Shown here: one piece after another, positions 1 through 64,000 of the stretch | How the letters are laid out: each line of letters opens with the position of its first letter | Position numbering within the stretch: the first letter of the stretch is position 1 | NCBI GenBank assembly: GCA_947595925.1 | Contig: CANQEV010000001.1 | Location: 1-64,000 of the forward strand | DNA length: 64,000 nt | Source of the DNA: an uncultured Acetatifactor sp. | Lineage (GTDB): Bacteria; Bacillota; Clostridia; Lachnospirales; Lachnospiraceae | Direction of reading: 5' to 3' | Program-made: the position numbers and the translations under genes | The notes under the pieces: model-generated | The model's input: only the letters and a program-made list of their open reading frames with translations | What the model was told of the DNA's origin: nothing | Databases searched by the model: none

Positions 1-249
1 CTGGGGATCGGGCGGGCCATCGGGGAAGCCATGGCCATTATGATGGTGGCGGGAAATGTGGCCAATATGCCGGCCCTTACCAGATCCGTGCGCTTCCTGA
101 CCACCGGCATATCCATTGAATTGAACTACTCCCAGGATGGGAGCTTACAGCGGCAGGCGCTATTTTCCATCGGCCTTGTCCTGTTCCTCTTTATCATGCT
201 CATCAACGCCTTTTTGAATCTCGTTTTGAAAAGGGAGAAGGAGACTTAA
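1..249 (+). CDS. pstC: Phosphate ABC transporter permease PstC, C-terminal part (cut by window start)
   Basis: This open frame enters from base 1 and is the last 82 residues of a membrane permease. It begins with an IGRAIGEAMA-like stretch, the conserved EAA-type loop of PstC that contacts the PstB ATPase, then a periplasmic segment and one final membrane helix (about residues 58-78). The stop codon abuts the pstA start. PstC pairs with PstA to form the channel for inorganic phosphate import. The start and most of the gene, and presumably pstS, lie upstream of the window. Confidence 0.93.
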   Translation: MGIGRAIGEAMAIMMVAGNVANMPALTRSVRFLTTGISIELNYSQDGSLQRQALFSIGLVLFLFIMLINAFLNLVLKREKET

Positions 250-1089
250 ATGAGACGAAAAATCTATGAAATTGCGGGGAGGGTCCTTCTATACGGATGC
301 ACGGCGGTAACGGTCTCCCTGCTCTTGTTTCTCATCGGCTATATCTTTTGGCGGGGGATTGGCGGTATCAACTGGCGGTTTTTATCCACTGCCGAGAGCG
401 TCATAAACGGGACGGTGGGTATTCTCCCGGCAATCAAAAATACGGTTTTTGTGATCGCTGTATCCCTGATCGTATCCCTTCCTCTGGGAGTAGGTGCGGC
501 GGTCTATCTCACCGAGTACGCCCGGAACCGGCGGCTTGTGTCGGCGATTGAGTTTGCCTCCGAAACGCTGGCAGGGATTCCCTCCATCATATACGCTCTT
601 GTCGGCGTCATTCTCTTCTGCACGGCGCTGAAGCTGCAGAAGACGCTGCTGGCCGGTTCCCTGACGCTGGTGATCATGATCCTGCCAACCATCATGAGGT
701 CAACGCAGGAGAGCCTGAAAACGGTGCCAGTTTCTTTCAGGGAGGGCGCTCTCGGACTTGGAAGCGGGAAGTGGCACATGATCCGCACGGTCGTGCTGCC
801 ATCCTCCGTCGATGGGATCGTCACAGGATGTATTCTCGCCGTGGGAAGAGTGGTGGGGGAAAGCGCGGTGCTGATGTACACTGCCGGGATGAGCATGGCA
901 ATGCAGAACTTTTCCATCCACCGGGTGACAGGCGCGTCGGGTGCCACCCTAACCGTTGCGCTTTATCATTATGCCAAAGAAAAAGCGGATTTTTCGGTCG
1001 CTTTTTCCATTGCGACCATCCTGTTGATCCTCACTGTGCTGATTAATTTTTCCGCGAGTTTTCTCGGCAGAAAACTGGGAAGGAGCTGA
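250..1089 (+). CDS. pstA: Phosphate ABC transporter permease PstA
   Basis: This 279-residue protein is the second channel subunit of the high-affinity phosphate importer. It has about six membrane helices; the first spans roughly residues 11-32. The cytoplasmic coupling loop reads REGALGLGSGKW followed by VGRVVGESA, typical of PstA. It starts one base after the pstC stop and ends 3 bases before pstB, so the genes are one transcription unit. Length is normal for the family. Nothing looks damaged. Confidence 0.95.
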   Translation: MRRKIYEIAGRVLLYGCTAVTVSLLLFLIGYIFWRGIGGINWRFLSTAESVINGTVGILPAIKNTVFVIAVSLIVSLPLGVGAAVYLTEYARNRRLVSAIEFASETLAGIPSIIYALVGVILFCTALKLQKTLLAGSLTLVIMILPTIMRSTQESLKTVPVSFREGALGLGSGKWHMIRTVVLPSSVDGIVTGCILAVGRVVGESAVLMYTAGMSMAMQNFSIHRVTGASGATLTVALYHYAKEKADFSVAFSIATILLILTVLINFSASFLGRKLGRS

Positions 1090-1092
1090 CTT

Positions 1093-1851
1093 ATGTATGA
1101 ACCGATTATTTCTGCAAGGAATCTTGATTTTTATTACGGCGAAACACACGCTTTGAAGAACATTCATCTGGATATTCCCGAACATAATATCACGGCGCTC
1201 ATCGGACCGTCCGGCTGTGGAAAATCCACGTTTCTGCGGACGATCAATCGGATGAATGATCTGATTGAAGGCGTAAAAGTGACGGGATCGCTAACCTACC
1301 GGGGTGCGGAAATCTATGCTCCCGACCGGGATGTGACGGAACTTCGCAGGAACATCGGCATGGTATTTCAAAAGCCCAATCCGTTTCCCATGTCCATCTA
1401 CGACAATGTAGCTTACGGTCCGCGCACCCATGGGATACGCGCCAGGGCGAGACTGGACGACATTGTGGAGCAATCTCTGCGGGACGCTGCCATTTGGGAC
1501 GAGGTAAAGGACCGGCTGAAAAAGAACGCGTTGGGACTTTCCGGAGGTCAGCAGCAGCGCCTCTGCATCGCCCGCGCCCTGGCGGTAAAGCCGGACGTCC
1601 TTCTGATGGATGAGTCCACCTCGGCCCTGGATCCGATATCCACCTCTAAAATTGAGGATCTGGCCATGGAACTGAAAAAAAAGTATACCATCGTCATCGT
1701 CACGCACAATATGCAGCAGGCAGTGCGGATTTCTGACCGGACGGCATTTTTCCTTTTGGGAGAGCTGATAGAATATGGAGATACGGAGAAAATGTTCTCG
1801 GGGCCGGAGGATAAACGGACCGAGGATTATATCACAGGGAGGTTTGGATAA
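1093..1851 (+). CDS. pstB: Phosphate ABC transporter ATP-binding protein PstB
   Basis: This 252-residue ATPase energises phosphate uptake by PstC/PstA. It shows Walker [10 protein letters not shown] (about 38-46), the Q-loop region VFQKPNPFP, signature LSGGQQQR, Walker B VLLMDES and the H-loop VTHN. The [11 protein letters not shown] segment is characteristic of PstB rather than other importers. Its stop overlaps the phoU start as TAATG, so translation of the two is probably coupled. Confidence 0.97.
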
Positions 1852-2501
1852 TGAGGACGAGGTTTGACGAGCAGTTGAATACGCTGGGACAGGAGCTGAT
1901 CAGGATGGGAGCACTGTGCGAAGAAGTGATATCCCTAGCGGCTTCCGCCCTCATTCAGAAGGACGATGCGCTGGCGGCAAAAATCGCGCCCCTCGATCAG
2001 AAAATAGACGAAAAGGAACGGCAGATCGAATCGATGTGCCTGCGGCTCCTGCTGCAGCAGCAGCCGGTGGCACGGGATCTCAGACAGATATCCGCCGCAT
2101 TGAAAATGGTGACGGATATGGAGCGCATCGGGGATCAGGCGGAGGATGTTGCGGAAATTCTCCCTTTTTTGAATGACAGGACACTCCCCGAACATATTCA
2201 GATCCGGGAGATGGCAAAGGCAACGATCAAGATGGTGACGGACAGTGTGGACGCTTATGTGAAACAGGATACTTCTATAGCCGAAGAGGTCATTGCCTCC
2301 GACGACATTGTGGACGACTACTTTACAGAGATTAAAAGCAGTCTGATTTCCCTGATCGCGCAAAATCCCACCGAAGGGGAATATGCCCTTGACCTTTTGA
2401 TGGTAGCAAAATATTTTGAAAGGATCGGGGATCACGCCACAAACATTGCCGGCTGGGTGCTGTTTTCCGTTACCGGGGAAAAAGGAGAGCAGCAGGCATG
2501 A
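1851..2501 (+). CDS. phoU: Phosphate signalling protein PhoU
   Basis: This 216-residue all-helical protein has two PhoU repeats, each carrying the family metal-binding acidic signature (DMERIGDQAEDVAE near residue 90 and YFERIGDHATNIAGW near residue 190). PhoU lowers PstSCAB transport and links transporter state to the PhoR kinase. It is the last transport-linked gene before the two regulatory genes, which follow after a 50-base gap. Length and both motifs are intact. Confidence 0.96.
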   Translation: MRTRFDEQLNTLGQELIRMGALCEEVISLAASALIQKDDALAAKIAPLDQKIDEKERQIESMCLRLLLQQQPVARDLRQISAALKMVTDMERIGDQAEDVAEILPFLNDRTLPEHIQIREMAKATIKMVTDSVDAYVKQDTSIAEEVIASDDIVDDYFTEIKSSLISLIAQNPTEGEYALDLLMVAKYFERIGDHATNIAGWVLFSVTGEKGEQQA

Positions 2502-2551
2502 GATTGAAAGCCTTGTGAAAAGGTGTTATGATAGAGCGGAGGAGTGGCAAA

Positions 2552-3220
2552 ATGATTTTCTGTGTGGAAGACGACAACGGAATACGCGATTTGATGATAT
2601 ATGCCCTGAACGCCGCGGGTTTTGAGGCAAGGGGGTTTTCGGAGGGAGCGGCCTTTCTGGACGCGCTTCGCGAGGAGAGCCCGGAACTGGTGCTTCTTGA
2701 CATCATGCTTCCCGGCGAAGACGGCATCAGCATTTTGAAACAGCTGCGGGCGGACGGCAACAAGGTGCCGGTCATCATGGCTACGGCAAAGGGGACCGAG
2801 TATGATAAGGTGATCGGGCTTGATTTGGGTGCGGACGATTATCTTGCAAAGCCTTTTGGCATGATGGAAATGGTGTCCCGTGTGAAAGCGGTGCTCCGCC
2901 GCGTATCCCCCGTCCCGCAAGGCGAGGTGCTGTCCCGCTGCGGGATACAGATGGACACGGCAAAGCACATCGTAACGGCAGAGGGGACCCCGGTAGAGTT
3001 GACCTTTAAGGAATATGAATTGCTTCGGAAATTTATGGAAAATCCGGGGCGGGTGTTCACCCGGGACCAGCTTCTGTCAAGTATATGGGGCGATGCGTAC
3101 ATGGGAGAAACCCGCACGGTGGATGTCCATATCGGTACGTTGCGGGGCAAATTGGGACGCTGCGGCGACCGCATTGAGACTGTGCGGGGCGTTGGTTATC
3201 GCTTGGGGGAGGAAAGATGA
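2552..3220 (+). CDS. PhoB-like OmpR-family response regulator
   Basis: This 222-residue protein has a receiver domain with the acidic pair EDD near residue 6, phospho-acceptor Asp50 in VLLDIMLP and the conserved Lys in DDYLAKPFG, followed by an OmpR/PhoB winged helix ending in ETVRGVGYRL. The start at 2552 was chosen over an in-frame ATG at 2528 because GGAGG lies just upstream of 2552. Given its place after pstCAB-phoU, control of phosphate-starvation genes is the natural inference. It overlaps the kinase gene by 4 bases (ATGA). Confidence 0.9.
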   Translation: MIFCVEDDNGIRDLMIYALNAAGFEARGFSEGAAFLDALREESPELVLLDIMLPGEDGISILKQLRADGNKVPVIMATAKGTEYDKVIGLDLGADDYLAKPFGMMEMVSRVKAVLRRVSPVPQGEVLSRCGIQMDTAKHIVTAEGTPVELTFKEYELLRKFMENPGRVFTRDQLLSSIWGDAYMGETRTVDVHIGTLRGKLGRCGDRIETVRGVGYRLGEER

Positions 3221-4881
3221 CAAAACGGATTTTCAGGTCGATATGCCTTGTGGCAATCGCGGTTTTCCTTGCTTCCGTGGTGTTGTTTCTGGGCGTGCTT
3301 TATGATTATTTTGGAGATGTTCAGCAAAGTGGGTTAAAGACGCAGACGGAGCTGGCCGCGCAGGGCGTTCAGACTGTGGGTGCGGAATATTTTGAAGGGC
3401 TTTCTCCAAAAGGATACCGGATCTCCTGGATCAGTGCGGACGGTAGCGTACTCTACGACAGCGAAGCGGACTTTTCCGAAATGGAAAATCACCTTGCGCG
3501 AGAGGAAATCAAAGAGGCGCTTGCATCCGGCTACGGTGAGAGTTCCCGGTATTCCGTTACTTTAATGGAACGCACTCTATACAGTGCGAAAAGGCTGCCG
3601 GATGGAACGGTGATCCGGCTTTCCGTGGCACAAAGTACGCTCCTGACGCTTCTTCTCGGAATGACGCAACCCATTCTCATTATCATTGTGATCGCCATCG
3701 GAATCTCTTTCTGGCTGGCGCGTCGCCTTTCCAAGCACATTACCGCTCCCTTGAACCGGCTGAATCTGGACGATCCGCTGAACAATGAGGGATACGACGA
3801 GCTTTCTCCGCTTCTCCGCCGGATCGACGCCCAGCAGCGGCAGATCCGAAAGCAGGAAAGGGAACTTAGCCAAAAGCAGGAGGAATTTGAGGCCGTCACG
3901 GAAAATATGGCGGAGGGCATACTTCTCCTAAATACGAAAGGCATAATTTTAGGGATCAATCGTTCAGCGGAAATCCTTTTCGGAACCACCCATGCCTGCA
4001 TCGGGAAACATATTTTATCGGTCAATCGCAACATAGAAATGTCGGAGCTGCTTTCGGGGATCGAAAACGGTGTGCGGATGGAAAAAATCATAGACCTGAA
4101 GGGCAGAAAATATCAGTTCGCCGTCAGTCCGGTCAGTGAGAGTGGCAATATTTCAGGAGCTGTCCTTCTCCTGCTTGATGTTACGGAGAAAGAACAGGCC
4201 GAACAAATGCGCCGGGAATTTACGGCGAACGTATCCCATGAACTCAAAACGCCGTTGCATACCATTGCCGGGTGCGCGGAGCTTTTGGAGAACGGCATGG
4301 TGCGCCCCGAAGACCGGTCGAGGTTCTATTCTCAGATCCGGGGCGAGGCCGGACGCATGATCTCTTTGGTGGAGGATATTATTCGTCTTTCCCATCTGGA
4401 CGAGGGCGCGGATGATATGAAGCGGGAGAGTGTCGATCTGTATGAGCTGGCGGCTGAAACAGCCAGGTCTCTTTCCGGCGGGGCGGAAAGCGCCGGCGTT
4501 TCCGTAAGCGTCGATGGAGAAAACGCTATAGTGAACGGTGTACCCCAGCTTCTTGAGAGTATTGTTTATAATCTTATGGACAATGCGATCAAGTATAACC
4601 GGCAGGGCGGGACGGTAAAAGTATTTGTAAATCGATTAGAGGGAGCCGTCCGCCTCTGCGTAGCTGACACGGGGATCGGTATTCCGAAAGAACTTCAGGA
4701 GCGCATTTTCGAGCGGTTCTACCGGGTGGATAAGAGCCGTTCCAAGGAGCTTGGCGGTACGGGACTTGGCCTGTCCATCGTCAAACACGCCGCAAGGCTC
4801 CATGACGCGAAAATCGAACTGCAGAGCGAGGAGGGAGAGGGCACGGCCATCACAGTGGTTTTCCCTGCTGTAAGAGAATAA
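3217..4881 (+). CDS. PhoR-like sensor histidine kinase
   Basis: This 554-residue membrane kinase has an N-terminal helix (about 7-30), an extracytoplasmic region, a second helix (about 140-168), a HAMP-like linker with a coiled coil, a PAS domain (about 225-325), the phospho-acceptor His341 in VSHELKTPLH, and an ATPase domain with N-box DNAIKYNR, DTGIGIP, and GTGLGLSIV. This is the PhoR domain order. It is translationally coupled to the regulator upstream. The signal is probably relayed by PhoU and the Pst complex rather than by a ligand. Confidence 0.92.
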   Translation: MTKRIFRSICLVAIAVFLASVVLFLGVLYDYFGDVQQSGLKTQTELAAQGVQTVGAEYFEGLSPKGYRISWISADGSVLYDSEADFSEMENHLAREEIKEALASGYGESSRYSVTLMERTLYSAKRLPDGTVIRLSVAQSTLLTLLLGMTQPILIIIVIAIGISFWLARRLSKHITAPLNRLNLDDPLNNEGYDELSPLLRRIDAQQRQIRKQERELSQKQEEFEAVTENMAEGILLLNTKGIILGINRSAEILFGTTHACIGKHILSVNRNIEMSELLSGIENGVRMEKIIDLKGRKYQFAVSPVSESGNISGAVLLLLDVTEKEQAEQMRREFTANVSHELKTPLHTIAGCAELLENGMVRPEDRSRFYSQIRGEAGRMISLVEDIIRLSHLDEGADDMKRESVDLYELAAETARSLSGGAESAGVSVSVDGENAIVNGVPQLLESIVYNLMDNAIKYNRQGGTVKVFVNRLEGAVRLCVADTGIGIPKELQERIFERFYRVDKSRSKELGGTGLGLSIVKHAARLHDAKIELQSEEGEGTAITVVFPAVRE

Positions 4882-4923
4882 AAAACTCCGAAACCCGTGA
4901 TTTTGCAGGAAATGTTCCGCGGC

Positions 4924-5841
4924 TTATTTCAGGAAACCGTTGACGATCTGTTCCTCCGCCTCCGCCTCGGTGAGCCCCAGGGTCATCAGTTTGATGATCT
5001 GTTCCCCGGCGATCTTGCCGATGGCGGCCTCGTGGATCAGGGCGGCGTCCAGGTGGTTGGCGGTGATCTCCGGGATGGCGCTGATCTTTGCGTTGTCCAT
5101 GATGATGGCGTCGCACTCCGAATGGCCGGCGCAGCGGTTGTTGCCGTTGATCTTCGCCAGGAAGAGCTGGCGGGAATTTTCCTTTGCCACGGCGCGGGAG
5201 ATCAGGTTGGCGCTGGAGCCCTCGCCGTTTAAGTCTACCTGGAAGGAGGATTCCGCGGTCTGGCTGCCGTGGGTCATCAGCCGCTCCGTGATGATGAGCT
5301 TCGCGCCCGCGTCCAGGGTGGCGCTGGTGGTGCGCTTTGTGGAATCCACGCCCTTGATCTGGACGGTCTCCATCTCCATAAAGCTGTTTTCTCCCAAATT
5401 GACCACCGTCTCCGGGTTCATGATGCGCTGGCCGTTTCCGTCGCCGCTCCCGTAGTGCTTCTCCACATATTTCACATGGGAGTTCTTTCCGATAAAGAAG
5501 CTGTGGACGCCGTCATGCTTGCTGTCCAGGTCGCCGCTGTTGTGGATCCCGCAGCCGGCGATGATAACCACGTCACAGTCGTCCCCGATGTAGAAGTCAT
5601 TGTACACCATTTCCGTCAGTCCGCTCTGGCTCAACACCACGGGAATGTGTACGCTCTCTTTCTTTGTGCCGGGCTTGATCACGATGTCAATGCCCTGTTT
5701 GTCCTGCTTCGTCACGATGTCGATGTTGGCGGAGGTGTTCCGGGCCACGCTCTCGCCGTTGGCACGGATGTTGTAGGCTCCGGCGGGAACATCGTGCAGG
5801 CCGGCCACCTGTTCCAATAAAGTCTTCTGAATTTCGTCCAT
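4924..5841 (-). CDS. SufB/SufD-family Fe-S scaffold protein
   Basis: This 305-residue protein belongs to the SufB/SufD beta-helix family that builds Fe-S clusters with SufC. The C-terminal core contains GHSECDAI and then the typical helix HEAAIGKIAGEQ, which contacts SufC. It is much shorter than classical SufB (about 460-480 residues) because the N-terminal region is reduced. The start at 5841 has GAGG upstream; an earlier GTG at 5880 has no clear site. It lies 70 bases downstream of sufC. No second SufB/D, SufS or SufU gene is nearby, so the scaffold may be a homodimer. Confidence 0.85.
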   Translation of the reverse strand: MDEIQKTLLEQVAGLHDVPAGAYNIRANGESVARNTSANIDIVTKQDKQGIDIVIKPGTKKESVHIPVVLSQSGLTEMVYNDFYIGDDCDVVIIAGCGIHNSGDLDSKHDGVHSFFIGKNSHVKYVEKHYGSGDGNGQRIMNPETVVNLGENSFMEMETVQIKGVDSTKRTTSATLDAGAKLIITERLMTHGSQTAESSFQVDLNGEGSSANLISRAVAKENSRQLFLAKINGNNRCAGHSECDAIIMDNAKISAIPEITANHLDAALIHEAAIGKIAGEQIIKLMTLGLTEAEAEEQIVNGFLK

Positions 5842-5911
5842 AGTTACCTCGATTCCTGACCCATTATATTTTAATGACACAAAAATGTTATTTTACAGCT
5901 GGTGGCAATAT

Positions 5912-6631
5912 TTATTGGTAAAACTTACACCCGCCGGTTCCGTTTAAGAGTTCCGGAAGAATATCTTCCCGCTTTCCTTTTGCCTTGACGGCACCGTCCG
6001 CGATTACGACGATCTCGTCCGCGATATTCAGGATCCTTTCCTGGTGGGAGATGATGACCAGGGAATTCTCCCGCTTGTCGTGGAGCTCTTCAAAGACTTT
6101 GATCAGGTTGGAAAAACTCCAGAGATCGATGCCCGCCTCCGGCTCGTCGAAGACGGAGAGGGGGGTGTTGCGGGCGATGATGGATGCGATCTCGATGCGC
6201 TTCAGCTCGCCGCCGGAAAGACTGGCGTCCACCTCCCGGTTGATATAGTCCCTGGCGCAGAGTCCCACTTTGGAGAGATATTCACAGGCCGCCGCCGTAC
6301 TGAGCTTTTCCCCGGCGGCGAGGGTGATCAGATCCCGGACCTTGATCCCCTTGAAGCGGACGGGCTGCTGGAAGGCAAAACTGATGCCAAGGCGCGCCCG
6401 CCCGGTGATATCCAGTTCCGTGATATCCTGGCCGTTCCAGAGGATCTGGCCGCCCGTGGGTTTCTCTATTCCCATGATCAGCTTCGCCAGGGTGGACTTG
6501 CCGCCGCCATTGGGGCCGGTGATGGCCGTAAAGGTGTTGTCGCCCAGGGTGAGGCTGATGTCCTTGATGATCTCTTTCGGGGCCGGACCCTGCTCCTTGA
6601 CCTGAAAGGAGAGGTTTTTCAGTTCTAGCAT
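5912..6631 (-). CDS. sufC: SufC, Fe-S cluster assembly ATPase
   Basis: This 240-residue ABC-type ATPase has Walker A GPNGGGKST, the SufC-like segment FAFQQPVRFKGI, signature LSGGELKR, Walker B LSVFDEPEAGIDLW and an H-loop ISHQ. SufC drives conformational change of the SufB/D scaffold; it is soluble, not a transporter. The start at 6631 was chosen because AAGGAGG lies 7 bases upstream; the frame is open 29 codons further without a site. It is first in a two-gene minus-strand unit. Confidence 0.93.
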   Translation of the reverse strand: MLELKNLSFQVKEQGPAPKEIIKDISLTLGDNTFTAITGPNGGGKSTLAKLIMGIEKPTGGQILWNGQDITELDITGRARLGISFAFQQPVRFKGIKVRDLITLAAGEKLSTAAACEYLSKVGLCARDYINREVDASLSGGELKRIEIASIIARNTPLSVFDEPEAGIDLWSFSNLIKVFEELHDKRENSLVIISHQERILNIADEIVVIADGAVKAKGKREDILPELLNGTGGCKFYQ

Positions 6632-6993
6632 ATCGTAACCTCCTTGCTGAATCACTTTCAGCGATATCGTACTGCAGCGGTTCAGCCGGCTGCCGGTTTT
6701 GAGGAATGTCGCATCCACAGGGGACTTTCCCCTATCCGGAGGGGGTGCCCCGCCGATTTATAGGGCAAAGAGAGCCGTATCACAGCGGTGAAGTGCAAAA
6801 GTCTGGCACCCAGGATTGCCCAGGCTGAACTGTTACTATTGTATAACAGAAAATGTAAATTTACCATACCATTTTTCAGAAAGCTGTGATACAATATAAG
6901 AAATAGCTGTGGACGAGGAAAAGGAAAGGGAATTTTACGGATAAACGGAGAAAAGCAGAAGGGAAAATATAAAATATTTCAGGAGGTCCGCAA
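6632..6993. other. Divergent intergenic region between sufC and the chemotaxis receptor
   Basis: This 362-base gap separates two divergent genes. I see no gene in it. Around 6720-6765 there are short G/C-rich inverted runs (gggga...tcccc and a gcaccccc stretch read on the minus strand) that could fold in the sufC leader. Around 6829-6848 a short dyad CTGTTA...TAACAG is present, and near 6890 a TACAAT hexamer could serve as the -10 of the receptor gene, but its -35 is poor. No known riboswitch is recognised. Confidence 0.4.
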
Positions 6994-8523
6994 ATGATTT
7001 CAAACAATGAAAAGACACATCTGGAAAAGCGCCTGGAAGAACGCCTGGAGATGAGGCTGAACGAAAAAGCATACATCAACCGTCAGGCGATTCTGGGCAA
7101 TGGCATTGTAAACGGGGTGATCATGCTGGCGTATCTGGTGGAATTTCTAAAGGGTTCCAGGTCGCTTTTGTACACGCTGGTCATGCTGGCGCTCACTGTT
7201 GTACCAGTGATCGTCCTGGTGTCGATGTATAAGAAGAAACCGGAATCCAATGACATTCGCACCGTGATGGTCTGCTGTTTCGGAGTCCTGTATACCTATG
7301 TGATCTTTACGACGAACAGCGTTCTGCCGTTTACCTACGCCATCCCGATCTTCTTTGTCATAACGGTGTACTCCAATCTGCGCTTCTGCCTGGTGGTGGG
7401 GATCGTCGCAAATGTGCTGAACATGGCCAGCGTGCTGTATATTGCGCTCACGAAGGGATATGCGCCGGAGGAAGTGCCGGATGTGGAGATCCGGGTGCTG
7501 CTCTTTTTAGTGGTAGGCGTTTTCCTGGCGATCACGACCCTGGCGAACTCCAAAGTGAATGAGGCGAAGGTGGCGGATATCAACCGTCAGAAGGAAGATA
7601 CCAATCGTCTGCTGAAGGCGATCCTGACTACGGCAAACAGCATGATCGCGGATGTGGAGGCGGTTTCCCAGAAGATGAAGCTCCTGGGCGATTCCGTGAA
7701 TTACATACATGATTCCATGGGCGAGGTCAGCGTCGGCAGCACGGAGACGGCGGAGTCCGTACAGGATCAGCTCCAGCAGACCGAGAGCATCCAGAATTAT
7801 ATCGCGCAGGTGAAAGACACCGCAAATTCCATCGAGAACAACATGGAGCACACGAAAAACATGGTGAGCGAAGGCCGGCAGAAGATGGCGGCGCTGGCCG
7901 AGCAGGTGGAGAAGTCCATGCAGGCCAACGAGACTGTGCTGAAACAGATGGAAGAGCTGAACGCATATACCCAAAAGATGAACACCATCATCGAGACCAT
8001 CACCAGCATTGCAAACAGCACCGGAATGCTGGCGCTGAATGCCAGCATCGAGGCGGCGAGAGCGGGGGAAGCCGGAAGGGGCTTTGCAGTTGTGGCTGAC
8101 GAGATCTCCGGGCTGGCAAATCAGACCAAGTCCGCAACCGTCAATATTACGGATCTGATCAGCAATATCAAGCAGGAGCTGGTGGACGTTTCCAAGGCCG
8201 TAGCGGTGGTGACCCAGAGCAATCAGGAGAACGCCGAGAGCACGAACGTCGTCAGCGAAAACTTCGACGGCATTGCCCAGGAGACGGAGAACATCAACAG
8301 CCAGACCAAGGATCTGGCGTCCGCCGTGGCATCCCTGGAGGCTGCAAACGCCGGTATCGTAGAGAAGATCCAGACCATTTCCGCGATTACCCAGGAGGTT
8401 TCCGCGCACGCCAGCGAGACTTACGAGTCCTGCGAGGAGAACAGCGCGATGGTGAACCAGGTGAATCAGCTGGTTCAGAAGCTCAGCGAGGGCGCGGTGG
8501 AACTCAAGAAGCAGGAAGCATAA
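6994..8523 (+). CDS. Methyl-accepting chemotaxis protein with a multi-helix membrane sensor
   Basis: This 509-residue receptor has a short charged N-terminus, about six membrane helices between residues 30 and 190 with little outside the membrane, and then a cytoplasmic coiled-coil signalling domain. The hairpin tip is well conserved ([29 protein letters not shown]). There is no recognisable HAMP domain and no large ligand domain, so the signal is probably sensed within the membrane. It reports to CheA/CheW. AGGAGG precedes the ATG. No che or flagellar genes are near, so it is an orphan receptor. Confidence 0.92.
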
Positions 8524-8529
8524 TAGGTG

Positions 8530-8791
8530 GGTCCAGTTCAGCCCGCGCCATTCGCAAAGCCGCGCCTGCGGCGCTTACCGCTGCTTCGCGAATGTCTTGC
8601 GCATTAGAAGGAAGGTTCCGTCCCTGAACGGTCCAGTTCAGCCCGCGCCATTCGCAAAGCCGCGCCTGCGGCGCTTACCGCTGCTTCGCAGCTGTCTTTG
8701 CTCATAAGATGGCGCTCACTCAGTCGCCGGTATCCGGGAAAAATTCGTGCGAGCACGATTTTTCCCGAAATTCGGCGACTGGCTGAACTGG
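8530..8791. repeat. Composite intergenic repeat: 60-bp direct repeat plus long hairpin
   Basis: Bases 8530-8589 recur exactly at 8630-8689 (100-base offset). Each copy begins with CCAGTTCAGCC and contains CGCGCCTGCGGCGC and CATTCGC; the first copy also continues to GCGAATG. The block ends with a hairpin: CAGTCGCCG (8721-8729) pairs with CGGCGACTG (8773-8781), and inside it CGGGAAAAATTCGTGC pairs with GCACGATTTTTCCCG. The last bases GGCTGAACTGG (8781-8791) are the inverse of the opening motif. It looks like a dispersed palindromic element, without any coding frame. Confidence 0.8.
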
Positions 8792-8808
8792 AAAAATTTA
8801 AATTTCTC

Positions 8809-8837
8809 TTGACTTTTTTTTGAAAAGCGGATACAAT
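8809..8837 (+). promoter_or_regulatory. Promoter of tRNA-Arg
   Basis: TTGACT (8809-8814) and TACAAT (8832-8837) are separated by 17 bases, a near-consensus housekeeping promoter. Transcription would start about 8844, some 26 bases before the tRNA. Confidence 0.8.
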
Positions 8838-8869
8838 ACATACTGTTGCAGGGATGCAGCGTAGGATAT

Positions 8870-8943
8870 GTGTGTTTAGCTCAGCTGGATAGAGCGTTTG
8901 GCTACGGACCAAAAGGTCGGGGGTTCGAATCCTCTAACACACG
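8870..8943 (+). tRNA. tRNA-Arg (anticodon ACG)
   Basis: A full cloverleaf can be drawn: acceptor GTGTGTT pairs with AACACAC, the D arm is GCTC/GAGC, the anticodon stem TTTGG/CCAAA closes loop CTACGGA with anticodon ACG, and the T arm carries TTCGAAT. The discriminator base is G; CCA is not encoded. The first base of the anticodon is normally edited to inosine, reading CGU, CGC and CGA. It has its own promoter and terminator. Confidence 0.96.
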
Positions 8944-8951
8944 CGTATAAG

Positions 8952-8984
8952 GCGATAGGATGTATGTCCTATCGCTTTTGTTTT
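8952..8984 (+). terminator. Rho-independent terminator after tRNA-Arg
   Basis: GCGATAGGA (8952-8960) pairs with TCCTATCGC (8967-8975) and is followed by TTTTGTTTT. Confidence 0.9.
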
Positions 8985-9044
8985 GGCTGACCGTTGCGGA
9001 TAAGCCTTGCAGGATGGGCTTCGGGCGGCAGGGAGAGGGATCGG

Positions 9045-9371
9045 ATGGAACAGGAACGGACAGCGCGGACAGGAAGCGAACCCCAGGGCAAGAGGATCTG
9101 CAGGCGGTGCCTGACCCGTGAGATGGCGGGACAGGAGCGAACCTACGAGACGATCAGGCAGTATATCGATGGGCTGGACAGTTCGGAAAGAGCGGATGGG
9201 AAACTCTATGAACGCCGTCTGGAGGGCTGTAAGGCCTGCGAAAAGCTCCTGGAGGGCATGTGCCTGGCCTGCGGCTGCTATGTGGAGATCAGGGCCGCGA
9301 AAGCGTCGCAGGACTGTCCGTATGGAAGATGGAAGTCCTGTGATGTGGAAGACCAGACTGATCAGGTCTGA
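9045..9371 (+). CDS. Small Cys-rich protein, DUF6171-like
   Basis: This 108-residue soluble protein has four paired cysteines: CRRC near residue 19, CKAC near residue 64, and CLACGC then a single Cys further on, suggesting one or two zinc sites. The pattern of an N-terminal CxxC, a YIxxL helix and GMCLACGCYVEIRAAK resembles DUF6171 of Lachnospiraceae; the name is from memory of the family. Function is unknown. The ATG at 9045 is chosen over a TTG at 8994 because a purine-rich GGGAGAGGGA site precedes it. It converges on the gene at 9469-10560. Confidence 0.75.
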   Translation: MEQERTARTGSEPQGKRICRRCLTREMAGQERTYETIRQYIDGLDSSERADGKLYERRLEGCKACEKLLEGMCLACGCYVEIRAAKASQDCPYGRWKSCDVEDQTDQV

Positions 9372-9425
9372 TACGGAAGAACGCCTGGCCTGGAGTCCCA
9401 ACACCCAAAATCAACGCAAAAAAGA

Positions 9426-9460
9426 GCTGCCGCACATAACATGTGCGGCAGCCCCCTTTT
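9426..9460. terminator. Bidirectional terminator between convergent genes
   Basis: A 12-bp perfect stem (9426-9437 with 9441-9452, 3-base loop) is flanked by CCCCCTTTT on the right and by an A-run on the left, which is TCTTTTTT on the minus strand. It can end transcription from both sides. Confidence 0.9.
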
Positions 9461-9468
9461 CTTTAACG

Positions 9469-10560
9469 TCATTCAGATGGATGAGAAACGGCGTCCCGGA
9501 CGGAAGCCAGGATCTGCTCTCTAAGGGCGTCTACGTCAAAATCATTCACGATCGAATCGATCAGTTCCTCCCGGAGATCGTCGAGATTCAGTTCGTCCAT
9601 GATCGAATCCACTATCTCCTGGCGCAGATCGTCAACGTTGATGCCTGTAAAACTTTCGTTGAACGGTTTCAGATCTTTGCCAAAGAACATAGGAGGCAAG
9701 TCCCCCGTAAAACTTCCGTTAGGCGGTGTCTGATTTTCGCCCTGCTCCTGTGCGCGGGAGAGATTTGTCGTGGAATACCAGCGGTTGTCCGAAGGCCAGC
9801 CGTCCTCGAAATAGATATTGTGACGCTGGGGTCTGCGGTCTTCAAAGGGATCCGTCACATTTTCCAGATCCTTGTAGGCATCCGGTTCTTCAGCCCGCAT
9901 CAGCGCCATAGGCGCCCGGTGCGCCACAAACTGAAACTGGGTATATCTGGCCTTGGACGTGGTAAAGAGAATGTCGTAATACTCCCATCCCTTGTATTTT
10001 TTCAAAGGTTTGATATAGCCGCGGTTCAGGCGGTAACAAAATCCCTCTTCAAATTCCTTTGCGCTGGCGGTTACATTGTAATCGGTAAACAAGATCTGCA
10101 GCTGGCAGACCTCGTCGGCCCTGTCATTTTCGCCGCCGTTGAGCCAAAAAACAAAATGATACTCCATCTCCGGATCCAGCGTTAAAAAGCCGTTGGTGAC
10201 AAAGCTGTACCTGTTCCAGTCCCAGGAGCCAATGGATAATACTTCCGTCAGCTTTTCGGCAGAAGGCATAGCGTCTGCCAGCGGGTTGTTGATCATAAAG
10301 CGGGCCAGGTCCGTCCTGTGGCTTTCGCCTGGATTTTTGCACCATTCCTTGGGGTTGATCGTAATATAGTTTCCTTGATCCATCTCAGTGTCCTCCATAT
10401 TTTCATATGTCGGGCATTGCTTGTAAAGACGGATACTTTCGTCGGAAACAAACTCTGCCCGACGTTTTTTTACAAGTCCTTTTGCTCGGTTAGGATAGGT
10501 ATGACCGATCACGGCGTTATGTTCATCCAAAACACACACCGTCTGTCCTTTTTTTGTCAT
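9469..10560 (-). CDS. Unknown protein with RRXRR-like N-terminus and C-terminal 18-residue repeats
   Basis: I do not recognise a full-length family for this 363-residue soluble protein. Three parts are visible. Residues 6-48 (VCVLDEHNAVIG, then NRAKGLVKKRRAEFV) resemble the RRXRR-type segment found at the N-terminus of IscB-like proteins and in other clostridial proteins. The middle (about 65-260) is rich in aromatic residues and looks like a beta-sheet domain. The end (about 308-355) holds three copies of an 18-residue acidic amphipathic unit beginning DLRxE. No signal peptide or membrane helix is present. It has its own promoter at 10639-10667. Confidence 0.7.
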   Translation of the reverse strand: MTKKGQTVCVLDEHNAVIGHTYPNRAKGLVKKRRAEFVSDESIRLYKQCPTYENMEDTEMDQGNYITINPKEWCKNPGESHRTDLARFMINNPLADAMPSAEKLTEVLSIGSWDWNRYSFVTNGFLTLDPEMEYHFVFWLNGGENDRADEVCQLQILFTDYNVTASAKEFEEGFCYRLNRGYIKPLKKYKGWEYYDILFTTSKARYTQFQFVAHRAPMALMRAEEPDAYKDLENVTDPFEDRRPQRHNIYFEDGWPSDNRWYSTTNLSRAQEQGENQTPPNGSFTGDLPPMFFGKDLKPFNESFTGINVDDLRQEIVDSIMDELNLDDLREELIDSIVNDFDVDALREQILASVRDAVSHPSE

Positions 10561-10638
10561 GGGTGTTCTCCCCGGATCGATTTCCTTTTTCCTGTATCTG
10601 CGTTTTTTGTTATGGGTGCCTTCCCCGGATACATTTTC

Positions 10639-10667
10639 ATTATAAAAGACGGCAGGGGAAAAGTCAA
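10639..10667 (-). promoter_or_regulatory. Promoter of the 9469-10560 gene
   Basis: On the minus strand TTGACT (10667-10662) and TATAAT (10644-10639) are 17 bases apart. The -35 directly abuts the terminator of the upstream phosphorylase gene. Confidence 0.8.
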
Positions 10668-10702
10668 GGGCGGCAGTTCCGCTCTGAAAGGAATTGCCGC
10701 CC
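10668..10702 (-). terminator. Terminator of the cellobiose phosphorylase gene
   Basis: A 13-bp stem with one G-T pair (10690-10702 with 10668-10680) is followed on the minus strand by TTGACTTTT. The T-stretch doubles as the -35 of the next gene. Confidence 0.75.
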
Positions 10703-10730
10703 CGTCGTATAACTCTTTTTCAGGATCTCA

Positions 10731-13166
10731 TTAACCCATAATTACTTCTACGTTCACGTCGGTCTTTCCGGCCTCGTGAGGAATGATGTTGCCGGATACC
10801 TCTTTCCCGTCCACGGTCATCTTCACCACGCCCTTTCGGACATTCTTCGGGTTCTTCACCTGAATGTGGTAGTTGGCGCCGCGGTAGGTCCTGGTCAGTT
10901 CAAAGTCGCCGAACCCGTCGGGGATGCAGGGGTTGATCTGCAGGCCGTTGTGGGTGGGATATACGCCCAGGATGTACTGGGAGATATTGACGAAGGTCCA
11001 GGCCGCCGTACCGGTGAGCCAGCTGTTCTTCGCCTCGCCGTGTCTGGGCGCGTCGGCACCGGCCACCATCTGGGAGTAGACATAAGGCTCAGTGCGGTGG
11101 ATCTCGCTGATATCCTCGATGTATGCGGGGCAGGTCTTCTTGTAGATCTCGAAGGCTCTGTCGCCCCGGCCGATCACGGTCTCCGCGATGGAAACCCAGG
11201 GGTTGTTGTGGCAGAAGATTCCGGCGTTCTCCTTATATCCGGGGGGATAGGAGGATACTTCGCCAAGCTCCAGGTGGTATCTGGTGTAGGCGGGCTGGAG
11301 GATCATCACGCCGTACTTGGTGTCCAGCTTTTCCTTTACGGAGTTCAGGGCCTTTTCCGCAAGTCCCTCCTTTACGCCGATGCCTGCCAGCACGCAGAAG
11401 CCCTGGGGCTCAATATAGATCTGGCCCTCCTCGCATTCCTTGGAGCCGACCTTGTGACTGTACGCGTCGTATGCCCGGACGAACCAGTCGCCGTCCCAGC
11501 CGTCTTTCAGGACGGCGGCATACATCTTATCGACTTCCGCTCTTGCGCGGGCCGCCTCCGCCTGATCGCCCTTCAGCTCGCAGAGCTGGGCGTACTCCTC
11601 GCCGTACTTTACAAACATGCCCGCGATGAACACGGATTCCGCCACAGGTCCCTCGCTGGGCCCGAAGGTCTGGAAGGACTCGCCGGGATGCTCGGAGAAG
11701 CAGTTCAGGTTCAGGCAGTCGTTCCAGTCTGCGCGCCCGATCAGAGGCAGATCGTGGGGACCCTTGTGATTTACGATGTAGTCGAAGGATCTCTTCAAGT
11801 GGTTCATGAGAGGCGTCGCCTTGCTCTCGTCGTTGTCGAAAGGCGTCATGTGGTCCAGGATGCTGACATCGCCGGTCTCCCGGATGTAGGCGCTTACGCC
11901 GGCGATGAGCCACAGGGGATCGTCGTTAAAGCCGCTGCCGATGTCGGAGTTGCCCTTCTTGGTCAGGGGCTGGTACTGATGGTAGGCGCTGCCGTCCTCA
12001 AACTGGGTGGAAGCGATGTCGATGATGCGCTCCCGCGCCCGGTCGGGGATCAGGTGTACGAAGCCCAGAAGATCCTGGCAGGAGTCGCGGAAGCCCATGC
12101 CGCGGCCGATGCCGGACTCATAGTAGGATGCGGACCGGGACATGTTGAAGGTCACCATGCACTGGTACTGGTTCCAGATGTTCACCATGCGGTTGACCTT
12201 TTCGTCTTTGGAGGAAACCTGATACTTGGAGAGCAGGTTTTCCCAGTAAACGTGAAGCTCGTCCAGCGCTTTCTCCACGTCCGCCACGTTCGCGTAACGC
12301 GCCAGCATCTCATGGGCGCGCTTCTTGTTGATCACATTGGGGGCTTCCCACTTTTCGTCCTCGGGATTCTCGACATAGCCCAGGACAAAGACGAAGTCCC
12401 TGCTCTCGCCGGGGGCGAGATCCACGTTCAGCTGATGAACCGCTACGGGCGACCAGCCGCTGGCGATGGAGTTCGCGCACTGACCCTTCTCCACGGCCTC
12501 GGGATTGGAGGCGCTTCTATATGCGCCCAGGAAATCATCCCGGCTGGTGTCGTATCCGGCGATGGGAGCGTTTACGGAATAGATGGCGTAATGGTTCCGG
12601 CGCTCTCTGTACTCGGTCTTGTGATAGATGGTGGAACCCTCGATCTCCACCTCGCCGCAGCTCAGGAGCCTCTGGAAGTTCTTCATGTCGTCGTCCGCGT
12701 TCCACAGACACCACTCCACATAGGAGAAGACCTTTACGGACTTCTGAGCGGCGCTCTCGTTGGTCAGGGTAAGGCGGGTGACTTCGCAGTTGTCGTTCAT
12801 GGGGACAAACGCCAGCGCGGAAGCCTTCAGGCCGTTCTTGGAGCCGGTGAAGCGGCTGTATCCGATGCCGTGGCGGCACTCATAGCTGTCCAGTTCGGTC
12901 TGTGTGGGCTGCCAGCCGGGGTTCCACACGGTCTCGCCGTCCTTGATGTAGAAGTACTTGCCGCCCATGTCGGAAGGCACGTTATTGTAGCGATAACGGG
13001 TCAGGCGAAGAAGCTTTGCATCCTTGTAGAAAGTGTAACCGCCCTGCGTATTGGATATCAGGGAAAAGAACTCGTTGCATCCCAGGTAGTTGATCCAGGG
13101 AAGCGGAGTCTTTGGCGTTGTGATGACGTATTCTTTTTTGGCGTCATCAAAGTAACCGAATTTCAT
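10731..13166 (-). CDS. Cellobiose phosphorylase (GH94)
   Basis: This 811-residue cytoplasmic enzyme splits cellobiose with phosphate into glucose 1-phosphate and glucose. The N-terminus ([23 protein letters not shown]) and nearly the whole chain follow the clostridial cellobiose phosphorylases as I remember them, including the same length. The conserved [10 protein letters not shown] contains Asp483, which aligns with the catalytic acid. A beta-sandwich, an alpha/alpha barrel around 300-720 and a C-terminal beta domain are expected. The start at 13166 has AAGGAGAG upstream; the frame stays open 51 codons further, but that part covers the promoter. It is monocistronic, without a nearby cellodextrin transporter. 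Confidence 0.93.
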
Positions 13167-13290
13167 ACCTTGCTCTCCTTTTCCATTTCGTTTTTGCTGC
13201 AGTCCGGCTTGCCGGGGAAAGCCCGTCAGAGCGGCTTTGCGGAGCGGGCCGAACTGCACTGTAACCGTCGGTAAAAACCTCCTGAAAAAA

Positions 13291-13319
13291 ATTATACTGG
13301 AATATGGAAAAGATTGCAA
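13291..13319 (-). promoter_or_regulatory. Promoter of the cellobiose phosphorylase gene
   Basis: On the minus strand TTGCAA (13319-13314) and TATAAT (13296-13291) are 17 bases apart. The resulting leader of about 118 bases (13167-13284) contains G/C-rich inverted runs (gccggcttgccgg, near 13200-13215) and an unused AGGAGG at about 13279-13284. Confidence 0.75.
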
Positions 13320-13434
13320 GGGTTCCGGCCGAAGCAGTTTATAAAAAGTTTAGAAAAGCTTTCGATTGCATATATTTACGGAATAGAGATTGCATGTTAA
13401 AATAAAAAGGATCAAAGACGGGTGAGGCGCGGAA

Positions 13435-13821
13435 ATGAACGGGATCATTTACGACGCCAGGCGCATCAGAGCATATGAGGGGATGATGTCCCTGGGGGAG
13501 TACGCCGGGCGGGAAGAAAAGTGGCTGAGCAGGCTGTGGGAGGATCTGCTCGGGGATGAAGGACTGATGAAGGAGTGGATGTACTATCTGGATCATCACT
13601 CCTTTCTGGACGAGGAAAAGTTTTCGGGGTACGGGCTGACGGATATCTATGTCTGGCAGATGGATCGGTACAACCTGATCCGGGAGATCGGGAAGAATCC
13701 CCGGAGCTGCAACAAGGAATCCATGGTCCTGGGGGCTTTTCGCTCCATGCTGGACATGAAGGCTGACCCGGAGACTTACATCCGCAGGCTGACGGACAGG
13801 CCGGGAGCGGATCAGTTATAA
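13435..13821 (+). CDS. Conserved-looking hypothetical protein
   Basis: I do not recognise this 128-residue soluble, charged protein. It begins MNGIIYDARRIRAYEGM, is predicted mostly helical, and is rich in Trp and Tyr in its first two thirds (EKWLSRLWEDLL, WMYYLDHHSF). A GTGAGGCGCGGAA stretch precedes the ATG, a weak binding site. It lies 33 bases before the DUF1700 gene and may share its transcript. Base composition is like the neighbours. Confidence 0.65.
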   Translation: MNGIIYDARRIRAYEGMMSLGEYAGREEKWLSRLWEDLLGDEGLMKEWMYYLDHHSFLDEEKFSGYGLTDIYVWQMDRYNLIREIGKNPRSCNKESMVLGAFRSMLDMKADPETYIRRLTDRPGADQL

Positions 13822-13854
13822 AAAAGTATTACATATTTGCAACAGGGAGGAAGC

Positions 13855-14286
13855 ATGGATAAGACCGAGTTTCTTGAACAGCTGCGCCAGTCGCTCTCCG
13901 GCAGGATCGAGGCGTACAAGGTGACGGAGAACGTACGGTATTATGAGGACTACATCAATACACAGATCCGGATGGGAAAGACGGAGGAAGAGGTCCTGGG
14001 TGAACTGGGTTCTCCCAGGCTGATCGCCAGGACCATCGCGGACACCCAGCAGGACGCCCCGGAGACCTATCAGGAGGTGGAATCCGACTATCGGCAGGGC
14101 AATGCCCAGAATTTTGTAGGAAAATTCGCAAAGCTGCCCCATTGGTTAAAAATAACAATCGTTATATTAATTGTCAGTTTTATTTTATGGCTGATATTTT
14201 CCGTGTTTGCTTTCCTGGCGCCGATTCTGCTTCCGCTTTTGGTGGTTGCCCTCTTATTTAAATTTTTTAAAGATTGGCTGCATTGA
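13855..14286 (+). CDS. DUF1700-family membrane protein
   Basis: This 143-residue protein has the DUF1700/HAAS-type N-terminal helical domain (MDKTEFLEQLRQSL, YYEDYI, GKTEEEVLGELGSP, ARTI; about 1-60) followed by a linker and one or two C-terminal membrane helices (about 98-138). In this family the gene often accompanies a PadR-type regulator; none is present here. GGGAGGAAGC precedes the ATG at 13855. A role in envelope stress or membrane anchoring is only inferred. Confidence 0.82.
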   Translation: MDKTEFLEQLRQSLSGRIEAYKVTENVRYYEDYINTQIRMGKTEEEVLGELGSPRLIARTIADTQQDAPETYQEVESDYRQGNAQNFVGKFAKLPHWLKITIVILIVSFILWLIFSVFAFLAPILLPLLVVALLFKFFKDWLH

Positions 14287-14356
14287 CATGTATAATTCTT
14301 TTGGACGGCGGTCATACTACCTGTGTAACAAATAATCTCACAGGAGGTATAAGTAA

Positions 14357-14548
14357 ATGTCCAATAATCAGAACCAGAACTGCGACAAGAACGACTATTC
14401 TAACAGCAGCCGGAATTGTTCCAATCAGAACAGCTCCAACAAGAGCCAGAACAGCACCAGCAACAAGAGCCAGAACAGTTCTTCCAACAGCTCCAAGAAC
14501 TCTGCTGAGAATACCAACAGCCAGAACAAGATGAACGACGAGTATTAA
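14357..14548 (+). CDS. Low-complexity Asn/Ser/Lys-rich small protein
   Basis: This 63-residue protein is composed almost entirely of Asn, Ser, Lys and Gln, with repeated SNKSQNS and SSNSSKNS units, and has two Cys near the start. AGGAGG lies 10 bases upstream of the ATG and a stem-loop follows the stop, so it is a well-formed gene rather than chance. It has no hydrophobic segment and is probably disordered. The composition recalls small spore-coat or spore-associated proteins, but I have no motif to prove it. Confidence 0.75.
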   Translation: MSNNQNQNCDKNDYSNSSRNCSNQNSSNKSQNSTSNKSQNSSSNSSKNSAENTNSQNKMNDEY

Positions 14549-14576
14549 TAGAAACGTCGGAAACCGTATCAAATAT

Positions 14577-14610
14577 AGGGATGCCTTCGGGTATCCCTAT
14601 TTACATATTT
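14577..14610 (+). terminator. UUCG-loop hairpin after the Asn/Ser-rich gene
   Basis: AGGGATGCC (14577-14585) pairs with GGTATCCCT (14590-14598) around a TTCG tetraloop. The T tail (ATTTACATATTT) is weak but plausible. Confidence 0.65.
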
Positions 14611-14685
14611 AAAAAAATCCGATATACTATGATACTGGGATTTCGAAGTCATACAAAAAGTGAGGAGCGGCGCAAAAAGAGGCTT

Positions 14686-15861
14686 ATGAAGAGATACGAG
14701 TTGATGCTTCCCTGTCATTTCGGCATGGAGGCGGTGGTAAAGCGAGAGGTGACCGATCTGGGATACGACGTCTCCGAGGTCAGCGACGGCAGAGTTTCTT
14801 TTCTGGGCGACGAGGAAGCGGTGGCCCGGGCCAACATCTTCCTTCGGACCCCGGAGAGGGTGCTGATCAAAATTGGGAGTTTCCCGGCGAGAGATTACGA
14901 TGAACTCTTTCAGGGGACGCGTGAAATCCCCTGGGAGGAATATATCCCCTCCGACGGAAAGTGCTGGGTGGCAAAGGCGTCCAGCGTGAAATCCAAACTC
15001 TTCAGTCCCTCGGACATCCAGAGAGTGATGAAGAAAGCCCTCGCCTTAAGGCTCCAGGAAAAATATCACTTTGAACGGCTTCCGGAGACCGGGGCATCCT
15101 TTCCCCTGCGGGTTTCCATCCTGAAAGATCAAGTGGTGATCGGATTGGATACCACCGGAGAATCCCTGCACAAGAGGGGTTATCGGAAGCTTGCGGCAAA
15201 GGCCCCCATCGCGGAGAATCTAGCGGCGGGGATGATCCTGCTCTCCCCCTGGAAGCCGGACCGGATCCTGGTGGATCCGTTCTGCGGCAGCGGGACGATC
15301 CCCATAGAGGCGGCCATGATGGCGGCGAACATAGCGCCCGGCATGAACCGGAGCTACACGGCGGAGAACTGGAAGCATCTGGTGGAGAAGCGGCACTGGT
15401 ACGATTCCCTGGAGGAAGCGAATGAGATGATGGATTTAAGCGTGGACACCGATATCCAGGGATACGATCTGGACAATGAGATGGTAACCATCGCCAGGGA
15501 GAACGCAAAGCTGGCGGGGGTGGAAAAGCTGATCCACTTCCAACGCCGGGACATAAAGGACCTGAGCCATCCGAAAAAATATGGTTTCCTGATCACCAAC
15601 CCGCCCTATGGGGAAAGGCTGCAGGACAAGAAAGAAATGCCGGAGCTCTACCGGATCATCGGGGAGCGGTTCCGCGCGCTGGACAGCTGGAGCCTGTTCC
15701 TGATCACTTCTTATGAAGACGCGGAGGCGGATATCGGCAGGAAGGCAGACAAAAACCGCAAGATCTACAACGGCATGATGAAGACTTACTATTACCAGTT
15801 CCTGGGACCCAGGCCGCCGAAGGCGGGGAGAGATAGAAGCGAAAGAACAGGGAGCGGGTAA
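14686..15861 (+). CDS. RlmL-type 23S rRNA (guanine-N2) methyltransferase
   Basis: This 391-residue protein has an N-terminal ferredoxin-like/THUMP region (about 1-160) that binds RNA and a Rossmann methyltransferase domain. Motif I is VDPFCGSGTIPIEAA, and the catalytic motif is NPPYGERL, as in enzymes that methylate N2 of guanine with S-adenosylmethionine. The family is the YpsC/RlmL type without the C-terminal RlmK domain. The start at 14686 fits the MKRYELMLPCHFGMEAVV beginning of homologues. It is followed 66 bases later by the pyrophosphatase gene. Confidence 0.9.
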   Translation: MKRYELMLPCHFGMEAVVKREVTDLGYDVSEVSDGRVSFLGDEEAVARANIFLRTPERVLIKIGSFPARDYDELFQGTREIPWEEYIPSDGKCWVAKASSVKSKLFSPSDIQRVMKKALALRLQEKYHFERLPETGASFPLRVSILKDQVVIGLDTTGESLHKRGYRKLAAKAPIAENLAAGMILLSPWKPDRILVDPFCGSGTIPIEAAMMAANIAPGMNRSYTAENWKHLVEKRHWYDSLEEANEMMDLSVDTDIQGYDLDNEMVTIARENAKLAGVEKLIHFQRRDIKDLSHPKKYGFLITNPPYGERLQDKKEMPELYRIIGERFRALDSWSLFLITSYEDAEADIGRKADKNRKIYNGMMKTYYYQFLGPRPPKAGRDRSERTGSG

Positions 15862-15927
15862 ACCGTTAACGAGAGCGGCGAAAAATAAATAACATATGTT
15901 ATAAAAGAATGAAAGGAACACATACAA

Positions 15928-16551
15928 ATGAGTGATAAGAAGATCCTATTTGCCACGGGCAACGCCGGAAAGGTGCGGGAGATCAGGAGCATCCTGGCGG
16001 ACGCCGGGTATGAGATCCTGTCCATGAAAGAGGCCGGCGTCCAGACGGACATCGTGGAAGACGGCAGCACCTTCACGGAAAACGCCCTGATCAAGGCCAG
16101 GACCGTGGCGGGCTGTCCGGAGGCGGCGGGGTACATCGTCATGGCGGACGACTCCGGCCTGGAGGTGGACGCCCTGGGCGGAGAGCCGGGGATCTACTCC
16201 GCGAGATATCTGGGGGAGGACACCCCGTACAGCGTGAAGAATGCGGAGATCGTCCGGCGGCTGGAAGGCGTTCCGGATGAGAAGAGGACCGCGCGGTTTG
16301 TGTGCGCCATCGCCGCAGTCCTGCCGGACGGGGAGGAACTCACCACCCGGGCGGTCATAGAGGGCAGGATCGGCTACGGGGAGGCCGGGGACAACGGTTT
16401 CGGCTACGATCCGATCTTTTATGTCCCGGAGTACGGAAAGACCACCGCCCAGCTCTCCGAGGAGGAAAAGAACGAGATCAGCCACAGAGGAAAGGCCCTG
16501 CGCCTGATGAAAGAGGAATTGAAGAGACATGAAAGTGATCGTTGTCAGTGA
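15928..16551 (+). CDS. XTP/dITP pyrophosphatase (RdgB/HAM1 family)
   Basis: This 207-residue enzyme hydrolyses non-canonical purine triphosphates (dITP, XTP) to monophosphates and keeps them out of DNA and RNA. It shows the substrate loop FATGNAGKVREI (8-19), the catalytic acidic motif ADDSGLEVDALGG, the GxYSARY loop, and FGYDPIF with SHRGKAL near the end. Length is normal. An AAAGGA site precedes the ATG. The 3' end overlaps the phosphodiesterase gene by 23 bases, as is common in Firmicutes. Confidence 0.95.
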   Translation: MSDKKILFATGNAGKVREIRSILADAGYEILSMKEAGVQTDIVEDGSTFTENALIKARTVAGCPEAAGYIVMADDSGLEVDALGGEPGIYSARYLGEDTPYSVKNAEIVRRLEGVPDEKRTARFVCAIAAVLPDGEELTTRAVIEGRIGYGEAGDNGFGYDPIFYVPEYGKTTAQLSEEEKNEISHRGKALRLMKEELKRHESDRCQ

Positions 16552-17005
16552 TACCCACAGAAGAAACGAAAATTATTTTAGGGTGCTGGAAATGCATAAG
16601 CCGGACCTGGTGATCCACTGCGGGGACGCGGAGGGCAGCGAGTACGCGCTGACAGAGGCCGCGGACTGCCCTGTAAAGATCGTACTGGGCAACAACGACT
16701 TCTTCTCAGACCTGCCCAGGGAGCTGGAGCTGGAGATCGGCGGTTACAAGGTCTGGGTCACCCACGGCCACACATACTATGTCTCCATGAGCATCGAATA
16801 CATCGCGCAGGAGGCCAAGGCCAGGGGAAAAGACATCGTCTTCTATGGACACACTCACAAGCCCTCCGTGCAGAAGGTGGACGGCGTGTACGTGGTCAAT
16901 CCGGGCAGCCTCTCCTTTCCCAGGCAGGACGGCCGCAAACCCTCCTACTGCATCATGGAGATCGATCGTTTCGGGGAAGCGCACTTTACCATCGCCTATC
17001 TCTAA
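16529..17005 (+). CDS. YfcE-type metallophosphoesterase
   Basis: This 158-residue protein is a small calcineurin-like phosphodiesterase. The metal ligands are visible: VSDTHRR (5-11), HCGDAEGS (about 31), LGNNDFF (54), THGHTY (75) and FYGHTHKP (about 107). Homologues act on phosphodiesters in vitro; the cell substrate is not known. It overlaps the pyrophosphatase gene and is surely co-transcribed. A 10-bp stem-loop follows the stop. Confidence 0.93.
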   Translation: MKVIVVSDTHRRNENYFRVLEMHKPDLVIHCGDAEGSEYALTEAADCPVKIVLGNNDFFSDLPRELELEIGGYKVWVTHGHTYYVSMSIEYIAQEAKARGKDIVFYGHTHKPSVQKVDGVYVVNPGSLSFPRQDGRKPSYCIMEIDRFGEAHFTIAYL

Positions 17006-17018
17006 AGAGTACCCTGGT

Positions 17019-17046
17019 ATTTGCCGTGAGGAGATGCACGGCAAAT
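17019..17046 (+). terminator. Stem-loop after the phosphodiesterase gene
   Basis: ATTTGCCGTG (17019-17028) pairs perfectly with CACGGCAAAT (17037-17046), with an 8-base loop. A T-run (ATTTTTC) follows after 8 bases, so termination is likely but not ideal. Confidence 0.65.
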
Positions 17047-17081
17047 CACCGGCATTTTTCAAAAATTAAACCGTCGGTTTA

Positions 17082-17135
17082 TTGACGGGAGGAAAAAGTT
17101 CCTGTATCCTGAAATCAGGATACGCAAGATCAGGA
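17082..17135 (+). promoter_or_regulatory. Promoter with overlapping palindromic operator, upstream of the Y-like RNAs
   Basis: TTGACG (17082-17087) and TATCCT (17105-17110) are exactly 17 bases apart. The -10 lies inside a perfect palindrome: GTATCCTGA (17104-17112), two A, TCAGGATAC (17115-17123). A further half-site ATCAGGAT follows at about 17129-17136. A repressor bound here would cover the -10 and the start site (about 17117). The regulator is unknown and not encoded next to it. Confidence 0.75.
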
Positions 17136-17167
17136 TGTGCGAAGAGTTGAATTTGTGTTATGTTTTT

Positions 17168-17295
17168 CGCCGGCAGCTAATCAGGTTTACTTCTGGGCGG
17201 ATGGGGTCGTGGGTTCGAATCCCACCGGATTCTTTGGGATCCGTAGCTCAGCGGGAGAGCATATTCATTTAATCTGATGATAACGCCGGCGTTTT
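17168..17295 (+). ncRNA. Y-RNA-like RNA with a circularly permuted tRNA fold (YrlA type)
   Basis: Read 5' to 3': a terminal helix CGCCGGC (17168-17174) pairs with GCCGGCG (17285-17291); an internal loop AGCTA / GATAAC; an 8-bp helix 17180-17187 with 17271-17278; then a complete tRNA core. Its parts are an anticodon-like stem GGATG (17199-17203) with TATTC (17262-17266), variable GGGTC, T arm GTGGG-TTCGAAT-CCCAC (17209-17225), acceptor strands CGGATTC (17226-17232) and GGATCCG (17237-17243) closed by TTTG, TA, and D arm GCTC-AGCGGGA-GAGC (17246-17260). The acceptor ends are joined, so it cannot be charged. This matches the tRNA mimicry described for bacterial Y RNAs. TTTT follows the terminal helix. 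Confidence 0.85.
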
Positions 17296-17297
17296 CC

Positions 17298-17360
17298 ATG
17301 CCCGCAGCTAGCAGCGCTTACTTCCCAGGATAGGTTGCAGCGCTGCGATCACGCGGGCGT
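17298..17360 (+). ncRNA. Second, minimal Y-like hairpin without a tRNA module
   Basis: Directly after the first RNA, GCCCGC (17300-17305) pairs with GCGGGC (17353-17358), extended by two outer pairs. Then come an internal loop AGCTA (17306-17310) opposite GATCAC (17347-17352), and an 8-bp helix GCAGCGCT (17311-17318) with AGCGCTGC (17339-17346). The apical loop begins TACTTC, as does the segment after the same helix in the first RNA. The helix sequences differ but the loop motif and lengths are kept, which argues for a conserved protein-binding structure. It may instead be a folded leader of the next gene, whose ATG is 27 bases away. Confidence 0.7.
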
Positions 17361-17386
17361 TCCAGGACGGATGAAGAGGAGAGGCT

Positions 17387-19468
17387 ATGGAACAGATTTT
17401 TCGGGATTATTTATTTCAGAAGAAAATTTTGGTAAGTGAGGGCGGGGAAAAGGAAGAACATATACTGGAGACGCTGTTCTCCCTGGCAAACCTTTTCAAC
17501 ATCCGTATCACGGCGGGAGAGGAGTATGCCCGCAGTGAGATGATCTCCTATGTCTCGGACCAGCTTGGAACGAAGGTGCCGGAGCCTTTTTACCGGGGCT
17601 TCCCCCAGAGCGTTCGGGAACTGTCCGCGGATCAGCTTCTCTTTGATCAGATCCTGCACTATACCGTGACTTACGGGTTTGGCAACTTTTCCGAGGCGGG
17701 GCATTCTCTTTTTGAAGACGAATTTGAGAGACTGGCCTTTCGGGAAAATTGTGAGATCAAGGAATTTGTGATCCTTCCCGAAAAGGAGGCGGCGGAAAAA
17801 CTGCAGGAGTACGCGGAGGATCTGCTGGCGGGGACGAGGCCGTTAAGCGATACTCAGTTCAAAATGGTCTGCCGGCTGGTCCAGGTTTATGACTGGAAAG
17901 CGAAGCATTGCGCTTCAAAAAATACGGCGGTTCGGCTGCTGATAACGCTCCGCGACCGGAACTTTGCCAGGTTTCTTGCGCTCCCGGACCTGATCAAGGT
18001 CGCAGAGGAGATCAATTACCGGGATTACGGCAGCGTGAATATCAAAAAGCTGAATCTGAAGAATCAGGACCGCAAGTTTCTCACGGCCCTGCTGGATGAT
18101 TTCCTCGCTTCGGGCAGGGATTCTATTTCGGAATGTTATGAAAAAAAGGCCGTCTGGTGCGGTCTTCTGCATCACCTTCATTATCGCCCGAAAAATGAGG
18201 CAGGACAGCAGTTCGTGGAAGCTATGCGCGGAAAAGGGAACCGGTCCGTTTACGCGCAGTTTGAAAAGGCCATGGCCGCAGGAGATATCCGGGAGGCCGT
18301 GGACAGCTTAAAGAGCGGCAAGGGCTCCGGCGCGCTCTACCGCAGCCTGAATTACATTGTCAGCAGGATCGAGAGCGAGGAAGACCTGGATTATGTTCTG
18401 GAAAATCTGGGGGCCGGGAACGGCGTTCTCCTGCTGCAGATGCTTCTGCGGTTCACAAATCCTGAGGAGTCGGAAAAGCAGAGACGGCGCACCTTTCGGT
18501 TTACGAAGTTTAATCAGATGAAGGTGTATTCGGAAACTGAGGAAGATATGCTGCGCAGAAAATCTCTGATCTCCGCTGAAAAGGAGGAGAAAATAAGGGA
18601 TTTCCTTTGGGCGAAACTCTCCGCCGCTTTCCGGGATCGGCTGGGAAAGGTTTACGTCGATCCTGCCATGAAGAATATAGCGCTTCCCATTCAGGAGAAT
18701 ACCGCTCAGGGCGGTTTTGGAGTTCTGGCAAAAGGCTCCAGGATCCATGTCCCGGAGGGAAAAAAGATCCGCGCCTTTACCTATTGGGAGAGGGTCAACG
18801 ACATCGATCTCTCGGTGATCGGTGTGGACAGGGAGGGACGGCAGACGGAGTTTTCCTGGCGCACCATGGCGGGAAGGCAGTCGGACGTCCTGACCTATTC
18901 CGGGGACGAGACCAGCGGCTATTCAGGAGGATCGGAATATTTTGACGTGGACTTAAATGCTTTCCAGAAACTTTATCCGAACATAAAATATCTGGTCTTC
19001 TGCGATAACGTGTTCTCACGTACGCCCTTTGACCAGTGTTTCTGCAAGGCAGGCTATATGCTGCGGGATCAGCAGGACTCCGGCGAAGTCTTTGAACCGA
19101 AGACCGTGCAGACCTCTTTTCTGATCAACTGCGGCAGCACGTTTGCCTATCTGTTCGGCATCGATCTGGAGCGCGGTGATTTCGTCTGGCTCAATGTGAG
19201 CCGGAGCGGTGATGTGACGGTTGCAGGTACCACGGACGTAAGTTTTCTGGTAGATTACTTCCATGTTACCGATATCATCAACGTTTATACCTTCTTTGAA
19301 ATGATGGCGTCGCAGATGGTGGAGGATCCGGACGAGGCGGAGGTGATCGTGTCCGATGTGTATGTTCCCCGCAAGGCAGATGCACCGGATCAGGCGGCCA
19401 AGGCCCCCGAGATCATCCGCAGCAATGATTTTGAAAGGCTGATCGCGCTGATGAACCTTATGGACTGA
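17387..19468 (+). CDS. Helical-repeat protein with C-terminal TerD-like domain
   Basis: This 693-residue soluble protein has a long helical N-terminal part (about 1-430, with HEAT-like units such as KNTAVRLLITLRDR and KAVWCGLLHHLHYR) and a TerD-like domain at about 445-620. The TerD features are GSRIHVPEGKKI, then DIDLSVIGVD, LTYSGDETSGYSGGSEYFDV and a LVFCDN strand. TerD domains bind calcium and occur in tellurite and stress resistance systems. The architecture recalls the MXAN_6230/SCO0854 family; this is from memory. There is no vWA MIDAS motif, so it is not a Ro60/Rsr protein. GAGGAGAGGCT precedes the ATG. It sits just downstream of the two Y-like RNAs, probably on the same transcript. 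Confidence 0.75.
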   Translation: MEQIFRDYLFQKKILVSEGGEKEEHILETLFSLANLFNIRITAGEEYARSEMISYVSDQLGTKVPEPFYRGFPQSVRELSADQLLFDQILHYTVTYGFGNFSEAGHSLFEDEFERLAFRENCEIKEFVILPEKEAAEKLQEYAEDLLAGTRPLSDTQFKMVCRLVQVYDWKAKHCASKNTAVRLLITLRDRNFARFLALPDLIKVAEEINYRDYGSVNIKKLNLKNQDRKFLTALLDDFLASGRDSISECYEKKAVWCGLLHHLHYRPKNEAGQQFVEAMRGKGNRSVYAQFEKAMAAGDIREAVDSLKSGKGSGALYRSLNYIVSRIESEEDLDYVLENLGAGNGVLLLQMLLRFTNPEESEKQRRRTFRFTKFNQMKVYSETEEDMLRRKSLISAEKEEKIRDFLWAKLSAAFRDRLGKVYVDPAMKNIALPIQENTAQGGFGVLAKGSRIHVPEGKKIRAFTYWERVNDIDLSVIGVDREGRQTEFSWRTMAGRQSDVLTYSGDETSGYSGGSEYFDVDLNAFQKLYPNIKYLVFCDNVFSRTPFDQCFCKAGYMLRDQQDSGEVFEPKTVQTSFLINCGSTFAYLFGIDLERGDFVWLNVSRSGDVTVAGTTDVSFLVDYFHVTDIINVYTFFEMMASQMVEDPDEAEVIVSDVYVPRKADAPDQAAKAPEIIRSNDFERLIALMNLMD

Positions 19469-19502
19469 CACACAATGCTGACAAACAATTCCCGTGGAAC
19501 TC

Positions 19503-19531
19503 TTGACATTTCCACGGGAATTTACTATAAT
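19503..19531 (+). promoter_or_regulatory. Promoter of tRNA-Pro
   Basis: Consensus TTGACA (19503-19508) and TATAAT (19526-19531) are separated by 17 bases. Confidence 0.92.
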
Positions 19532-19543
19532 CAGTCCTGTCTG

Positions 19544-19618
19544 CGGGGTGTGGCTCAGCTTGGCTAGAGCGCCTGGTTTGGGACCAGGAAGTCGCAGGTT
19601 CGAATCCTGTCACCCCGA
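19544..19618 (+). tRNA. tRNA-Pro (anticodon TGG)
   Basis: Acceptor CGGGGTG pairs with CACCCCG, discriminator A; D arm GCTC/GAGC; anticodon stem CCTGG/CCAGG around loop TTTGGGA with anticodon TGG; T arm GCAGG-TTCGAAT-CCTGT. The C1-G72 pair fits bacterial tRNA-Pro. CCA is not encoded. Confidence 0.97.
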
Positions 19619-19650
19619 TCTTTGCAGAAACGGTATCAACAGGAGGATAG

Positions 19651-19692
19651 GGAGAAACGCGGGAAAACCGGCATTTCTCCTTATTATATTTT
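19651..19692 (+). terminator. Terminator after tRNA-Pro
   Basis: GGAGAAA (19651-19657) pairs with TTTCTCC (19674-19680), followed by TTATTATATTTT. The remaining bases up to the next promoter hold a tandem TTTTGTCATGAA (about 19742-19767) and no gene. Confidence 0.75.
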
Positions 19693-19813
19693 GACGGAAA
19701 GATTGTTGGAATCTGACTGTGGATTATAAAACGGCATGTTTTTGTCATGAATTTTGTCATGAATTTTCAAAAATGCAAGATTTAGTGAGGCTTAAAATAG
19801 TGCGGTTAGGAAC

Positions 19814-19842
19814 TTGACGAAGCTTATTGATAAATCTATCAT
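19814..19842 (+). promoter_or_regulatory. Promoter of the MBOAT gene
   Basis: TTGACG (19814-19819) and TATCAT (19837-19842) are 17 bases apart, giving a leader of about 55 bases before the GTG start. Confidence 0.65.
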
Positions 19843-19904
19843 TTCCTTGTGATGCTTAGGCAAAAAAATAAATGCTGTTTTAATTTTTATGGAGGTGCTC
19901 GTTA

Positions 19905-21365
19905 GTGCTGTTTAATTCTTACATTTTTATTCTTTTTTTTCTGCCTGTAACATTGGTGCTGTATTTTGGATTAAATCATGTTGGCAAGCAGATCGAGGCA
20001 AAGGTCGTACTGATCGGAATGTCTCTTTGGTTTTATGCCTATTTTCATTTTTCGTATCTTTTGATCCTTATTGGAAGCATCCTGTTTAATTATCTGTGTG
20101 CCCGGCGATTGATCGTTTCGGATCGCGAGGAAATCAGAAAGCTCATACTGCTTTTCGGCGTGACAGTTAATTTAGGGATCATTTTTTACTTTAAATATCT
20201 TGGGTTTTTTATTGATAACATAAACAAATTGTTTGGGTTTTCCCTATCGGCCGGAAAAATACTTATGCCATTGGGAATCAGCTTTTTTACATTTCAGCAG
20301 ATCTCTTATCTTGTAGACTCCTACCGAAAAGAGACGGAGAACTATGATTTCCTGGACTACATGTTATTTGTGACCTTTTTCCCCCAGTTGATAGCCGGCC
20401 CCATAGTGCAACATCAGGAAATGATCCCTCAGTTCCGGGATTCCCAAAGAAAAGGTCTTGATCAGGACATGTTGGCAAGAGGGCTTTGGCTTTTTGCCAT
20501 CGGATTATTTAAGAAGGTCATGATCGCGGATGTACTCGGAAAAGGGGTGGACTGGGGGTACGCAAACGCGTCGGTCATGACGGGACCTGACATAGCGGTG
20601 GTATCTTTATTGTATACAATGCAGATTTACTTTGATTTCAGCGGCTATTGCGACATGGCGTGCGGTCTTGCCAATATGTTTCATCTGGAATTGCCCGTCA
20701 ATTTTTTATCTCCCTACAAGGCTGCATCCATATTGGAATTTTGGCAGCGATGGCATATCACGCTGACCCGATTTCTGCGCAAGTATGTCTATTTCCCCCT
20801 GGGAGGGAATCGAAAAGGCACGGTCCGCACGATGATCAACGTGATGATCGTTTTTCTGGTAAGCGGGATTTGGCATGGCGCTGCGTGGACTTTTATATTA
20901 TGGGGAGTCCTGCACGGGGTGGCAAGCGTCGCCTGCAGGCTGTTTTATAACATATGGGACAGGGTGCCTAGATGGATAGGGGTGATTTCCACCTTTTTGT
21001 TTGTGGATATTGCCTGGATCCTGTTTCGTGCAGAGTCGCTGGAGCAGGCGGGAATTATTTTTAAGACACTGTTTTCACCCTGGGAATTTCGAATCAGCAA
21101 TGAACTGCTGGGCAGCTTCGACCTATTGGAATTTACCTATTTGGAAGAACATATCGGCGTGTTGGGCAATCTGATCGGGAGATATCCGGGGCTGCATCTT
21201 GTGATTCTGCTGGCCGCTTCCGGCGTGATCGTGTTCTGCAGAAAGAATTGTCATGAGAAAAAATTTTCACCTTCGATTGGCAATGCTGTCTTCAGTATTT
21301 TGTTATTGACGTGGTCGGTGGTTTCCCTGTCGGGATTATCAACATTTTTGTATTTTAATTTTTAA
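19905..21365 (+). CDS. MBOAT-family membrane O-acyltransferase (AlgI/DltB-like)
   Basis: This 486-residue protein has about ten to twelve membrane helices. It carries the MBOAT signatures: an FFPQLIAGPIVQHQEM loop, the MQIYFDFSGYCDMA stretch, EFWQRWHITLTRFLRKYVY, and the active-site SGIWHGAAWTF with LHG. AlgI-like proteins move an acyl group across the membrane onto extracellular polysaccharide with a partner SGNH protein, which is the next gene. Translation starts at GTG (19905) after GGAGGTG. A second copy with the same N-terminus (MLFNSYIF/VFI) is at 62326-63831. Confidence 0.92.
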   Translation: MLFNSYIFILFFLPVTLVLYFGLNHVGKQIEAKVVLIGMSLWFYAYFHFSYLLILIGSILFNYLCARRLIVSDREEIRKLILLFGVTVNLGIIFYFKYLGFFIDNINKLFGFSLSAGKILMPLGISFFTFQQISYLVDSYRKETENYDFLDYMLFVTFFPQLIAGPIVQHQEMIPQFRDSQRKGLDQDMLARGLWLFAIGLFKKVMIADVLGKGVDWGYANASVMTGPDIAVVSLLYTMQIYFDFSGYCDMACGLANMFHLELPVNFLSPYKAASILEFWQRWHITLTRFLRKYVYFPLGGNRKGTVRTMINVMIVFLVSGIWHGAAWTFILWGVLHGVASVACRLFYNIWDRVPRWIGVISTFLFVDIAWILFRAESLEQAGIIFKTLFSPWEFRISNELLGSFDLLEFTYLEEHIGVLGNLIGRYPGLHLVILLAASGVIVFCRKNCHEKKFSPSIGNAVFSILLLTWSVVSLSGLSTFLYFNF

Positions 21366-21399
21366 CTTTTGCTTGAGTTAGGAGCGATGGGAGAAATAT

Positions 21400-22452
21400 A
21401 TGAAAGCGAAACGGTGGAATTTTTTCGTGATAGGCGGTACGCTGCTGACTTTGACGATTCTGGCCGTCTGTACGGCGCTGATAGACCCATTTCTGCATTA
21501 TCATGAACCGCTTTCATTTCTGGAATACCCCTTAAAGGATGAGCGGTATCAGAATGATGGCATGGCAAGACATTATGCTTATGACAGTGTGATTACCGGT
21601 ACAAGCATGAGCTTGAATTTCAAGTGCAGTGAATTTAATATGCTCTGGAACGCAGACGCCTTAAAAATTGCATATTCTGGCGCTTCCTTTCATGAACTGG
21701 GTGAAAGTCTGAGGAGATGTTTTTCCTATCAGCCTGACATTCGTTTTGTGATATGCAGCCTGGACGGCAGCAGGCTGAATGCAGATGCGGATGCCGATGA
21801 ATATACAGGATATCCAGGCTACCTGTATGATGATAATCCTTTTAATGATGTGAATTACCTGCTGAATAAAGAGGTGATACCGAAAACTTTGGCAGTGCTG
21901 AATTATACCAGGGCCGGAGAAAAAACGCCGGATAGGGATATGTATGGAAATTGGAGCCAGTATGCGCAATTTGGAGCGGAAACGGTTCTAAGAGATTTTG
22001 TGCCGCTGCCAATTAGCGAGAAAGAATTGCAGCTTACCGATGAGGATCTTGAGAGGGTATCAGAAAATATATCTAAAAATTTTCTGGAATTGGCGGAGGA
22101 ACATCCGGACACGGAGTTTTATTTCTTTTTTCCGCCGTACAGTATTTGCTATTGGGATTCGCTTGTAAGGTCGCGCCAGATCGGGGCCCAGCTCACAGCC
22201 CAAGCATTATCTGCGGAATTGTTGCTGCAGGCAGAGAATGTTCATGTGTTTGATTTCAGTAAAAGGACGGATATCATCGGTGATCTGGGGAATTACATGG
22301 ATCCGATACATTACAGTCAAAGTGTAAATTCAGAGATCTTAAATAGCATGAGAAACGGGGAGGGAGAACTGGTCCCAGGGGAAGCGGACGCTTATTTTGA
22401 GGAAGTGAAAACCTTGTATGAAAATTATGATTTCACGGTTTACAGGCAATAA
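21400..22452 (+). CDS. Membrane-anchored SGNH-like protein, partner of the MBOAT acyltransferase
   Basis: This 350-residue protein has one N-terminal membrane helix (about 8-28) and an extracytoplasmic domain. Ser69 in ITGTSMS fits the SGNH nucleophile, and YMDPIHYS near residue 305 supplies the Asp-x-x-His pair, as in AlgJ/AlgX- and DltD-like proteins. Together with the upstream MBOAT it would acylate a surface glycan; the glycan and the acyl group are unknown. It follows by 34 bases and shares the transcript. A strong terminator closes the pair. Confidence 0.78.
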   Translation: MKAKRWNFFVIGGTLLTLTILAVCTALIDPFLHYHEPLSFLEYPLKDERYQNDGMARHYAYDSVITGTSMSLNFKCSEFNMLWNADALKIAYSGASFHELGESLRRCFSYQPDIRFVICSLDGSRLNADADADEYTGYPGYLYDDNPFNDVNYLLNKEVIPKTLAVLNYTRAGEKTPDRDMYGNWSQYAQFGAETVLRDFVPLPISEKELQLTDEDLERVSENISKNFLELAEEHPDTEFYFFFPPYSICYWDSLVRSRQIGAQLTAQALSAELLLQAENVHVFDFSKRTDIIGDLGNYMDPIHYSQSVNSEILNSMRNGEGELVPGEADAYFEEVKTLYENYDFTVYRQ

Positions 22453-22472
22453 GCAGAAAGATTTATAGCAAA

Positions 22473-22499
22473 AGGGAGCGCCGGGGCGCTCCCTTTTTT
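22473..22499 (+). terminator. Terminator after the MBOAT/SGNH pair
   Basis: GGGAGCGCC (22474-22482) pairs with GGCGCTCCC (22485-22493), followed by six T. The A-run on the left lets it also serve the convergent minus-strand gene. Confidence 0.92.
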
Positions 22500-22533
22500 G
22501 GCAGCCGGGTCTGAGATGGCCGCCAAAATCCCT

Positions 22534-24129
22534 TTACCTGGTAAACTGTGAGATAAATTTCCAGGCGTTTTCGCAGGTGTGGTGCCGGAACTCATGTCCC
22601 TGTCCGCTGATGCTGGCGAAAGCGGTCCGGCAGACGCCGTCCTCGCTGTCGAAGTAGCGGATGGTCAGATAACTGTCCCTGGACGCGTCGTACAGTTTTT
22701 CCACCCGGTCGCCCGCCTCGCCCCAGACGGGATCGTCCCAGGACTCTTTTTCCGCATAGCTTAAATTAAATTTTTTCTTTAACCGGTTGACCTCCGCCGC
22801 GTATTGAACCCTCTCCAGGGCGGATTCCGCCTGGCAGGGCAGTTCCGGGAGGTGGGAGTTCTCGCCGCCCGAATAGAAGAGCGGAACGGGCACGGTGCGG
22901 TTCAGCCAGTCCCCGATAGGCCGGCCGAAAGGATTGTCCTTGACCGGGAACAGCGCACTGGCGGGAGCGAGGCCCGCGAAGATCTGCGGGTATTCCTGAA
23001 ACAGGTCCCAGGTCTTGCCGCTGCCCATGGAGAAGCCGGTGCCGTAGATGCGGTGTTCGTCTATCGGATAGCTTTTTTTGAGCGCTTCGATCACTTCCAC
23101 CACCTCTGTCGCAGTCACATTCTGATGGTTTTCCAGGGAGACAAACAGAAAGCCATATCTGTGCGCCACCTCATACCAGCCGGATACGAAGGTCAGGAAC
23201 ATGGAGGAATCGCCGCCGCCGTGAAGGCCCAGGACCAGCGGCGCAGGGCCCTTTGCAAACAGATCGTTGTTGTAATAGGCAAAGTATCCGACCTTGTGTT
23301 CCGCAGTGTCCTTGTAGATCCCGCGGTTGTCGGGGGAGGTCTTTACCAGGGCGCAGCCCGCCTCCTCCGTCATGTTCATCGCCGGGAAATCCGGCTCGAA
23401 TTCCATGTTGCCGCACCACATCTTGAACTTTCTGACGAAAGCCTGAAAATCTTCCCTGTAATCAGCCTTTTGTTTGATCAGCAGATTTTGGCAGCCCTGA
23501 AGGGCGGCGTTGATCTCCTCGGAATTGCCCACGCTCAGGATGCCGATGTCCGTCCGCTCTGCCTGGGGAACCACGCTCAGATTCTGCATGGAGCACATGG
23601 CAGGCGTGATCTCGCCGGGACCCCAGAGGTATTCGCCCTGGATGGTCTTCAGAAGGTTTTTGGCGACATAGTCCGCGGACTTGCCGAAGCTGTAAATGTC
23701 CGCCCGGAAGATCGCTCCCCGGATAAAGTAGCCCTTAAATTCCCGGGTGAAAAAGTTATGGATCTCGGCGATCCCGTCCGCATAGAAGGGATCCATCTTC
23801 ACCTCCGCGATCACGGCGGCGTAAAGCTCTTCCGTGGCGCTTTCCCAGCCGCCCTCGTTAGTCGGATAGACGAAGAGGACGCTGGAGTCCACCGAGGCGG
23901 CGATAGCGGCCAGCCCGCTGCTTTCGGCGAAGGAGACGGCCTCGTCCCGGCTCTGCCTGTTTTCCTCAAAGACCAGAAGAAGGGGCGCCCGGAAGCCGTA
24001 ATTGTTCGTCTGCCCGTCGAGATCGTTGGCGGGTACATACGCCTTCAGAAAGAATTTTTCATACTCGTGTTCCCAATACTTTCCGCCGTTCGGTAATGTT
24101 GTAACGGCGGGCCTTTCCATCATTGCCAT
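22534..24129 (-). CDS. Alpha/beta hydrolase (esterase/depolymerase-like)
   Basis: This 531-residue protein has an N-terminal domain of about 290 residues of unknown role and a C-terminal alpha/beta hydrolase. In the latter, GLHGGGDSSMF is the oxyanion region, GTGFSMGSGKTW the nucleophile elbow, and GQGHEFRHH the catalytic His. The look is that of PHB-depolymerase/feruloyl-esterase-like enzymes, but no signal peptide is visible, so it is cytoplasmic. The start at 24129 has AAGGAGG upstream; the frame is open 9 codons further. Upstream, 24130-24422 has no gene. Substrate unknown. Confidence 0.82.
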   Translation of the reverse strand: MAMMERPAVTTLPNGGKYWEHEYEKFFLKAYVPANDLDGQTNNYGFRAPLLLVFEENRQSRDEAVSFAESSGLAAIAASVDSSVLFVYPTNEGGWESATEELYAAVIAEVKMDPFYADGIAEIHNFFTREFKGYFIRGAIFRADIYSFGKSADYVAKNLLKTIQGEYLWGPGEITPAMCSMQNLSVVPQAERTDIGILSVGNSEEINAALQGCQNLLIKQKADYREDFQAFVRKFKMWCGNMEFEPDFPAMNMTEEAGCALVKTSPDNRGIYKDTAEHKVGYFAYYNNDLFAKGPAPLVLGLHGGGDSSMFLTFVSGWYEVAHRYGFLFVSLENHQNVTATEVVEVIEALKKSYPIDEHRIYGTGFSMGSGKTWDLFQEYPQIFAGLAPASALFPVKDNPFGRPIGDWLNRTVPVPLFYSGGENSHLPELPCQAESALERVQYAAEVNRLKKKFNLSYAEKESWDDPVWGEAGDRVEKLYDASRDSYLTIRYFDSEDGVCRTAFASISGQGHEFRHHTCENAWKFISQFTR

Positions 24130-24422
24130 AAAAACCTCCTTGTATGATAGAGTCATACCCGCTCTTTGACAATTTTATGATTTCGGGTATGCTGTTTAAG
24201 ATGCTGTGGATTGGTTAAAACCTTTTACTGCACAGACGGTTCTGTAAAGGCTCCGGCCACCGTCTCTTTGATTCAATGTTGACGTTTTCATGTGGAACGA
24301 AGATGCTTCTATTATATTTTCCGGAGACACATCTGTCAATAACTGTCTTGACGATGAGGATATAGCCATCCTCCCGGAGCAATGCTAAAAAATTGATCCA
24401 GGAGAAAGGGAACTTCCTGTGG

Positions 24423-25889
24423 TCAGAACGTATATAGGATCAGATACCGGGTTTCTCTGTCGAACGAGCGGGCATGGATGCTCACTGTGCTGTCGCTGCT
24501 CCAGCCGATGCCTTCCTCATACAGATTTTCATAGCCGTCTCTGTCGAAGGCGATAAACGTTCCCTTATCCAGATCCGCGACGCCAAGCTGGGTGATGCCA
24601 AGGCCGTCTGTCCCGGAGTCGGAGGCATAATACAACAACTTATTTCCGGAGGGGCTGGGCATGAAGCTGTCTCCCGCCTGATATCGGAAGCCTTCTATCA
24701 CGGTCTGGGTTCCGGTTTTTAAGTCGGCCAGCCGCACCTGCCCGTCCTGATCGATCAGAACGCAGCGGGTGCCGAACAGCTGTGCGCCGTACGGTTCATC
24801 CCACCATCGGTAAAAATGCGTTTCGTCCAGGGTTTTGGTCGTCTGTCCGGTGGGAATATCATAAGCGTAGCAGGTGACGGTCATCCAGGTTTCGTCCTCT
24901 TTTGATACGGTGTGGGTGGTAAGGATCAGCGTGTCATCGTCTGCGAAGCCGGCGCTGACATTCTCGCCCATGCCGGTCAGCTCGTCGAGACGGATGAGGG
25001 TTGCGGCATCCAGATCGCACAGCCATTCCTGCAATCCGTCTGTGCCGACGCCGCAGGAGATCAACACTCTGCGCATGTCCTTTGACCAGGAATAGTCGTA
25101 GGCATGTTCCAACTGATCGGCGTCCGTACCCGCCAGAAAGTCTTCGGTCCGGCCAGTACCCAAATAGTAGAGCATGGGGTATTCGGTGTAGTAGATCTGA
25201 CTGCCCTGCGCCAGTTTGAGAAGCACAACATCGCTATGCCCCGGGATGGTCTCCACGTACCATTCATCCTCGGGGCGTGTGTCGACGCCGTAAGGAGTGC
25301 CCTGGAAAAAGTACAGTTCTCCGTTTCGGATGAACCAGTAAAGGCTGCCCTGATAGTGAATGTCCCGGAAGGTAACGTCAATTTTGCTGGTCTGCATGTC
25401 CGGCTGGACGGGAATCAGTTCGTTATCCTGAAGCTCCCAGAACTTTGCATCTAAAAGCGTCCGTCCGTCATCGCTCCAGGTCAGCTGATTGAACAGACTG
25501 CCGGAGAGGCCGTAATACTGATCCATTGCGATATACTGGGCTTTGACCAGATCGCCGATGCTGGCCTGACTGATGTCGGGCGAAACGACGCCGGGCTGTT
25601 CGGTTTCGGTTTGGTCAGTGCCGTTCTGACCGATGTCGTTCTGGCCGGGTACATGCTCCTGTTCTTTCAGGTGAAGGAAGGACAGCACCGCGGTTCGCAG
25701 CTTGGGGCTGGCGGCAAGGGCAACACAGGTGCCGCAGGTCAGCAGGAGAACGGTTGTCAGGGTGCAGACGAGGATCCGGCGAACCGGGGTATAACGATTC
25801 TGAGATTTTTTCTGGCACAGAATCCGTTCTCTTAAATTATTGTCCGGGACGATATGATCCATTGCATTTCGATAGTCGTTGATGTTCAA
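24423..25889 (-). CDS. Anti-sigma-factor-like membrane protein with extracytoplasmic beta domain
   Basis: This 488-residue protein has a short cytoplasmic N-terminus (1-38), one membrane helix (about 39-60), a Gln/Thr-rich linker with repeated DIGQNGTDQTETEQ, and a large beta-rich outer domain that looks like a propeller. It directly follows an ECF sigma gene and starts with TTG overlapping the sigma stop (TTGA), so the two are coupled. The natural reading is that it holds the sigma factor at the membrane until an external signal arrives. The N-terminal part shows no clear zinc anti-sigma motif. Confidence 0.8.
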   Translation of the reverse strand: MNINDYRNAMDHIVPDNNLRERILCQKKSQNRYTPVRRILVCTLTTVLLLTCGTCVALAASPKLRTAVLSFLHLKEQEHVPGQNDIGQNGTDQTETEQPGVVSPDISQASIGDLVKAQYIAMDQYYGLSGSLFNQLTWSDDGRTLLDAKFWELQDNELIPVQPDMQTSKIDVTFRDIHYQGSLYWFIRNGELYFFQGTPYGVDTRPEDEWYVETIPGHSDVVLLKLAQGSQIYYTEYPMLYYLGTGRTEDFLAGTDADQLEHAYDYSWSKDMRRVLISCGVGTDGLQEWLCDLDAATLIRLDELTGMGENVSAGFADDDTLILTTHTVSKEDETWMTVTCYAYDIPTGQTTKTLDETHFYRWWDEPYGAQLFGTRCVLIDQDGQVRLADLKTGTQTVIEGFRYQAGDSFMPSPSGNKLLYYASDSGTDGLGITQLGVADLDKGTFIAFDRDGYENLYEEGIGWSSDSTVSIHARSFDRETRYLILYTF

Positions 25890-26362
25890 TTTGATCCCTC
25901 CAATTCTGTTTTCAACAAATCGCGGCCCCGTTTCAGCCGCATTTTCACCGCCGATTGTCCGAGCTTCAGGATTTCTGCAATTTCAGCCACCGAATAGCCC
26001 TCATAATAGTACAGATGAATGGGCAGCTTGTACTTATTCGGAAGATTCAGGACGGCCTTCAGAGCCTCTCGTTCCTCCGGAACAATGGCGGGAATGGTGT
26101 CGTCTAGTTGAGCCACCCGTTTTCTCCAGAAGCCTCGAAGCTGGTTCCGGCACAGGTTGGCAGCGACCTGGAGAAGCCAGCGTTTCAGATGCTCTTCATT
26201 TGAAAAAACAGGAGCGTGGTATAGCAGCCGGCAAAAAGTTTCCTGGGTAACATCCTCTGCGTCGGAGCGTTGTCCCAGAAAAGCCATTGCCAGACGGTAT
26301 ACAGCCGTGCCATAAGCGTCGTAGGCGTCCTCCAGCTGTCGGATCGATAGGGTTTGATTCAT
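25886..26362 (-). CDS. ECF-type RNA polymerase sigma factor
   Basis: This 158-residue protein has region 2 (YRLAMAFLGQRSDAEDVTQETFCRLL) and region 4 (LPNKYKLPIHLYYYEGYSVAEIAEIL, KLGQSAVKMRLKRGRDLL) of the SigW/RpoE class, without regions 1 and 3. The Tyr-rich LHLYYYEGYS stretch is typical of clostridial ECF factors. GGAGGAAGTCG precedes the ATG. The partner gene downstream is its probable anti-sigma. Target promoters are unknown. Confidence 0.93.
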   Translation of the reverse strand: MNQTLSIRQLEDAYDAYGTAVYRLAMAFLGQRSDAEDVTQETFCRLLYHAPVFSNEEHLKRWLLQVAANLCRNQLRGFWRKRVAQLDDTIPAIVPEEREALKAVLNLPNKYKLPIHLYYYEGYSVAEIAEILKLGQSAVKMRLKRGRDLLKTELEGSN

Positions 26363-26626
26363 TGCTCGACTTCCTCCTTTCCCTTATAAAACAATTTTGT
26401 GAAGGAAACGGTCACACAAGATTGAAAATTTACGGATTTTTTAAACAGTTTTCCTTTGTTTCAGAATAACATTATCAGATATCTCCAGTAAATACAAATC
26501 AAACCCATAACCCGGTCTGTGGACTTTTTGACTGATGTCTGCTATAATCTTCAAGGACCCGGCAGTTTTCCTGATCGCCGTCAATGCCTTTTCCCTGACC
26601 GCAGGGCATAGGGAGAGATCTACTGA

Positions 26627-26779
26627 ATGTTTCGGTGGCACTCTCTGGGACGCATGGAGGATGGCGTGAACACGGTGTTTGGGGAGACGGCGATGAAGCT
26701 GAACCGGGAGAATGCGGAGGCGCTCTTTGCGGAGGGCGGCTTTGCGGCAGAGTTAGGGGGACGGTGGAAACATCGCTGA
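26627..26779 (+). pseudogene. Possible gene remnant in the ECF-MATE gap
   Basis: The 459-base gap between the sigma gene and the MATE gene contains a 50-codon frame (MFRWHSLGRMEDGVNTV..., ending AELGGRWKHR) with codon use like a real gene but no ribosome binding site. It may be the tail of a lost gene. I cannot name its family. The rest of the gap (26363-26626) is AT-rich and shows nothing else. Confidence 0.3.
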
Positions 26780-26821
26780 ATTTATGGGGCGGCGAGACGG
26801 AAGGAGTATGAGAAATTTTCA

Positions 26822-28210
26822 ATGGAAGACACACAAAAAGTACAGTTGTTTGAGCGGACGCCGATCCCGCAGGCGGTGATGAAACTGGCGGTCCCGACCA
26901 TAATCAGTTCCCTTGTGATGGTCCTCTATAATCTGGCGGATACCTATTTCGTCGGCATGTTGAACAATCCCATCCAGAACGCTGCGGTGACGCTGGCGGC
27001 GCCGGTGCTTCTGGCGTTCAACGCGGTCAACAATCTGTTCGGCGTAGGGGCCTCCAGCATGATGAGCCGGGCGCTGGGGCGAAAGGACCACGAGACGGTC
27101 TATGACAGCTCGGTGATCGGTTTTTACAGCGCATTGTTTTCAGCGGTTTTATTCTCCGTGTTTTATACGGCTTTCCGCGTCCCGTTTTTAGGCGTGCTGG
27201 GCGCTGACGCCACCACTGTGGAGGCCACCGCCGGGTATCTGAAGTGGACCGTTTCCTTCGGGGCGGTGCCGTCGATCCTGAACGTGGTGTTGGCCTATCT
27301 CGTCCGCAGCGAAGGTTCCTCCCTTCATGCCAGCATCGGCACCATGAGCGGGTGTTTTCTTAACATTCTGCTGGACCCCGTCTTTATCCTGCCCTGGGGG
27401 CTCAACATGGGGGCGGCGGGCGCGGGCCTGGCAACCTTTCTCTCCAACTGTATTGCCTGCCTGTATTTCTTCGTGCTCCTGTTCTGCAGGCGGGGAAAGA
27501 CCTATGTCTGCGTCAATCCCGCGAGACTGAAGTGGAGGAAGCAGATCGTCCTGGGAATCTGCGCCGTGGGGATCCCGGCCGCCATACAGAACCTTCTGAA
27601 CGTGACCGGAATGACGGTGCTGAACAACTTTACGTCGGCCTTCGGCTCCGACGCGGTGGCGGCGATGGGGATCGCCCAGAAGGTGAATATGGTGCCGGTG
27701 CAGATCGCGCTGGGCTTTTCCCAGGGCATTATGCCTCTGGTGGGATACAGTTATGCGGCGGGGGATGCGGACCGCTTTCGAAAGACCATCCTCTTTGCCG
27801 GAAAGATCATCATGGCCTTTATGGCGGTGGTGACGATCGGGTATTTGATCGGGGCGGGGCAGCTCTCCGCGCTGTTTATGGAGGACCCGGCGGTGGTGGC
27901 TTACGGCACGAGATTTCTGCGGGGCCTCTGCCTGGCCATGCCGTTCCTCTGCATGGATTTCCTGGGGGTCGGGGTCTTTCAGTCCTGCGGACTGGGAAGG
28001 AACGCGCTGCTTTTTGCCATCCTGCGGAAGATCGTCCTGGAGATCCCGGCGCTGTTTGTGTTAAACGCGCTGTTCCCGCTGTATGGACTGGCATACGCGC
28101 AGTTTACGGCGGAAGTCGTCCTCGCCGTGGCGGCCGTCTTCGTCCTTAGACGCCTGATGCGCGGAATCTCCAAGGCCCAGGCATCCCGGGACGGCGGGGC
28201 GGAGGGGTAA
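26822..28210 (+). CDS. MATE-family efflux transporter
   Basis: This 462-residue protein has twelve predicted membrane helices in two related halves. The first half shows KLAVPTIISSLVMVLYNLADTYFVG and GVGASSMMSRALG, and the second shows GIPAAIQNLLNVTG and QGIMPLVGYSYAAG, all typical of MATE sodium- or proton-driven multidrug exporters of the clostridial DinF/NorM branch. An AAGGAG lies about 17 bases upstream, rather far for the ATG. It converges on the ABC permease gene. Substrate unknown. Confidence 0.93.
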   Translation: MEDTQKVQLFERTPIPQAVMKLAVPTIISSLVMVLYNLADTYFVGMLNNPIQNAAVTLAAPVLLAFNAVNNLFGVGASSMMSRALGRKDHETVYDSSVIGFYSALFSAVLFSVFYTAFRVPFLGVLGADATTVEATAGYLKWTVSFGAVPSILNVVLAYLVRSEGSSLHASIGTMSGCFLNILLDPVFILPWGLNMGAAGAGLATFLSNCIACLYFFVLLFCRRGKTYVCVNPARLKWRKQIVLGICAVGIPAAIQNLLNVTGMTVLNNFTSAFGSDAVAAMGIAQKVNMVPVQIALGFSQGIMPLVGYSYAAGDADRFRKTILFAGKIIMAFMAVVTIGYLIGAGQLSALFMEDPAVVAYGTRFLRGLCLAMPFLCMDFLGVGVFQSCGLGRNALLFAILRKIVLEIPALFVLNALFPLYGLAYAQFTAEVVLAVAAVFVLRRLMRGISKAQASRDGGAEG

Positions 28211-28221
28211 CCGCCTCATGC

Positions 28222-30603
28222 TCAGGACCGCGGCAGGAAGGTGCAGGTATATATCGGATACAGGGAAAATACCAGCGCCCTTTCCAGCCCCAGGGCGGCC
28301 AGGACCACCGGCGCACAGAGGATCAGCAGTCCGAAAAATACCGTCTGCGCGTGGTTTTTTCTCCAGCCCGACAATCCGGCCGTGATCAGGGCAAGCGTCA
28401 CTCCCACGGCGGCCTGCAGGAGCATCTTCAGCCCGATGAGGGCGATGACCGGCAGGAACGCCGGAAATCCTTGATAGCAGGGAAGGCTTTGGACGGAAAA
28501 GAAAAGCCCGTGGGTGGGGAAGACCCGCGCGATGCGGATCCATCGAAAAACAAAAGGAACGACAGAAAAGACGGAAGCAGCCAGGGCGCACGCTGCGGCC
28601 TTTCTGGCCAGCACACCGCGTTTTCCCCGGATTGTGGCCCCCAGGACCGCCCAGACGCCGCTCTGGTACTCCATGGAGATTGCCTGGCTGAAGGCGAGAA
28701 GGATCCCCGTCGTAAGGAGAAGGAAATCGCTCAGCGCGCCGTCGCCGGATATGCCGAACAGATAGAGGTACCCGGTGTCGTAAAGGAACTTGCTTCCGTT
28801 TTCCTGCGCGGATGCAAGCTGTTGTTCCACCCGCCTGAACTGCGGATAAAAAGCGGTGACGCCGTACCACTTCAGCTTCATCGCCTCCCCGGTTTCGCCG
28901 TCGATCTCCCCGGAGGCTATCAAACAGTCGATCTTTTCAATCTCTGCAAAGGCCTCCTGGAATCTGGCCGATTCCGACTGGATCAAAGCGGCCTTTTCCT
29001 CTGTCAATTCCCCTTCCAGCCGGAGCATGATATCCTGATAATACTTTTCCTGGGTCGTGGGCGTATAGACGCGCTGAAAGACGCTGCGGCCGATCAGGAA
29101 ACAGAACACGGCCAGGACAAGCAGTCCGTGGTTTGTGACAAGGAGCTTATAGGCTTCGTGCCGAAACAGCGAGGAATGAGGGCGGAAACGGAAGATCACG
29201 GGCCTCAGGGCCTTCCGGTATCCAAACCTTTCGCCCTTTATAAAAAACAGGAGACTGCAGCCCGCACCGGCGCACAAGACAACGCAGAGGAACAGCCACG
29301 ACAGGGGGATCCTGGATACGGGGTGGCCAAAGAGATTGAGATTTAAGTAAGCGCCGTAGACATCTTCCGCCCGCAGAACGCCAAAAAGATTGACATACTT
29401 TAACACGCCTGCCTTTGAGGTCGCCGGGATAAAGCGGTAGAGCCCCCAGCCGGCTGTCCAGAGGAGCAGTCCGCAAAAATAGGGCAGCGTGCCGTTCTCC
29501 GAGAGGATGCAGACGGCGGTTAAGACCGCGCCGGCGGCGAACAGTACCAGGGCTTTTGTCAGGACGGACAGCGCGATAAAGCCGAGAATGCTGATAGACA
29601 GACTGCTCCCCCTGTACGGTGCCAGCGACTGAATCCTTGCCGTCATATCCGGGAAACCGGCGGCAAGGCCGAAATACAAGAGGTTTACGCCATATAACAG
29701 GGCCGTTCCGGCAAAACAGTTTAGAAAAAGGGCGGAGAGCTTGGAGAGGATACAGCATCCCCTTCCATACCTGGTGCAGCGGGTGACGAAAAACAGGCCC
29801 TTTTGTTTTTCGTCGAAAATCAGCCCTCCGACGAGCAGAAAGGAGAACAGGACCAGGAGGACGTCCGTCCCCTGGTTTGTCATGGCCGAGGTCACGGTTT
29901 TGGACGGGGCCCACCTGATCCCTTCCGGGGACAGCGCCCGGAAGTCTTCAGCGCTTTTACGAATATTTTCCGAGGCGAAGCCGCCGGTCTCGCGGGCCGC
30001 GAAAACGGAGATGCCGTTCAGGGAGTCCTTCTTTTTTTGAACAGAGGCCAGATAGGAACCGTAATCCGCGACCTCCTGTTCCTCGGCATGGATTTCGCTG
30101 AGAAAGGCGCTCTCTTGTTCCAGGGAATCCGTGTAGCGCAGATAATCCCCGGAGCGGTACGATTCCAAATATGTTTCGAATAAGCCTGGACGTGCGGCCA
30201 TCTCCTGTTCCGCAAAGACCGCGCCGATCCCGCTGTTCTGCATGGCAAGGACCTGCTCCACAAAAGACACGCCGTCGATGGTCTGCTTTAAGTTTTCTGT
30301 GAAGGAGGTCTTCTCCTCCTCCGTCATCCCCGCGGTGTCCGCAAGAAAAGCCCTGTAAGCCTCCAGCTTCGGCTTCCCGTTATCGCCCGGGTTCGAGTAC
30401 CAAAGGAAAAAGAGATCGATCAGCAGGAGCGCGCAGGCGGCAAGCTGAAAGCCCCGCCGAAACCATGTCTTCTGCAGTTCGAAGAAGGTCAGGCGTATCA
30501 CTTTTCCAGCCGTTTCTGTCTCAAAGGGGGTCAGGCGTTTCGCCGTCTCAAACACTTTTCTTGTGGCTCTCAGGCTTAAAACCTTAGGTAAACGACTTCT
30601 CAT
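28222..30603 (-). CDS. ABC-2-type transporter permease, double-length
   Basis: This 793-residue protein has two similar halves, each beginning with a membrane helix followed by a large extracytoplasmic domain (about 50-220 and 510-620) and about five more helices. The order is that of ABC-2 permeases, here fused head to tail so that one chain makes both channel halves. ATG at 30603 follows GAGGAGG; it overlaps the ATPase gene by 20 bases. With the lipoprotein and the two-component pair upstream, a role in envelope stress or peptide antibiotic resistance is inferred. Confidence 0.8.
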   Translation of the reverse strand: MRSRLPKVLSLRATRKVFETAKRLTPFETETAGKVIRLTFFELQKTWFRRGFQLAACALLLIDLFFLWYSNPGDNGKPKLEAYRAFLADTAGMTEEEKTSFTENLKQTIDGVSFVEQVLAMQNSGIGAVFAEQEMAARPGLFETYLESYRSGDYLRYTDSLEQESAFLSEIHAEEQEVADYGSYLASVQKKKDSLNGISVFAARETGGFASENIRKSAEDFRALSPEGIRWAPSKTVTSAMTNQGTDVLLVLFSFLLVGGLIFDEKQKGLFFVTRCTRYGRGCCILSKLSALFLNCFAGTALLYGVNLLYFGLAAGFPDMTARIQSLAPYRGSSLSISILGFIALSVLTKALVLFAAGAVLTAVCILSENGTLPYFCGLLLWTAGWGLYRFIPATSKAGVLKYVNLFGVLRAEDVYGAYLNLNLFGHPVSRIPLSWLFLCVVLCAGAGCSLLFFIKGERFGYRKALRPVIFRFRPHSSLFRHEAYKLLVTNHGLLVLAVFCFLIGRSVFQRVYTPTTQEKYYQDIMLRLEGELTEEKAALIQSESARFQEAFAEIEKIDCLIASGEIDGETGEAMKLKWYGVTAFYPQFRRVEQQLASAQENGSKFLYDTGYLYLFGISGDGALSDFLLLTTGILLAFSQAISMEYQSGVWAVLGATIRGKRGVLARKAAACALAASVFSVVPFVFRWIRIARVFPTHGLFFSVQSLPCYQGFPAFLPVIALIGLKMLLQAAVGVTLALITAGLSGWRKNHAQTVFFGLLILCAPVVLAALGLERALVFSLYPIYTCTFLPRS

Positions 30604-31333
30604 GTTCAGGCTTTTCCTCCTCTCTGAAGAGCTGCATATATACCTCCTCCAGGCAGTCCGCATGATATTTCACGCAGAGATCCCCCACGGAGGCGTGGTC
30701 AAGGAGCCTGCCGGATCGGATTAGGAGGATCTCCTTTGCAATGGATTCGATATCGGAGACGACATGGGTGGAGATCAGAAGGATCCTGTCCCCGGCCAGG
30801 GCCGATACCCGTTCCCGGATCCTGACCCGTTCCTTTGGGTCAAGGCCGGCCGTGGGCTCGTCCAGAACGACCAGTTTCGGATCCCCGAGGATCGCCTGGG
30901 CGATCAGGATGCGCTGCTTCATGCCTCCCGAATAAGAGCCGATGGGCCGGTCGGCGGCCTCGGTCATATTGACGTAAGAGAGCACGCGGCTGATCTCGCC
31001 GCCCAGTTCTTTTTTGGGGATGCCCTTCAGCGCCGCCATGTAAGCGAGGAACCGCCTCCCGGAAAAGGCCTCGTACATTCCCTGCTGCTGGGGGGCATAT
31101 CCCAGCAGGGCCCGGTAGGACGCCCCCAGTTTTTGCACATCCTCGCCGTTCCATTTTACGGTCCCGCCGGTGGGTCGGAGATTGCCGGTTATGATATTCA
31201 TCAGTGTGGACTTTCCGGCTCCGTTGGGGCCGAGAAGCCCGTAGATGCCGTTGTCCAGCGTTAAGGAAACGGCGTCCAGCGCCTTTTTCTTCTTATAATT
31301 TTTTGAGATATCGCATAATTCCAACATCGTCAT
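30584..31333 (-). CDS. ABC transporter ATP-binding protein
   Basis: This 249-residue ATPase has Walker A GPNGAGKST, Q-loop YAPQQQGMYEAF, signature SYSGGMKQR, Walker B LVVLDEPTAGLDP and ISTHVV. The CcmA/NatA-like sequence fits exporters of the ABC-2 type and it overlaps its permease gene. The start at 31333 (ATGACGATG) overlaps the stop of the lipoprotein gene and has AGGAAG upstream, so it is translationally coupled. A much longer open frame upstream is antisense-free overlap with the lipoprotein and not used. Confidence 0.93.
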   Translation of the reverse strand: MTMLELCDISKNYKKKKALDAVSLTLDNGIYGLLGPNGAGKSTLMNIITGNLRPTGGTVKWNGEDVQKLGASYRALLGYAPQQQGMYEAFSGRRFLAYMAALKGIPKKELGGEISRVLSYVNMTEAADRPIGSYSGGMKQRILIAQAILGDPKLVVLDEPTAGLDPKERVRIRERVSALAGDRILLISTHVVSDIESIAKEILLIRSGRLLDHASVGDLCVKYHADCLEEVYMQLFREEEKPEHEKSFT

Positions 31334-32745
31334 CGCCCACTTCCTATCATCTGGATCGGCAGAAAGCCGTCCCTGCCATGAAACAGATCCTCCCTGCTGA
31401 TCAGCGCGTATCGATAGCCGTGTACGGTAAAGGAACCGTCGCTTTTCGGCGTCACGTCGCTGTCGTAGATCACCAGGACCTGATCCCCTGCCGACGCAAT
31501 GATCTGCAGGCTGAATCCGGTAGATTTTTCCACAAGTCCGCAATGGCTGATCTCGCCGGTGTCCGTATCGATAAAATAAAGGGTCTGGTCGCTGCCGTCC
31601 CGGGTGTAGAGCCTGCCGCCGGCCATGCCCCAGATGGCATCCTGGGAAATTTCACACAGCGTTTTCTGCACCCCCGTCACGAGGTCCACGCTGGTGATCC
31701 TGCCGTCCCCGTCTACGGAATAGTACAGGTGGTCCTGATCCGCCGCGTAGCTCCTTGACTTTGGCGCGTACACGTGGTAGATCTCGCTGTAGGCACCGGT
31801 ATCCACGTTCAGGGTCATAAAGACGTCGGAGGCGGTGTCGTAGAGGGTTCTGTCATCGGCGTGTCTTTCTTCCGCCGAGACCTGACGCCCGAAATCGATT
31901 CCGAACAGTACCAGCTTTCTCCCGGTGCAGGCCATGATATCCCAGTCGACATCGTTTCCGAGATTCAGGGAGAGCAGAGGAGTCTCTTTTCCGGAGGAAG
32001 GGTCCAGACGGACCAGTTTCCTCTCGGAGGAAGTCAGGTAGGTACTGCCATCGGATTGTTGCGTCGTCACTTTTTTCGTGACAAAGTACAGCCCGCTCTC
32101 GTCGCCCAGGACCAGATCCTCCACCGTGAGGTCCGCGTCAAAGGCATAGACCTTTTCCCGGTCTGTGCCGTCGAGCCCCGCGCGGTAGAGCGCTGTGGGC
32201 GAGGCTTCCACGGCCGGGCCGGAGCTTTCGCCGAGGATGCCGACGACAGCCGAACCGTCGCGGTCCTGTTCTTTGCTCAGGATATACAGGCTGTCGTGCC
32301 AGACAAAAAGCGCGGTGCTATACGAAAATTCGTCGGAGGGAAAAACAGATGCGCAGTCCGCGGTATCATGGGTACAGGACGCGTCGCTGCACAGATAGAT
32401 CTCCTGACGGGTGGCAAAATCCATATACATTAAGTGCCTTGCATGTCGCCCGTCTGTGAGGCGTTCTTCCTCCAAAGTCAGATAGTAGTACCCGTTTTCG
32501 GTACAACAGGCGGTATTCTGGCCCTGCATGTGATAGAGCAGGGTCAGGCCGCCTTCTGCAGTTTTATTCCGGCCGATTTCCGAACCGCCACTGCCGCCGG
32601 GTACCTCCGGCGTCTCCGAGCCAGGCGTTATGCTCTGGGGGACTACCCCGGGAAAGGAGCCCTCCCTCGGACTTCCGGACCCGCCGCAGGCGCAGAGGGA
32701 AAGAGATATTCCGAATACAAGTAGAGCGCTGAACCATTTCTTCAT
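31330..32745 (-). CDS. Lipoprotein with beta-propeller-like domain, part of the ABC operon
   Basis: This 471-residue protein has a lipoprotein signal (LSLCACGGSG, Cys20) and a Gly/Pro/Ser-rich linker, then repeated beta units with aromatic and Asp-rich turns (ENGYYYLTLEEERL, DSLYILSKEQD, DQDHLYYSVDGDG, GGRLYTRDGSDQTLYFIDTDTG), a propeller-like pattern. It also has four Cys near residues 118-131, possibly disulfides. It is the first gene of an operon with the ABC ATPase and permease and could sense or capture the substrate outside the membrane. Function unknown. Confidence 0.75.
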   Translation of the reverse strand: MKKWFSALLVFGISLSLCACGGSGSPREGSFPGVVPQSITPGSETPEVPGGSGGSEIGRNKTAEGGLTLLYHMQGQNTACCTENGYYYLTLEEERLTDGRHARHLMYMDFATRQEIYLCSDASCTHDTADCASVFPSDEFSYSTALFVWHDSLYILSKEQDRDGSAVVGILGESSGPAVEASPTALYRAGLDGTDREKVYAFDADLTVEDLVLGDESGLYFVTKKVTTQQSDGSTYLTSSERKLVRLDPSSGKETPLLSLNLGNDVDWDIMACTGRKLVLFGIDFGRQVSAEERHADDRTLYDTASDVFMTLNVDTGAYSEIYHVYAPKSRSYAADQDHLYYSVDGDGRITSVDLVTGVQKTLCEISQDAIWGMAGGRLYTRDGSDQTLYFIDTDTGEISHCGLVEKSTGFSLQIIASAGDQVLVIYDSDVTPKSDGSFTVHGYRYALISREDLFHGRDGFLPIQMIGSGR

Positions 32746-32790
32746 AAAAAATGACCTCCTTGCAGCATTTGAAATGTCTTACAAGGAGAT

Positions 32791-32821
32791 CATATAGAAT
32801 AAAAGTCAAGAAACGGTCAAA
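32791..32821 (-). promoter_or_regulatory. Promoter with TCS-type direct repeat, lipoprotein-ABC operon
   Basis: On the minus strand TTTGACCGTTTCTTGACTTTTAT gives two TTGAC half-sites 11 bases apart, followed by TATAT as a -10 about 17-18 bases from the first. The 23-base block 32799-32821 recurs with one mismatch at 34835-34857. It overlaps the 3' end of the kinase gene. Confidence 0.65.
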
Positions 32822-34103
32822 CTTCAAGAAAGATTTTTACCTCCGCGCCGTGGGGCTCCCTGTTTCGGAGTTCCAGTCCTCCCCCGTGCTTTTGGCAAAG
32901 GAGTCGGCTGATCGTCAGTCCCATCCCGCAGTGCCCGTTTTCATCCGCCGCGGGCATCAGCAGGCGGTTCCTGCCCTGTAAGACCTCTTCGGGAAAACCG
33001 CAGCCGTCGTCCGCGACGGAGACCGCTAATTTTCTGCCCTGCAGGGAGAAGGACAGCTGGATCTCTTCCGCTGAAAAACGCAGAGCGTTGTTTAAGATGT
33101 TTTCCAGGATGCGGTAGAGGATCGGGGCGTCTATGGAGAGAGGGCCGGAAAGATTCTGTCCCGTCGTGCGGAGGGTCTTTCCCGATTCCTTGGCCATCAG
33201 GGTCAGATCGGCCGTGAGATCCGGGATCAGTTCCTCGGCGGGGATCTGCAGGGGAGCGATCTCGATATCGTCAAGCTGGCTGATCTCCCTGACGGATTCC
33301 GTGTAGCGTTCCAGGCGCTTTGCGGCGCTGTCGATACGGGAGGCAATCTCCAGGGTTTCCTGGGGCGTCAGGTCGTCCGACTGCAGATGGAGCTGCAGAT
33401 ATTCCGTATAGCCCTCGATGATGGCGATGGGATTTCTCAGATCGTGGGCGATGGAAGCCTGGATCAGCTTCTTTTCTTCTATGATCTTCCACAATTCCTG
33501 ATAAGTCTCTTTCAGCGTCCGCCGCATTTCTTCAAAAGACCGGCACAGTCGTCCAAGTTCGTTTTCCAGGCTGCAGTCCACTGTAAAATCCAGATCCCGG
33601 TCGCTGATGTGCCGTGTGGCTTCATCCAGGACGGTGATGCCGGGAGCCAGTTTCCTCCGGTAGAACCGGAGAGCGCACAGAAAAAAGCCTGCGGCGGAGT
33701 ATGCTGCGGGCAGAAGTCCCATGGCGGCGCCTGCCATGATATAAGCCAGCTTCCTGCGGGGCCCTTTCCAGCCAATGCCGTAGTCGAGGCTTTCCACGGA
33801 GAGGGTCAGTCCGCTCGGATCGATGGTTTCGGTTGCAGGCACGCCGTTCTCGGCAATTTTTAGATAGGAAATTTTCTGTTCTCCGCCATCTATCTCGACT
33901 CGCGTGGCTCCCTGTTCCTCCATGCCGTCAAGGGTCCGATAGCTGACGTTTATCATTACATAATTTGTGTCCGGTACCAGCCATTTCTGAAACCGCAGGC
34001 AGCCCCAGACGGTGACGGCGGAGGCCAGGACCACCGCCAGAAGGGTGACGGACACGGCGGTGAAAAACTCTGTTTTTAAGGATTTCTGTCTCACATGCTC
34101 CAT
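32817..34103 (-). CDS. Sensor histidine kinase
   Basis: This 428-residue kinase has two membrane helices (about 17-38 and 118-147) enclosing an extracytoplasmic domain of about 80 residues, a HAMP-like segment, phospho-acceptor His220 in ASIAHDLRNPIAI, and an ATPase domain with NILNNALRFS, VADDGCGFP and CGMGLTISRLL. The gene overlaps its regulator by 13 bases. With the ABC operon just downstream and a shared promoter motif, it most likely controls that transporter. Confidence 0.92.
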   Translation of the reverse strand: MEHVRQKSLKTEFFTAVSVTLLAVVLASAVTVWGCLRFQKWLVPDTNYVMINVSYRTLDGMEEQGATRVEIDGGEQKISYLKIAENGVPATETIDPSGLTLSVESLDYGIGWKGPRRKLAYIMAGAAMGLLPAAYSAAGFFLCALRFYRRKLAPGITVLDEATRHISDRDLDFTVDCSLENELGRLCRSFEEMRRTLKETYQELWKIIEEKKLIQASIAHDLRNPIAIIEGYTEYLQLHLQSDDLTPQETLEIASRIDSAAKRLERYTESVREISQLDDIEIAPLQIPAEELIPDLTADLTLMAKESGKTLRTTGQNLSGPLSIDAPILYRILENILNNALRFSAEEIQLSFSLQGRKLAVSVADDGCGFPEEVLQGRNRLLMPAADENGHCGMGLTISRLLCQKHGGGLELRNREPHGAEVKIFLEV

Positions 34104-34768
34104 TTATAACCCACTCCCCAGATTGTCTCGATATAGTCCCGTTCCGCCGCGGCCCGCAGCTTGGACCGGATCTTTCGGACATGTTCTTTTACGACCGTGT
34201 TGTCACCCTCCGCCTCAAGTCCCCATACCGCCTCGTAGATCCGCTCCTTATCAAAGATCTGTCCCCTGTTAGTCATCAGGTATTCGATCAGATCGAACTC
34301 CTTTTTAGAAAAGGGGATTTCCTCCGTCCTGTAAAACACCCGCCGCTCCGTCAGGTTTACGAGAAGCCCGTCCGAGGTTGCCAGCACGGACGGGCGGTTC
34401 TGGCTCCGCTGGTCCCTGCGGAGATGGGCGGCGATCCGGGCGGTCAGTTCCTTCAGGCTGAAGGGTTTTGTGATATAGTCGTCTCCTCCCAGCTGGAGCC
34501 CGTTGATCCTGTCCTGCTCCGTGATCCGCGCCGTCAAAAAGAGGATGGGGCAGGATACATGGCTACGGATCGCCTGGCAGAGCTCCAGCCCGCAGATCCC
34601 CGGCATATTGATGTCAAGCAGGATCAGATCCGGTTTTTGGGGCAGCAGTTTTAAGGCTTCCCCGCCATTTTTCGCCACCAGCGTCTCATACCCGCAGTCC
34701 CGCAGATGCGCGGACAGAAGATCGGTCAGCATTATTTCGTCGTCTACAATGAGGATACGATGAGCCAT
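34091..34768 (-). CDS. OmpR-family response regulator
   Basis: This 225-residue protein has a receiver domain (DDE at 9-11, Asp52 in LILLDINMPG, Lys in DDYITKPFS) and a winged-helix DNA-binding domain ending in ETIWGVGYKW. It is of the VanR/CssR-like group. It is first in the two-gene unit with the kinase. Its own promoter carries the 11-bp-spaced TTGAC repeat also found before the ABC operon, so autoregulation is likely. Confidence 0.93.
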   Translation of the reverse strand: MAHRILIVDDEIMLTDLLSAHLRDCGYETLVAKNGGEALKLLPQKPDLILLDINMPGICGLELCQAIRSHVSCPILFLTARITEQDRINGLQLGGDDYITKPFSLKELTARIAAHLRRDQRSQNRPSVLATSDGLLVNLTERRVFYRTEEIPFSKKEFDLIEYLMTNRGQIFDKERIYEAVWGLEAEGDNTVVKEHVRKIRSKLRAAAERDYIETIWGVGYKWSM

Positions 34769-34828
34769 TTTCTTTCCCTCCCGGCGTAATTCGGCAGTGT
34801 CAAATTCTACCTGTAATCCGTTACAGCA

Positions 34829-34857
34829 TATCAGATAAAAGTCAAAAAACGGTCAAA
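34829..34857 (-). promoter_or_regulatory. Promoter with TCS-type direct repeat, regulator-kinase operon
   Basis: On the minus strand TTTGACCGTTTTTTGACTTTTAT (34857-34835) precedes TGATAT, which lies 17 bases after the first TTGACC. The two half-sites have the 11-bp period usual for OmpR-family binding. Confidence 0.65.
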
Positions 34858-34940
34858 TCTCATAGGAATATTATAGGGCGCTTCCGCGGAGAGCACAATA
34901 GATATACCATGGCGGCTGACTGAACTGGTGGAATATCTGC

Positions 34941-34970
34941 TTGTCTGATTTGCGAATAATAATGTATAAT
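34941..34970 (+). promoter_or_regulatory. Promoter of the pepT-like gene
   Basis: TTGTCT (34941-34946) and TATAAT (34965-34970) with 18 bases between. Confidence 0.6.
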
Positions 34971-35007
34971 GTTACCATAATGAAGAATCATTCAGGAGGT
35001 TTCGAAG

Positions 35008-36543
35008 ATGGCGGGAAAGACAGACTGGAAAGAGCATGAGAAAGCATGTGAGAAAAACTGTGAGAATGAAGGAAAACGGCAGGGAGAGGCAGACGGCCCG
35101 GAGCAAAAGCAGACAGAGAAAAAGCAAATAGAACAAAGGCAGACAGAACAAAGGCAGACAGAACAAAGGCAGACAGAACAAAGGCAGGCGGCGTCTGGAT
35201 ATATAGGTCAAGGGCTTTCCGGGTATAAACTTTCAGGAAATATGTCTTCCGGGAAGGAACCGCCTGTGAGCGGAGCCTGGGAGAAGGCGTTTCGGAGGGA
35301 GGAGATCTCACCAGTGGAGAGATTCCTGCGGTATGTGAAGATAGACACCCAGTCCGACGAGGACTCCCAGACTGCGCCCAGCACGGCAAAGCAGCATGAG
35401 CTGGCCCTGCTCTTAGAAAAGGAATTGTCGGAGATGGGGGCGGCGGAGATCACTTACGACAGGGAGCACTGTTATGTCTACGCCACAGTGCCCGCGTCGG
35501 AAGGGTATGAAAGCTGTCCGACCCTGGGATTCATCGCCCACATGGATACCTCGCCCGCGGTGACGGGAGCGGATGTGCGGCCCCGGATCGTGGAGCGGTA
35601 TGACGGCGGGGATATCCTCTTAAATCCGGAGCGCGATATCGTTATGAGGGTTGCAGATTTCCCGGAACTGGCAAAGCTGAAAGGACAAGATCTGATCGTG
35701 ACGGACGGACTTACGCTGCTGGGAGCGGACGACAAGGCGGGGGTCTCGGAGATCATGACCATGGCGGCCTGTCTGCTGACCCATCCCGAGATACGTCATG
35801 GGAGGATCCGCCTGGGCTTTACGCCTGACGAGGAGATCGGCCGGGGACCGGATCATTTTGATCTGGAGCTCTTTGGGGCGGACTATGCGTACACGGTGGA
35901 CGGCGGAGCCCTGGGAGAGCTGGAGTTTGAGAATTTCAATGCGGCCGGGGCGAAACTGACGGTGAACGGGATCAGCACCCACCCTGGGAGCGCCAAGGGA
36001 AAGATGAAGAACGCCATTCTCATCGCCCAGGAGTTTCAGAGTATGCTTCCGGCCTTTGAAAATCCCATATACACGGAGGGATACGAGGGCTTTTACCATC
36101 TGGACGGGATCCGCGGGAATGTGGAGCAGACCGTCTGCGACTATATCATCCGGGATCATGACAGAGAACTGTTTGAAAAAAAGAAGGCCTTTTTCCAGGA
36201 GTGTGCGGATTTCCTGAACCGCAAGTACGGAGAGGGCACCGTTTGTCCGGATATAAAGGACTCTTACTATAATATGCGGGAGATTCTGGAACCCCACATG
36301 CATCTGGTGGAGAATGCCAAGCAGGCTATGGAGGAGCTGGGGATCCGGCCGCAGATCTCCCCGATCCGAGGGGGGACCGACGGGGCAAGGCTTTCCTTCC
36401 AGGGGCTTCCCTGCCCCAATCTCTGCACCGGCGGCGCAAATTATCACAGCCGCTTTGAGTACGCCTCCGTACAGGGCATGGAGATGACAACAAGGCTCCT
36501 GATCCGCCTGGCGGAGCGCTATGGGGTTAAAAGGAATGGGTAA
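35008..36543 (+). CDS. pepT: Peptidase T (tripeptidase) with repeat-rich N-terminal extension
   Basis: This 511-residue protein carries the M20B tripeptidase from about residue 105: [16 protein letters not shown], zinc ligands in [27 protein letters not shown] and [11 protein letters not shown], and [10 protein letters not shown]. It removes the N-terminal residue of tripeptides in the cytoplasm. PepT is usually about 405-410 residues; here about 100 extra residues precede it. They are charged and Cys-poor, with four QTEQR/QIEQR repeats. The far upstream ATG (35008) has AGGAGG 9 bases before it, and no site precedes any internal ATG, so the extension seems to be translated. Confidence 0.9.
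35126..35185 (+). repeat. 15-bp tandem repeat inside the pepT extension
   Basis: Three perfect copies of AGACAGAACAAAGGC (35141-35185) follow one degenerate copy (35126-35140). Each encodes QTEQR in register, so copy-number change keeps the frame. Confidence 0.9.
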
Positions 36544-36661
36544 ATAAGCAGCTGCATTTTATCCTGCACCTAATGGCTGCAAAACTGGAACGCATCAGTA
36601 GATTGTCTATGGGGCGGCGATACGGTATAAGCATCTTTCTCCAAAAGAGAAAGAAAGAGCG

Positions 36662-36766
36662 AAAATAAAAATGCCTATCCTGTCTGCGACACAGGATAGG
36701 CGGTGTCCGTAAGGACATTGACCTGATTGGGAGCATCCACTTTGGAGTGGGTGCTTTCCTCTTATG
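36662..36766 (-). ncRNA. Candidate small RNA with three hairpins (minus strand)
   Basis: On the minus strand a TATAGT (36777-36772), with a weak TTTAAT 17 bases before, is followed by about 104 bases folding into three hairpins: 36732-36754 (AGCACCCACT/AGTGGATGCT), 36704-36716 (TGTCC-TTAC-GGACA) and 36673-36701 (11-bp stem). The last is followed by ATTTTTATTTT, a strong terminator. No open frame fits. The same DNA on the plus strand lies after pepT, and the first hairpin could end that transcript. No known RNA family is recognised. The rest of the gap 36544-36920 holds only the promoter below. Confidence 0.5.
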
Positions 36767-36866
36767 AGAACACTATATCACACTTTTCGCATTCATTAAA
36801 CAAAAATTTTTTGTCAGCTCAGGTCTAACCTGATAAGAACCAATATCCAGAACAGCCAGCGAATAC

Positions 36867-36895
36867 TTGACAAATACAGTCGTATGCAATACAAT
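36867..36895 (+). promoter_or_regulatory. Promoter of the secreted protein gene
   Basis: Consensus TTGACA (36867-36872) and TACAAT (36890-36895) are 17 bases apart, 25 bases before the ATG. Confidence 0.85.
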
Positions 36896-36920
36896 TTGTC
36901 TTACAAAGGAGGGTTAACAT

Positions 36921-37547
36921 ATGAGGAATTTTAAGAGCTTATGTGTCGTTGTTTTGCCAATGGCAATGATGTTCATTATGTCCACAACTGCATTTGCGGC
37001 TGAAGAAAGTAACAGCTCGACAGATTATTATAGCATCGTTAACTCACCTGAATGGTCGGAGATGTCCAGAGTAGAGCGGGTGGCCGCTTGTCAATTGTCA
37101 GCAGAGGAATTGCAGAGTTTAACCACGGATGAACTTGTTCGGGTGGTGTTAGACTATCCATTTTTCGTTGATGCGCAAGCATTTAACACGGAACGAGAAG
37201 GCTTTTTAAGGGTATTACAGGAAAGTACGGCGCTGCAGGAATTGCTCAATCGAGAGGATAAGGCTGATGCTCTGATGAGCAGATATGCGGCGATTGACAT
37301 CGAAGCTTCTAAAGTAAACGGTGACGATGATTTTTCCGACTTATGGAAATTGGAAATACTTCTTGCACAGCCGGAAATATCTGATCTCATGGACGAACAG
37401 CAGATTGCTGAAACAGTTGATATCGCCGAAGAAACATATGAAGATGAAAGCTCTGATCCAGAACTTTACCAAGGGGGAACGGGTGTATTTTTTCAAGTAG
37501 TCAATGCAGTAGAGTCTTTGCTTATGCGGATGATTTCTATATTCTAA
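36921..37547 (+). CDS. Secreted protein of unknown function
   Basis: This 208-residue protein has a clear signal peptide (about 1-27, cleavage after AFA). The mature part is acidic and helical with EWSEMSRVERVAACQLSAEE, then LTTDELVRVVLDYPFFVD, a pattern I associate with secreted clostridial proteins of unknown role, and ends in a hydrophobic amphipathic segment (VFFQVVNAVESLLMRMISIF). AGGAGGG lies 8 bases before the ATG. GC content is clearly lower than in the surrounding genes, as for the next two genes, suggesting a different origin. Confidence 0.7.
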   Translation: MRNFKSLCVVVLPMAMMFIMSTTAFAAEESNSSTDYYSIVNSPEWSEMSRVERVAACQLSAEELQSLTTDELVRVVLDYPFFVDAQAFNTEREGFLRVLQESTALQELLNREDKADALMSRYAAIDIEASKVNGDDDFSDLWKLEILLAQPEISDLMDEQQIAETVDIAEETYEDESSDPELYQGGTGVFFQVVNAVESLLMRMISIF

Positions 37548-37762
37548 TGCCTAAAGGCAACAAAGTTTCTGTCACTGTTTGGCAAAATTCAGATGTCGAT
37601 TTTCAAACGCTGTAAAAAGCATTGTGTGGAAGATTCAATAGTTGAATATCTTAGGGTAAAACCTTTAAGGGATGCAATCGTAAAAGAAGCAAGCAAATGT
37701 CATTTCTATTCAGCAGATATGTACTGACGGGAAATGACTTTTTTAACAATAAGGAGAAAAAT

Positions 37763-38530
37763 ATGTTAGGAAAAAGCAAAGGTATTATCGCGGTTTTAGT
37801 GGGAACGATGGTCTTGTGCTTGTTAAGCGCATGTACGGCTTATGGATATAGCGCGGATAATGAATCTCAGGAAGGAAATGTTTCGACGGAGCAGGAATTC
37901 GGTTCCGAGGGAAATGTTTCGACGGAGCAGAAATTCGGTTCCGAGGGAAATGTTTCGACGGAACAAGGATCCAGTTCCGAAAGTCTGCCTTCCGAAACAG
38001 ATGACGCAGGATTGCAGTCTGCCGAAGAAGATAAGCCGGTTGGAATGGAAGAAAGCTATAGAGCAATACTTTTAGGGGAAGGAGATTTTTGCGATTATAA
38101 CGACAAAGATAGAAGGATAAATATTGAAAATATCAAAGAAGTGGTTACTGAGTCAGAAGGGGTAACGGCAAAGGTAACGAAATTTACGATCATTGATTTG
38201 GACGGAAATGGAGAAAATGAAATTGTTCTTTGGGTAGAAGTAAATGATCATATGGATTGGGGATTTGTAATTTTATATTTTCAGGATCAGGAAGTCTATG
38301 GATATCCATTGTGGTATAGAGCGTTCCAGGACTTGAAGACAGATGGAACATTCTATTCTTCAGGAGGAACAGGTAATAGAGGAATACGAAGATTGAAATT
38401 GTCTGAGAACGGATTTACTGTTGAAGAAGTATCAGACAGTGAAGCGGAATCTTATGCAAGCAAACCTGATGTTGAGTGGTATGACTTGACGCCCGAAAAT
38501 GTGGAACTTGCTTTTGAAAATATGTTTTAG
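37763..38530 (+). CDS. Lipoprotein with 12-residue tandem repeats
   Basis: This 255-residue lipoprotein has a signal ending LLSACTAYG (Cys24), then three tandem copies of a 12-residue unit EGNVSTEQxFGS (37871-37978), and a C-terminal domain (about 95-255) with IIDLDGNGENEIVLWVE, an EF-hand-like Asp-rich loop of the FG-GAP or VCBS kind, and several aromatic strands. The start at 37763 has AAGGAG upstream. The repeat may act as a spacer from the membrane. AT-rich relative to neighbours. Function unknown. Confidence 0.75.
   Translation: MLGKSKGIIAVLVGTMVLCLLSACTAYGYSADNESQEGNVSTEQEFGSEGNVSTEQKFGSEGNVSTEQGSSSESLPSETDDAGLQSAEEDKPVGMEESYRAILLGEGDFCDYNDKDRRINIENIKEVVTESEGVTAKVTKFTIIDLDGNGENEIVLWVEVNDHMDWGFVILYFQDQEVYGYPLWYRAFQDLKTDGTFYSSGGTGNRGIRRLKLSENGFTVEEVSDSEAESYASKPDVEWYDLTPENVELAFENMF
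37871..37978 (+). repeat. Three 36-bp in-frame tandem repeats
   Basis: Units 37871-37906, 37907-37942 and 37943-37978; the first two are almost identical, the third diverges after GNVSTEQ. Confidence 0.9.
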
Positions 38531-38607
38531 TATTTGTGAGGCAGGAAAGAGGAATACCAGGGATCGGCATTGCAGGGTAATAAGATTTCCTAAAAGGTGG
38601 CAAAAGA

Positions 38608-40805
38608 GTGTTGAGTATGCTAATGAAGAACAAGTTATGCTTTGCCTGTGCCATACTGATAAGCGTTTTCCTGACCGGATGTTCGAGAGATGGTGGGGCT
38701 TTGCAGACAAAGCAGGATGAAGCCGAAAACGAGAGTTATGTATGCGTGGCTAATGTCAAGCTGGAACCTGGGAAGGGAGAGGAAGCGGCTGGACAGGGAA
38801 AACCTTTTGCTTCCTTGGGAATGGAAAAGCATACAGGATTACGAATTATTATGGAGAACAATACTCAGATAGTGAAACGGAAGTGGTAATGGCCGATTCT
38901 CAGGGGAATACTAACACCGTGCAATGGCCTTTTGGTGAAGACGGCTATGTGACGGGCGCGGGAAGCACCGCTGAAAGTGAGAAATTTGCTGCGATTCTCA
39001 AAGAGGGCGGAGGGGTGGATGGAACCATGTACCGCTTGGAGATCCGCGGGGGAACTGGACAGGTAGAAAAAACCACAACCGTCGACCTGCAATCATTCTT
39101 TGGAGAATTGGGGCCGGAAAGCGTGGCCATTGATTGCAACGGCTATGCGCACCTTGCCGGGGAACCCCTTCGTGACGCTGATCCGCAGTACCAGATTTTT
39201 TCTCCGGAAGGTGAAAAAGTCTGGAGTAAAAGCTTTTCACAGGGTCAGTTTTGGAGACTGATCATGCTGCCGGATGGTTCCGTGGCCGTGGATTTGAGAA
39301 AAATGGAAAAAGAAAAGCTCTATCAGCATCAGATCATAATGGTTGATGTGGAAACCGGTGAGGAAAGCATACTGTTCCAGTATAAGGAAGACGATGAAAA
39401 AGGCGTGGAGGCCATCAGGGCCGTAAACCGTTTAGATCAGGAACATTGGATTTTGGTCAAGCCGGAGGGCGTTTATTTATGCGAAAATACAGGGGAAGAA
39501 AAAGGCTGCCTTTATTTGTTTCAAAAACATGGAATCGATGTTTTTGATGTCGAGAACATCTCATCTGACGAAGCAGGCAATGTATCCTTACTATTTCGGA
39601 ATAGTCAGGGACTGTTTTTTCTGCACCTTGTTCCAGCGCCGGAGGAAGTCTATGTGACGGAGTTTGCCGTGCCGAAAGGGACGCAGGCATATGACGCTGC
39701 CGTGGCAGAGTTTAACCTGAAGCATCCTGACCGTCAGATCGTTATACGGGATGATTATGATCCAACACAGCTTCTTACCAAGATTCTGGCGGGGGACGGC
39801 CCGGCTTTGATTGACGCAGGGTTAGTGTCGTTCCGGGATCAGACAGAGTACTGGGAGCCGTTGAATGAGTTATATTCCGAACTGGGGCTGACGGATGTAT
39901 TTAACGAGGCAGCTGTTAAGCTGGGGGCGGTAGACGGTACATTTTACGGGATTGTGCCCGATTTTTTCATCACCACGCTCATATCCGCGTCGCAGGAGGA
40001 AAACTGGGATTATGATACATTTCTTCGGTGTCTGGAAGATGGCAAAGTGAAGTATATGATAGACAATGCCATGGGCGAAAGCAATGTTTTTGCAGCGTGC
40101 GAACTTTTTGACGGAGGGGTGGCAGACAGTTTCTATTTTGAGAAAGAAAATGGCGAGTTTCGGATGCGGACGGAGGAATTTCGAAGCGCCATGCAGGCGA
40201 TCCTCGCTTATGGTCCCGGACAGGCAGAGATTCCTTATGTTGAGGGCGTAAACGAAGGAGAAGTTCTTTGCAATATGGTCTATATTTTTAAGCCGTCGGA
40301 TCTGCTCTTTTATCATCAAACATATGGGGAAGAGGCGAATGTCAAAGGAGTTCCGAGGAAAAGCGGGGCGAAAAACTGGATCCGCAGCTCACATATTGTT
40401 GTGATTCAAAAGGCGGCTGATCCCAGGGACAAGGAGACGGCGCAGGAATTCGCAAGGATGCTTTTGTCAAAGGAAACGCAGACGGCCATGGCAAAGGGGG
40501 ATGACTTTCAGCTTAGCGTCAGAACGGATGTTTTTAAGGAACAGGTTATGGCGGTGGAAGAGAATGCGAGGGCCTGCCCGGCGGGATTTAGCGGCATTTA
40601 TCTGGAACATCCGGACAATGAGGCAAATTACAGGGAACTTTTGGAGATCATTGCAAATTCGATTCCGGTTTATGACGGCGAGGATCCCTATAAAAGCATT
40701 CTTGAGGAAGAGTTTCTGAGATTTTTTTCAGGAGAACAAAGCGAAGAGGCATTGATGGATCATCTTGAAAATCGCGTGCGATTGTATTTGAATGAGAATG
40801 AATAA
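38608..40805 (+). pseudogene. Extracellular solute-binding lipoprotein interrupted by a -1 frameshift
   Basis: The first frame (38608-38889) begins with GTG after AAGGTGG and gives a lipoprotein signal (SVFLTGCSRDG) and about 35 further plausible residues up to GEEAAGQGK. The rest of the protein continues in the -1 frame (from about 38796: TFCFLGNGKAYRITNYYGEQ) and runs to 40805. It has a beta-rich N-terminal domain (to about 39660) and a family-1 solute-binding domain (EEVYVTEFAVPKGTQAYDAA, then QLLTKILAGDGPALID). The frame change falls exactly at GGGAAAA, so it is either a one-base loss in the A-run or a programmed -1 shift. No ABC permease is adjacent. Confidence 0.75.
38796..38802 (+). 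other. In-frame slippery heptamer GGGAAAA at the frame junction
   Basis: Read in the first frame the bases are G GGA AAA, the X XXY YYZ pattern for -1 ribosomal frameshifting. Slipping back one base leads directly into the downstream frame. No strong stem-loop is obvious just after it. Confidence 0.5.
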
Positions 40806-40812
40806 CTGCCTC

Positions 40813-40853
40813 CTATTTCGCATTTTTGAAAAAATAAAGATTTTGCGAAATAG
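40813..40853. other. 10-bp inverted repeat after the solute-binding gene
   Basis: CTATTTCGCA (40813-40822) and TGCGAAATAG (40844-40853) are perfect inverses with 21 A/T-rich bases between. There is no T-run after it, so it is a weak terminator or an operator; I cannot decide. Confidence 0.5.
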
Positions 40854-40915
40854 AAATGATACAATGCGGCGTGATGTAAAGCCCGGATATGAAAAAGGGA
40901 TAGAAAGAGGAAAAA

Positions 40916-41419
40916 ATGGCGGACTCTTTTATCTGTAAGATAGCGTCTGTTCAGGAGATGAATAGAAAATGGGAGTATGAAATTGCCCAAAACGCCGAAG
41001 ACAGGGGGAACTGGATCGTCTGGAAGGCCCGGAACATAGAGAACTACAAGCGGGGTTATATCATTCCGTATTATGGGATTCTGGAGGGAAATATCATCTG
41101 CGAAGCAACCGCCATGGTGCATCCGAAAGTCGTGCAGAACAGCGCCGGATTAGTGGACAGTCACACGGTTTATCTGTCCGCTTTCCGGACGATCGACAGG
41201 TTTCAGAGAAAGGGATATTTCTCAAAACTGTTTTATTTTATGGTCGAGGATCTGCGGCGGAAGGGATATACAAAAGCCACGCTGGGGGTGGAGCCGGACG
41301 ATAAGAAAAACAAGGAGATATATGCCCGCTATGGGTTTGTCGAGTATCTCAAATCCGGCAGGGAAACTTATCCCGACGGGACGGTGATCGATGTGGAGTA
41401 TTACGGAAAAATATTATGA
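40916..41419 (+). CDS. GNAT-family N-acetyltransferase
   Basis: This 167-residue protein shows the acetyl-CoA fold: a beta strand YGILEGNIICEATAMV, the motif A segment FRTIDRFQRKGYFSKLF (in place of the usual Q/RxxGxG/A) and a C-terminal YARYGFVEYLKSG. The acceptor is unknown. A GAAAGAGG precedes the ATG. It stands alone between a lipoprotein gene and a T-box leader. Confidence 0.85.
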   Translation: MADSFICKIASVQEMNRKWEYEIAQNAEDRGNWIVWKARNIENYKRGYIIPYYGILEGNIICEATAMVHPKVVQNSAGLVDSHTVYLSAFRTIDRFQRKGYFSKLFYFMVEDLRRKGYTKATLGVEPDDKKNKEIYARYGFVEYLKSGRETYPDGTVIDVEYYGKIL

Positions 41420-41438
41420 TAATAGCGGTAGTTCTTCC

Positions 41439-41477
41439 TTGACATAACATTAAAATTATGATAGATTTCATCATAAT
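41439..41477 (+). promoter_or_regulatory. Promoter with overlapping dyad, upstream of the T-box
   Basis: TTGACA (41439-41444) and TAGATT (41462-41467) are 17 bases apart. ATTATGAT (41455-41462) and ATCATAAT (41470-41477) form an 8-bp dyad around the -10, suggesting an additional repressor. Confidence 0.55.
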
Positions 41478-41499
41478 AACATAAGAAAAGCAATGACGG

Positions 41500-41735
41500 A
41501 AAAGAGTAGTTTAGTGAGAAGCATCCAGAGAGAACAGTGTTTGGTGAGAGCTGTTTATGCGGAGATTAGACGAAAACCATTCCAGAGCTGTAATGCAGAA
41601 TTAAGTAAGCGTTACCGTATGCCTGCGTTAAAGGATAGGATTTGATGGAATCCGAAGTGAAAAATTAAGGTGGAACCGTGCTGAATGCACCCTTAGGACT
41701 ATTTGATAATGGTCTTATGGGTGCTTTTCTTATGT
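41500..41735 (+). promoter_or_regulatory. T-box riboswitch leader
   Basis: The leader shows the T-box order: GAGTAGTTTAGTG, an AGAGAGAACAGTG bulge region with TTTGGTGAGAGCTG distal loop, the T-box proper AGGTGGAACCGTG (41668-41680), and a terminator GCACCC...GGGTGC (41687-41692 with 41719-41724, extended by about 8 inner pairs) followed by TTTTCTT. It senses an uncharged tRNA and lets transcription read through. By comparison with tyrS-type leaders the specifier after GAA would be AAC (Asn), near 41575; AAA or ACC cannot be excluded. It controls the Fe-S protein gene downstream. Confidence 0.9.
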
Positions 41736-41770
41736 TGTTGCCAGAAAAAAGAAAGGAGGAGATGAGTCGT

Positions 41771-42424
41771 ATGGTTGAGGAAAGGATCCAGTATCTGTTT
41801 TTGAGGTATCCTGATTGTCTCTATGGATTCACAGATATTTCTTACAGTCGATATGCAGAGCATTATAAGTCCGCCCTGGTGTTTGCGGTTCCCTATGGAG
41901 AGCTGCTGACAATGGAGGCTTACACGGAAGAACGGTTTGAGAGAGGGATCCGGGAGGCGAGACAGACGGAGAGGGAAATATTGTCCCATATCGAAGAAAT
42001 ACTGGATGCGCATGCAATAAGCTATCTGATTCCTTCCGCAGTTCAGAACAATGAGGAGGAACTTGTCGCCCCATTCTCCTTTAAGTACGCTGCGGTCTGT
42101 GCCGGATTGGGTTGGATCGGGAAAAATGATGTGGTCGTTACGGAAAAGTACGGGCCGAGAGTGAGACTGTCTGCGGTCCTGATAGACAGTCCGTTTGCAT
42201 ACGGGCGCAGAATAACAGAAAGCGGCTGCCCAGATTCCTGCAGAAAATGTGTGGAAGCCTGTCCTTATCATGCGCTGCGCGATGTGCAATGGAATATTGA
42301 TGTCATGAGAAAGGAAATGATCAATTATCGGTTGTGCAATCAAAAGAGAAGCCTGTATATAGAAAAGCATGGAAGAAAACATTCCTGCGGCCTGTGTATA
42401 GCGGCCTGTCCGTTTGGCGTTTAA
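41771..42424 (+). CDS. Short QueG-like protein with two [4Fe-4S] sites
   Basis: This 218-residue protein resembles the central and ferredoxin parts of epoxyqueuosine reductase: YKSALVFAVPYG, YAAVCAGLGWIGKNDVVVTEKYGPRVRLSAVLID, and two cluster motifs CPDSCRKCVEACPYHAL and CGLCIAACPFGV. QueG is about 310-380 residues; the N-terminal part is short and the HEAT domain is missing, so the substrate may differ. The start at 41771 has AGGAGG 11 bases before; an ATG at 41762 is too close to the site. Expression depends on the T-box upstream. Confidence 0.75.
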   Translation: MVEERIQYLFLRYPDCLYGFTDISYSRYAEHYKSALVFAVPYGELLTMEAYTEERFERGIREARQTEREILSHIEEILDAHAISYLIPSAVQNNEEELVAPFSFKYAAVCAGLGWIGKNDVVVTEKYGPRVRLSAVLIDSPFAYGRRITESGCPDSCRKCVEACPYHALRDVQWNIDVMRKEMINYRLCNQKRSLYIEKHGRKHSCGLCIAACPFGV

Positions 42425-42458
42425 GCGCTCTTTGGGTCCGGAGCTGCCAAAGAGCGCT
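42424..42458. terminator. Stem-loop between convergent genes
   Basis: AGCGCTCTTTGG (42424-42435) pairs with CCAAAGAGCGCT (42447-42458). A second hairpin follows around 42505-42545 (ggcgggg...gactg-taaaa-cagtc...cccgcc). Neither has a good T-run, but together they separate the converging genes. Confidence 0.6.
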
Positions 42459-42555
42459 CGGCCTTTGAGGTCCCCTGATTGTCCGCGGATGGGTATGCCC
42501 GGAGGCGGGGCGGCAGACTGTAAAACAGTCCGCTCTGCCCGCCGCAGGCCCTAAG

Positions 42556-45500
42556 TCAGCCGCCTCCCTGTTCTTTTCCGGCAGCGCTCTGCATGGGGAA
42601 GGAGGCGTAGGTCTCCGGATCCGCAGCGGCGGCCTTTTCCAGTTCTTCGTCAGCTTCAAAGCCGTCTTCTATCATTTCTATCATGATCTGGGCAAAGCGC
42701 GCGTCGAATTGAAGGCCCTTTCCGCGCTCCAGTTCGTCCCGGATCTTATCCGCGGGGAGAGGTTTGCGGTAGGTGCGGGTGGAGTGCATGGCGTCGTAGG
42801 AGTCCGCCACAGCGACAATCCGCGCAAAGAGCGGGATCTGATCCCCGGCAAGCCCTTCGCAGTAGCCTTTTCCGTCGTAACGCTCGTGGTGGCAGCGGGC
42901 CACCTGCGGGATCCAGGGCGAGTGTTCTGCAAAGCCCTGGAGAATATTGCCGCCGATCACAGGATGGCGTTTGATGATGTCGTATTCCTCGTCGGTCAGT
43001 TTTCCGTCCTTTGTGAGGATCCGGTCCGGGATGCCGATCTTTCCGATATCGTGCAGGAGGGCACCGTAGGAGAGTTTATCCAGGTCTTCCTGGGAAAGCC
43101 CGAAGCGCCGGCCGATCTCCACGGCATAGGCCGCAACCCGGTGGGAGTGGCCGACGGTGTATTTGTCCTTGGCGTCGATGGCCTGCGCCGCGATGGCCGC
43201 CGTAAGGTCGGTCATCTTCTTATAGGTTTCCTGCTGTTTCAGGATGCGGCGGTTTTTGAGCACCTGGCGGACAAAGATGACGAGCAGGAGCAGCAGCGCC
43301 AGCACGAGCACGCCCAGAACGGCCCAGAGGTAGGGGGAGATGTGCTCGTAGAAGAGTTCCTGCTTGTGGATCCGCAGGGTTACTTCGTCGCTGACGGTTC
43401 CGTCCGCGTTGCGGCCCCTTAAATGGAAGGTGTAATCGCCGCCGGGCAGGTTCGTGTAGTTTACATGGCTGGCGGAGAGATTGCGGATCTGAATCGATTC
43501 CTCGTCAAATCCCTCCAGATAATACTCCAGTGTGCCGGCCTCAATGCCGTAACTCAAAAGGTTGAGGGTCAGCGTGATCCTGGGCGTGTCGCTGGGCAGA
43601 TCAATGTCCTGGCTGCCGTAAAAGATCCCGTCGTTTGTCTCAACGCTGCCGATGGCTACTTTCGGCGGCGTCGTGTTGTAATGGATGTCGTTGATGTCGA
43701 TGTAATAAACGCCGTTTCCGGTGCAGATCAGGAGCATGCCGTTTTCAAAGTAATTCCAGGAGTTTGCCGTGATGCTGCTCGTCAGGCCGTCCCTTCGCGT
43801 CAAAACGCTGTAATTCGGATTCCCCGCGATATAGTCCTCCCGGGAGATGCGGATCAGGCCGAAGGACTTCATGAGCCAGACGCTGTCCTCGGTGAGCTTG
43901 ATGTCAAAAACGCTTCCGACGCCGGCGTCGATGGACGGGATCTGCTGGATGCCGTCGTCTGTCCAGAGGGCGACTTCCGAGCCGTTGCTGATCCAGAGGC
44001 CGCCCGCCGTATCGTCCCGGACGATGCGCAGGATCACGCCGGACTGCAGGCCCTCATTTACGGAGATGTTTGTGACTTTACCGGTATCGGTATCGATCTC
44101 GTAGATGCCGTTTCCGTCGCTGCCGGCGTAGAGGAGACCGTCCTTTCCTTCCGCGAGACAGAGGATCACTTCATTCTGAATGCCGTCCGCGTCGGTGTAG
44201 GAGCGCAGGACCCTGCCGTCATGCAGGATGGATACCCCGCCGTTGGTCGCGGCTGCAATGTCGCCGTTTGACAGCTCGCAGGCCATGCGGACCTGATCGT
44301 GTGCCAGACCGTCCGCTGAAGTGTAGGAGACCCATTCGCCGGTCCTGGCGTTATAGCAGATCAGGCCGTATTCCTTATAAGTAGAGATCCAGAGCCGGTT
44401 TGAGGAATCCCGCATCAGACTGCGGATGCGGATGCCCTTCAGGAGCTCGGTTATCTCGTTGTCCACGCGGACGCCGTCCCGGTCCATGATGGTCAGGCCG
44501 TTGTCTGTCGCGATATACAGGCATCTGTCGTAGATGGCGGTGGCGTTCACCGTCTGGTCGATCAGATCCGCTTCGTAGGCGATGTGCAGAAATTTGTTCC
44601 TGGTGAGTTTCACCACGCCCTTCCGGGAGGAGGCGAACCAGAGATTTCCCTCGCTGTCCTCGCAGATCTGGCTCATGATCGTGTTGCTGGACATGCCGTT
44701 TATCTTATAGAAAACGTCTTCTTCATCCAGGTATCCGATGCCGTTGTCCGTGCAGATCCAGATCTTTCCGTCGCTGTTCTGATAAATATCGTTCACGGTC
44801 TCGCGGCTTCCCGTGGTGAGGAACTGGGCTTCCACGTTCTCCGGTCTGTACGCGCCGTCCTTCAGCCGCAGGCGCAAGAGATAACTGCCGTCGGTGCCGA
44901 TGTAGACGGAGCCGTCCCGGGCCTCTATGAGCCCGTAGGCCAGGTTGATCCCGGCGAGATCCCGGTCAAAGAGCACGCGGATTTCCCCTTCGGTATAGAC
45001 AAACAGGCTGCCGGCCCCGGTGCTTCCCCAGATCACCCCGTTTCTGTCGCACATGAGGTTCTCCACGGTCTCCCCGTCTATGTTCTCGTCGTCGATCAGC
45101 CGGAGCCGCAATTCTTCGTCGAGGAAGAACAGACCGTTCGTGGTGCCGATGTAGATTCTGCCGTCCGCCCCTTCCGTGATACTGCGGACGGACAGGGCCC
45201 CGGCGCTGACCGGAAGCGTTCCGTCGCTCTCGGTGACTGCGGAAAAAGTTTCGTTTTCAAAGAGGTAGATGCCGGAATCGTTCGTTCCGATCCAGATGCG
45301 TTTCCGGGAATCCTGAAACAGCACGCGGATGCCGGTCCGGGGCGCGTTTTCACGCAGGCTGCTCATGTTCTCAAATTCGCGGCCGTTATAGCGGCTTAAC
45401 CCCCCGTAGCTTCCGACCCAGATATATCCCACGTCGTCCTGCAGGATGGAATTGGCCTCGCTGGTGATCATGCCGCTGCTCTCGTCATAGGTGGTTTCCA

Positions 45501-45639
45501 CATACTCCATGAGGCCGATCTGTCGGACTTCGTTTGCCACTTCTGAAACGGTCCCCTGGGCCTTTGCCGTGCAGGTGGAAAAAACAAGACTGAATAAAAG
45601 GCAGACAAAGGAAGATATATTCACGATACATTTCCGCAT
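42556..45639 (-). CDS. Two-component-type propeller sensor fused to an HD-GYP phosphodiesterase
   Basis: This 1027-residue protein has a signal peptide (1-27), two seven-bladed propellers made of repeated units such as DDVGYIWVGSYGGLSRYNG and NSDGKIWICTDNGIGYLD (about 45-690), a Y_Y_Y-type domain ending in LPGGDYTFHLRGRN (about 690-775), one membrane helix (about 785-808), and a cytoplasmic HD-GYP domain (GHSHRVAAYAVEIGRRFGL, LLHDIGKIGIPDRIL, ARCHHERYDGKGY). HD-GYP enzymes hydrolyse cyclic di-GMP. Here the third motif residue after GY is Cys, not Pro. Such propellers usually sense polysaccharide fragments. It has no neighbour of related function. Confidence 0.92.
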   Translation of the reverse strand: MRKCIVNISSFVCLLFSLVFSTCTAKAQGTVSEVANEVRQIGLMEYVETTYDESSGMITSEANSILQDDVGYIWVGSYGGLSRYNGREFENMSSLRENAPRTGIRVLFQDSRKRIWIGTNDSGIYLFENETFSAVTESDGTLPVSAGALSVRSITEGADGRIYIGTTNGLFFLDEELRLRLIDDENIDGETVENLMCDRNGVIWGSTGAGSLFVYTEGEIRVLFDRDLAGINLAYGLIEARDGSVYIGTDGSYLLRLRLKDGAYRPENVEAQFLTTGSRETVNDIYQNSDGKIWICTDNGIGYLDEEDVFYKINGMSSNTIMSQICEDSEGNLWFASSRKGVVKLTRNKFLHIAYEADLIDQTVNATAIYDRCLYIATDNGLTIMDRDGVRVDNEITELLKGIRIRSLMRDSSNRLWISTYKEYGLICYNARTGEWVSYTSADGLAHDQVRMACELSNGDIAAATNGGVSILHDGRVLRSYTDADGIQNEVILCLAEGKDGLLYAGSDGNGIYEIDTDTGKVTNISVNEGLQSGVILRIVRDDTAGGLWISNGSEVALWTDDGIQQIPSIDAGVGSVFDIKLTEDSVWLMKSFGLIRISREDYIAGNPNYSVLTRRDGLTSSITANSWNYFENGMLLICTGNGVYYIDINDIHYNTTPPKVAIGSVETNDGIFYGSQDIDLPSDTPRITLTLNLLSYGIEAGTLEYYLEGFDEESIQIRNLSASHVNYTNLPGGDYTFHLRGRNADGTVSDEVTLRIHKQELFYEHISPYLWAVLGVLVLALLLLLVIFVRQVLKNRRILKQQETYKKMTDLTAAIAAQAIDAKDKYTVGHSHRVAAYAVEIGRRFGLSQEDLDKLSYGALLHDIGKIGIPDRILTKDGKLTDEEYDIIKRHPVIGGNILQGFAEHSPWIPQVARCHHERYDGKGYCEGLAGDQIPLFARIVAVADSYDAMHSTRTYRKPLPADKIRDELERGKGLQFDARFAQIMIEMIEDGFEADEELEKAAAADPETYASFPMQSAAGKEQGGG

Positions 45640-45858
45640 AGGATACGCTCCTTTGTTTTTTTATAAGGAATTATAACAGGACTTGTTCCGGGCTTCAACT
45701 GGTTTTGTAACGGAAAATATAACGGAAAGAACAAATGGACTTACCAGCGTCGATATGGTATGATATGGAATATGCGGCGTCAGGGTTCTTTGTTTTGGAA
45801 GTAAAAGTGTTCACAAAGGGAAGGAAACCCATGGCGGAAGTTGAAAGGAGGCAGCAAA

Positions 45859-46173
45859 ATGGTAAGACATGTGATCTTATGGCAGTTGAACGCGGAATTG
45901 TCCCCGGAGGAAAAGGCAAAGGCGAAGCAGGGCATCAAGGAAGCGCTGGAGGGCCTTGCTGGGAAGATACCGGGCCTTTTGGAGATCCGGGTGAATACGG
46001 AGGGGCTGTCGAGCTCCAATGCGGATCTGATGCTGGACTCTCTCTTTGAGGATGAGGCGTCCCTGAAGGGCTATGCGGTCCACCCGGAGCATGTTGCGGT
46101 GGCGGACGGCAAGGTGAGGCCTTATGCGGCTGTAAGGGTCTGCATGGATTATGTGACGGATGAGGGGAAGTGA
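45859..46173 (+). CDS. Dabb-family stress-responsive alpha/beta-barrel protein
   Basis: This 104-residue protein has the dimeric ferredoxin-like Dabb fold: MVRHVILWQLNAE at the start with the conserved His4, a middle EIRVNTEGLSSSNADLMLDSLFEDEASLKGYAVHPEH and the end strand RVCMDYV. Members act in stress response or as small cyclases; the role here is unknown. GAAAGGAGG precedes the ATG. A long hairpin terminator follows, so it is monocistronic. Confidence 0.88.
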   Translation: MVRHVILWQLNAELSPEEKAKAKQGIKEALEGLAGKIPGLLEIRVNTEGLSSSNADLMLDSLFEDEASLKGYAVHPEHVAVADGKVRPYAAVRVCMDYVTDEGK

Positions 46174-46200
46174 TCCCCGGCTTTTACGAAGTTTTATAAG

Positions 46201-46253
46201 AGTCCGATAAATTCTCTCAAATGATTTATGAGGGAAGTTTATCGGACTTTTAT
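46201..46253 (+). terminator. Terminator after the Dabb gene
   Basis: AGTCCGATAAA (46201-46211) pairs perfectly with TTTATCGGACT (46238-46248), with an inner TTCTCTCA/TGAGGGAA stem, followed by TTTTATT. Confidence 0.88.
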
Positions 46254-46325
46254 TCTGCTATTCTATCTTCAGAGACAGGAAAACAGGTTTTTAATGGCCG
46301 ACATATGGCGGAAACGGAGGAGAAG

Positions 46326-46706
46326 ATGAGCAGAGTACGGAGAGGGTACCGGGTGTTGGGAGCGGCGGTGGCGCTTCTGGTATTGCTGGCTGCGGCAGGA
46401 GGGATCACGGCGTCCGCCCGGGAGAAGATCGCCAGAGAGGAGCAGGAGGCGTACTGCCGGGAACAGGAGAAACTCCTGGTGCGGGAAGTCAGGGAGTATC
46501 TCTCTGAGCAGGGGTACCGCAACAGCGGTGTGACGCTCACCAGGACCCGGTTTGAGGACGGGAGCCTGGAGTACAAGCTGACGGTACATCACGGAAAGAT
46601 CGACAACATGACGGAGGAAGAGAGGGAGGAACTGCTGGAAGAGCTGGAGGCGTTTACTTTCCCGGTGGAAAACGGCAGTTTTGTGCAGGAGTTTTTTATA
46701 AACTGA
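46326..46706 (+). CDS. Single-pass membrane protein, unknown
   Basis: This 126-residue protein has a basic N-terminus (MSRVRRGYRV), one membrane helix (about 10-32), a charged helical stretch and a small outer domain (YRNSGVTLTRTRFEDGSLEYKLTVHHG, MTEEEREELLEELE). GGAGG lies 5 bases before the ATG at 46326; the frame is open 35 codons further, but that part overlaps the terminator hairpin. I recognise no family. The next gene begins after 140 bases. Confidence 0.65.
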   Translation: MSRVRRGYRVLGAAVALLVLLAAAGGITASAREKIAREEQEAYCREQEKLLVREVREYLSEQGYRNSGVTLTRTRFEDGSLEYKLTVHHGKIDNMTEEEREELLEELEAFTFPVENGSFVQEFFIN

Positions 46707-46846
46707 GGACCTTGCGGCTGCAGGAGGAGCCGGACGGACTGTAAAGTTTTTTGCAATAGGTCGGAATTTTGTGATAAGAATCACATGACATTTGGAGCGA
46801 AAAGGGTTATACTCTTTATGAAGTGATCATAAGGAGGAGCGCTGCG

Positions 46847-47500
46847 ATGTCATTTATTCCAAGACCTCAGGAGATCTACAAACATTTTAAAGGGAATCTG
46901 TATCAGGTTGTGACAGTGGCGGAGCACACGGAGACCGGAAAGCTGCTGGTCGTCTATCAGGCTATGTACGGGGATTTCAAGACCTATGCCAGGGAGCTGG
47001 AGATGTTCACCAGCCGGGTGGACCGGGAGAAATACCCGGACGCGGCGCAGGAATTCCGCTTTGAACTGCAGGGACCGGACAGCGGCAGGCAGATCCGGGA
47101 GAGCGGGCCGGCGGGCGTAACCGGGAAGCGGGAAGAGCCGAAGGGGAGTCTTGAAAAGGCGGAGCGCCAGACAAGCGGAACCGGCGGGCTGCAAAAACCG
47201 GCGGGCGGCGCTGAAAAGGCGGAGCAGAAAGCTTCTTCGGCGAGCGGGGGCGGGACCCCGGCGGCGCAGGAGTCTTCAGGGCTGGATCCCATGGTGGAGC
47301 AGTTTCTGGACGCGGACTCTTACGAGGAGAAGCTGAATCTCCTGGCGGGCCTTCATCACAGGATCACCCAGGACATGGTCACCACGATGGCTGTGGCCAG
47401 CGACATCGAAGTGGAGGACGGCGAGCTGGAGGATCGGTATCAGCAGTTGAAGAACTGTCTTCTGACGCTGGAAAAGTATGAGTGCAAACGCCTGAACTGA
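46847..47500 (+). CDS. DUF1653-domain protein with a C-terminal helical domain
   Basis: This 217-residue soluble protein begins with a DUF1653 domain (RPQEIYKHFKGNLYQVVTVAEHTETG, YGDFKTYARELEMF; about 5-70), followed by a disordered Gly/Ala/Lys-rich linker (about 80-150) and a C-terminal helical domain (PMVEQFLDADSYEEKLNLLAGLHHRI..., about 155-217). Most DUF1653 proteins are single-domain, about 70-80 residues. AAGGAGGAGCG lies before the ATG. Function unknown; it is followed 45 bases later by the nucleotidase gene. Confidence 0.8.
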   Translation: MSFIPRPQEIYKHFKGNLYQVVTVAEHTETGKLLVVYQAMYGDFKTYARELEMFTSRVDREKYPDAAQEFRFELQGPDSGRQIRESGPAGVTGKREEPKGSLEKAERQTSGTGGLQKPAGGAEKAEQKASSASGGGTPAAQESSGLDPMVEQFLDADSYEEKLNLLAGLHHRITQDMVTTMAVASDIEVEDGELEDRYQQLKNCLLTLEKYECKRLN

Positions 47501-47545
47501 CCGGATCGATTTCCGTGGGGCAGAGGCCCTGAGAGGAGTCGGAAA

Positions 47546-48508
47546 ATGGCGAGTGTTATTACTAATAAAATGGTGGTGGGCGTATCTTCCAGGGCGCTCT
47601 TTGATCTGTCAAAAGAAAACGAGATCTTTGAGACAAAAGGGGTGGAAGCGTACTGCGCGTATCAGGTGGAGCACGAAGGGGAGCTCTTGAAGCCCGGGCC
47701 GGGGTTTGAACTGATCCGGTCGCTGCTGATGCTGAACGAGGCAAAGCCCGGGAAGGATCTTGTGGAAGTGATCATCATGTCCCGGAACAGTCCGGACACC
47801 TCCCTCAGGGTCTTCAACGCCATCAAATATTATAATCTTCCCATCACCAGGGCGGTTCTGGTGAGCGGCGCGTCCCTAGCGTCGTATCTGGCAGCGTTTC
47901 ACACGGATCTTTTCCTCTCCGCCTATGAGGATGACGTGCAGCAGGCGGTGGACAGCGGGATCGCCGCCGGGATTATCTGCACGGAACATATTCCGAAGGC
48001 GAAGCCTTTTCCCGCGGCTTATCCGGGGATTGGGCAGATCCGGATCGCCTTTGACGGGGACGCGGTGGTCTTTACGGATGAATCGGAGAGGATCTTTCAG
48101 GAAAAAGGGCTCAGGGCTTTTGAGGAGCATGAGAGGGAGAAGGCGGCCACGCCCCTGGCGGAGGGTCCCTTTGCCAGCTTCCTGAAAAAACTGTCGGACA
48201 TCCAGAAGGAGCTGGGAGTGGAGAACTGCCCCATCCGGACCGCGCTCGTGACGGCCAGGAGCGCCCCGGCCCACGAGAGGGTGATCCGGACCCTGCGGGC
48301 CTGGAACGTAAGGGTGGATGAGGCGTTCTTCCTGGGCGGTCTGGAGAAGAAGGAGTTTCTGAGGGCTTTCGGGGCCCAGATCTTCTTTGACGACCAGTCC
48401 ATACACACGCTGAGCGCGGCGCAGGCTGTCCCCGCCGCGAGAGTGCCGTACCGAAAGAGAAAGGGAGCAGTTTTGACGGATGAGATATCATCATATCGTA
48501 CGGGCTGA
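47546..48508 (+). CDS. 5'-nucleotidase (cytosolic NT5C1-like)
   Basis: This 320-residue protein matches the 5'-nucleotidase family PF06189: VVGVSSRALFDL at the start, LVEVIIMSRNSPDTSLRVFNAI, RAVLVSGASLASYLAAFHTDLFLS, IRIAFDGDAVVFTDESE and a late FDDQSIHT. The first acidic nucleophile of the usual HAD motif is replaced by SSRALFD, as in this family. It dephosphorylates nucleoside monophosphates in the cytoplasm. Its 3' end overlaps the next gene by 29 bases. Confidence 0.9.
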   Translation: MASVITNKMVVGVSSRALFDLSKENEIFETKGVEAYCAYQVEHEGELLKPGPGFELIRSLLMLNEAKPGKDLVEVIIMSRNSPDTSLRVFNAIKYYNLPITRAVLVSGASLASYLAAFHTDLFLSAYEDDVQQAVDSGIAAGIICTEHIPKAKPFPAAYPGIGQIRIAFDGDAVVFTDESERIFQEKGLRAFEEHEREKAATPLAEGPFASFLKKLSDIQKELGVENCPIRTALVTARSAPAHERVIRTLRAWNVRVDEAFFLGGLEKKEFLRAFGAQIFFDDQSIHTLSAAQAVPAARVPYRKRKGAVLTDEISSYRTG

Positions 48509-50393
48509 GTTTATCGACAGGCCAAATCGTTTTATCGCGCATGTGAAGCTGGCGGGGAAAGAGGGGGGAAAGCCCGCGGTGGAGACTGTGCATGTAAAGA
48601 ATACCGGGCGGTGCGGGGAACTTCTGGTTCCCGGCGCCGCGGTTTATTTGGAAAAAAGTGAAAACGCCTCCCGCTCCACGGCCTATGATCTCGTGGCGGT
48701 GGAAAAGGGGGACAGGCTGATCAACATCGACTCCCAGGCACCAAACAGGGCGGTTTTGGAATGGCTTCAGAAGAGGGAGCTGTTCCCGGACATGGTACAG
48801 GTGCGGCCGGAGACAACCTACGGGCAGTCCCGGTTTGACTTCTACATAGAGACGGAGGGGGAGAAGATCTTCCTGGAGGTGAAGGGCGTTACCCGGGAAC
48901 TGGACGGGGTGGCCTGTTTCCCGGACGCTCCCTCAGAGCGCGCCGTCAAGCATGTGGAAGAGCTGGCGGAGGCAAAGAAGAACGGGTACCGCGCCATCGT
49001 CCTGTTCGTGGTGCAGATGGGAAACGTCAGGTTCTTTACGCCGGACGTGGAGCGGCACGAGGCGTTTGCGGAGAGCCTGCGGCAGGCTGCGGAGCGGGGC
49101 GTGGAGGTCCTGGCCTATGACTGTTTGGTGACCGCGGAGAGTATGGAGATCGGAAAGCGGATCCCGGTGAGCCTGACCGGGGAGGAACCTGCAGGGCCGG
49201 AGCGCCGGGAACCTGCAGGGCCGGAGCACCGTGAATTTGCAGGGCCGGAGCGCCGGGAACAGGCAGAGGCGACGGAGGGGGTTGCAGCGGACGTTCCGCC
49301 GGCACGGCTGGAGGATATCCCGGCACCGCTTCTCAAATGGTATGACAAAAACCGCCGGATCCTGCCCTGGAGGGAGAAGCCCACCCCTTACCGGGTATGG
49401 GTCTCGGAGATCATGCTGCAGCAGACCCGTGTGGAGGCGGTGAAGCCCTATTTTGAGCGCTTCATGAGGGAATTGCCGGATATCGGGGCGCTGGCCCGGG
49501 CGGAGGAGGAGACTCTTCTGAAACTCTGGGAGGGACTTGGGTATTACAACCGGGTCCGGAATCTTCAGAGGGCGGCGGTCCAGATCCAGGAACGGTACGG
49601 GGGAGAGATGCCGAAGGACTACGACGCCCTCTTAGGGCTCACGGGGATCGGAAGTTACACGGCGGGGGCCATCGCCTCCATCGCCTTTGGAATACCGAAG
49701 CCTGCGGTGGACGGGAATGTGTTGCGGACCCTCTCCCGGATCCGGGGAGATGAGCGGTCCGTCTCCGATCCGAAAGTAAAGCAGGCGGTGGAAAAGGAAC
49801 TGGAAGCGGCGGTCCCGGCGGACAGGCCCGGGGATTTTAACCAGGCGATGATGGAGATCGGAGCCTGCGTCTGCATTTCCAACGGCGCGCCTCACTGCGG
49901 GGAGTGTCCTTTAAGGGCGATCTGCAGGGCCCATGCCCTGGGCCGGGAGCAGGAATACCCCCGAAAGGGTGCAAAGAAGGGACGCTCTGCGGAAGAAAAG
50001 ACCATCCTGCTGATCCGGGACGAAAATAAAGTCGCCCTGCGGAAGCGGCCTTCCAAAGGGTTATTGGCGGGTATGTACGAGTTTCCTTCGCTGGAAGGCT
50101 ACCGCACGGCGGAGGAAGTGGTGCGGTATCTGGCGGAGAACGGCGTTCACGCCCTGCAGGTCAGACCCCTTAAAGAGGCAAAGCATATCTTTACCCATAA
50201 GGAGTGGCACATGAAGGGGTATATGGTAAGGGTGGACGAGCTGGAGGCCGGGGAGCCCGGGGAGGAGATCCGGGACTGGATCTATATCGAGCCGGAGGAG
50301 ACCCGGGAGAAATATCCCATCCCCTCGGCCTTCGAGGCCTATGCGGAGTACCTGAAGATGATCCGGGGGAAAGAAAGGTGGAATGACGAGTAA
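48480..50393 (+). CDS. SfsA-MutY fusion: nuclease-like domain joined to adenine DNA glycosylase
   Basis: This 637-residue protein joins two usually separate families. Residues 1-230 are SfsA (FIDRPNRFIAHV, NTGRCGELLVPG, SRFDFYIE, FLEVKGVT), a DNA-binding, PD-(D/E)XK-like nuclease fold. A linker (236-259) holds three 8-residue repeats EPAGPERR. Residues about 280-637 are MutY: WYDKNRRILPWR, catalytic Glu in SEIMLQQTRVEAV, the helix-hairpin-helix LTGIGSYTAGAIAS, VDGNVLRTLSRI with the catalytic Asp, an Fe-S motif Cx7Cx2Cx5C, and a C-terminal NUDIX-like domain (FTHKEWHMKGY) that reads 8-oxoguanine. It removes adenine opposite 8-oxoG; the SfsA part may process DNA ends. Confidence 0.93.
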   Translation: MRYHHIVRAEFIDRPNRFIAHVKLAGKEGGKPAVETVHVKNTGRCGELLVPGAAVYLEKSENASRSTAYDLVAVEKGDRLINIDSQAPNRAVLEWLQKRELFPDMVQVRPETTYGQSRFDFYIETEGEKIFLEVKGVTRELDGVACFPDAPSERAVKHVEELAEAKKNGYRAIVLFVVQMGNVRFFTPDVERHEAFAESLRQAAERGVEVLAYDCLVTAESMEIGKRIPVSLTGEEPAGPERREPAGPEHREFAGPERREQAEATEGVAADVPPARLEDIPAPLLKWYDKNRRILPWREKPTPYRVWVSEIMLQQTRVEAVKPYFERFMRELPDIGALARAEEETLLKLWEGLGYYNRVRNLQRAAVQIQERYGGEMPKDYDALLGLTGIGSYTAGAIASIAFGIPKPAVDGNVLRTLSRIRGDERSVSDPKVKQAVEKELEAAVPADRPGDFNQAMMEIGACVCISNGAPHCGECPLRAICRAHALGREQEYPRKGAKKGRSAEEKTILLIRDENKVALRKRPSKGLLAGMYEFPSLEGYRTAEEVVRYLAENGVHALQVRPLKEAKHIFTHKEWHMKGYMVRVDELEAGEPGEEIRDWIYIEPEETREKYPIPSAFEAYAEYLKMIRGKERWNDE

Positions 50394-50397
50394 ACGG

Positions 50398-50427
50398 TTG
50401 CGGAACCGCCCGGTGTTGTGTTATACT
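50398..50427 (+). promoter_or_regulatory. Promoter of glyA
   Basis: TTGCGG (50398-50403) and TATACT (50422-50427) with 18 bases between; the leader is about 80 bases. I see no known riboswitch in it. Confidence 0.5.
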
Positions 50428-50513
50428 GAAAAGCGTGAGTTTCTTTTGCGTGCCAAAGGTTAAATTCAGGAGCGTTATGTCAAGGCATAATTTTATAGAA
50501 GGAGGAAGATCAA

Positions 50514-51752
50514 ATGTATTCTTTGGAGGAAGTAAAGAAGGTGGATCCGGAGATCGCCCAGGCGATCGTGGATGAACAGGCGCGTCAGAACAGCCACATT
50601 GAACTGATCGCGTCGGAGAACTGGGTCTCCAAGGCTGTCATGGCGGCGATGGGAAGCCCCCTGACCAACAAATACGCGGAGGGCTATCCGGGAAAGCGGT
50701 ACTACGGCGGCTGCGACTGCGTGGACGTGGTGGAGAATCTGGCCATCGAGAGGGCGAAGAAGCTCTTTGGCTGCGATTACGCGAACGTTCAGCCCCACTC
50801 CGGTGCTCAGGCTAATATGGCGGTACAGTTTGCGGTCTGCAAGCCCGGGGACACCATCATGGGCATGAACCTGGACCACGGCGGACATCTGACCCACGGC
50901 TCGCCCGTCAACATGTCCGGCAAGTACTTCCACATCGTCCCCTACGGCGTAAATGACGAGGGCTTTATCGATTACGATAAGCTTCGGGAGATCGCTCTGG
51001 AGGCGAAGCCGAAGATGATCATTGCCGGGGCCTCCGCTTATGCAAGGACCATCGATTTCAAGAAGTTCCGGGAGGTGGCGGATGAAGTCGGGGCCGTTCT
51101 GATGGTGGATATGGCCCACATCGCCGGCCTGGTTGCCGCAGGGCTCCATCCCTCGCCCATCCCTTATGCGGACGTGGTGACCACTACGACCCACAAGACC
51201 CTGAGGGGCCCCAGGGGCGGCATGATCCTCTGCAACCAGGAGGCGGCCGAGAAGTTCAACTTTAACAAGGCGGTCTTCCCCGGCATCCAGGGCGGCCCGC
51301 TGATGCATGTGATCGCTGCGAAGGCGGTCTGCTTCCAGGAGGCTCTCTCGGAGGAGTTTAAGACGTACCAGAAGAACATCGTGGACAACGCCCAGGCGCT
51401 CTGCAAGGGGCTGCTCAGCAGGGGAGTGAAGATTGTGTCCGGCGGTACGGACAATCATTTGATGCTGGTGGATCTGACGAATTTCGGACTCACCGGCAAG
51501 GCTGTTGAGAAGCTTCTGGACCAGGCCCACATCACCTGCAACAAGAACACCATCCCCAACGATCCCCAGTCGCCTTTCGTGACCAGCGGCATCCGTCTCG
51601 GCACTCCCGCTGTCACCAGCAGGGGCATGAATACCGAGGATATGGATAAGATCGCCGAGGCCATCGCCATGGTGATCAAGGGCGGCGAGGAGAAGATCCC
51701 CGAGGCGAGAGCCATCGTTCAGACCCTCACGGATAAGTATCCGCTGATCTAA
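50514..51752 (+). CDS. glyA: Serine hydroxymethyltransferase
   Basis: This 412-residue PLP enzyme converts serine and tetrahydrofolate to glycine and methylene-tetrahydrofolate. Visible motifs are [50 protein letters not shown], the PLP lysine in [15 protein letters not shown], and [10 protein letters not shown]. Length is normal. GAAGGAGGAAG precedes the ATG. It has its own promoter and a strong terminator region downstream, so it is monocistronic. Confidence 0.98.
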
Positions 51753-51823
51753 GCTGTGTTTTTAAGGAGACCTCTTCGGGAAAAAGTCTTTAAAGTGAAA
51801 AGAGAAAAGCACATTTGACAATG

Positions 51824-51911
51824 GCGCCGCTCTGCAAAACATGGATTGACCGCGGAAAACGGTTTTGGAATCGTGAATCCTGGGTAAATCCGGCAGGGCG
51901 GCGCTTTTTTT
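51824..51911 (+). terminator. Long-armed structured terminator downstream of glyA
   Basis: GCGCCGCTCTGC (51824-51835) pairs, with one G-T, with GCAGGGCGGCGC (51893-51904), followed by TTTTTTTT. The 57-base interior can form further pairs (GGATT/AATCC, ACCG/CGGT). A TTGACA at 51815-51820 lies just before, so a small RNA is possible. The rest of the gap 51753-52146 is AT-rich, without a gene. Confidence 0.75.
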
Positions 51912-52146
51912 GTCGATTTTCACGACGCGAAAGGAGAGGATGTCTATAAATTTCGTCAGAACATACAAGGAAACTAGAGAAAAATAGGGAATTTTGTGTA
52001 AAAAGTAAAAAAGATGCTTATGGAGGTAAAAGAATTCCATTTACATAAAAAAATGAGAGGAATATACTTTAATAGGATAACAGATTTTTATGGGATGCCG
52101 CGGTTATTATAACTGATTGTTTTTAGTAAAGAAGGCATATGACAAG

Positions 52147-52779
52147 ATGAAAAAGAAGAAAAGAATTATCCTGTGCTGTGTGCTGACGTGTCTTGTGTTT
52201 GCTTTTGGAGGATGCGCAGGCACCGTGAAGGAAAGTTCTGAGGAAAGCTGGACGGACGGGCAGGAAGCCGGGACTGAGGGGGACCGGGCGGAAAGCTGGG
52301 CATACATACATGAACCGGGGACGGAAATCCTGCGACTGGAGAACGACGGCAAGGCGGTCTACAAAGGAGAAAATTACGATTATATTAAGGATGAAGGATT
52401 CATCACCCTGACGGACGGGCAGGGACGGGACCTGAAGATGCGCTACGTCGAGGAAGAGGGTTCCATGCTTCTCTACGAGAGAACGGCCTACCAGTATCGG
52501 GAGGTTGACGGGGTGAAACGGGACGGCCTGATCGGACTCTGGGAGGACGAGGAAGAACACTGGACCTACGAATTCACCGCGAAGGGGACTTTTCTGGAAG
52601 ACAAGATTTTCCCGGGGTATTATTTTGTGGATGAGGAAGCGGGGACGATCAAGCTGGTCTATAACGATCATTTTGAGGATACCTATGTTTATTATCAGAT
52701 CGACGGCGATGAACTCATCATCGAGTATCCCTGGCCCATGGTGAGGACCACGGATGCGGCCGCGGACGCCCGGGACTAA
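52147..52779 (+). CDS. Lipoprotein of unknown function
   Basis: This 210-residue protein has a lipoprotein signal (FAFGGCAGT, Cys23), an acidic linker, and a beta-rich domain with two similar segments: YIHEPGTEILRLENDGKAVYKGENYDYIKDEGFITL and HWTYEFTAKGTFLEDKIFPGYYFVDEEAGTIKLVY, recalling DUF5640/lipocalin-like repeats. The segments look like two copies of one fold. The start at 52147 begins MKKKKRIIL; the ribosome site is weak. It precedes the sugar transporter cluster but the 114-base gap holds a separate -10 hexamer (52841-52846). Confidence 0.7.
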   Translation: MKKKKRIILCCVLTCLVFAFGGCAGTVKESSEESWTDGQEAGTEGDRAESWAYIHEPGTEILRLENDGKAVYKGENYDYIKDEGFITLTDGQGRDLKMRYVEEEGSMLLYERTAYQYREVDGVKRDGLIGLWEDEEEHWTYEFTAKGTFLEDKIFPGYYFVDEEAGTIKLVYNDHFEDTYVYYQIDGDELIIEYPWPMVRTTDAAADARD

Positions 52780-52893
52780 AGAGGGCGGCGGAACATGGAT
52801 TTTGATCGCTCGGCGCCAAAGCGCCTGACGATAGAGTAACTATATTGTGGAGGAAACTCCATGATAGGTTTAAGCAAAAAGGAGGAGAATATC

Positions 52894-54264
52894 ATGAAAC
52901 TGAAAAAATTTGCAGCGCTTCTTCTGGCTGGCGCCATGACGCTTTCTATGGCAGCCTGCGGCACTGGCGGAAGCGGCGACGGGTCTGGCGCTTCTGGCGC
53001 TGGAACAGGTGGCTCGTCCAACAACACGTCCAGCGAAGCGTCCGGCGGCGCATCCGGCGGTTCGTCCAATGCGGTTTCCATGGAGAACGCAGAGTGCACC
53101 CTGGAAATGTGGTGTATCGCAACGGAGAGTGACTCCAATCGTCATTCCTACGAAGCGGCTATTGACGAGATGAAGACGGAGTATCCCAACATCACTCTTG
53201 ACTGGGAAGCTTTTGAGAACCAGTCCTACAAGACTAAGATCAAGGCAGCAGTTGCAGCTGATGAGATGCCCGACATCTTCTTCACCTGGTCCTGCGCGTT
53301 CCTTGGCGATTTCGTAGCATCCAACAAGGTATACTGCCTGGATGACGCTTACCAGGAGTACAAGAGCGAGCTGCCCGAGGTTATGATGGGTAACTCCACC
53401 TATGATGGCAAGCACTACGGCGTGCCTCTGACCATGAACATCGTTGGTCTGTTCGCAAACATGGATCTGCTGAAGGAAGCAGGTTACGATGAGATCCCCG
53501 GCACCTATGATGAGTTCATCAAGTGCTGTGACGCTCTGAAGGAGAAAGACATCATTCCTTTCGGCTGCGCAGGAAGCGAGACCTGGTGCGTAACCGAGTA
53601 TCTTGAGAGCGTAATCGAGAAGTCCATCGGCGCTGACGCCATGAACGATATCTTCCTTGGAAGAGCAACCTGGAACAATCCTGAGGTTGCTGCTGCGGTA
53701 GATACCTTCCAGTCCATGGTAAACAACGGCTATTTTGATCCCAACGGCATTTCCCTTTCCAACGATGAGGTGAAGGCTAACTTCATGGCTGGCAAGTACG
53801 CGTTCTACATGAACGGCACCTGGAACTGCGCAGACTTCGCTAACGATGCGAACTTCTTCCCTAAGGTAAAGGTTGCAGAGTTCCCCGTTATCAATTCCGA
53901 CAAGGCTGAGCTTGGCCAGCTGATCGGCGGACCTTCTGATACGCTTGCAGTTGCAGCTTCCTCTGAGAATGCAGCGATCGCAGCTAAGTATACCTTTGAG
54001 CTTGGCAAGAGAATCTGCCACTACGGATATCTTGACGGCTGCGGACTTCCCGCTTGGACGCCTTACGGTGATACCAGCTCCGTGAACGCACTGACCCAGG
54101 ACGTTGCAAATATCTGTAATGCAGCTAAGGCATATGTGCTGTTCGGCGATACTGCTATGAATGCTGATGAGGCTAACACCTACCTTGACTATGTTGCCCA
54201 GGTATATGGCTGCAAGGTTGACGGTCAGGGCTTTATCGATGGTCTTACCAAGGACATCAGATAA
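52894..54264 (+). CDS. Carbohydrate ABC transporter substrate-binding lipoprotein
   Basis: This 456-residue protein has a lipoprotein signal (LSMAACGTGG, Cys21), a Gly/Ser/Ala linker and a family-1 solute-binding fold (ECTLEMWCIATESD, then KTKIKAAVAADEMPDIFFTWS, GVPLTMNIVGLFANMDLLKEAG, FMAGKYAFYMNGTWN). AAGGAGGAG precedes the ATG at 52894. Codon choice (GCA, GTT, GAA, CTT) differs from the neighbours, as expected for a highly expressed gene. The sugar is unknown; YesM/YesN regulators downstream suggest an oligosaccharide of plant or host glycan. Confidence 0.93.
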   Translation: MKLKKFAALLLAGAMTLSMAACGTGGSGDGSGASGAGTGGSSNNTSSEASGGASGGSSNAVSMENAECTLEMWCIATESDSNRHSYEAAIDEMKTEYPNITLDWEAFENQSYKTKIKAAVAADEMPDIFFTWSCAFLGDFVASNKVYCLDDAYQEYKSELPEVMMGNSTYDGKHYGVPLTMNIVGLFANMDLLKEAGYDEIPGTYDEFIKCCDALKEKDIIPFGCAGSETWCVTEYLESVIEKSIGADAMNDIFLGRATWNNPEVAAAVDTFQSMVNNGYFDPNGISLSNDEVKANFMAGKYAFYMNGTWNCADFANDANFFPKVKVAEFPVINSDKAELGQLIGGPSDTLAVAASSENAAIAAKYTFELGKRICHYGYLDGCGLPAWTPYGDTSSVNALTQDVANICNAAKAYVLFGDTAMNADEANTYLDYVAQVYGCKVDGQGFIDGLTKDIR

Positions 54265-54303
54265 TTGACGCGGCATTGTTGACCGTTACTTAGGTCTGTT
54301 CTT

Positions 54304-54357
54304 TGCGGTCTTTCCCTAACTTCCTCGCGGGAGCCGGAGAGACCGCAATTATTTTTT
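54304..54357 (+). terminator. Intercistronic attenuator between binding protein and permeases
   Basis: TGCGGTCT (54304-54311) pairs with AGACCGCA (54340-54347), followed by ATTATTTTTT. It lies inside the operon and would lower the permease transcript relative to the binding protein. Confidence 0.85.
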
Positions 54358-54374
54358 GGAAGGTAACTAAAAAC

Positions 54375-55268
54375 ATGAAAAATAAAACATATAAGTATGT
54401 AACGGTATTTCTGTTTTTACTGCCGGCGCTGATCCTGTTCATAGGCGTGCTCATCGCTCCGATCGTCATGTCCTTAGTGTACAGCCTTTTTGACCTTCGA
54501 AGCGTTAGCACAGAGGGAATGGAATTTATAGGTCTCGGCAACTACAAAGAGTTATTTACAAGCGGTTCCATCAGCTTTTGGAAAGCTCTTGGCAATTCCA
54601 TGCTTTTGGCAGTCCTCTCCGTATTTATTCAGTTGCCTCTGGCCCTGGGCCTGGCGCTGATGCTGGGAAAAGGAATCAAGGGGGAGAGAGCGTTCTTGTC
54701 CATTTACTTTCTGCCCGTGCTAATCTCTACCGTGGTAATCGGCCAGCTCTGGAGAAAGATTTACAACCCGGATTACGGTATCCTCAATGCCGTTGTGGGG
54801 AGCGGGCTTATGCCGCAGGGTGGATGGCTGGGAAATGAATCCTCGGCCCTGTGGTGCGTCTTCATACCGACCTTGTGGCAGTATGTGGGCTATCACATGC
54901 TCCTGATGTATGCAGGCGTTAGAAGCGTTTCGCCGGAGCTTCGCGAGGCGGCAAAGCTGGACGGCGCGACCGACGGACAGGTGGACTGGTACATTGTCAT
55001 CCCCAGCATTAAACCTATTCTGCGCGTGAGCGTGATCTTCGCCATAACCGGTTCCCTGAAGTCCTTCGACCTGATCTACGTTCTGACCAACGGCGGACCT
55101 TATCATGCGACGGAGGTACCCAGCACGTTGATGATCAGTATGCTGTTCGAACGTAACAGATATGGCATGGGAAGTACGATAGCGGTGCTGATGATTGCCC
55201 TGTGTTTTGCATTCGCTATTATTATAAATGCAGTGTTTAAGGAGAGGGATATCTATGGCAAGAAATAA
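54375..55268 (+). CDS. Sugar ABC transporter permease (MalF/UgpA type)
   Basis: This 297-residue protein has six membrane helices and the EAA coupling loop ELREAAKLDGATDGQVDWYIVIPSIKP (about residues 195-220). N-terminal TYKYVTVFLFLLPALILF is typical of MalF-like permeases. The start at 54375 has GGAAGG upstream; the open frame before it runs through the attenuator. It overlaps the second permease by 14 bases. Confidence 0.93.
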   Translation: MKNKTYKYVTVFLFLLPALILFIGVLIAPIVMSLVYSLFDLRSVSTEGMEFIGLGNYKELFTSGSISFWKALGNSMLLAVLSVFIQLPLALGLALMLGKGIKGERAFLSIYFLPVLISTVVIGQLWRKIYNPDYGILNAVVGSGLMPQGGWLGNESSALWCVFIPTLWQYVGYHMLLMYAGVRSVSPELREAAKLDGATDGQVDWYIVIPSIKPILRVSVIFAITGSLKSFDLIYVLTNGGPYHATEVPSTLMISMLFERNRYGMGSTIAVLMIALCFAFAIIINAVFKERDIYGKK

Positions 55269-56130
55269 TGATGGTCGTCTTCTCGATCAGTATCAGGTAC
55301 GGAAGACGAATAAATTTCTTAGGGGAATGATTTACGTGGGCCTGGTGATCTGGGCGTTGATTGACCTGTTTCCCATTTACTGGATGTTTACCTTTTCCCT
55401 GAAAAGCAACGAGGAAGTATATGGCTTAAACGTCATGGGACTGCCCAAGGAGTGGCTCTGGTCTAACTACTCCACGGCCATGACCACTGGAAACATGCCC
55501 CAGTATTTCGTAAACAGTCTCATCGTTACGGTGGCGACTATCGTGATTTCACTGATCGCGGCGCTGATGGCTACCTATGCCATAACGCGCATCGTGTGGA
55601 AGGGCAGCTCGCTGATGAACAGCTTTTTCATGCTGGGAATCACCATCCCGATCCATGCGTCCATCGTACCGATTTTCATTACTTTGAGCAAACTGCACAT
55701 GACCAATTCTTACTGGTCCCTGATCATACCCTATTCCGCGTTCTCATTGGCTATGGCAATTTTGATCTGTACGGGATTCATGAACGAAATCCCGAGGGAT
55801 CTGGATGAAGCCGCCTACATTGACGGATGCGGCTTGTGGCAGACGTTTGGCATGATCATCGTTCCGTTGATGAAGCCTGCCCTCGCCACCATCAGCATTT
55901 ACACCTTCCTGCAGTGCTGGAATGAGCTGATGTTTGCCAACGTGTTTATCAGCAAGGATGCCCTGAAGACCCTGCCTGTTGGCATTCAGGCCCTCTCCGG
56001 GCGGCACACCACGGATTGGGGTCCCATTGGCGCGGCGCTTGTCATTGCAACGTTCCCCGTGCTGATCGCCTACGTGTTCATGAGCAAGTCCATTCAGGAG
56101 AGCTTTATCGCAGGCGCTGTGAAGGGTTAA
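55255..56130 (+). CDS. Sugar ABC transporter permease (MalG/UgpE type)
   Basis: This 291-residue protein has six membrane helices, the start WALIDLFPIYWMFTFSLKS, and the coupling loop EIPRDLDEAAYIDGCGLWQTFGMIIVPL. It forms the channel with the preceding permease. The ATPase is not encoded here, so a shared MsmK-like ATPase elsewhere probably powers the importer. GGAGAGGG lies before the ATG at 55255. A strong terminator follows. Confidence 0.93.
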   Translation: MARNNDGRLLDQYQVRKTNKFLRGMIYVGLVIWALIDLFPIYWMFTFSLKSNEEVYGLNVMGLPKEWLWSNYSTAMTTGNMPQYFVNSLIVTVATIVISLIAALMATYAITRIVWKGSSLMNSFFMLGITIPIHASIVPIFITLSKLHMTNSYWSLIIPYSAFSLAMAILICTGFMNEIPRDLDEAAYIDGCGLWQTFGMIIVPLMKPALATISIYTFLQCWNELMFANVFISKDALKTLPVGIQALSGRHTTDWGPIGAALVIATFPVLIAYVFMSKSIQESFIAGAVKG

Positions 56131-56161
56131 GACACTTATGTATAAACTGTTATAAGAAAAA

Positions 56162-56187
56162 AGCGGACCGCAAGGTCTGCTTTTTTT
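56162..56187 (+). terminator. Terminator of the sugar importer operon
   Basis: AGCGGACC (56162-56169) pairs with GGTCTGCT (56174-56181) around a GCAA tetraloop, followed by seven T. Confidence 0.95.
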
Positions 56188-56311
56188 CATGAATTTTTCG
56201 GAACTTTATTGCTGTGTTGCGAAATAGTGGAATATTTGATATAATGAGACTGTTGGGATATGTGCCGTGATGACGGGAACAGGCTGCCATAGGGCGGCGG
56301 GGGTGGATGGA

Positions 56312-58276
56312 ATGACGCGGGAAACCCAGTCGAAGGGCGGGGGTATGGCCCTTATGCGGAAACGAAATACAAAAGGCGGAAAGCGATGGTGGCTCCTGTC
56401 GGACAGTTTGCGGCTGATCGTATTCGCTTTTATTATTGTAATCCTTTTTTCTTTCCTTGCCTCCATCTATTTCCTTGGCAGGAAGGACAGGATGGATCAA
56501 GCCGCCCGGGAGGCCGAGAATCTGCTCAACAGTCTTTCCAACAACATCATGTCGGAAATAGAGAGATACAAATCGCTTTCCCGCCTGGTCATGGTGGACG
56601 ACCGGTTGGTAGCGTTCCTGAGGGCGGAGCCCGAGGAGGTAAATGAGGGCGTGGTCAACAATGCCATCATGGGAATCCGGGAGATCCTGAACGTCACGGT
56701 GAACGTGGATTCCGTCTTTGTCTTCCGGGAGGATGGAAAGTATCTCTCGACAAACCGGGGCGAGTACATGTTCGACTACGAGAGAATGGAGACGGAGGAG
56801 TGGTCGGAGGATATCCTGGACGGCCTGGGACGCGCAGTTATTTCCGTCAATGGGAATAACGCCGTCTTTAAGACCAAGGGAATGTCCGTGGTTACCATTG
56901 GGCGTGCGGTTTACGATCTCCTGACCCAGCAGCGTACGGGCATTATGCTGATGAACATTTCCGACGCCATGCTGGAGCAGACTATCCGCGCCACTAAGAA
57001 TGAAAATGTCTGCATTGTGGACGAGGACGGCAAGTTGCTTGCGGGCAATGCGGATCTTCCGAAGTATTATAGCGCGGAGTTTGCCACGGAGGAAACGTTT
57101 CGCAAAACGGAGAAGATCCCAGGTGGAAGGCGGCTGGTCTCCGGCTGTCGGATTCCGAATACGCCGCTGGTCGTTTTGTGTTATTCGGACATAGATGCAA
57201 AGATCGCTCCCTTTGAGATGGGGTATGTGCTGTTTCTGTTTCTGCTGGTCTTTGTGACGGCCGCATTTGTGGTGGGCGCCTTTGTCACTAAAAACATTAC
57301 GGATCCTGTTTTCGCGCTGACCTCTGCCATGGAGAAAAACCGGGAGGAGGGCAGGCTGGAGAGGCTCAACATGACCACGCCCAGAAATGAGATCGGCATG
57401 TTGAAGGACGTATACAACAATATGATCGATCGCGTGAACGAGCAGACCAGGCGTCTGCTGGAGAAGGAAAAGAACTTGCAGAGGGCGGAAATGCGTGTGC
57501 TCAACGAGCAGATCAAACCTCATTTCCTCTATAATTCCCTGGAGACCATAGGGTATCTTGCACTGGAAGAAGGGGCGGAAAGCGTATATTCCGCGCTGGA
57601 GACGCTGGGAAGCTTCTACAGAAACTTCCTGAGCAAGGGCGACCGGGAGATCCCGCTGGAAAGAGAGGTCAACATCGTGCAGGACTATCTGGCCCTTCAG
57701 AAGCTCCGGTACGGTGAAATCATCGAGGATGAGTATGATTTGGCGGAGGATGCGAAAAAGTGCATTATACCGAAGCTCACCCTGCAGCCTTTGGTGGAGA
57801 ACAGCATCTACCATGGCATCCGTCTGAAGGGAGAGCCGGGAATCATCCGCATTGCTGCCTGGCTGGAAGATGGCATGCTGCACGTCCTGGTGCGGGATAC
57901 CGGCATCGGCATGTCAAAGGAGCAGATTGACAGGATTTTGTCTGCATCCAAGGAGGGGGAGGAAAATGCCGCTGAACAGGCCGACAGCTTCGGACTTTGG
58001 GGGACCATCGAGAGGATCCGATATTTCTGCGACCGGGACGATGTGGTAAGGATTCGCAGCGAAGAAGGCGAGTACACGGAGGTAGAGTTTATCTTCCCGC
58101 CCAATAGGGGAGGGCAGGAATCAGACGAGGTTCAGGAAGCCGGATCGGAGAGGGAAGCCGGACTAAAGAGAGAAACTGGATCAAAGAGAGAAGCCGGACC
58201 GGAGAGGAAAATCGGATCGGCTAGGGAAAATGAACCGGAAAAGAAAACTGGGTCAGAGAGGAAAACGGGGGGGTGA
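56312..58276 (+). CDS. YesM-type sensor histidine kinase with repetitive C-terminal tail
   Basis: This protein of about 654 residues has one N-terminal membrane helix, an outer dCache-like domain of about 270 residues, a second helix with a HAMP segment (KNITDPVFALTSAMEKN), the His_kinase motif QIKPHFLYNSLETI with the phospho-acceptor His, and an ATPase domain (LQPLVENSIYHGI, VRDTGIGM). After the catalytic domain, 58139-58264 encodes seven copies of a six-residue charged unit such as AGSERE. The start is uncertain: GTG 56267, ATG 56312 (GGTGG upstream) and ATG 56345 are all possible. Together with the next gene it should control the sugar importer. Confidence 0.9.
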   Translation: MTRETQSKGGGMALMRKRNTKGGKRWWLLSDSLRLIVFAFIIVILFSFLASIYFLGRKDRMDQAAREAENLLNSLSNNIMSEIERYKSLSRLVMVDDRLVAFLRAEPEEVNEGVVNNAIMGIREILNVTVNVDSVFVFREDGKYLSTNRGEYMFDYERMETEEWSEDILDGLGRAVISVNGNNAVFKTKGMSVVTIGRAVYDLLTQQRTGIMLMNISDAMLEQTIRATKNENVCIVDEDGKLLAGNADLPKYYSAEFATEETFRKTEKIPGGRRLVSGCRIPNTPLVVLCYSDIDAKIAPFEMGYVLFLFLLVFVTAAFVVGAFVTKNITDPVFALTSAMEKNREEGRLERLNMTTPRNEIGMLKDVYNNMIDRVNEQTRRLLEKEKNLQRAEMRVLNEQIKPHFLYNSLETIGYLALEEGAESVYSALETLGSFYRNFLSKGDREIPLEREVNIVQDYLALQKLRYGEIIEDEYDLAEDAKKCIIPKLTLQPLVENSIYHGIRLKGEPGIIRIAAWLEDGMLHVLVRDTGIGMSKEQIDRILSASKEGEENAAEQADSFGLWGTIERIRYFCDRDDVVRIRSEEGEYTEVEFIFPPNRGGQESDEVQEAGSEREAGLKRETGSKREAGPERKIGSARENEPEKKTGSERKTGG

Positions 58277-58277
58277 C

Positions 58278-59042
58278 ATGAGAAAATACAGAGTGATGCT
58301 CATAGATGACGAACAATCAGCGCGGCGTCTCATGCGCGCCTCCGTCGATTGGGAAAGCCTGAATATGGAAGTGGTCGGGGAGGCGGCCAGCGGCATAGAG
58401 GCGATCAACGTGATCGACGATATGAGACCGGACATTGCCTTTGTGGACATTTCCATGCCTTTTATGAACGGCATTGAATTTACGGAGGTGGCAACGGCCA
58501 GATATCCGGACCTTATCATCATTATCATGACCGCCATCGATCAGTTTGAATATGCCAGAAAATGCGTGAGCCTGCCTGTGTTTGAGTACATGCTGAAACC
58601 CATGGTGCGCTCCGAGATCATGGAGGTTTTGATAAAAGCCAGGCAGAAGCTGGACGAGACGGTGAACCTTGCGGAGGAGGCGGCCGCAGAGGCGGCGCCG
58701 GATCAGGAGATGAGGGAGGACACCGTTTCCCAGATCAAAAAGTATATCGACGACAACTATACGGACGCCAAGATCAATCTGACTTCCGTGGCGGAGCAGT
58801 TCGGCTTCAGCGCCAGCTATCTGAGCAGAAAATTCAAACAGGAGACGGGGAAAAATTTTGTGGAGTACCTTACGGAATGCAGAATGGAGAAGGCCATCCT
58901 GCTGGCGGAGAACAAATGGAAGATGTTCCAGACCTCTGCGGAGGTAGGGATCCCCGACCCCAACTATTTCGGGAGGTGTTTTAAGAAATATACCGGCATG
59001 AGCTATTCCGACTATGTGGCGGCCCGGGGCAGGAAAGAATAA
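58278..59042 (+). CDS. YesN-type response regulator with AraC DNA-binding domain
   Basis: This 254-residue protein has a receiver domain (IDDEQSARR, phospho-acceptor Asp in IAFVDISMPFMNG, Lys in EYMLKPM) and a C-terminal AraC-type helix-turn-helix pair (INLTSVAEQFGFSASYLSRKFKQETGKNF, then VGIPDPNYFGRCFKKYTGMSYSDY). It starts one base after the kinase stop. YesN-like regulators activate adjacent sugar-uptake genes, so the importer at 52.9-56.1 kb is the expected target. Confidence 0.93.
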   Translation: MRKYRVMLIDDEQSARRLMRASVDWESLNMEVVGEAASGIEAINVIDDMRPDIAFVDISMPFMNGIEFTEVATARYPDLIIIIMTAIDQFEYARKCVSLPVFEYMLKPMVRSEIMEVLIKARQKLDETVNLAEEAAAEAAPDQEMREDTVSQIKKYIDDNYTDAKINLTSVAEQFGFSASYLSRKFKQETGKNFVEYLTECRMEKAILLAENKWKMFQTSAEVGIPDPNYFGRCFKKYTGMSYSDYVAARGRKE

Positions 59043-59074
59043 GTCCGAAGCGCGTAAGCCTTCGTCAAAATCAC

Positions 59075-59104
59075 GAAGACCCTTGAACAAGGTCTTCTTT
59101 TTTT
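59075..59104 (+). terminator. Terminator after the YesM/YesN pair
   Basis: GAAGACC (59075-59081) pairs with GGTCTTC (59091-59097), followed by a run of eight T. Confidence 0.92.
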
Positions 59105-59119
59105 GTGGGTTTTCCCATC

Positions 59120-59148
59120 TTGCTTTTCTAAAAGGGGTGTGTTAGAAT
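59120..59148 (+). promoter_or_regulatory. Promoter of the ACT-hom-lysC operon
   Basis: TTGCTT (59120-59125) and TAGAAT (59143-59148) with 17 bases between. Confidence 0.6.
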
Positions 59149-59205
59149 ATCTTTCGTTGACACACATTTGTCTTTCTCACGAACACATTCAAGGAGGATC
59201 CGGAA

Positions 59206-59652
59206 GTGCAGGGAAAGGACAGCGGGTATTATGTGGTCCGCAAGAAGGCGGTTCCCGAGGTGCTTCTGAAAGTGGTGGAGGCAAAAAGGCTTGTGGAATC
59301 GGAGAAGGCGCCGACGATCCAGGAGGCGGTGGACGCCGTGGGGATCAGCAGGAGTTCCTTCTACAAGTATAAGGACGATATTTTTGAGTTTCACGAGAAC
59401 GCCAAGGGCACGACGGTGACGCTCACCTTTCAGATGGACGACAAGCCGGGGATCCTGGCGGACGTGCTGAAATATGTGGCGCAGTGCGGGGCAAACATTC
59501 TGACGATCCATCAGAGCATCCCCATCGGGGGGATGGCCTCGCTGACGCTGAGCATCCAGATCCTGGAGACTACGGAGGACATCTCCGGCATGCTGGAACA
59601 GCTGGAGCGGGCTCCCGGCGTGCATCATGTGAAGATCCTGTCGAAGGAGTGA
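59206..59652 (+). CDS. ACT-domain protein (UPF0735/PheB-like)
   Basis: This 148-residue protein has an N-terminal helix-turn-helix-like part (PTIQEAVDAVGISRSSFYKYKDDIFEF) and a C-terminal ACT domain (VTLTFQMDDKPGILADVLKYVAQCGANILTIHQ). It starts with GTG at 59206 after AAGGAGG. In Firmicutes it often sits next to homoserine dehydrogenase, as here (64-base gap). A role as an amino-acid sensor regulating threonine or aspartate-family synthesis is inferred. Confidence 0.88.
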   Translation: MQGKDSGYYVVRKKAVPEVLLKVVEAKRLVESEKAPTIQEAVDAVGISRSSFYKYKDDIFEFHENAKGTTVTLTFQMDDKPGILADVLKYVAQCGANILTIHQSIPIGGMASLTLSIQILETTEDISGMLEQLERAPGVHHVKILSKE

Positions 59653-59716
59653 AGTCTGGGGCCGAGAAGAAGGTTGTCCTTAATTGACATAGAGAAAACG
59701 GAGAGGAAAAAAGAGT

Positions 59717-60931
59717 ATGATAAAGGTTGCAGTTTTGGGCTATGGCACCGTGGGGAGCGGTGTGGTGGAAGTGATCGAGAAGAATCAGGCGATGGTGAAC
59801 AAAAAGGCCGGAGAGGAACTGGAAATCGCCTATATCCTGGATCTTCGCGAGTTCCCCGGGGACCCTTATGAGGATAAGGTGGTACACGATGTGAACGTCA
59901 TCCTGGAGGATCCGGACGTGAAGATCGTCTGCGAGACCATGGGGGGAGTCGGCGCCGCTTATCAGTTTACAAAGGCGGCCCTGGAGAGGGGAAAGAGCGT
60001 CTGCACCTCCAATAAGGAGCTGGTTGCAAAGTACGGGCCGGAGCTCTTGCAGACCGCCAGGGAGCACGCCTGCAACTATCTCTTTGAGGCCAGCGTAGGC
60101 GGCGGCATCCCCATCATCCGCCCTTTGAATTACTCGTTGACTTCGGAGAAGATCGAGGCCATTACCGGTATCCTGAACGGGACGACGAACTATATCCTGA
60201 CAAAGATGGAGCGGGAGGGCGCGGACTTTGACGAAGTGTTGAAAAAAGCCCAGGAAAAGGGATATGCGGAGAGGAATCCCGAGGCGGACGTGGAGGGTCA
60301 CGACGCCTGTCGCAAGATCGCCATCCTTTCCTCCCTGATGATGGGCAAAAACGTGGACAGTGAAAAGATCAAGACGGAGGGGATCACGAAGATCACGCCT
60401 GCGGATTTTGAATACGCGAAGGCGTCGGGCAGGACCATCAAGCTGCTTGCCAGGGCGAAGGCCCTGGATGAGAACACCCTGCAGGCCATGGTGGCCCCCG
60501 CCATGATCAGCAGAGAAAATCCCCTCGCCATGGTGAACGACGTGTTCAACGCGGTTCTGGTGACCGGCAATATGCTGGGAGATTCCATGTATTACGGGAG
60601 AGGCGCGGGGAAACTTCCCACTGCCAGCGCCGTGGTTTCCGACGTGATCGACTGCGCAAGACACCAAGGGAAAGTGATCATGTGTTTTTGGGATAAGGAG
60701 GAGGCCGTCCTGGCGGACTCTTCCAAGAGTGCCTCCGCGTTTTATCTGCGTGCGAAAGCCGGAAGCCAGGAGGCGGTAAAGGCGGTCATTCCCGGCGGCA
60801 GGATCCTGGAGCTCCCCGGAAGGGACGAGGATTTCGCTTACTTTACGCCTGTCCTGGAAGAGGGGGCGTTTGAAAAGATCTGCGAGGGGCTTGGAGACCT
60901 GATTCTTGGCAGAATCCGGCTGGACGCATAG
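59717..60931 (+). CDS. hom: Homoserine dehydrogenase
   Basis: This 404-residue enzyme reduces aspartate semialdehyde to homoserine. It has the NAD(P)-binding GYGTVGSGVVEVIEKN, the core CTSNKELVAKYGPEL, FEASVGGGIPII, GILNGTTNYILTKM and the catalytic Lys region near NPEADVEGHDACRKIAIL. The C-terminal part (about 320-404) is a small regulatory-like domain without a complete ACT motif. AGGAAAAAAGAGT precedes the ATG. It is followed by aspartokinase after 41 bases. Confidence 0.96.
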   Translation: MIKVAVLGYGTVGSGVVEVIEKNQAMVNKKAGEELEIAYILDLREFPGDPYEDKVVHDVNVILEDPDVKIVCETMGGVGAAYQFTKAALERGKSVCTSNKELVAKYGPELLQTAREHACNYLFEASVGGGIPIIRPLNYSLTSEKIEAITGILNGTTNYILTKMEREGADFDEVLKKAQEKGYAERNPEADVEGHDACRKIAILSSLMMGKNVDSEKIKTEGITKITPADFEYAKASGRTIKLLARAKALDENTLQAMVAPAMISRENPLAMVNDVFNAVLVTGNMLGDSMYYGRGAGKLPTASAVVSDVIDCARHQGKVIMCFWDKEEAVLADSSKSASAFYLRAKAGSQEAVKAVIPGGRILELPGRDEDFAYFTPVLEEGAFEKICEGLGDLILGRIRLDA

Positions 60932-60972
60932 ACTATTAGTGTAAAATACGAATAGATTGAGGAGAAAATGAT

Positions 60973-62292
60973 ATGTCTAAGGTGGTAAAATTCGGTGGCA
61001 GTTCCCTTGCGAGCGCGGAACAGTTCCAAAAGGTGGGAAAGATCATTCAGGCGGATCCGGAGAGAAGATACGTGGTTCCGTCCGCGCCGGGCAAGCGGTC
61101 TAAGAATGATACCAAGGTGACGGATATGCTGTATGCCTGCTATGACCTGGCGGAAAAGGATCAGGATTTTGGCGCTGTTCTCGACCAGATCAAGGCGCGT
61201 TATCAGGAGATCATAGACGGGCTGGGCCTGAAGCTCTCCCTGGATAAGGAATTCAAGACGATCCAGCAGCGGTTTTCGGAAAAGGCCGGAAGGGATTACG
61301 CCGCGTCCCGGGGAGAATATCTGAACGGCATCGTCATGGCGGACTATCTGGGCTTTGACTTTATTGACGCGGCCACGGTCATCTTTTTCGACGAGGAGGG
61401 CAATTTTGACGGGGATACCACGGACAGGATCCTTTCCGAGAAACTTGCCGAGTGCCAGCGGGCGGTGATTCCCGGGTTTTACGGCGCGCTTCCGGACGGC
61501 AGGATCAAGACCTTTTCCCGGGGCGGGTCGGATGTCACGGGTTCCATTGTCGCGAAGGCGGCGAAAGTGGACGTATATGAGAACTGGACGGACGTGTCCG
61601 GCTTTATGATCGCGGATCCCCGGATCATTGCAAATCCTGCGGGAATTGAGGTTATCACTTACAGGGAGCTCCGGGAGCTGTCCTATATGGGGGCCGGCGT
61701 ACTCCATGAAGACGCCATCTTCCCGGTCCGGCAGCAGGGCATCCCGATCAACATCCGCAACACCAACGCGCCGGAGGATAACGGCACCTGGATCGTGGGA
61801 AGCACCTGCCAGAAGTCCAAGTACGTGATCACCGGCATCGCCGGAAAGAAAGGCTTCTGCGCCATCAATATTGAAAAGGATAAAATGAACTCTGAGATCG
61901 GGTTTGGCAGGAGGGTGCTCCAGGCTTTTGAGGAGAATGGAATTTCCTTCGAGCACGTGCCTTCCGGCATCGATACCATGACGGTGTTCGTCCATCAGGA
62001 CGAGTTTATGCACAAGGAGCAGAAGGTGGTGTCCGCTATCAACCGTCTGACAAAGCCGGACACCATCGATATCGAGTCGGATCTGGCCCTGATCGCGGTG
62101 GTGGGACGGGGCATGAAGTCCACCCGGGGAACCGCCGGACGAATCTTTTCCGCGCTGGCCCACGCCAACGTGAACGTGAAGATGATCGACCAGGGATCTT
62201 CGGAGCTTAACATTATCATCGGCGTGGAAAACGCAGATTTTGAGACGGCTATCAAGGCAATCTACGATATTTTTGTTCTCACGGCTTTATAA
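60973..62292 (+). CDS. Aspartokinase
   Basis: This 439-residue enzyme phosphorylates aspartate, the first step to lysine, threonine and methionine. The ATP site KFGGSSLA (6-13), FSRGGSDVTGSIVAKAA, and ENWTDVSGFMIADPR are conserved; residues about 285-439 form two ACT domains (GKKGFCAINIEKDKMNSEIGF, and LIAVVGRGMKSTRGTAGRIF) for feedback control. The monofunctional, ThrA-like type is common in Clostridia. GAGGAGAAAATGAT precedes the ATG. It is co-transcribed with hom. Confidence 0.95.
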   Translation: MSKVVKFGGSSLASAEQFQKVGKIIQADPERRYVVPSAPGKRSKNDTKVTDMLYACYDLAEKDQDFGAVLDQIKARYQEIIDGLGLKLSLDKEFKTIQQRFSEKAGRDYAASRGEYLNGIVMADYLGFDFIDAATVIFFDEEGNFDGDTTDRILSEKLAECQRAVIPGFYGALPDGRIKTFSRGGSDVTGSIVAKAAKVDVYENWTDVSGFMIADPRIIANPAGIEVITYRELRELSYMGAGVLHEDAIFPVRQQGIPINIRNTNAPEDNGTWIVGSTCQKSKYVITGIAGKKGFCAINIEKDKMNSEIGFGRRVLQAFEENGISFEHVPSGIDTMTVFVHQDEFMHKEQKVVSAINRLTKPDTIDIESDLALIAVVGRGMKSTRGTAGRIFSALAHANVNVKMIDQGSSELNIIIGVENADFETAIKAIYDIFVLTAL

Positions 62293-62325
62293 TGGCAGAA
62301 CAGCGAGAGATAAGGGGGTACGGAT

Positions 62326-63831
62326 ATGCTGTTTAACTCATATGTGTTTATATTCGTGTTTCTGCCCGCTGCCCTGATAGGATATTTTTTGCTGAACCAT
62401 TTCAAATGTTACCGTGGAGGCAAGTTTTTTCTTGTCGCGATGTCCTTGTGGTTCTATGCTTATTTTCATGTTTCTTACCTCTGGATCCTGTTGTGCAGCA
62501 TCTGCGTCAATTATATTTGTCATCTGTTGATGCTGCAAAGACGCCATGTAAGACTGACTGCCACTCTAGGGATCTGCCTGAATATCGGGATCTTGTTTTA
62601 CTTTAAATATTTCAATTTTGTAATGGAAAACCTGGATCGTATCTTTCGAGCCGGGTTTACTTTTGCGGAAGTGCTGCTTCCCTTGGGAATCAGTTTTTTT
62701 ACCTTCCAGCAGATCGCATTTCTGGTGGATACGGCTAAGGGAACGGTTGAGAGGCAGAGCTTTTTGGATTATGCTTTGTTTGTGACTTTTTTCCCGCAGC
62801 TGATCGCCGGACCGATAGTCAGTCACGAGGAAATGCTGCCCCAGTTTAAGGATCCTGCGAGGAAACGGCTCTCAGCGGAAAACGTTTATTGGGGACTGCG
62901 TATTTTTATACTTGGACTGGCGAAAAAAGTATTGCTGGCGGATATCTTTGGACAGGCGGTCAACTGGGGATTTCAAAATTATACCGTCCTGGACGGGCTC
63001 AATACGTTTCTGACGGCGCTGTTTTACACGTTGCAGCTTTATTTTGACTTCAGCGGTTATTGCGACATGGCCAGAGGGATCGGATATCTGTTCCAGATCC
63101 AGCTTCCCGTCAATTTCCTGTCTCCTTATAAATCTGCAAATATTCTGGAATTCTGGGAGAGGTGGCATATTACCCTGACGCGTTTTTTCACCAGGTATGT
63201 ATATATTCCCCTGGGTGGGAGCAGAAAGGGGAGTCTGCGAACCTATCTCAACGTCTTCCTTGTGTTCTGTATCAGCGGAATCTGGCACGGAGCGGGCTGG
63301 ACCTTCCTGGTGTGGGGGATGCTCCACGGCGGCCTGTCCGTGCTGACCCGTATGTGGCACCGTGGAAAACAGAAATTGCTTTCGGCAGGCTCTCTCCAAA
63401 TATTTTTTGAAAAAAGAGTGGTAAAGAAACTTTTGAGAGGGATCAGCGTTATCCTTACTTTCCTCTTTTTTATCGCAAGCCTGGTTGTATTTCGGGCGGA
63501 CTCACTGACGCAGGCCGGATATATGTTGAAAAACATGTTCTCCCTGAGCGGCAGATCTGTCTATTTGGAATTTACTGGCTTTTTCCAGGTGCCTGAACTA
63601 TGGTATGCCGTGAAACTGCTGAACCTGGATCTGTTTCCTGGTGGAGCGTATTATTGCATGGCGGTGTTTTTGATCGTGTCACTGGTTCTGATCTTTTGCT
63701 GCAGAAACCTCTATGAGAGTGAAAAAAAGAGCCGTCCCGGAATTTTTGGAACCTGCTGTTTGTCGGTGCTGGCGGTATGGTGCGTGGTATCCTTGTCGGG
63801 AGTCAGCACGTTTCTGTATTTTAATTTCTGA
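62326..63831 (+). CDS. MBOAT-family membrane O-acyltransferase, second copy
   Basis: This 501-residue protein is a paralogue of the 19905-21365 product: MLFNSYVFIFVFLPAALIGY at the start, FFPQLIAGPIVSHEEM, LQLYFDFSGYCDMARGIGY, EFWERWHITLTRFFTRYVYIPLGG, and the active-site SGIWHGAGWTF with MLHGG. It would transfer acyl groups to an extracellular glycan. GATAAGGGGGTACGG precedes the ATG. The partner SGNH gene begins 35 bases after its stop. Confidence 0.92.
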   Translation: MLFNSYVFIFVFLPAALIGYFLLNHFKCYRGGKFFLVAMSLWFYAYFHVSYLWILLCSICVNYICHLLMLQRRHVRLTATLGICLNIGILFYFKYFNFVMENLDRIFRAGFTFAEVLLPLGISFFTFQQIAFLVDTAKGTVERQSFLDYALFVTFFPQLIAGPIVSHEEMLPQFKDPARKRLSAENVYWGLRIFILGLAKKVLLADIFGQAVNWGFQNYTVLDGLNTFLTALFYTLQLYFDFSGYCDMARGIGYLFQIQLPVNFLSPYKSANILEFWERWHITLTRFFTRYVYIPLGGSRKGSLRTYLNVFLVFCISGIWHGAGWTFLVWGMLHGGLSVLTRMWHRGKQKLLSAGSLQIFFEKRVVKKLLRGISVILTFLFFIASLVVFRADSLTQAGYMLKNMFSLSGRSVYLEFTGFFQVPELWYAVKLLNLDLFPGGAYYCMAVFLIVSLVLIFCCRNLYESEKKSRPGIFGTCCLSVLAVWCVVSLSGVSTFLYFNF

Positions 63832-63866
63832 CGGGTAATTTCGGGCGTGAGGAGTGTGATCGCGTA

Positions 63867-64000
63867 ATGAATAAAAGATATGGAAGGCATATCGCTATTC
63901 TGTTGTTCCTGGTTCTTGGGATGCTGGTCGGAGCGGCATCTCTCGTTGCCGTGGTGGATCCGTTTTTCCTTTATCATAAACCGCTGCAAGGCTTATATTA
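63867..64000 (+). CDS. SGNH-like partner of the second MBOAT, N-terminal part (cut by window end)
   Basis: The 44 visible codons give MNKRYGRHIAILLFLVLGML..., with one membrane helix (about 8-30) and then VVDPFFLYHKPLQGLY, matching IDPFLHYHEPLSFLEY of the 21400-22452 protein. It is therefore the second copy of the same partner protein. GTGAGGAGTG precedes the ATG at 63867. The rest lies outside the window. Confidence 0.8.
   Translation, partial: MNKRYGRHIAILLFLVLGMLVGAASLVAVVDPFFLYHKPLQGLY

Follow-up and report, generated by a model that had tools for sequence, protein, structure and literature searches.

The window, a stretch of DNA 64,000 nucleotides long, carries two RNAs in tandem directly upstream of a gene for a 693-residue protein. 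We consider it likely that this locus specifies a compact Ro60/Y-RNA-like ribonucleoprotein, made of two RNAs with one common protein-binding stem and a Ro60-like protein that has a TerD-like domain for the vWA domain. Ro60 is the protein that holds Y RNAs, and its particles are RNA quality-control complexes that range from animals, in which they are autoantigens, to bacteria. Computation established the two RNAs and the conservation of their stem, the close linkage of both to the gene, a motif in common with the RNAs beside TROVE genes, and the TerD-like fold of the protein. The RNA pair and its Ro60-like protein probably form a variant of the Ro60/Y-RNA kind, and the pairing of such RNAs with the gene is found again in many related bacteria.

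Features of the locus (all on the + strand)
17082–17110: candidate promoter, weak (TTGACG-17-TATCCT), ending ~58 nt before RNA 1; one found, 0.5 expected in shuffled sequence
17168–17291: RNA 1, Y-RNA-like with a permuted tRNA module (45.8 bits with model R1, local YrlA match, fold, covariation in relatives)
17168–17187: 5' side of the RNA 1 basal stem, with H1 (17168–17174), AGCUA (17175–17179) and H2 (17180–17187) (sequence, minimum free energy (MFE) fold, covariation of the homologous stem)
17187–17193: UUACUUC motif of RNA 1, adjoining H2 (counts of [U/A]UACUUC upstream of relatives of the gene and of TROVE genes)
17199–17266: permuted tRNA body of RNA 1 (covariation; the acceptor is its sole helix present in the MFE fold), with anticodon-like stem, T arm (17209–17225), acceptor with its loop (17226–17243) and D arm (17246–17260)
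17271–17291: 3' side of the RNA 1 basal stem, with H2' (17271–17278), GAUAAC (17279–17284) and H1' (17285–17291), then UUUU (sequence, MFE fold)
17300–17358: RNA 2, same basal stem with a plain loop and no tRNA body (53.9 bits with R1, of whose training set it is a member; fold)
17387–19468: gene for the 693-residue protein, candidate partner of the RNAs (helical-repeat region with a predicted Ro60-like fold, C-terminal TerD-like domain)

Structure of the two RNAs

The basal stem of RNA 1 consists of H1 (17168–17174/17285–17291, 7 bp) and H2 (17180–17187/17271–17278, 8 bp, one G-U), separated by an AGCUA/GAUAAC internal loop. After H2 and UUACUUC the RNA reads T arm, acceptor 3' strand, UUUG, acceptor 5' strand and D arm. 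The anticodon-like stem (17199–17203/17262–17266) has 5 bp with two G-U pairs, the acceptor (17226–17232/17237–17243) has 7 bp with one G-U and is closed by the UUUG loop, and the T and D stems lie at 17209–17213/17221–17225 and 17246–17249/17257–17260. Every helix named in an earlier sequence-only reading of this DNA could be drawn, and the conserved tRNA bases U8 (17244), A9 (17245), A14 (17250) and UUCGAAU were present. Folding of 17168–17295 gave an MFE of −48.5 kcal/mol (z −2.81), reached by none of 200 shuffled sequences. The folding check proposed at the time, on 17160–17300, gave z −2.26 (4 of 200 shuffles as good). Against the drawing, the MFE fold of 17168–17291 contained 7/7 pairs of H1, 8/8 of H2 and 6/7 of the acceptor, but no pair of the T, D or anticodon-like stems. 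At −41.9 kcal/mol the cloverleaf as drawn is 6 kcal/mol worse than this MFE fold (−47.9 kcal/mol). Because the single-sequence MFE fold lacks most of the tRNA body, the case for this body rests on comparison.

RNA 1 is real, but it is one of a tandem pair whose second member had been missed. RNA 2 (z −2.05, 6 of 200 shuffles as good) is composed of H1 (17300–17305/17353–17358), AGCUA (17306–17310), H2 (17311–17317/17340–17346), UUACUUC and GAUCAC (17347–17352), with the stem GCCCGC-AGCUA-GCAGCGC-UUACUUC ... GCGCUGC-GAUCAC-GCGGGC and without the permuted tRNA domain. The two RNAs have in common H1-AGCUA-H2-UUACUUC...H2'-GAUnAC-H1'. A hallmark derived here, not a published one, is [U/A]UACUUC next to H2, which both RNAs display (17187–17193 and 17318–17324). 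Searching the window for GCAGCTA-N7-TTACTTC with up to two mismatches returned only RNA 1 and RNA 2, both exact, against 0.26 expected.

In the same genus, both RNAs precede the same gene at L025 and L027, with changes that are compensatory by eye. Two plain-loop RNAs, the first cut by the contig end, stand before the gene at L028 (G115), and no RNA was recognisable in the 212 nt before the contig end at L026 (G118). At L011/L029 (G024), RNA 1 runs straight into coding sequence, and neither the remainder of the RNA nor the start of the gene is present, as in a deletion or an assembly chimera. Short tandem repeats of ~28 nt lie directly before the promoter at L025, just upstream of RNA 1.

We then compared RNA 1 with known Y RNAs. 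A basal stem that joins the 5' and 3' ends and holds an internal bulge, as expected of a Y RNA, was found in the MFE fold and covaried, and the permuted tRNA-like domain was indicated by covariation and by a local YrlA match, not by the single-sequence MFE fold. The Rfam YrlA model (RF02553) matched the RNA 1 module with 34.6 bits (E 8e-6), below the gathering score of 69; since sub-threshold YrlA matches also arose in 7 of 14 control genomes, this match alone is weak. It was the sole one of note among five matches at E ≤ 5 in 16900–17500, none of which fell at RNA 2. At the gathering score, Rfam reported two tRNAs and a T-box in the whole window and no match at the RNA locus; the T-box leader (41484–41697) scored 116.8 bits. 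The YrlA model has a similar build, with a 6-bp H1, a 5-nt 5' bulge, a 7-bp H2 and a permuted tRNA module that comes next. It differs in the bulge, which is AUGCU with an 8-nt 3' side in YrlA and AGCUA/GAUAUC in the RNAs described here. Unlike in the YrlA/Rsr system, the partner gene here is not TROVE by sequence, and plain-loop sister RNAs occur. RNA 1 of L121 (G482) aligned to the full YrlA model (1–114) with 46.5 bits; the L121 sequence at the RNA locus resembles L092 (titled E. uniforme). Of the proposed YrlA-type assignment, the permuted module, the basal stem and the local match have stood, whereas the score stays below 69 and the bulge differs from that of TROVE-linked RNAs. The broader idea that RNA 1 is a Y RNA is supported by sequence comparison.

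Covariation and distribution in relatives

A protein match at E ≤ 0.001 was found in 10 of 101 genomes of a genus sample, and four genomes besides the window's own encode a full or nearly full-length protein (54–61% identity). A scan of one genome per species gave 189 places encoding relatives, the best 80 of which were kept (L034–L113); 53 of these 80 loci are titled Lachnospiraceae, and many come from rumen samples. Alignment A2 comprised 53 plain-loop RNAs (55 filtered minus L061, L079, L102 and L108, plus the window and L025), and A3 comprised 36 permuted modules (34 listed minus L083, plus the window, L025 and L027). An earlier filter had taken out L078, the L113 RNAs in standard order (three), L064 and L103 (score), and the L113 RNA at −1146, where no D-arm motif was seen.

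In A2, all 13 basal stem pairs showed two-sided changes, and the covariation score of 0.995 exceeded both the shuffled value (0.332 ± 0.018) and, by far, that of partners slid by 1–3 columns. Consistently, 93.9% of cells paired in the permuted tRNA body of A3, with two-sided changes at 17 of 21 pairs and a score of 0.518 against 0.191 ± 0.013 when shuffled; the weakest helix was the anticodon-like stem, in which 75.9% of cells paired. A permuted tRNA body on a basal stem of YrlA-like build, as proposed from the sequence, is borne out by these compensatory changes, found in stem and body alike.

The covariance model that had been called for, R1, was built from A2 and run on the 80 loci (673 kb, both strands, E ≤ 0.01). 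It returned 115 matches, up to 51 of them training sequences; all lie on the gene strand, 113 upstream, 2 downstream and none inside the gene. RNA 1 of the window is outside the training set, yet reached its 45.8 bits. Of the 73 loci whose upstream sequence is 200 nt or longer, 64 have an R1 match. These counts supersede those of a script, whose 133 sense and 9 antisense hits included some of low score that were plainly false. Downstream of the gene, 86 ORFs are on the same strand and 55 on the opposite one; the neighbouring ORFs suggest no fixed operon.

The loop varies while the stem is constant: a script flagged both a T-arm and a D-arm motif in 37 RNAs and a T arm without a D arm in 8, beside many plain loops. 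In L083 and L103 the bodies are permuted and their D arm reads as Leu-like (a candidate isotype, by eye). By script, L113 has seven RNAs with tRNA-like modules, and R1 finds five there at E ≤ 0.01. Three of the seven modules are in ordinary tRNA order; ARAGORN reports two of these three as tRNAs of unclear anticodon, and the Rfam tRNA model matches one of those two and the third.

Further module variants were seen. At L078 (~430–610), a permuted tRNA-like RNA has a long extra stretch in place of the acceptor loop (loop 155 nt). L126 (G271) has Leu-like T and D arms in permuted order downstream of a distant protein relative, with an acceptor that pairs poorly. L021 (G025, same genus) holds another permuted tRNA-like RNA at 1495–1563 (YrlA, 34.9 bits), between ORFs read as RtcB (116–1348) and slipin-like (1875–2984).

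A motif common with RNAs beside TROVE genes

In the 700 nt that precede relatives of the window gene, [U/A]UACUUC occurs 111 times in sense and 4 times in antisense (73 loci; ~6 expected per strand). We also inspected 14 loci with true TROVE/Ro60 genes: two of the order (L128, L129), two IMG/VR contigs (L132 and L134, two of three such loci, L133 being left out as the same match as L132) and ten phage records (L135–L144, of 394, picked for variety among the 40 listed). Over ~700 nt upstream of these genes the sense strand has 26 copies of the motif, spread over 12 of the 14 loci, and the antisense strand has none; two counts that differ slightly in the gene-start positions of L140–L144 both gave 26. 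At 14 of these 26 sites, GYGNRG precedes the motif by exactly 7 nt. The TROVE-linked RNAs, from Clostridia and phages (L128, L129, L132, L134–L136, L138–L142, L144), thus resemble the RNAs here in [U/A]UACUUC and the 7-nt spacing, number up to four per locus and in several cases have T-arm-like sequence, but their bulge is GYGNRG where ours is AGCUA. An H2-partner test was too permissive on them to count. R1 matched none of the nine TROVE loci searched. Among five TROVE loci, Rfam gave upstream YrlA matches in two, L129 (38.5 bits) and L138 (50.0 and 39.6), all below 69; L128 and L134 had no YrlA match at E ≤ 0.05.

The neighbouring protein

A first AF2 model of the 693-residue protein was poor (pLDDT 64.8, 7 sequences), and we relied on a second (pLDDT 82.2). 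This predicted structure aligned with Ro60/Rsr/TROVE structures and contains a TerD fold. VIA returned 8 Ro60/TROVE entries with an aligned length ~3 times that of most unrelated helical rows, and these entries recurred with the poorer model; two unrelated rows equalled or exceeded the lowest Ro60 rows, and the Ro60 likeness was not significant in Foldseek. A Ro60-like fold of the helical part is therefore suggested only. The C-terminal vWA domain of Ro60/TROVE was not found; the TerD-like domain stands in its place. By sequence, the TROVE profile (PF05731) had no match in the protein or elsewhere in its genome, all routes from the protein to Ro60 ended without a match, and a Pfam scan of it gave no family over cut-off. 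Residues 285–610 matched NCBIfam NF041916 (RING_SCO0854; E 5.2e-30), but with 104.3 bits against a cut-off of 600, and the Pfam scan showed no RING.

These data bear on an alternative in which a helical-repeat/TerD RNA-binding protein, unrelated to Ro60, holds Y-like RNAs by convergence. Such an origin would agree with the lack of TROVE similarity and of Foldseek significance, with the nearness to NF041916, and with the scarcity of [U/A]UACUUC at distant relatives, of whose 8 loci none has more than one isolated copy and 7 have none upstream. We nevertheless regard it as unlikely, given the Ro60/TROVE entries that VIA recovers even with the poorer model, and the RNA core (7-nt spacing, UUACUUC) common to RNAs beside TROVE genes. 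The protein is probably the cognate Ro60-like partner of RNA 1 and RNA 2, and the earlier statement that no such protein is encoded nearby is probably wrong.

Possible separate transcription, and co-occurrence

Of 62 loci, the window and two relatives among them, 40 have a −10 box that matches at 5/6 or better before the first RNA (21% when shuffled), and 26 have both promoter boxes (3.2% when shuffled). Of the 40 boxes, 21 end 12–15 nt before AGCUA, which puts them a few nt upstream of H1. The window does not belong to these 40; its weak candidate promoter lies farther upstream of the RNA. One R1 RNA of G482 (C19:11857–11915) lies ~87 kb from the gene (99080–101137) on the same contig. Promoter boxes at RNA 5' ends and this distant RNA favour the view that the RNAs act in trans as separate transcripts, as far as sequence can indicate. 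The stems could instead form a 5' untranslated region that controls the downstream gene, with the tRNA mimic sensing tRNA-binding factors. RNA 2 ends 28 nt before the ATG, and in 61 of 73 loci R1 has a match in the 700 nt ahead of the gene, both as expected of a leader. We judge a cis-acting leader improbable, because R1 matches also occur downstream of the gene (L088, L101), ~2.5 kb upstream (L073) and at the ~87 kb distance in G482, the number of RNAs per locus varies up to seven (L113, by script), and promoter-like boxes mark the RNA 5' end in many loci. Cis and trans roles could coexist.

R1 RNAs were found in 3 of 392 genomes of the order, and these three are also the genomes that encode close relatives of the protein (above 1000 bits). 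The numbers are small, and the RNA search was strict (13 candidates scored per genome), so that 3 of 392 is a lower bound. Six further genomes had weaker protein matches (20–146 bits) and no R1 RNA, and TROVE was present in two other genomes of the 392.

RNAs that precede one gene on the same strand also recall a type III toxin-antitoxin module, with RNA antitoxins before a toxin gene; this is very improbable, as no PADLOC family was found for three proteins scanned, no Pfam family exceeded cut-off for the window protein, and the RNAs are not identical repeats, many of them with tRNA mimics. A permuted or decayed tRNA gene maturing into tRNA would account for the complete body with its conserved bases, but is scarcely credible for an RNA whose anticodon position opens into H2 and whose acceptor, with no free end, is closed by a 4-nt loop, whose plain-loop sisters share the stem, whose enclosing stem covaries, and at which ARAGORN called no tRNA.

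Proposed mechanism and significance

In known systems YrlA is joined to the Rsr ring by its basal stem and to PNPase by its tRNA-like domain, which directs PNPase to structured RNA (PMC8394870). By analogy, in the Ro60/Y-RNA-like particle that we favour, the protein would grip the basal stem through the AGCUA/GAUAUC bulge and UUACUUC, and the loop module would serve as effector. The permuted tRNA body of RNA 1 may dock a tRNA-binding partner, for which a nuclease such as PNPase or tRNA-modifying or tRNA-cutting enzymes are candidates, while plain-loop RNA 2 may only occupy or gate the protein. A likely use would be to sort, protect or degrade structured or damaged RNA under stress; in Salmonella, rsr-yrlBA adjoins rtcBA in an operon induced by damaged tRNA (PMC7790460). 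Recognition of nucleotide derivatives is a role proposed for TerD (PMC7159879), which might, speculatively, make the particle signal-responsive. This favoured explanation is slightly weakened because two unrelated VIA rows reach the lowest Ro60 rows and because the MFE fold lacks most of the tRNA body.

A bolder version is possible, although we hold it only tentatively: a second lineage of Ro60, which the TROVE profile does not detect and which has TerD for vWA, would have its own class of Y RNAs with a swappable display-slot loop. Tandem RNAs would then present several kinds of tRNA mimic on one constant protein-binding stem: permuted bodies, some of them with Leu-like D arms, and standard-order bodies as in L113. 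If so, arrays could act on several tRNA-directed enzymes simultaneously, as decoys or as adaptors; nucleases that cleave tRNAs in phage or toxin attack are one example.

Among the best 80 of 189 relatives examined, the group escapes both the TROVE profile and the YrlA gathering score. Such an RNA-protein pair was not found in the open-licence PMC literature; the RNAs or the motif may already be in print. The locus offers a natural TerD-for-vWA domain swap, a sharply defined candidate protein-binding stem and exchangeable tRNA-like modules, and together these make the purpose of the Y-RNA effector domain directly testable.

[U/A]UACUUC is also a handle on the RNAs upstream of phage TROVE genes, and in nine annotated phage records none of the stretches with this motif is annotated as a Y RNA. 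Four such RNAs lie upstream of the TROVE gene in L138 (Xanthomonas phage Olaya, ~85–720), where no features are annotated, and L134 and L141 have four motifs each. Upstream of the Ro sixty-related gene of L140 (phage csAssE-Sib), annotated tRNAs for Tyr and Lys stand among three of the motifs; instead of being free tRNAs, the two may belong to Y-like RNAs as modules.
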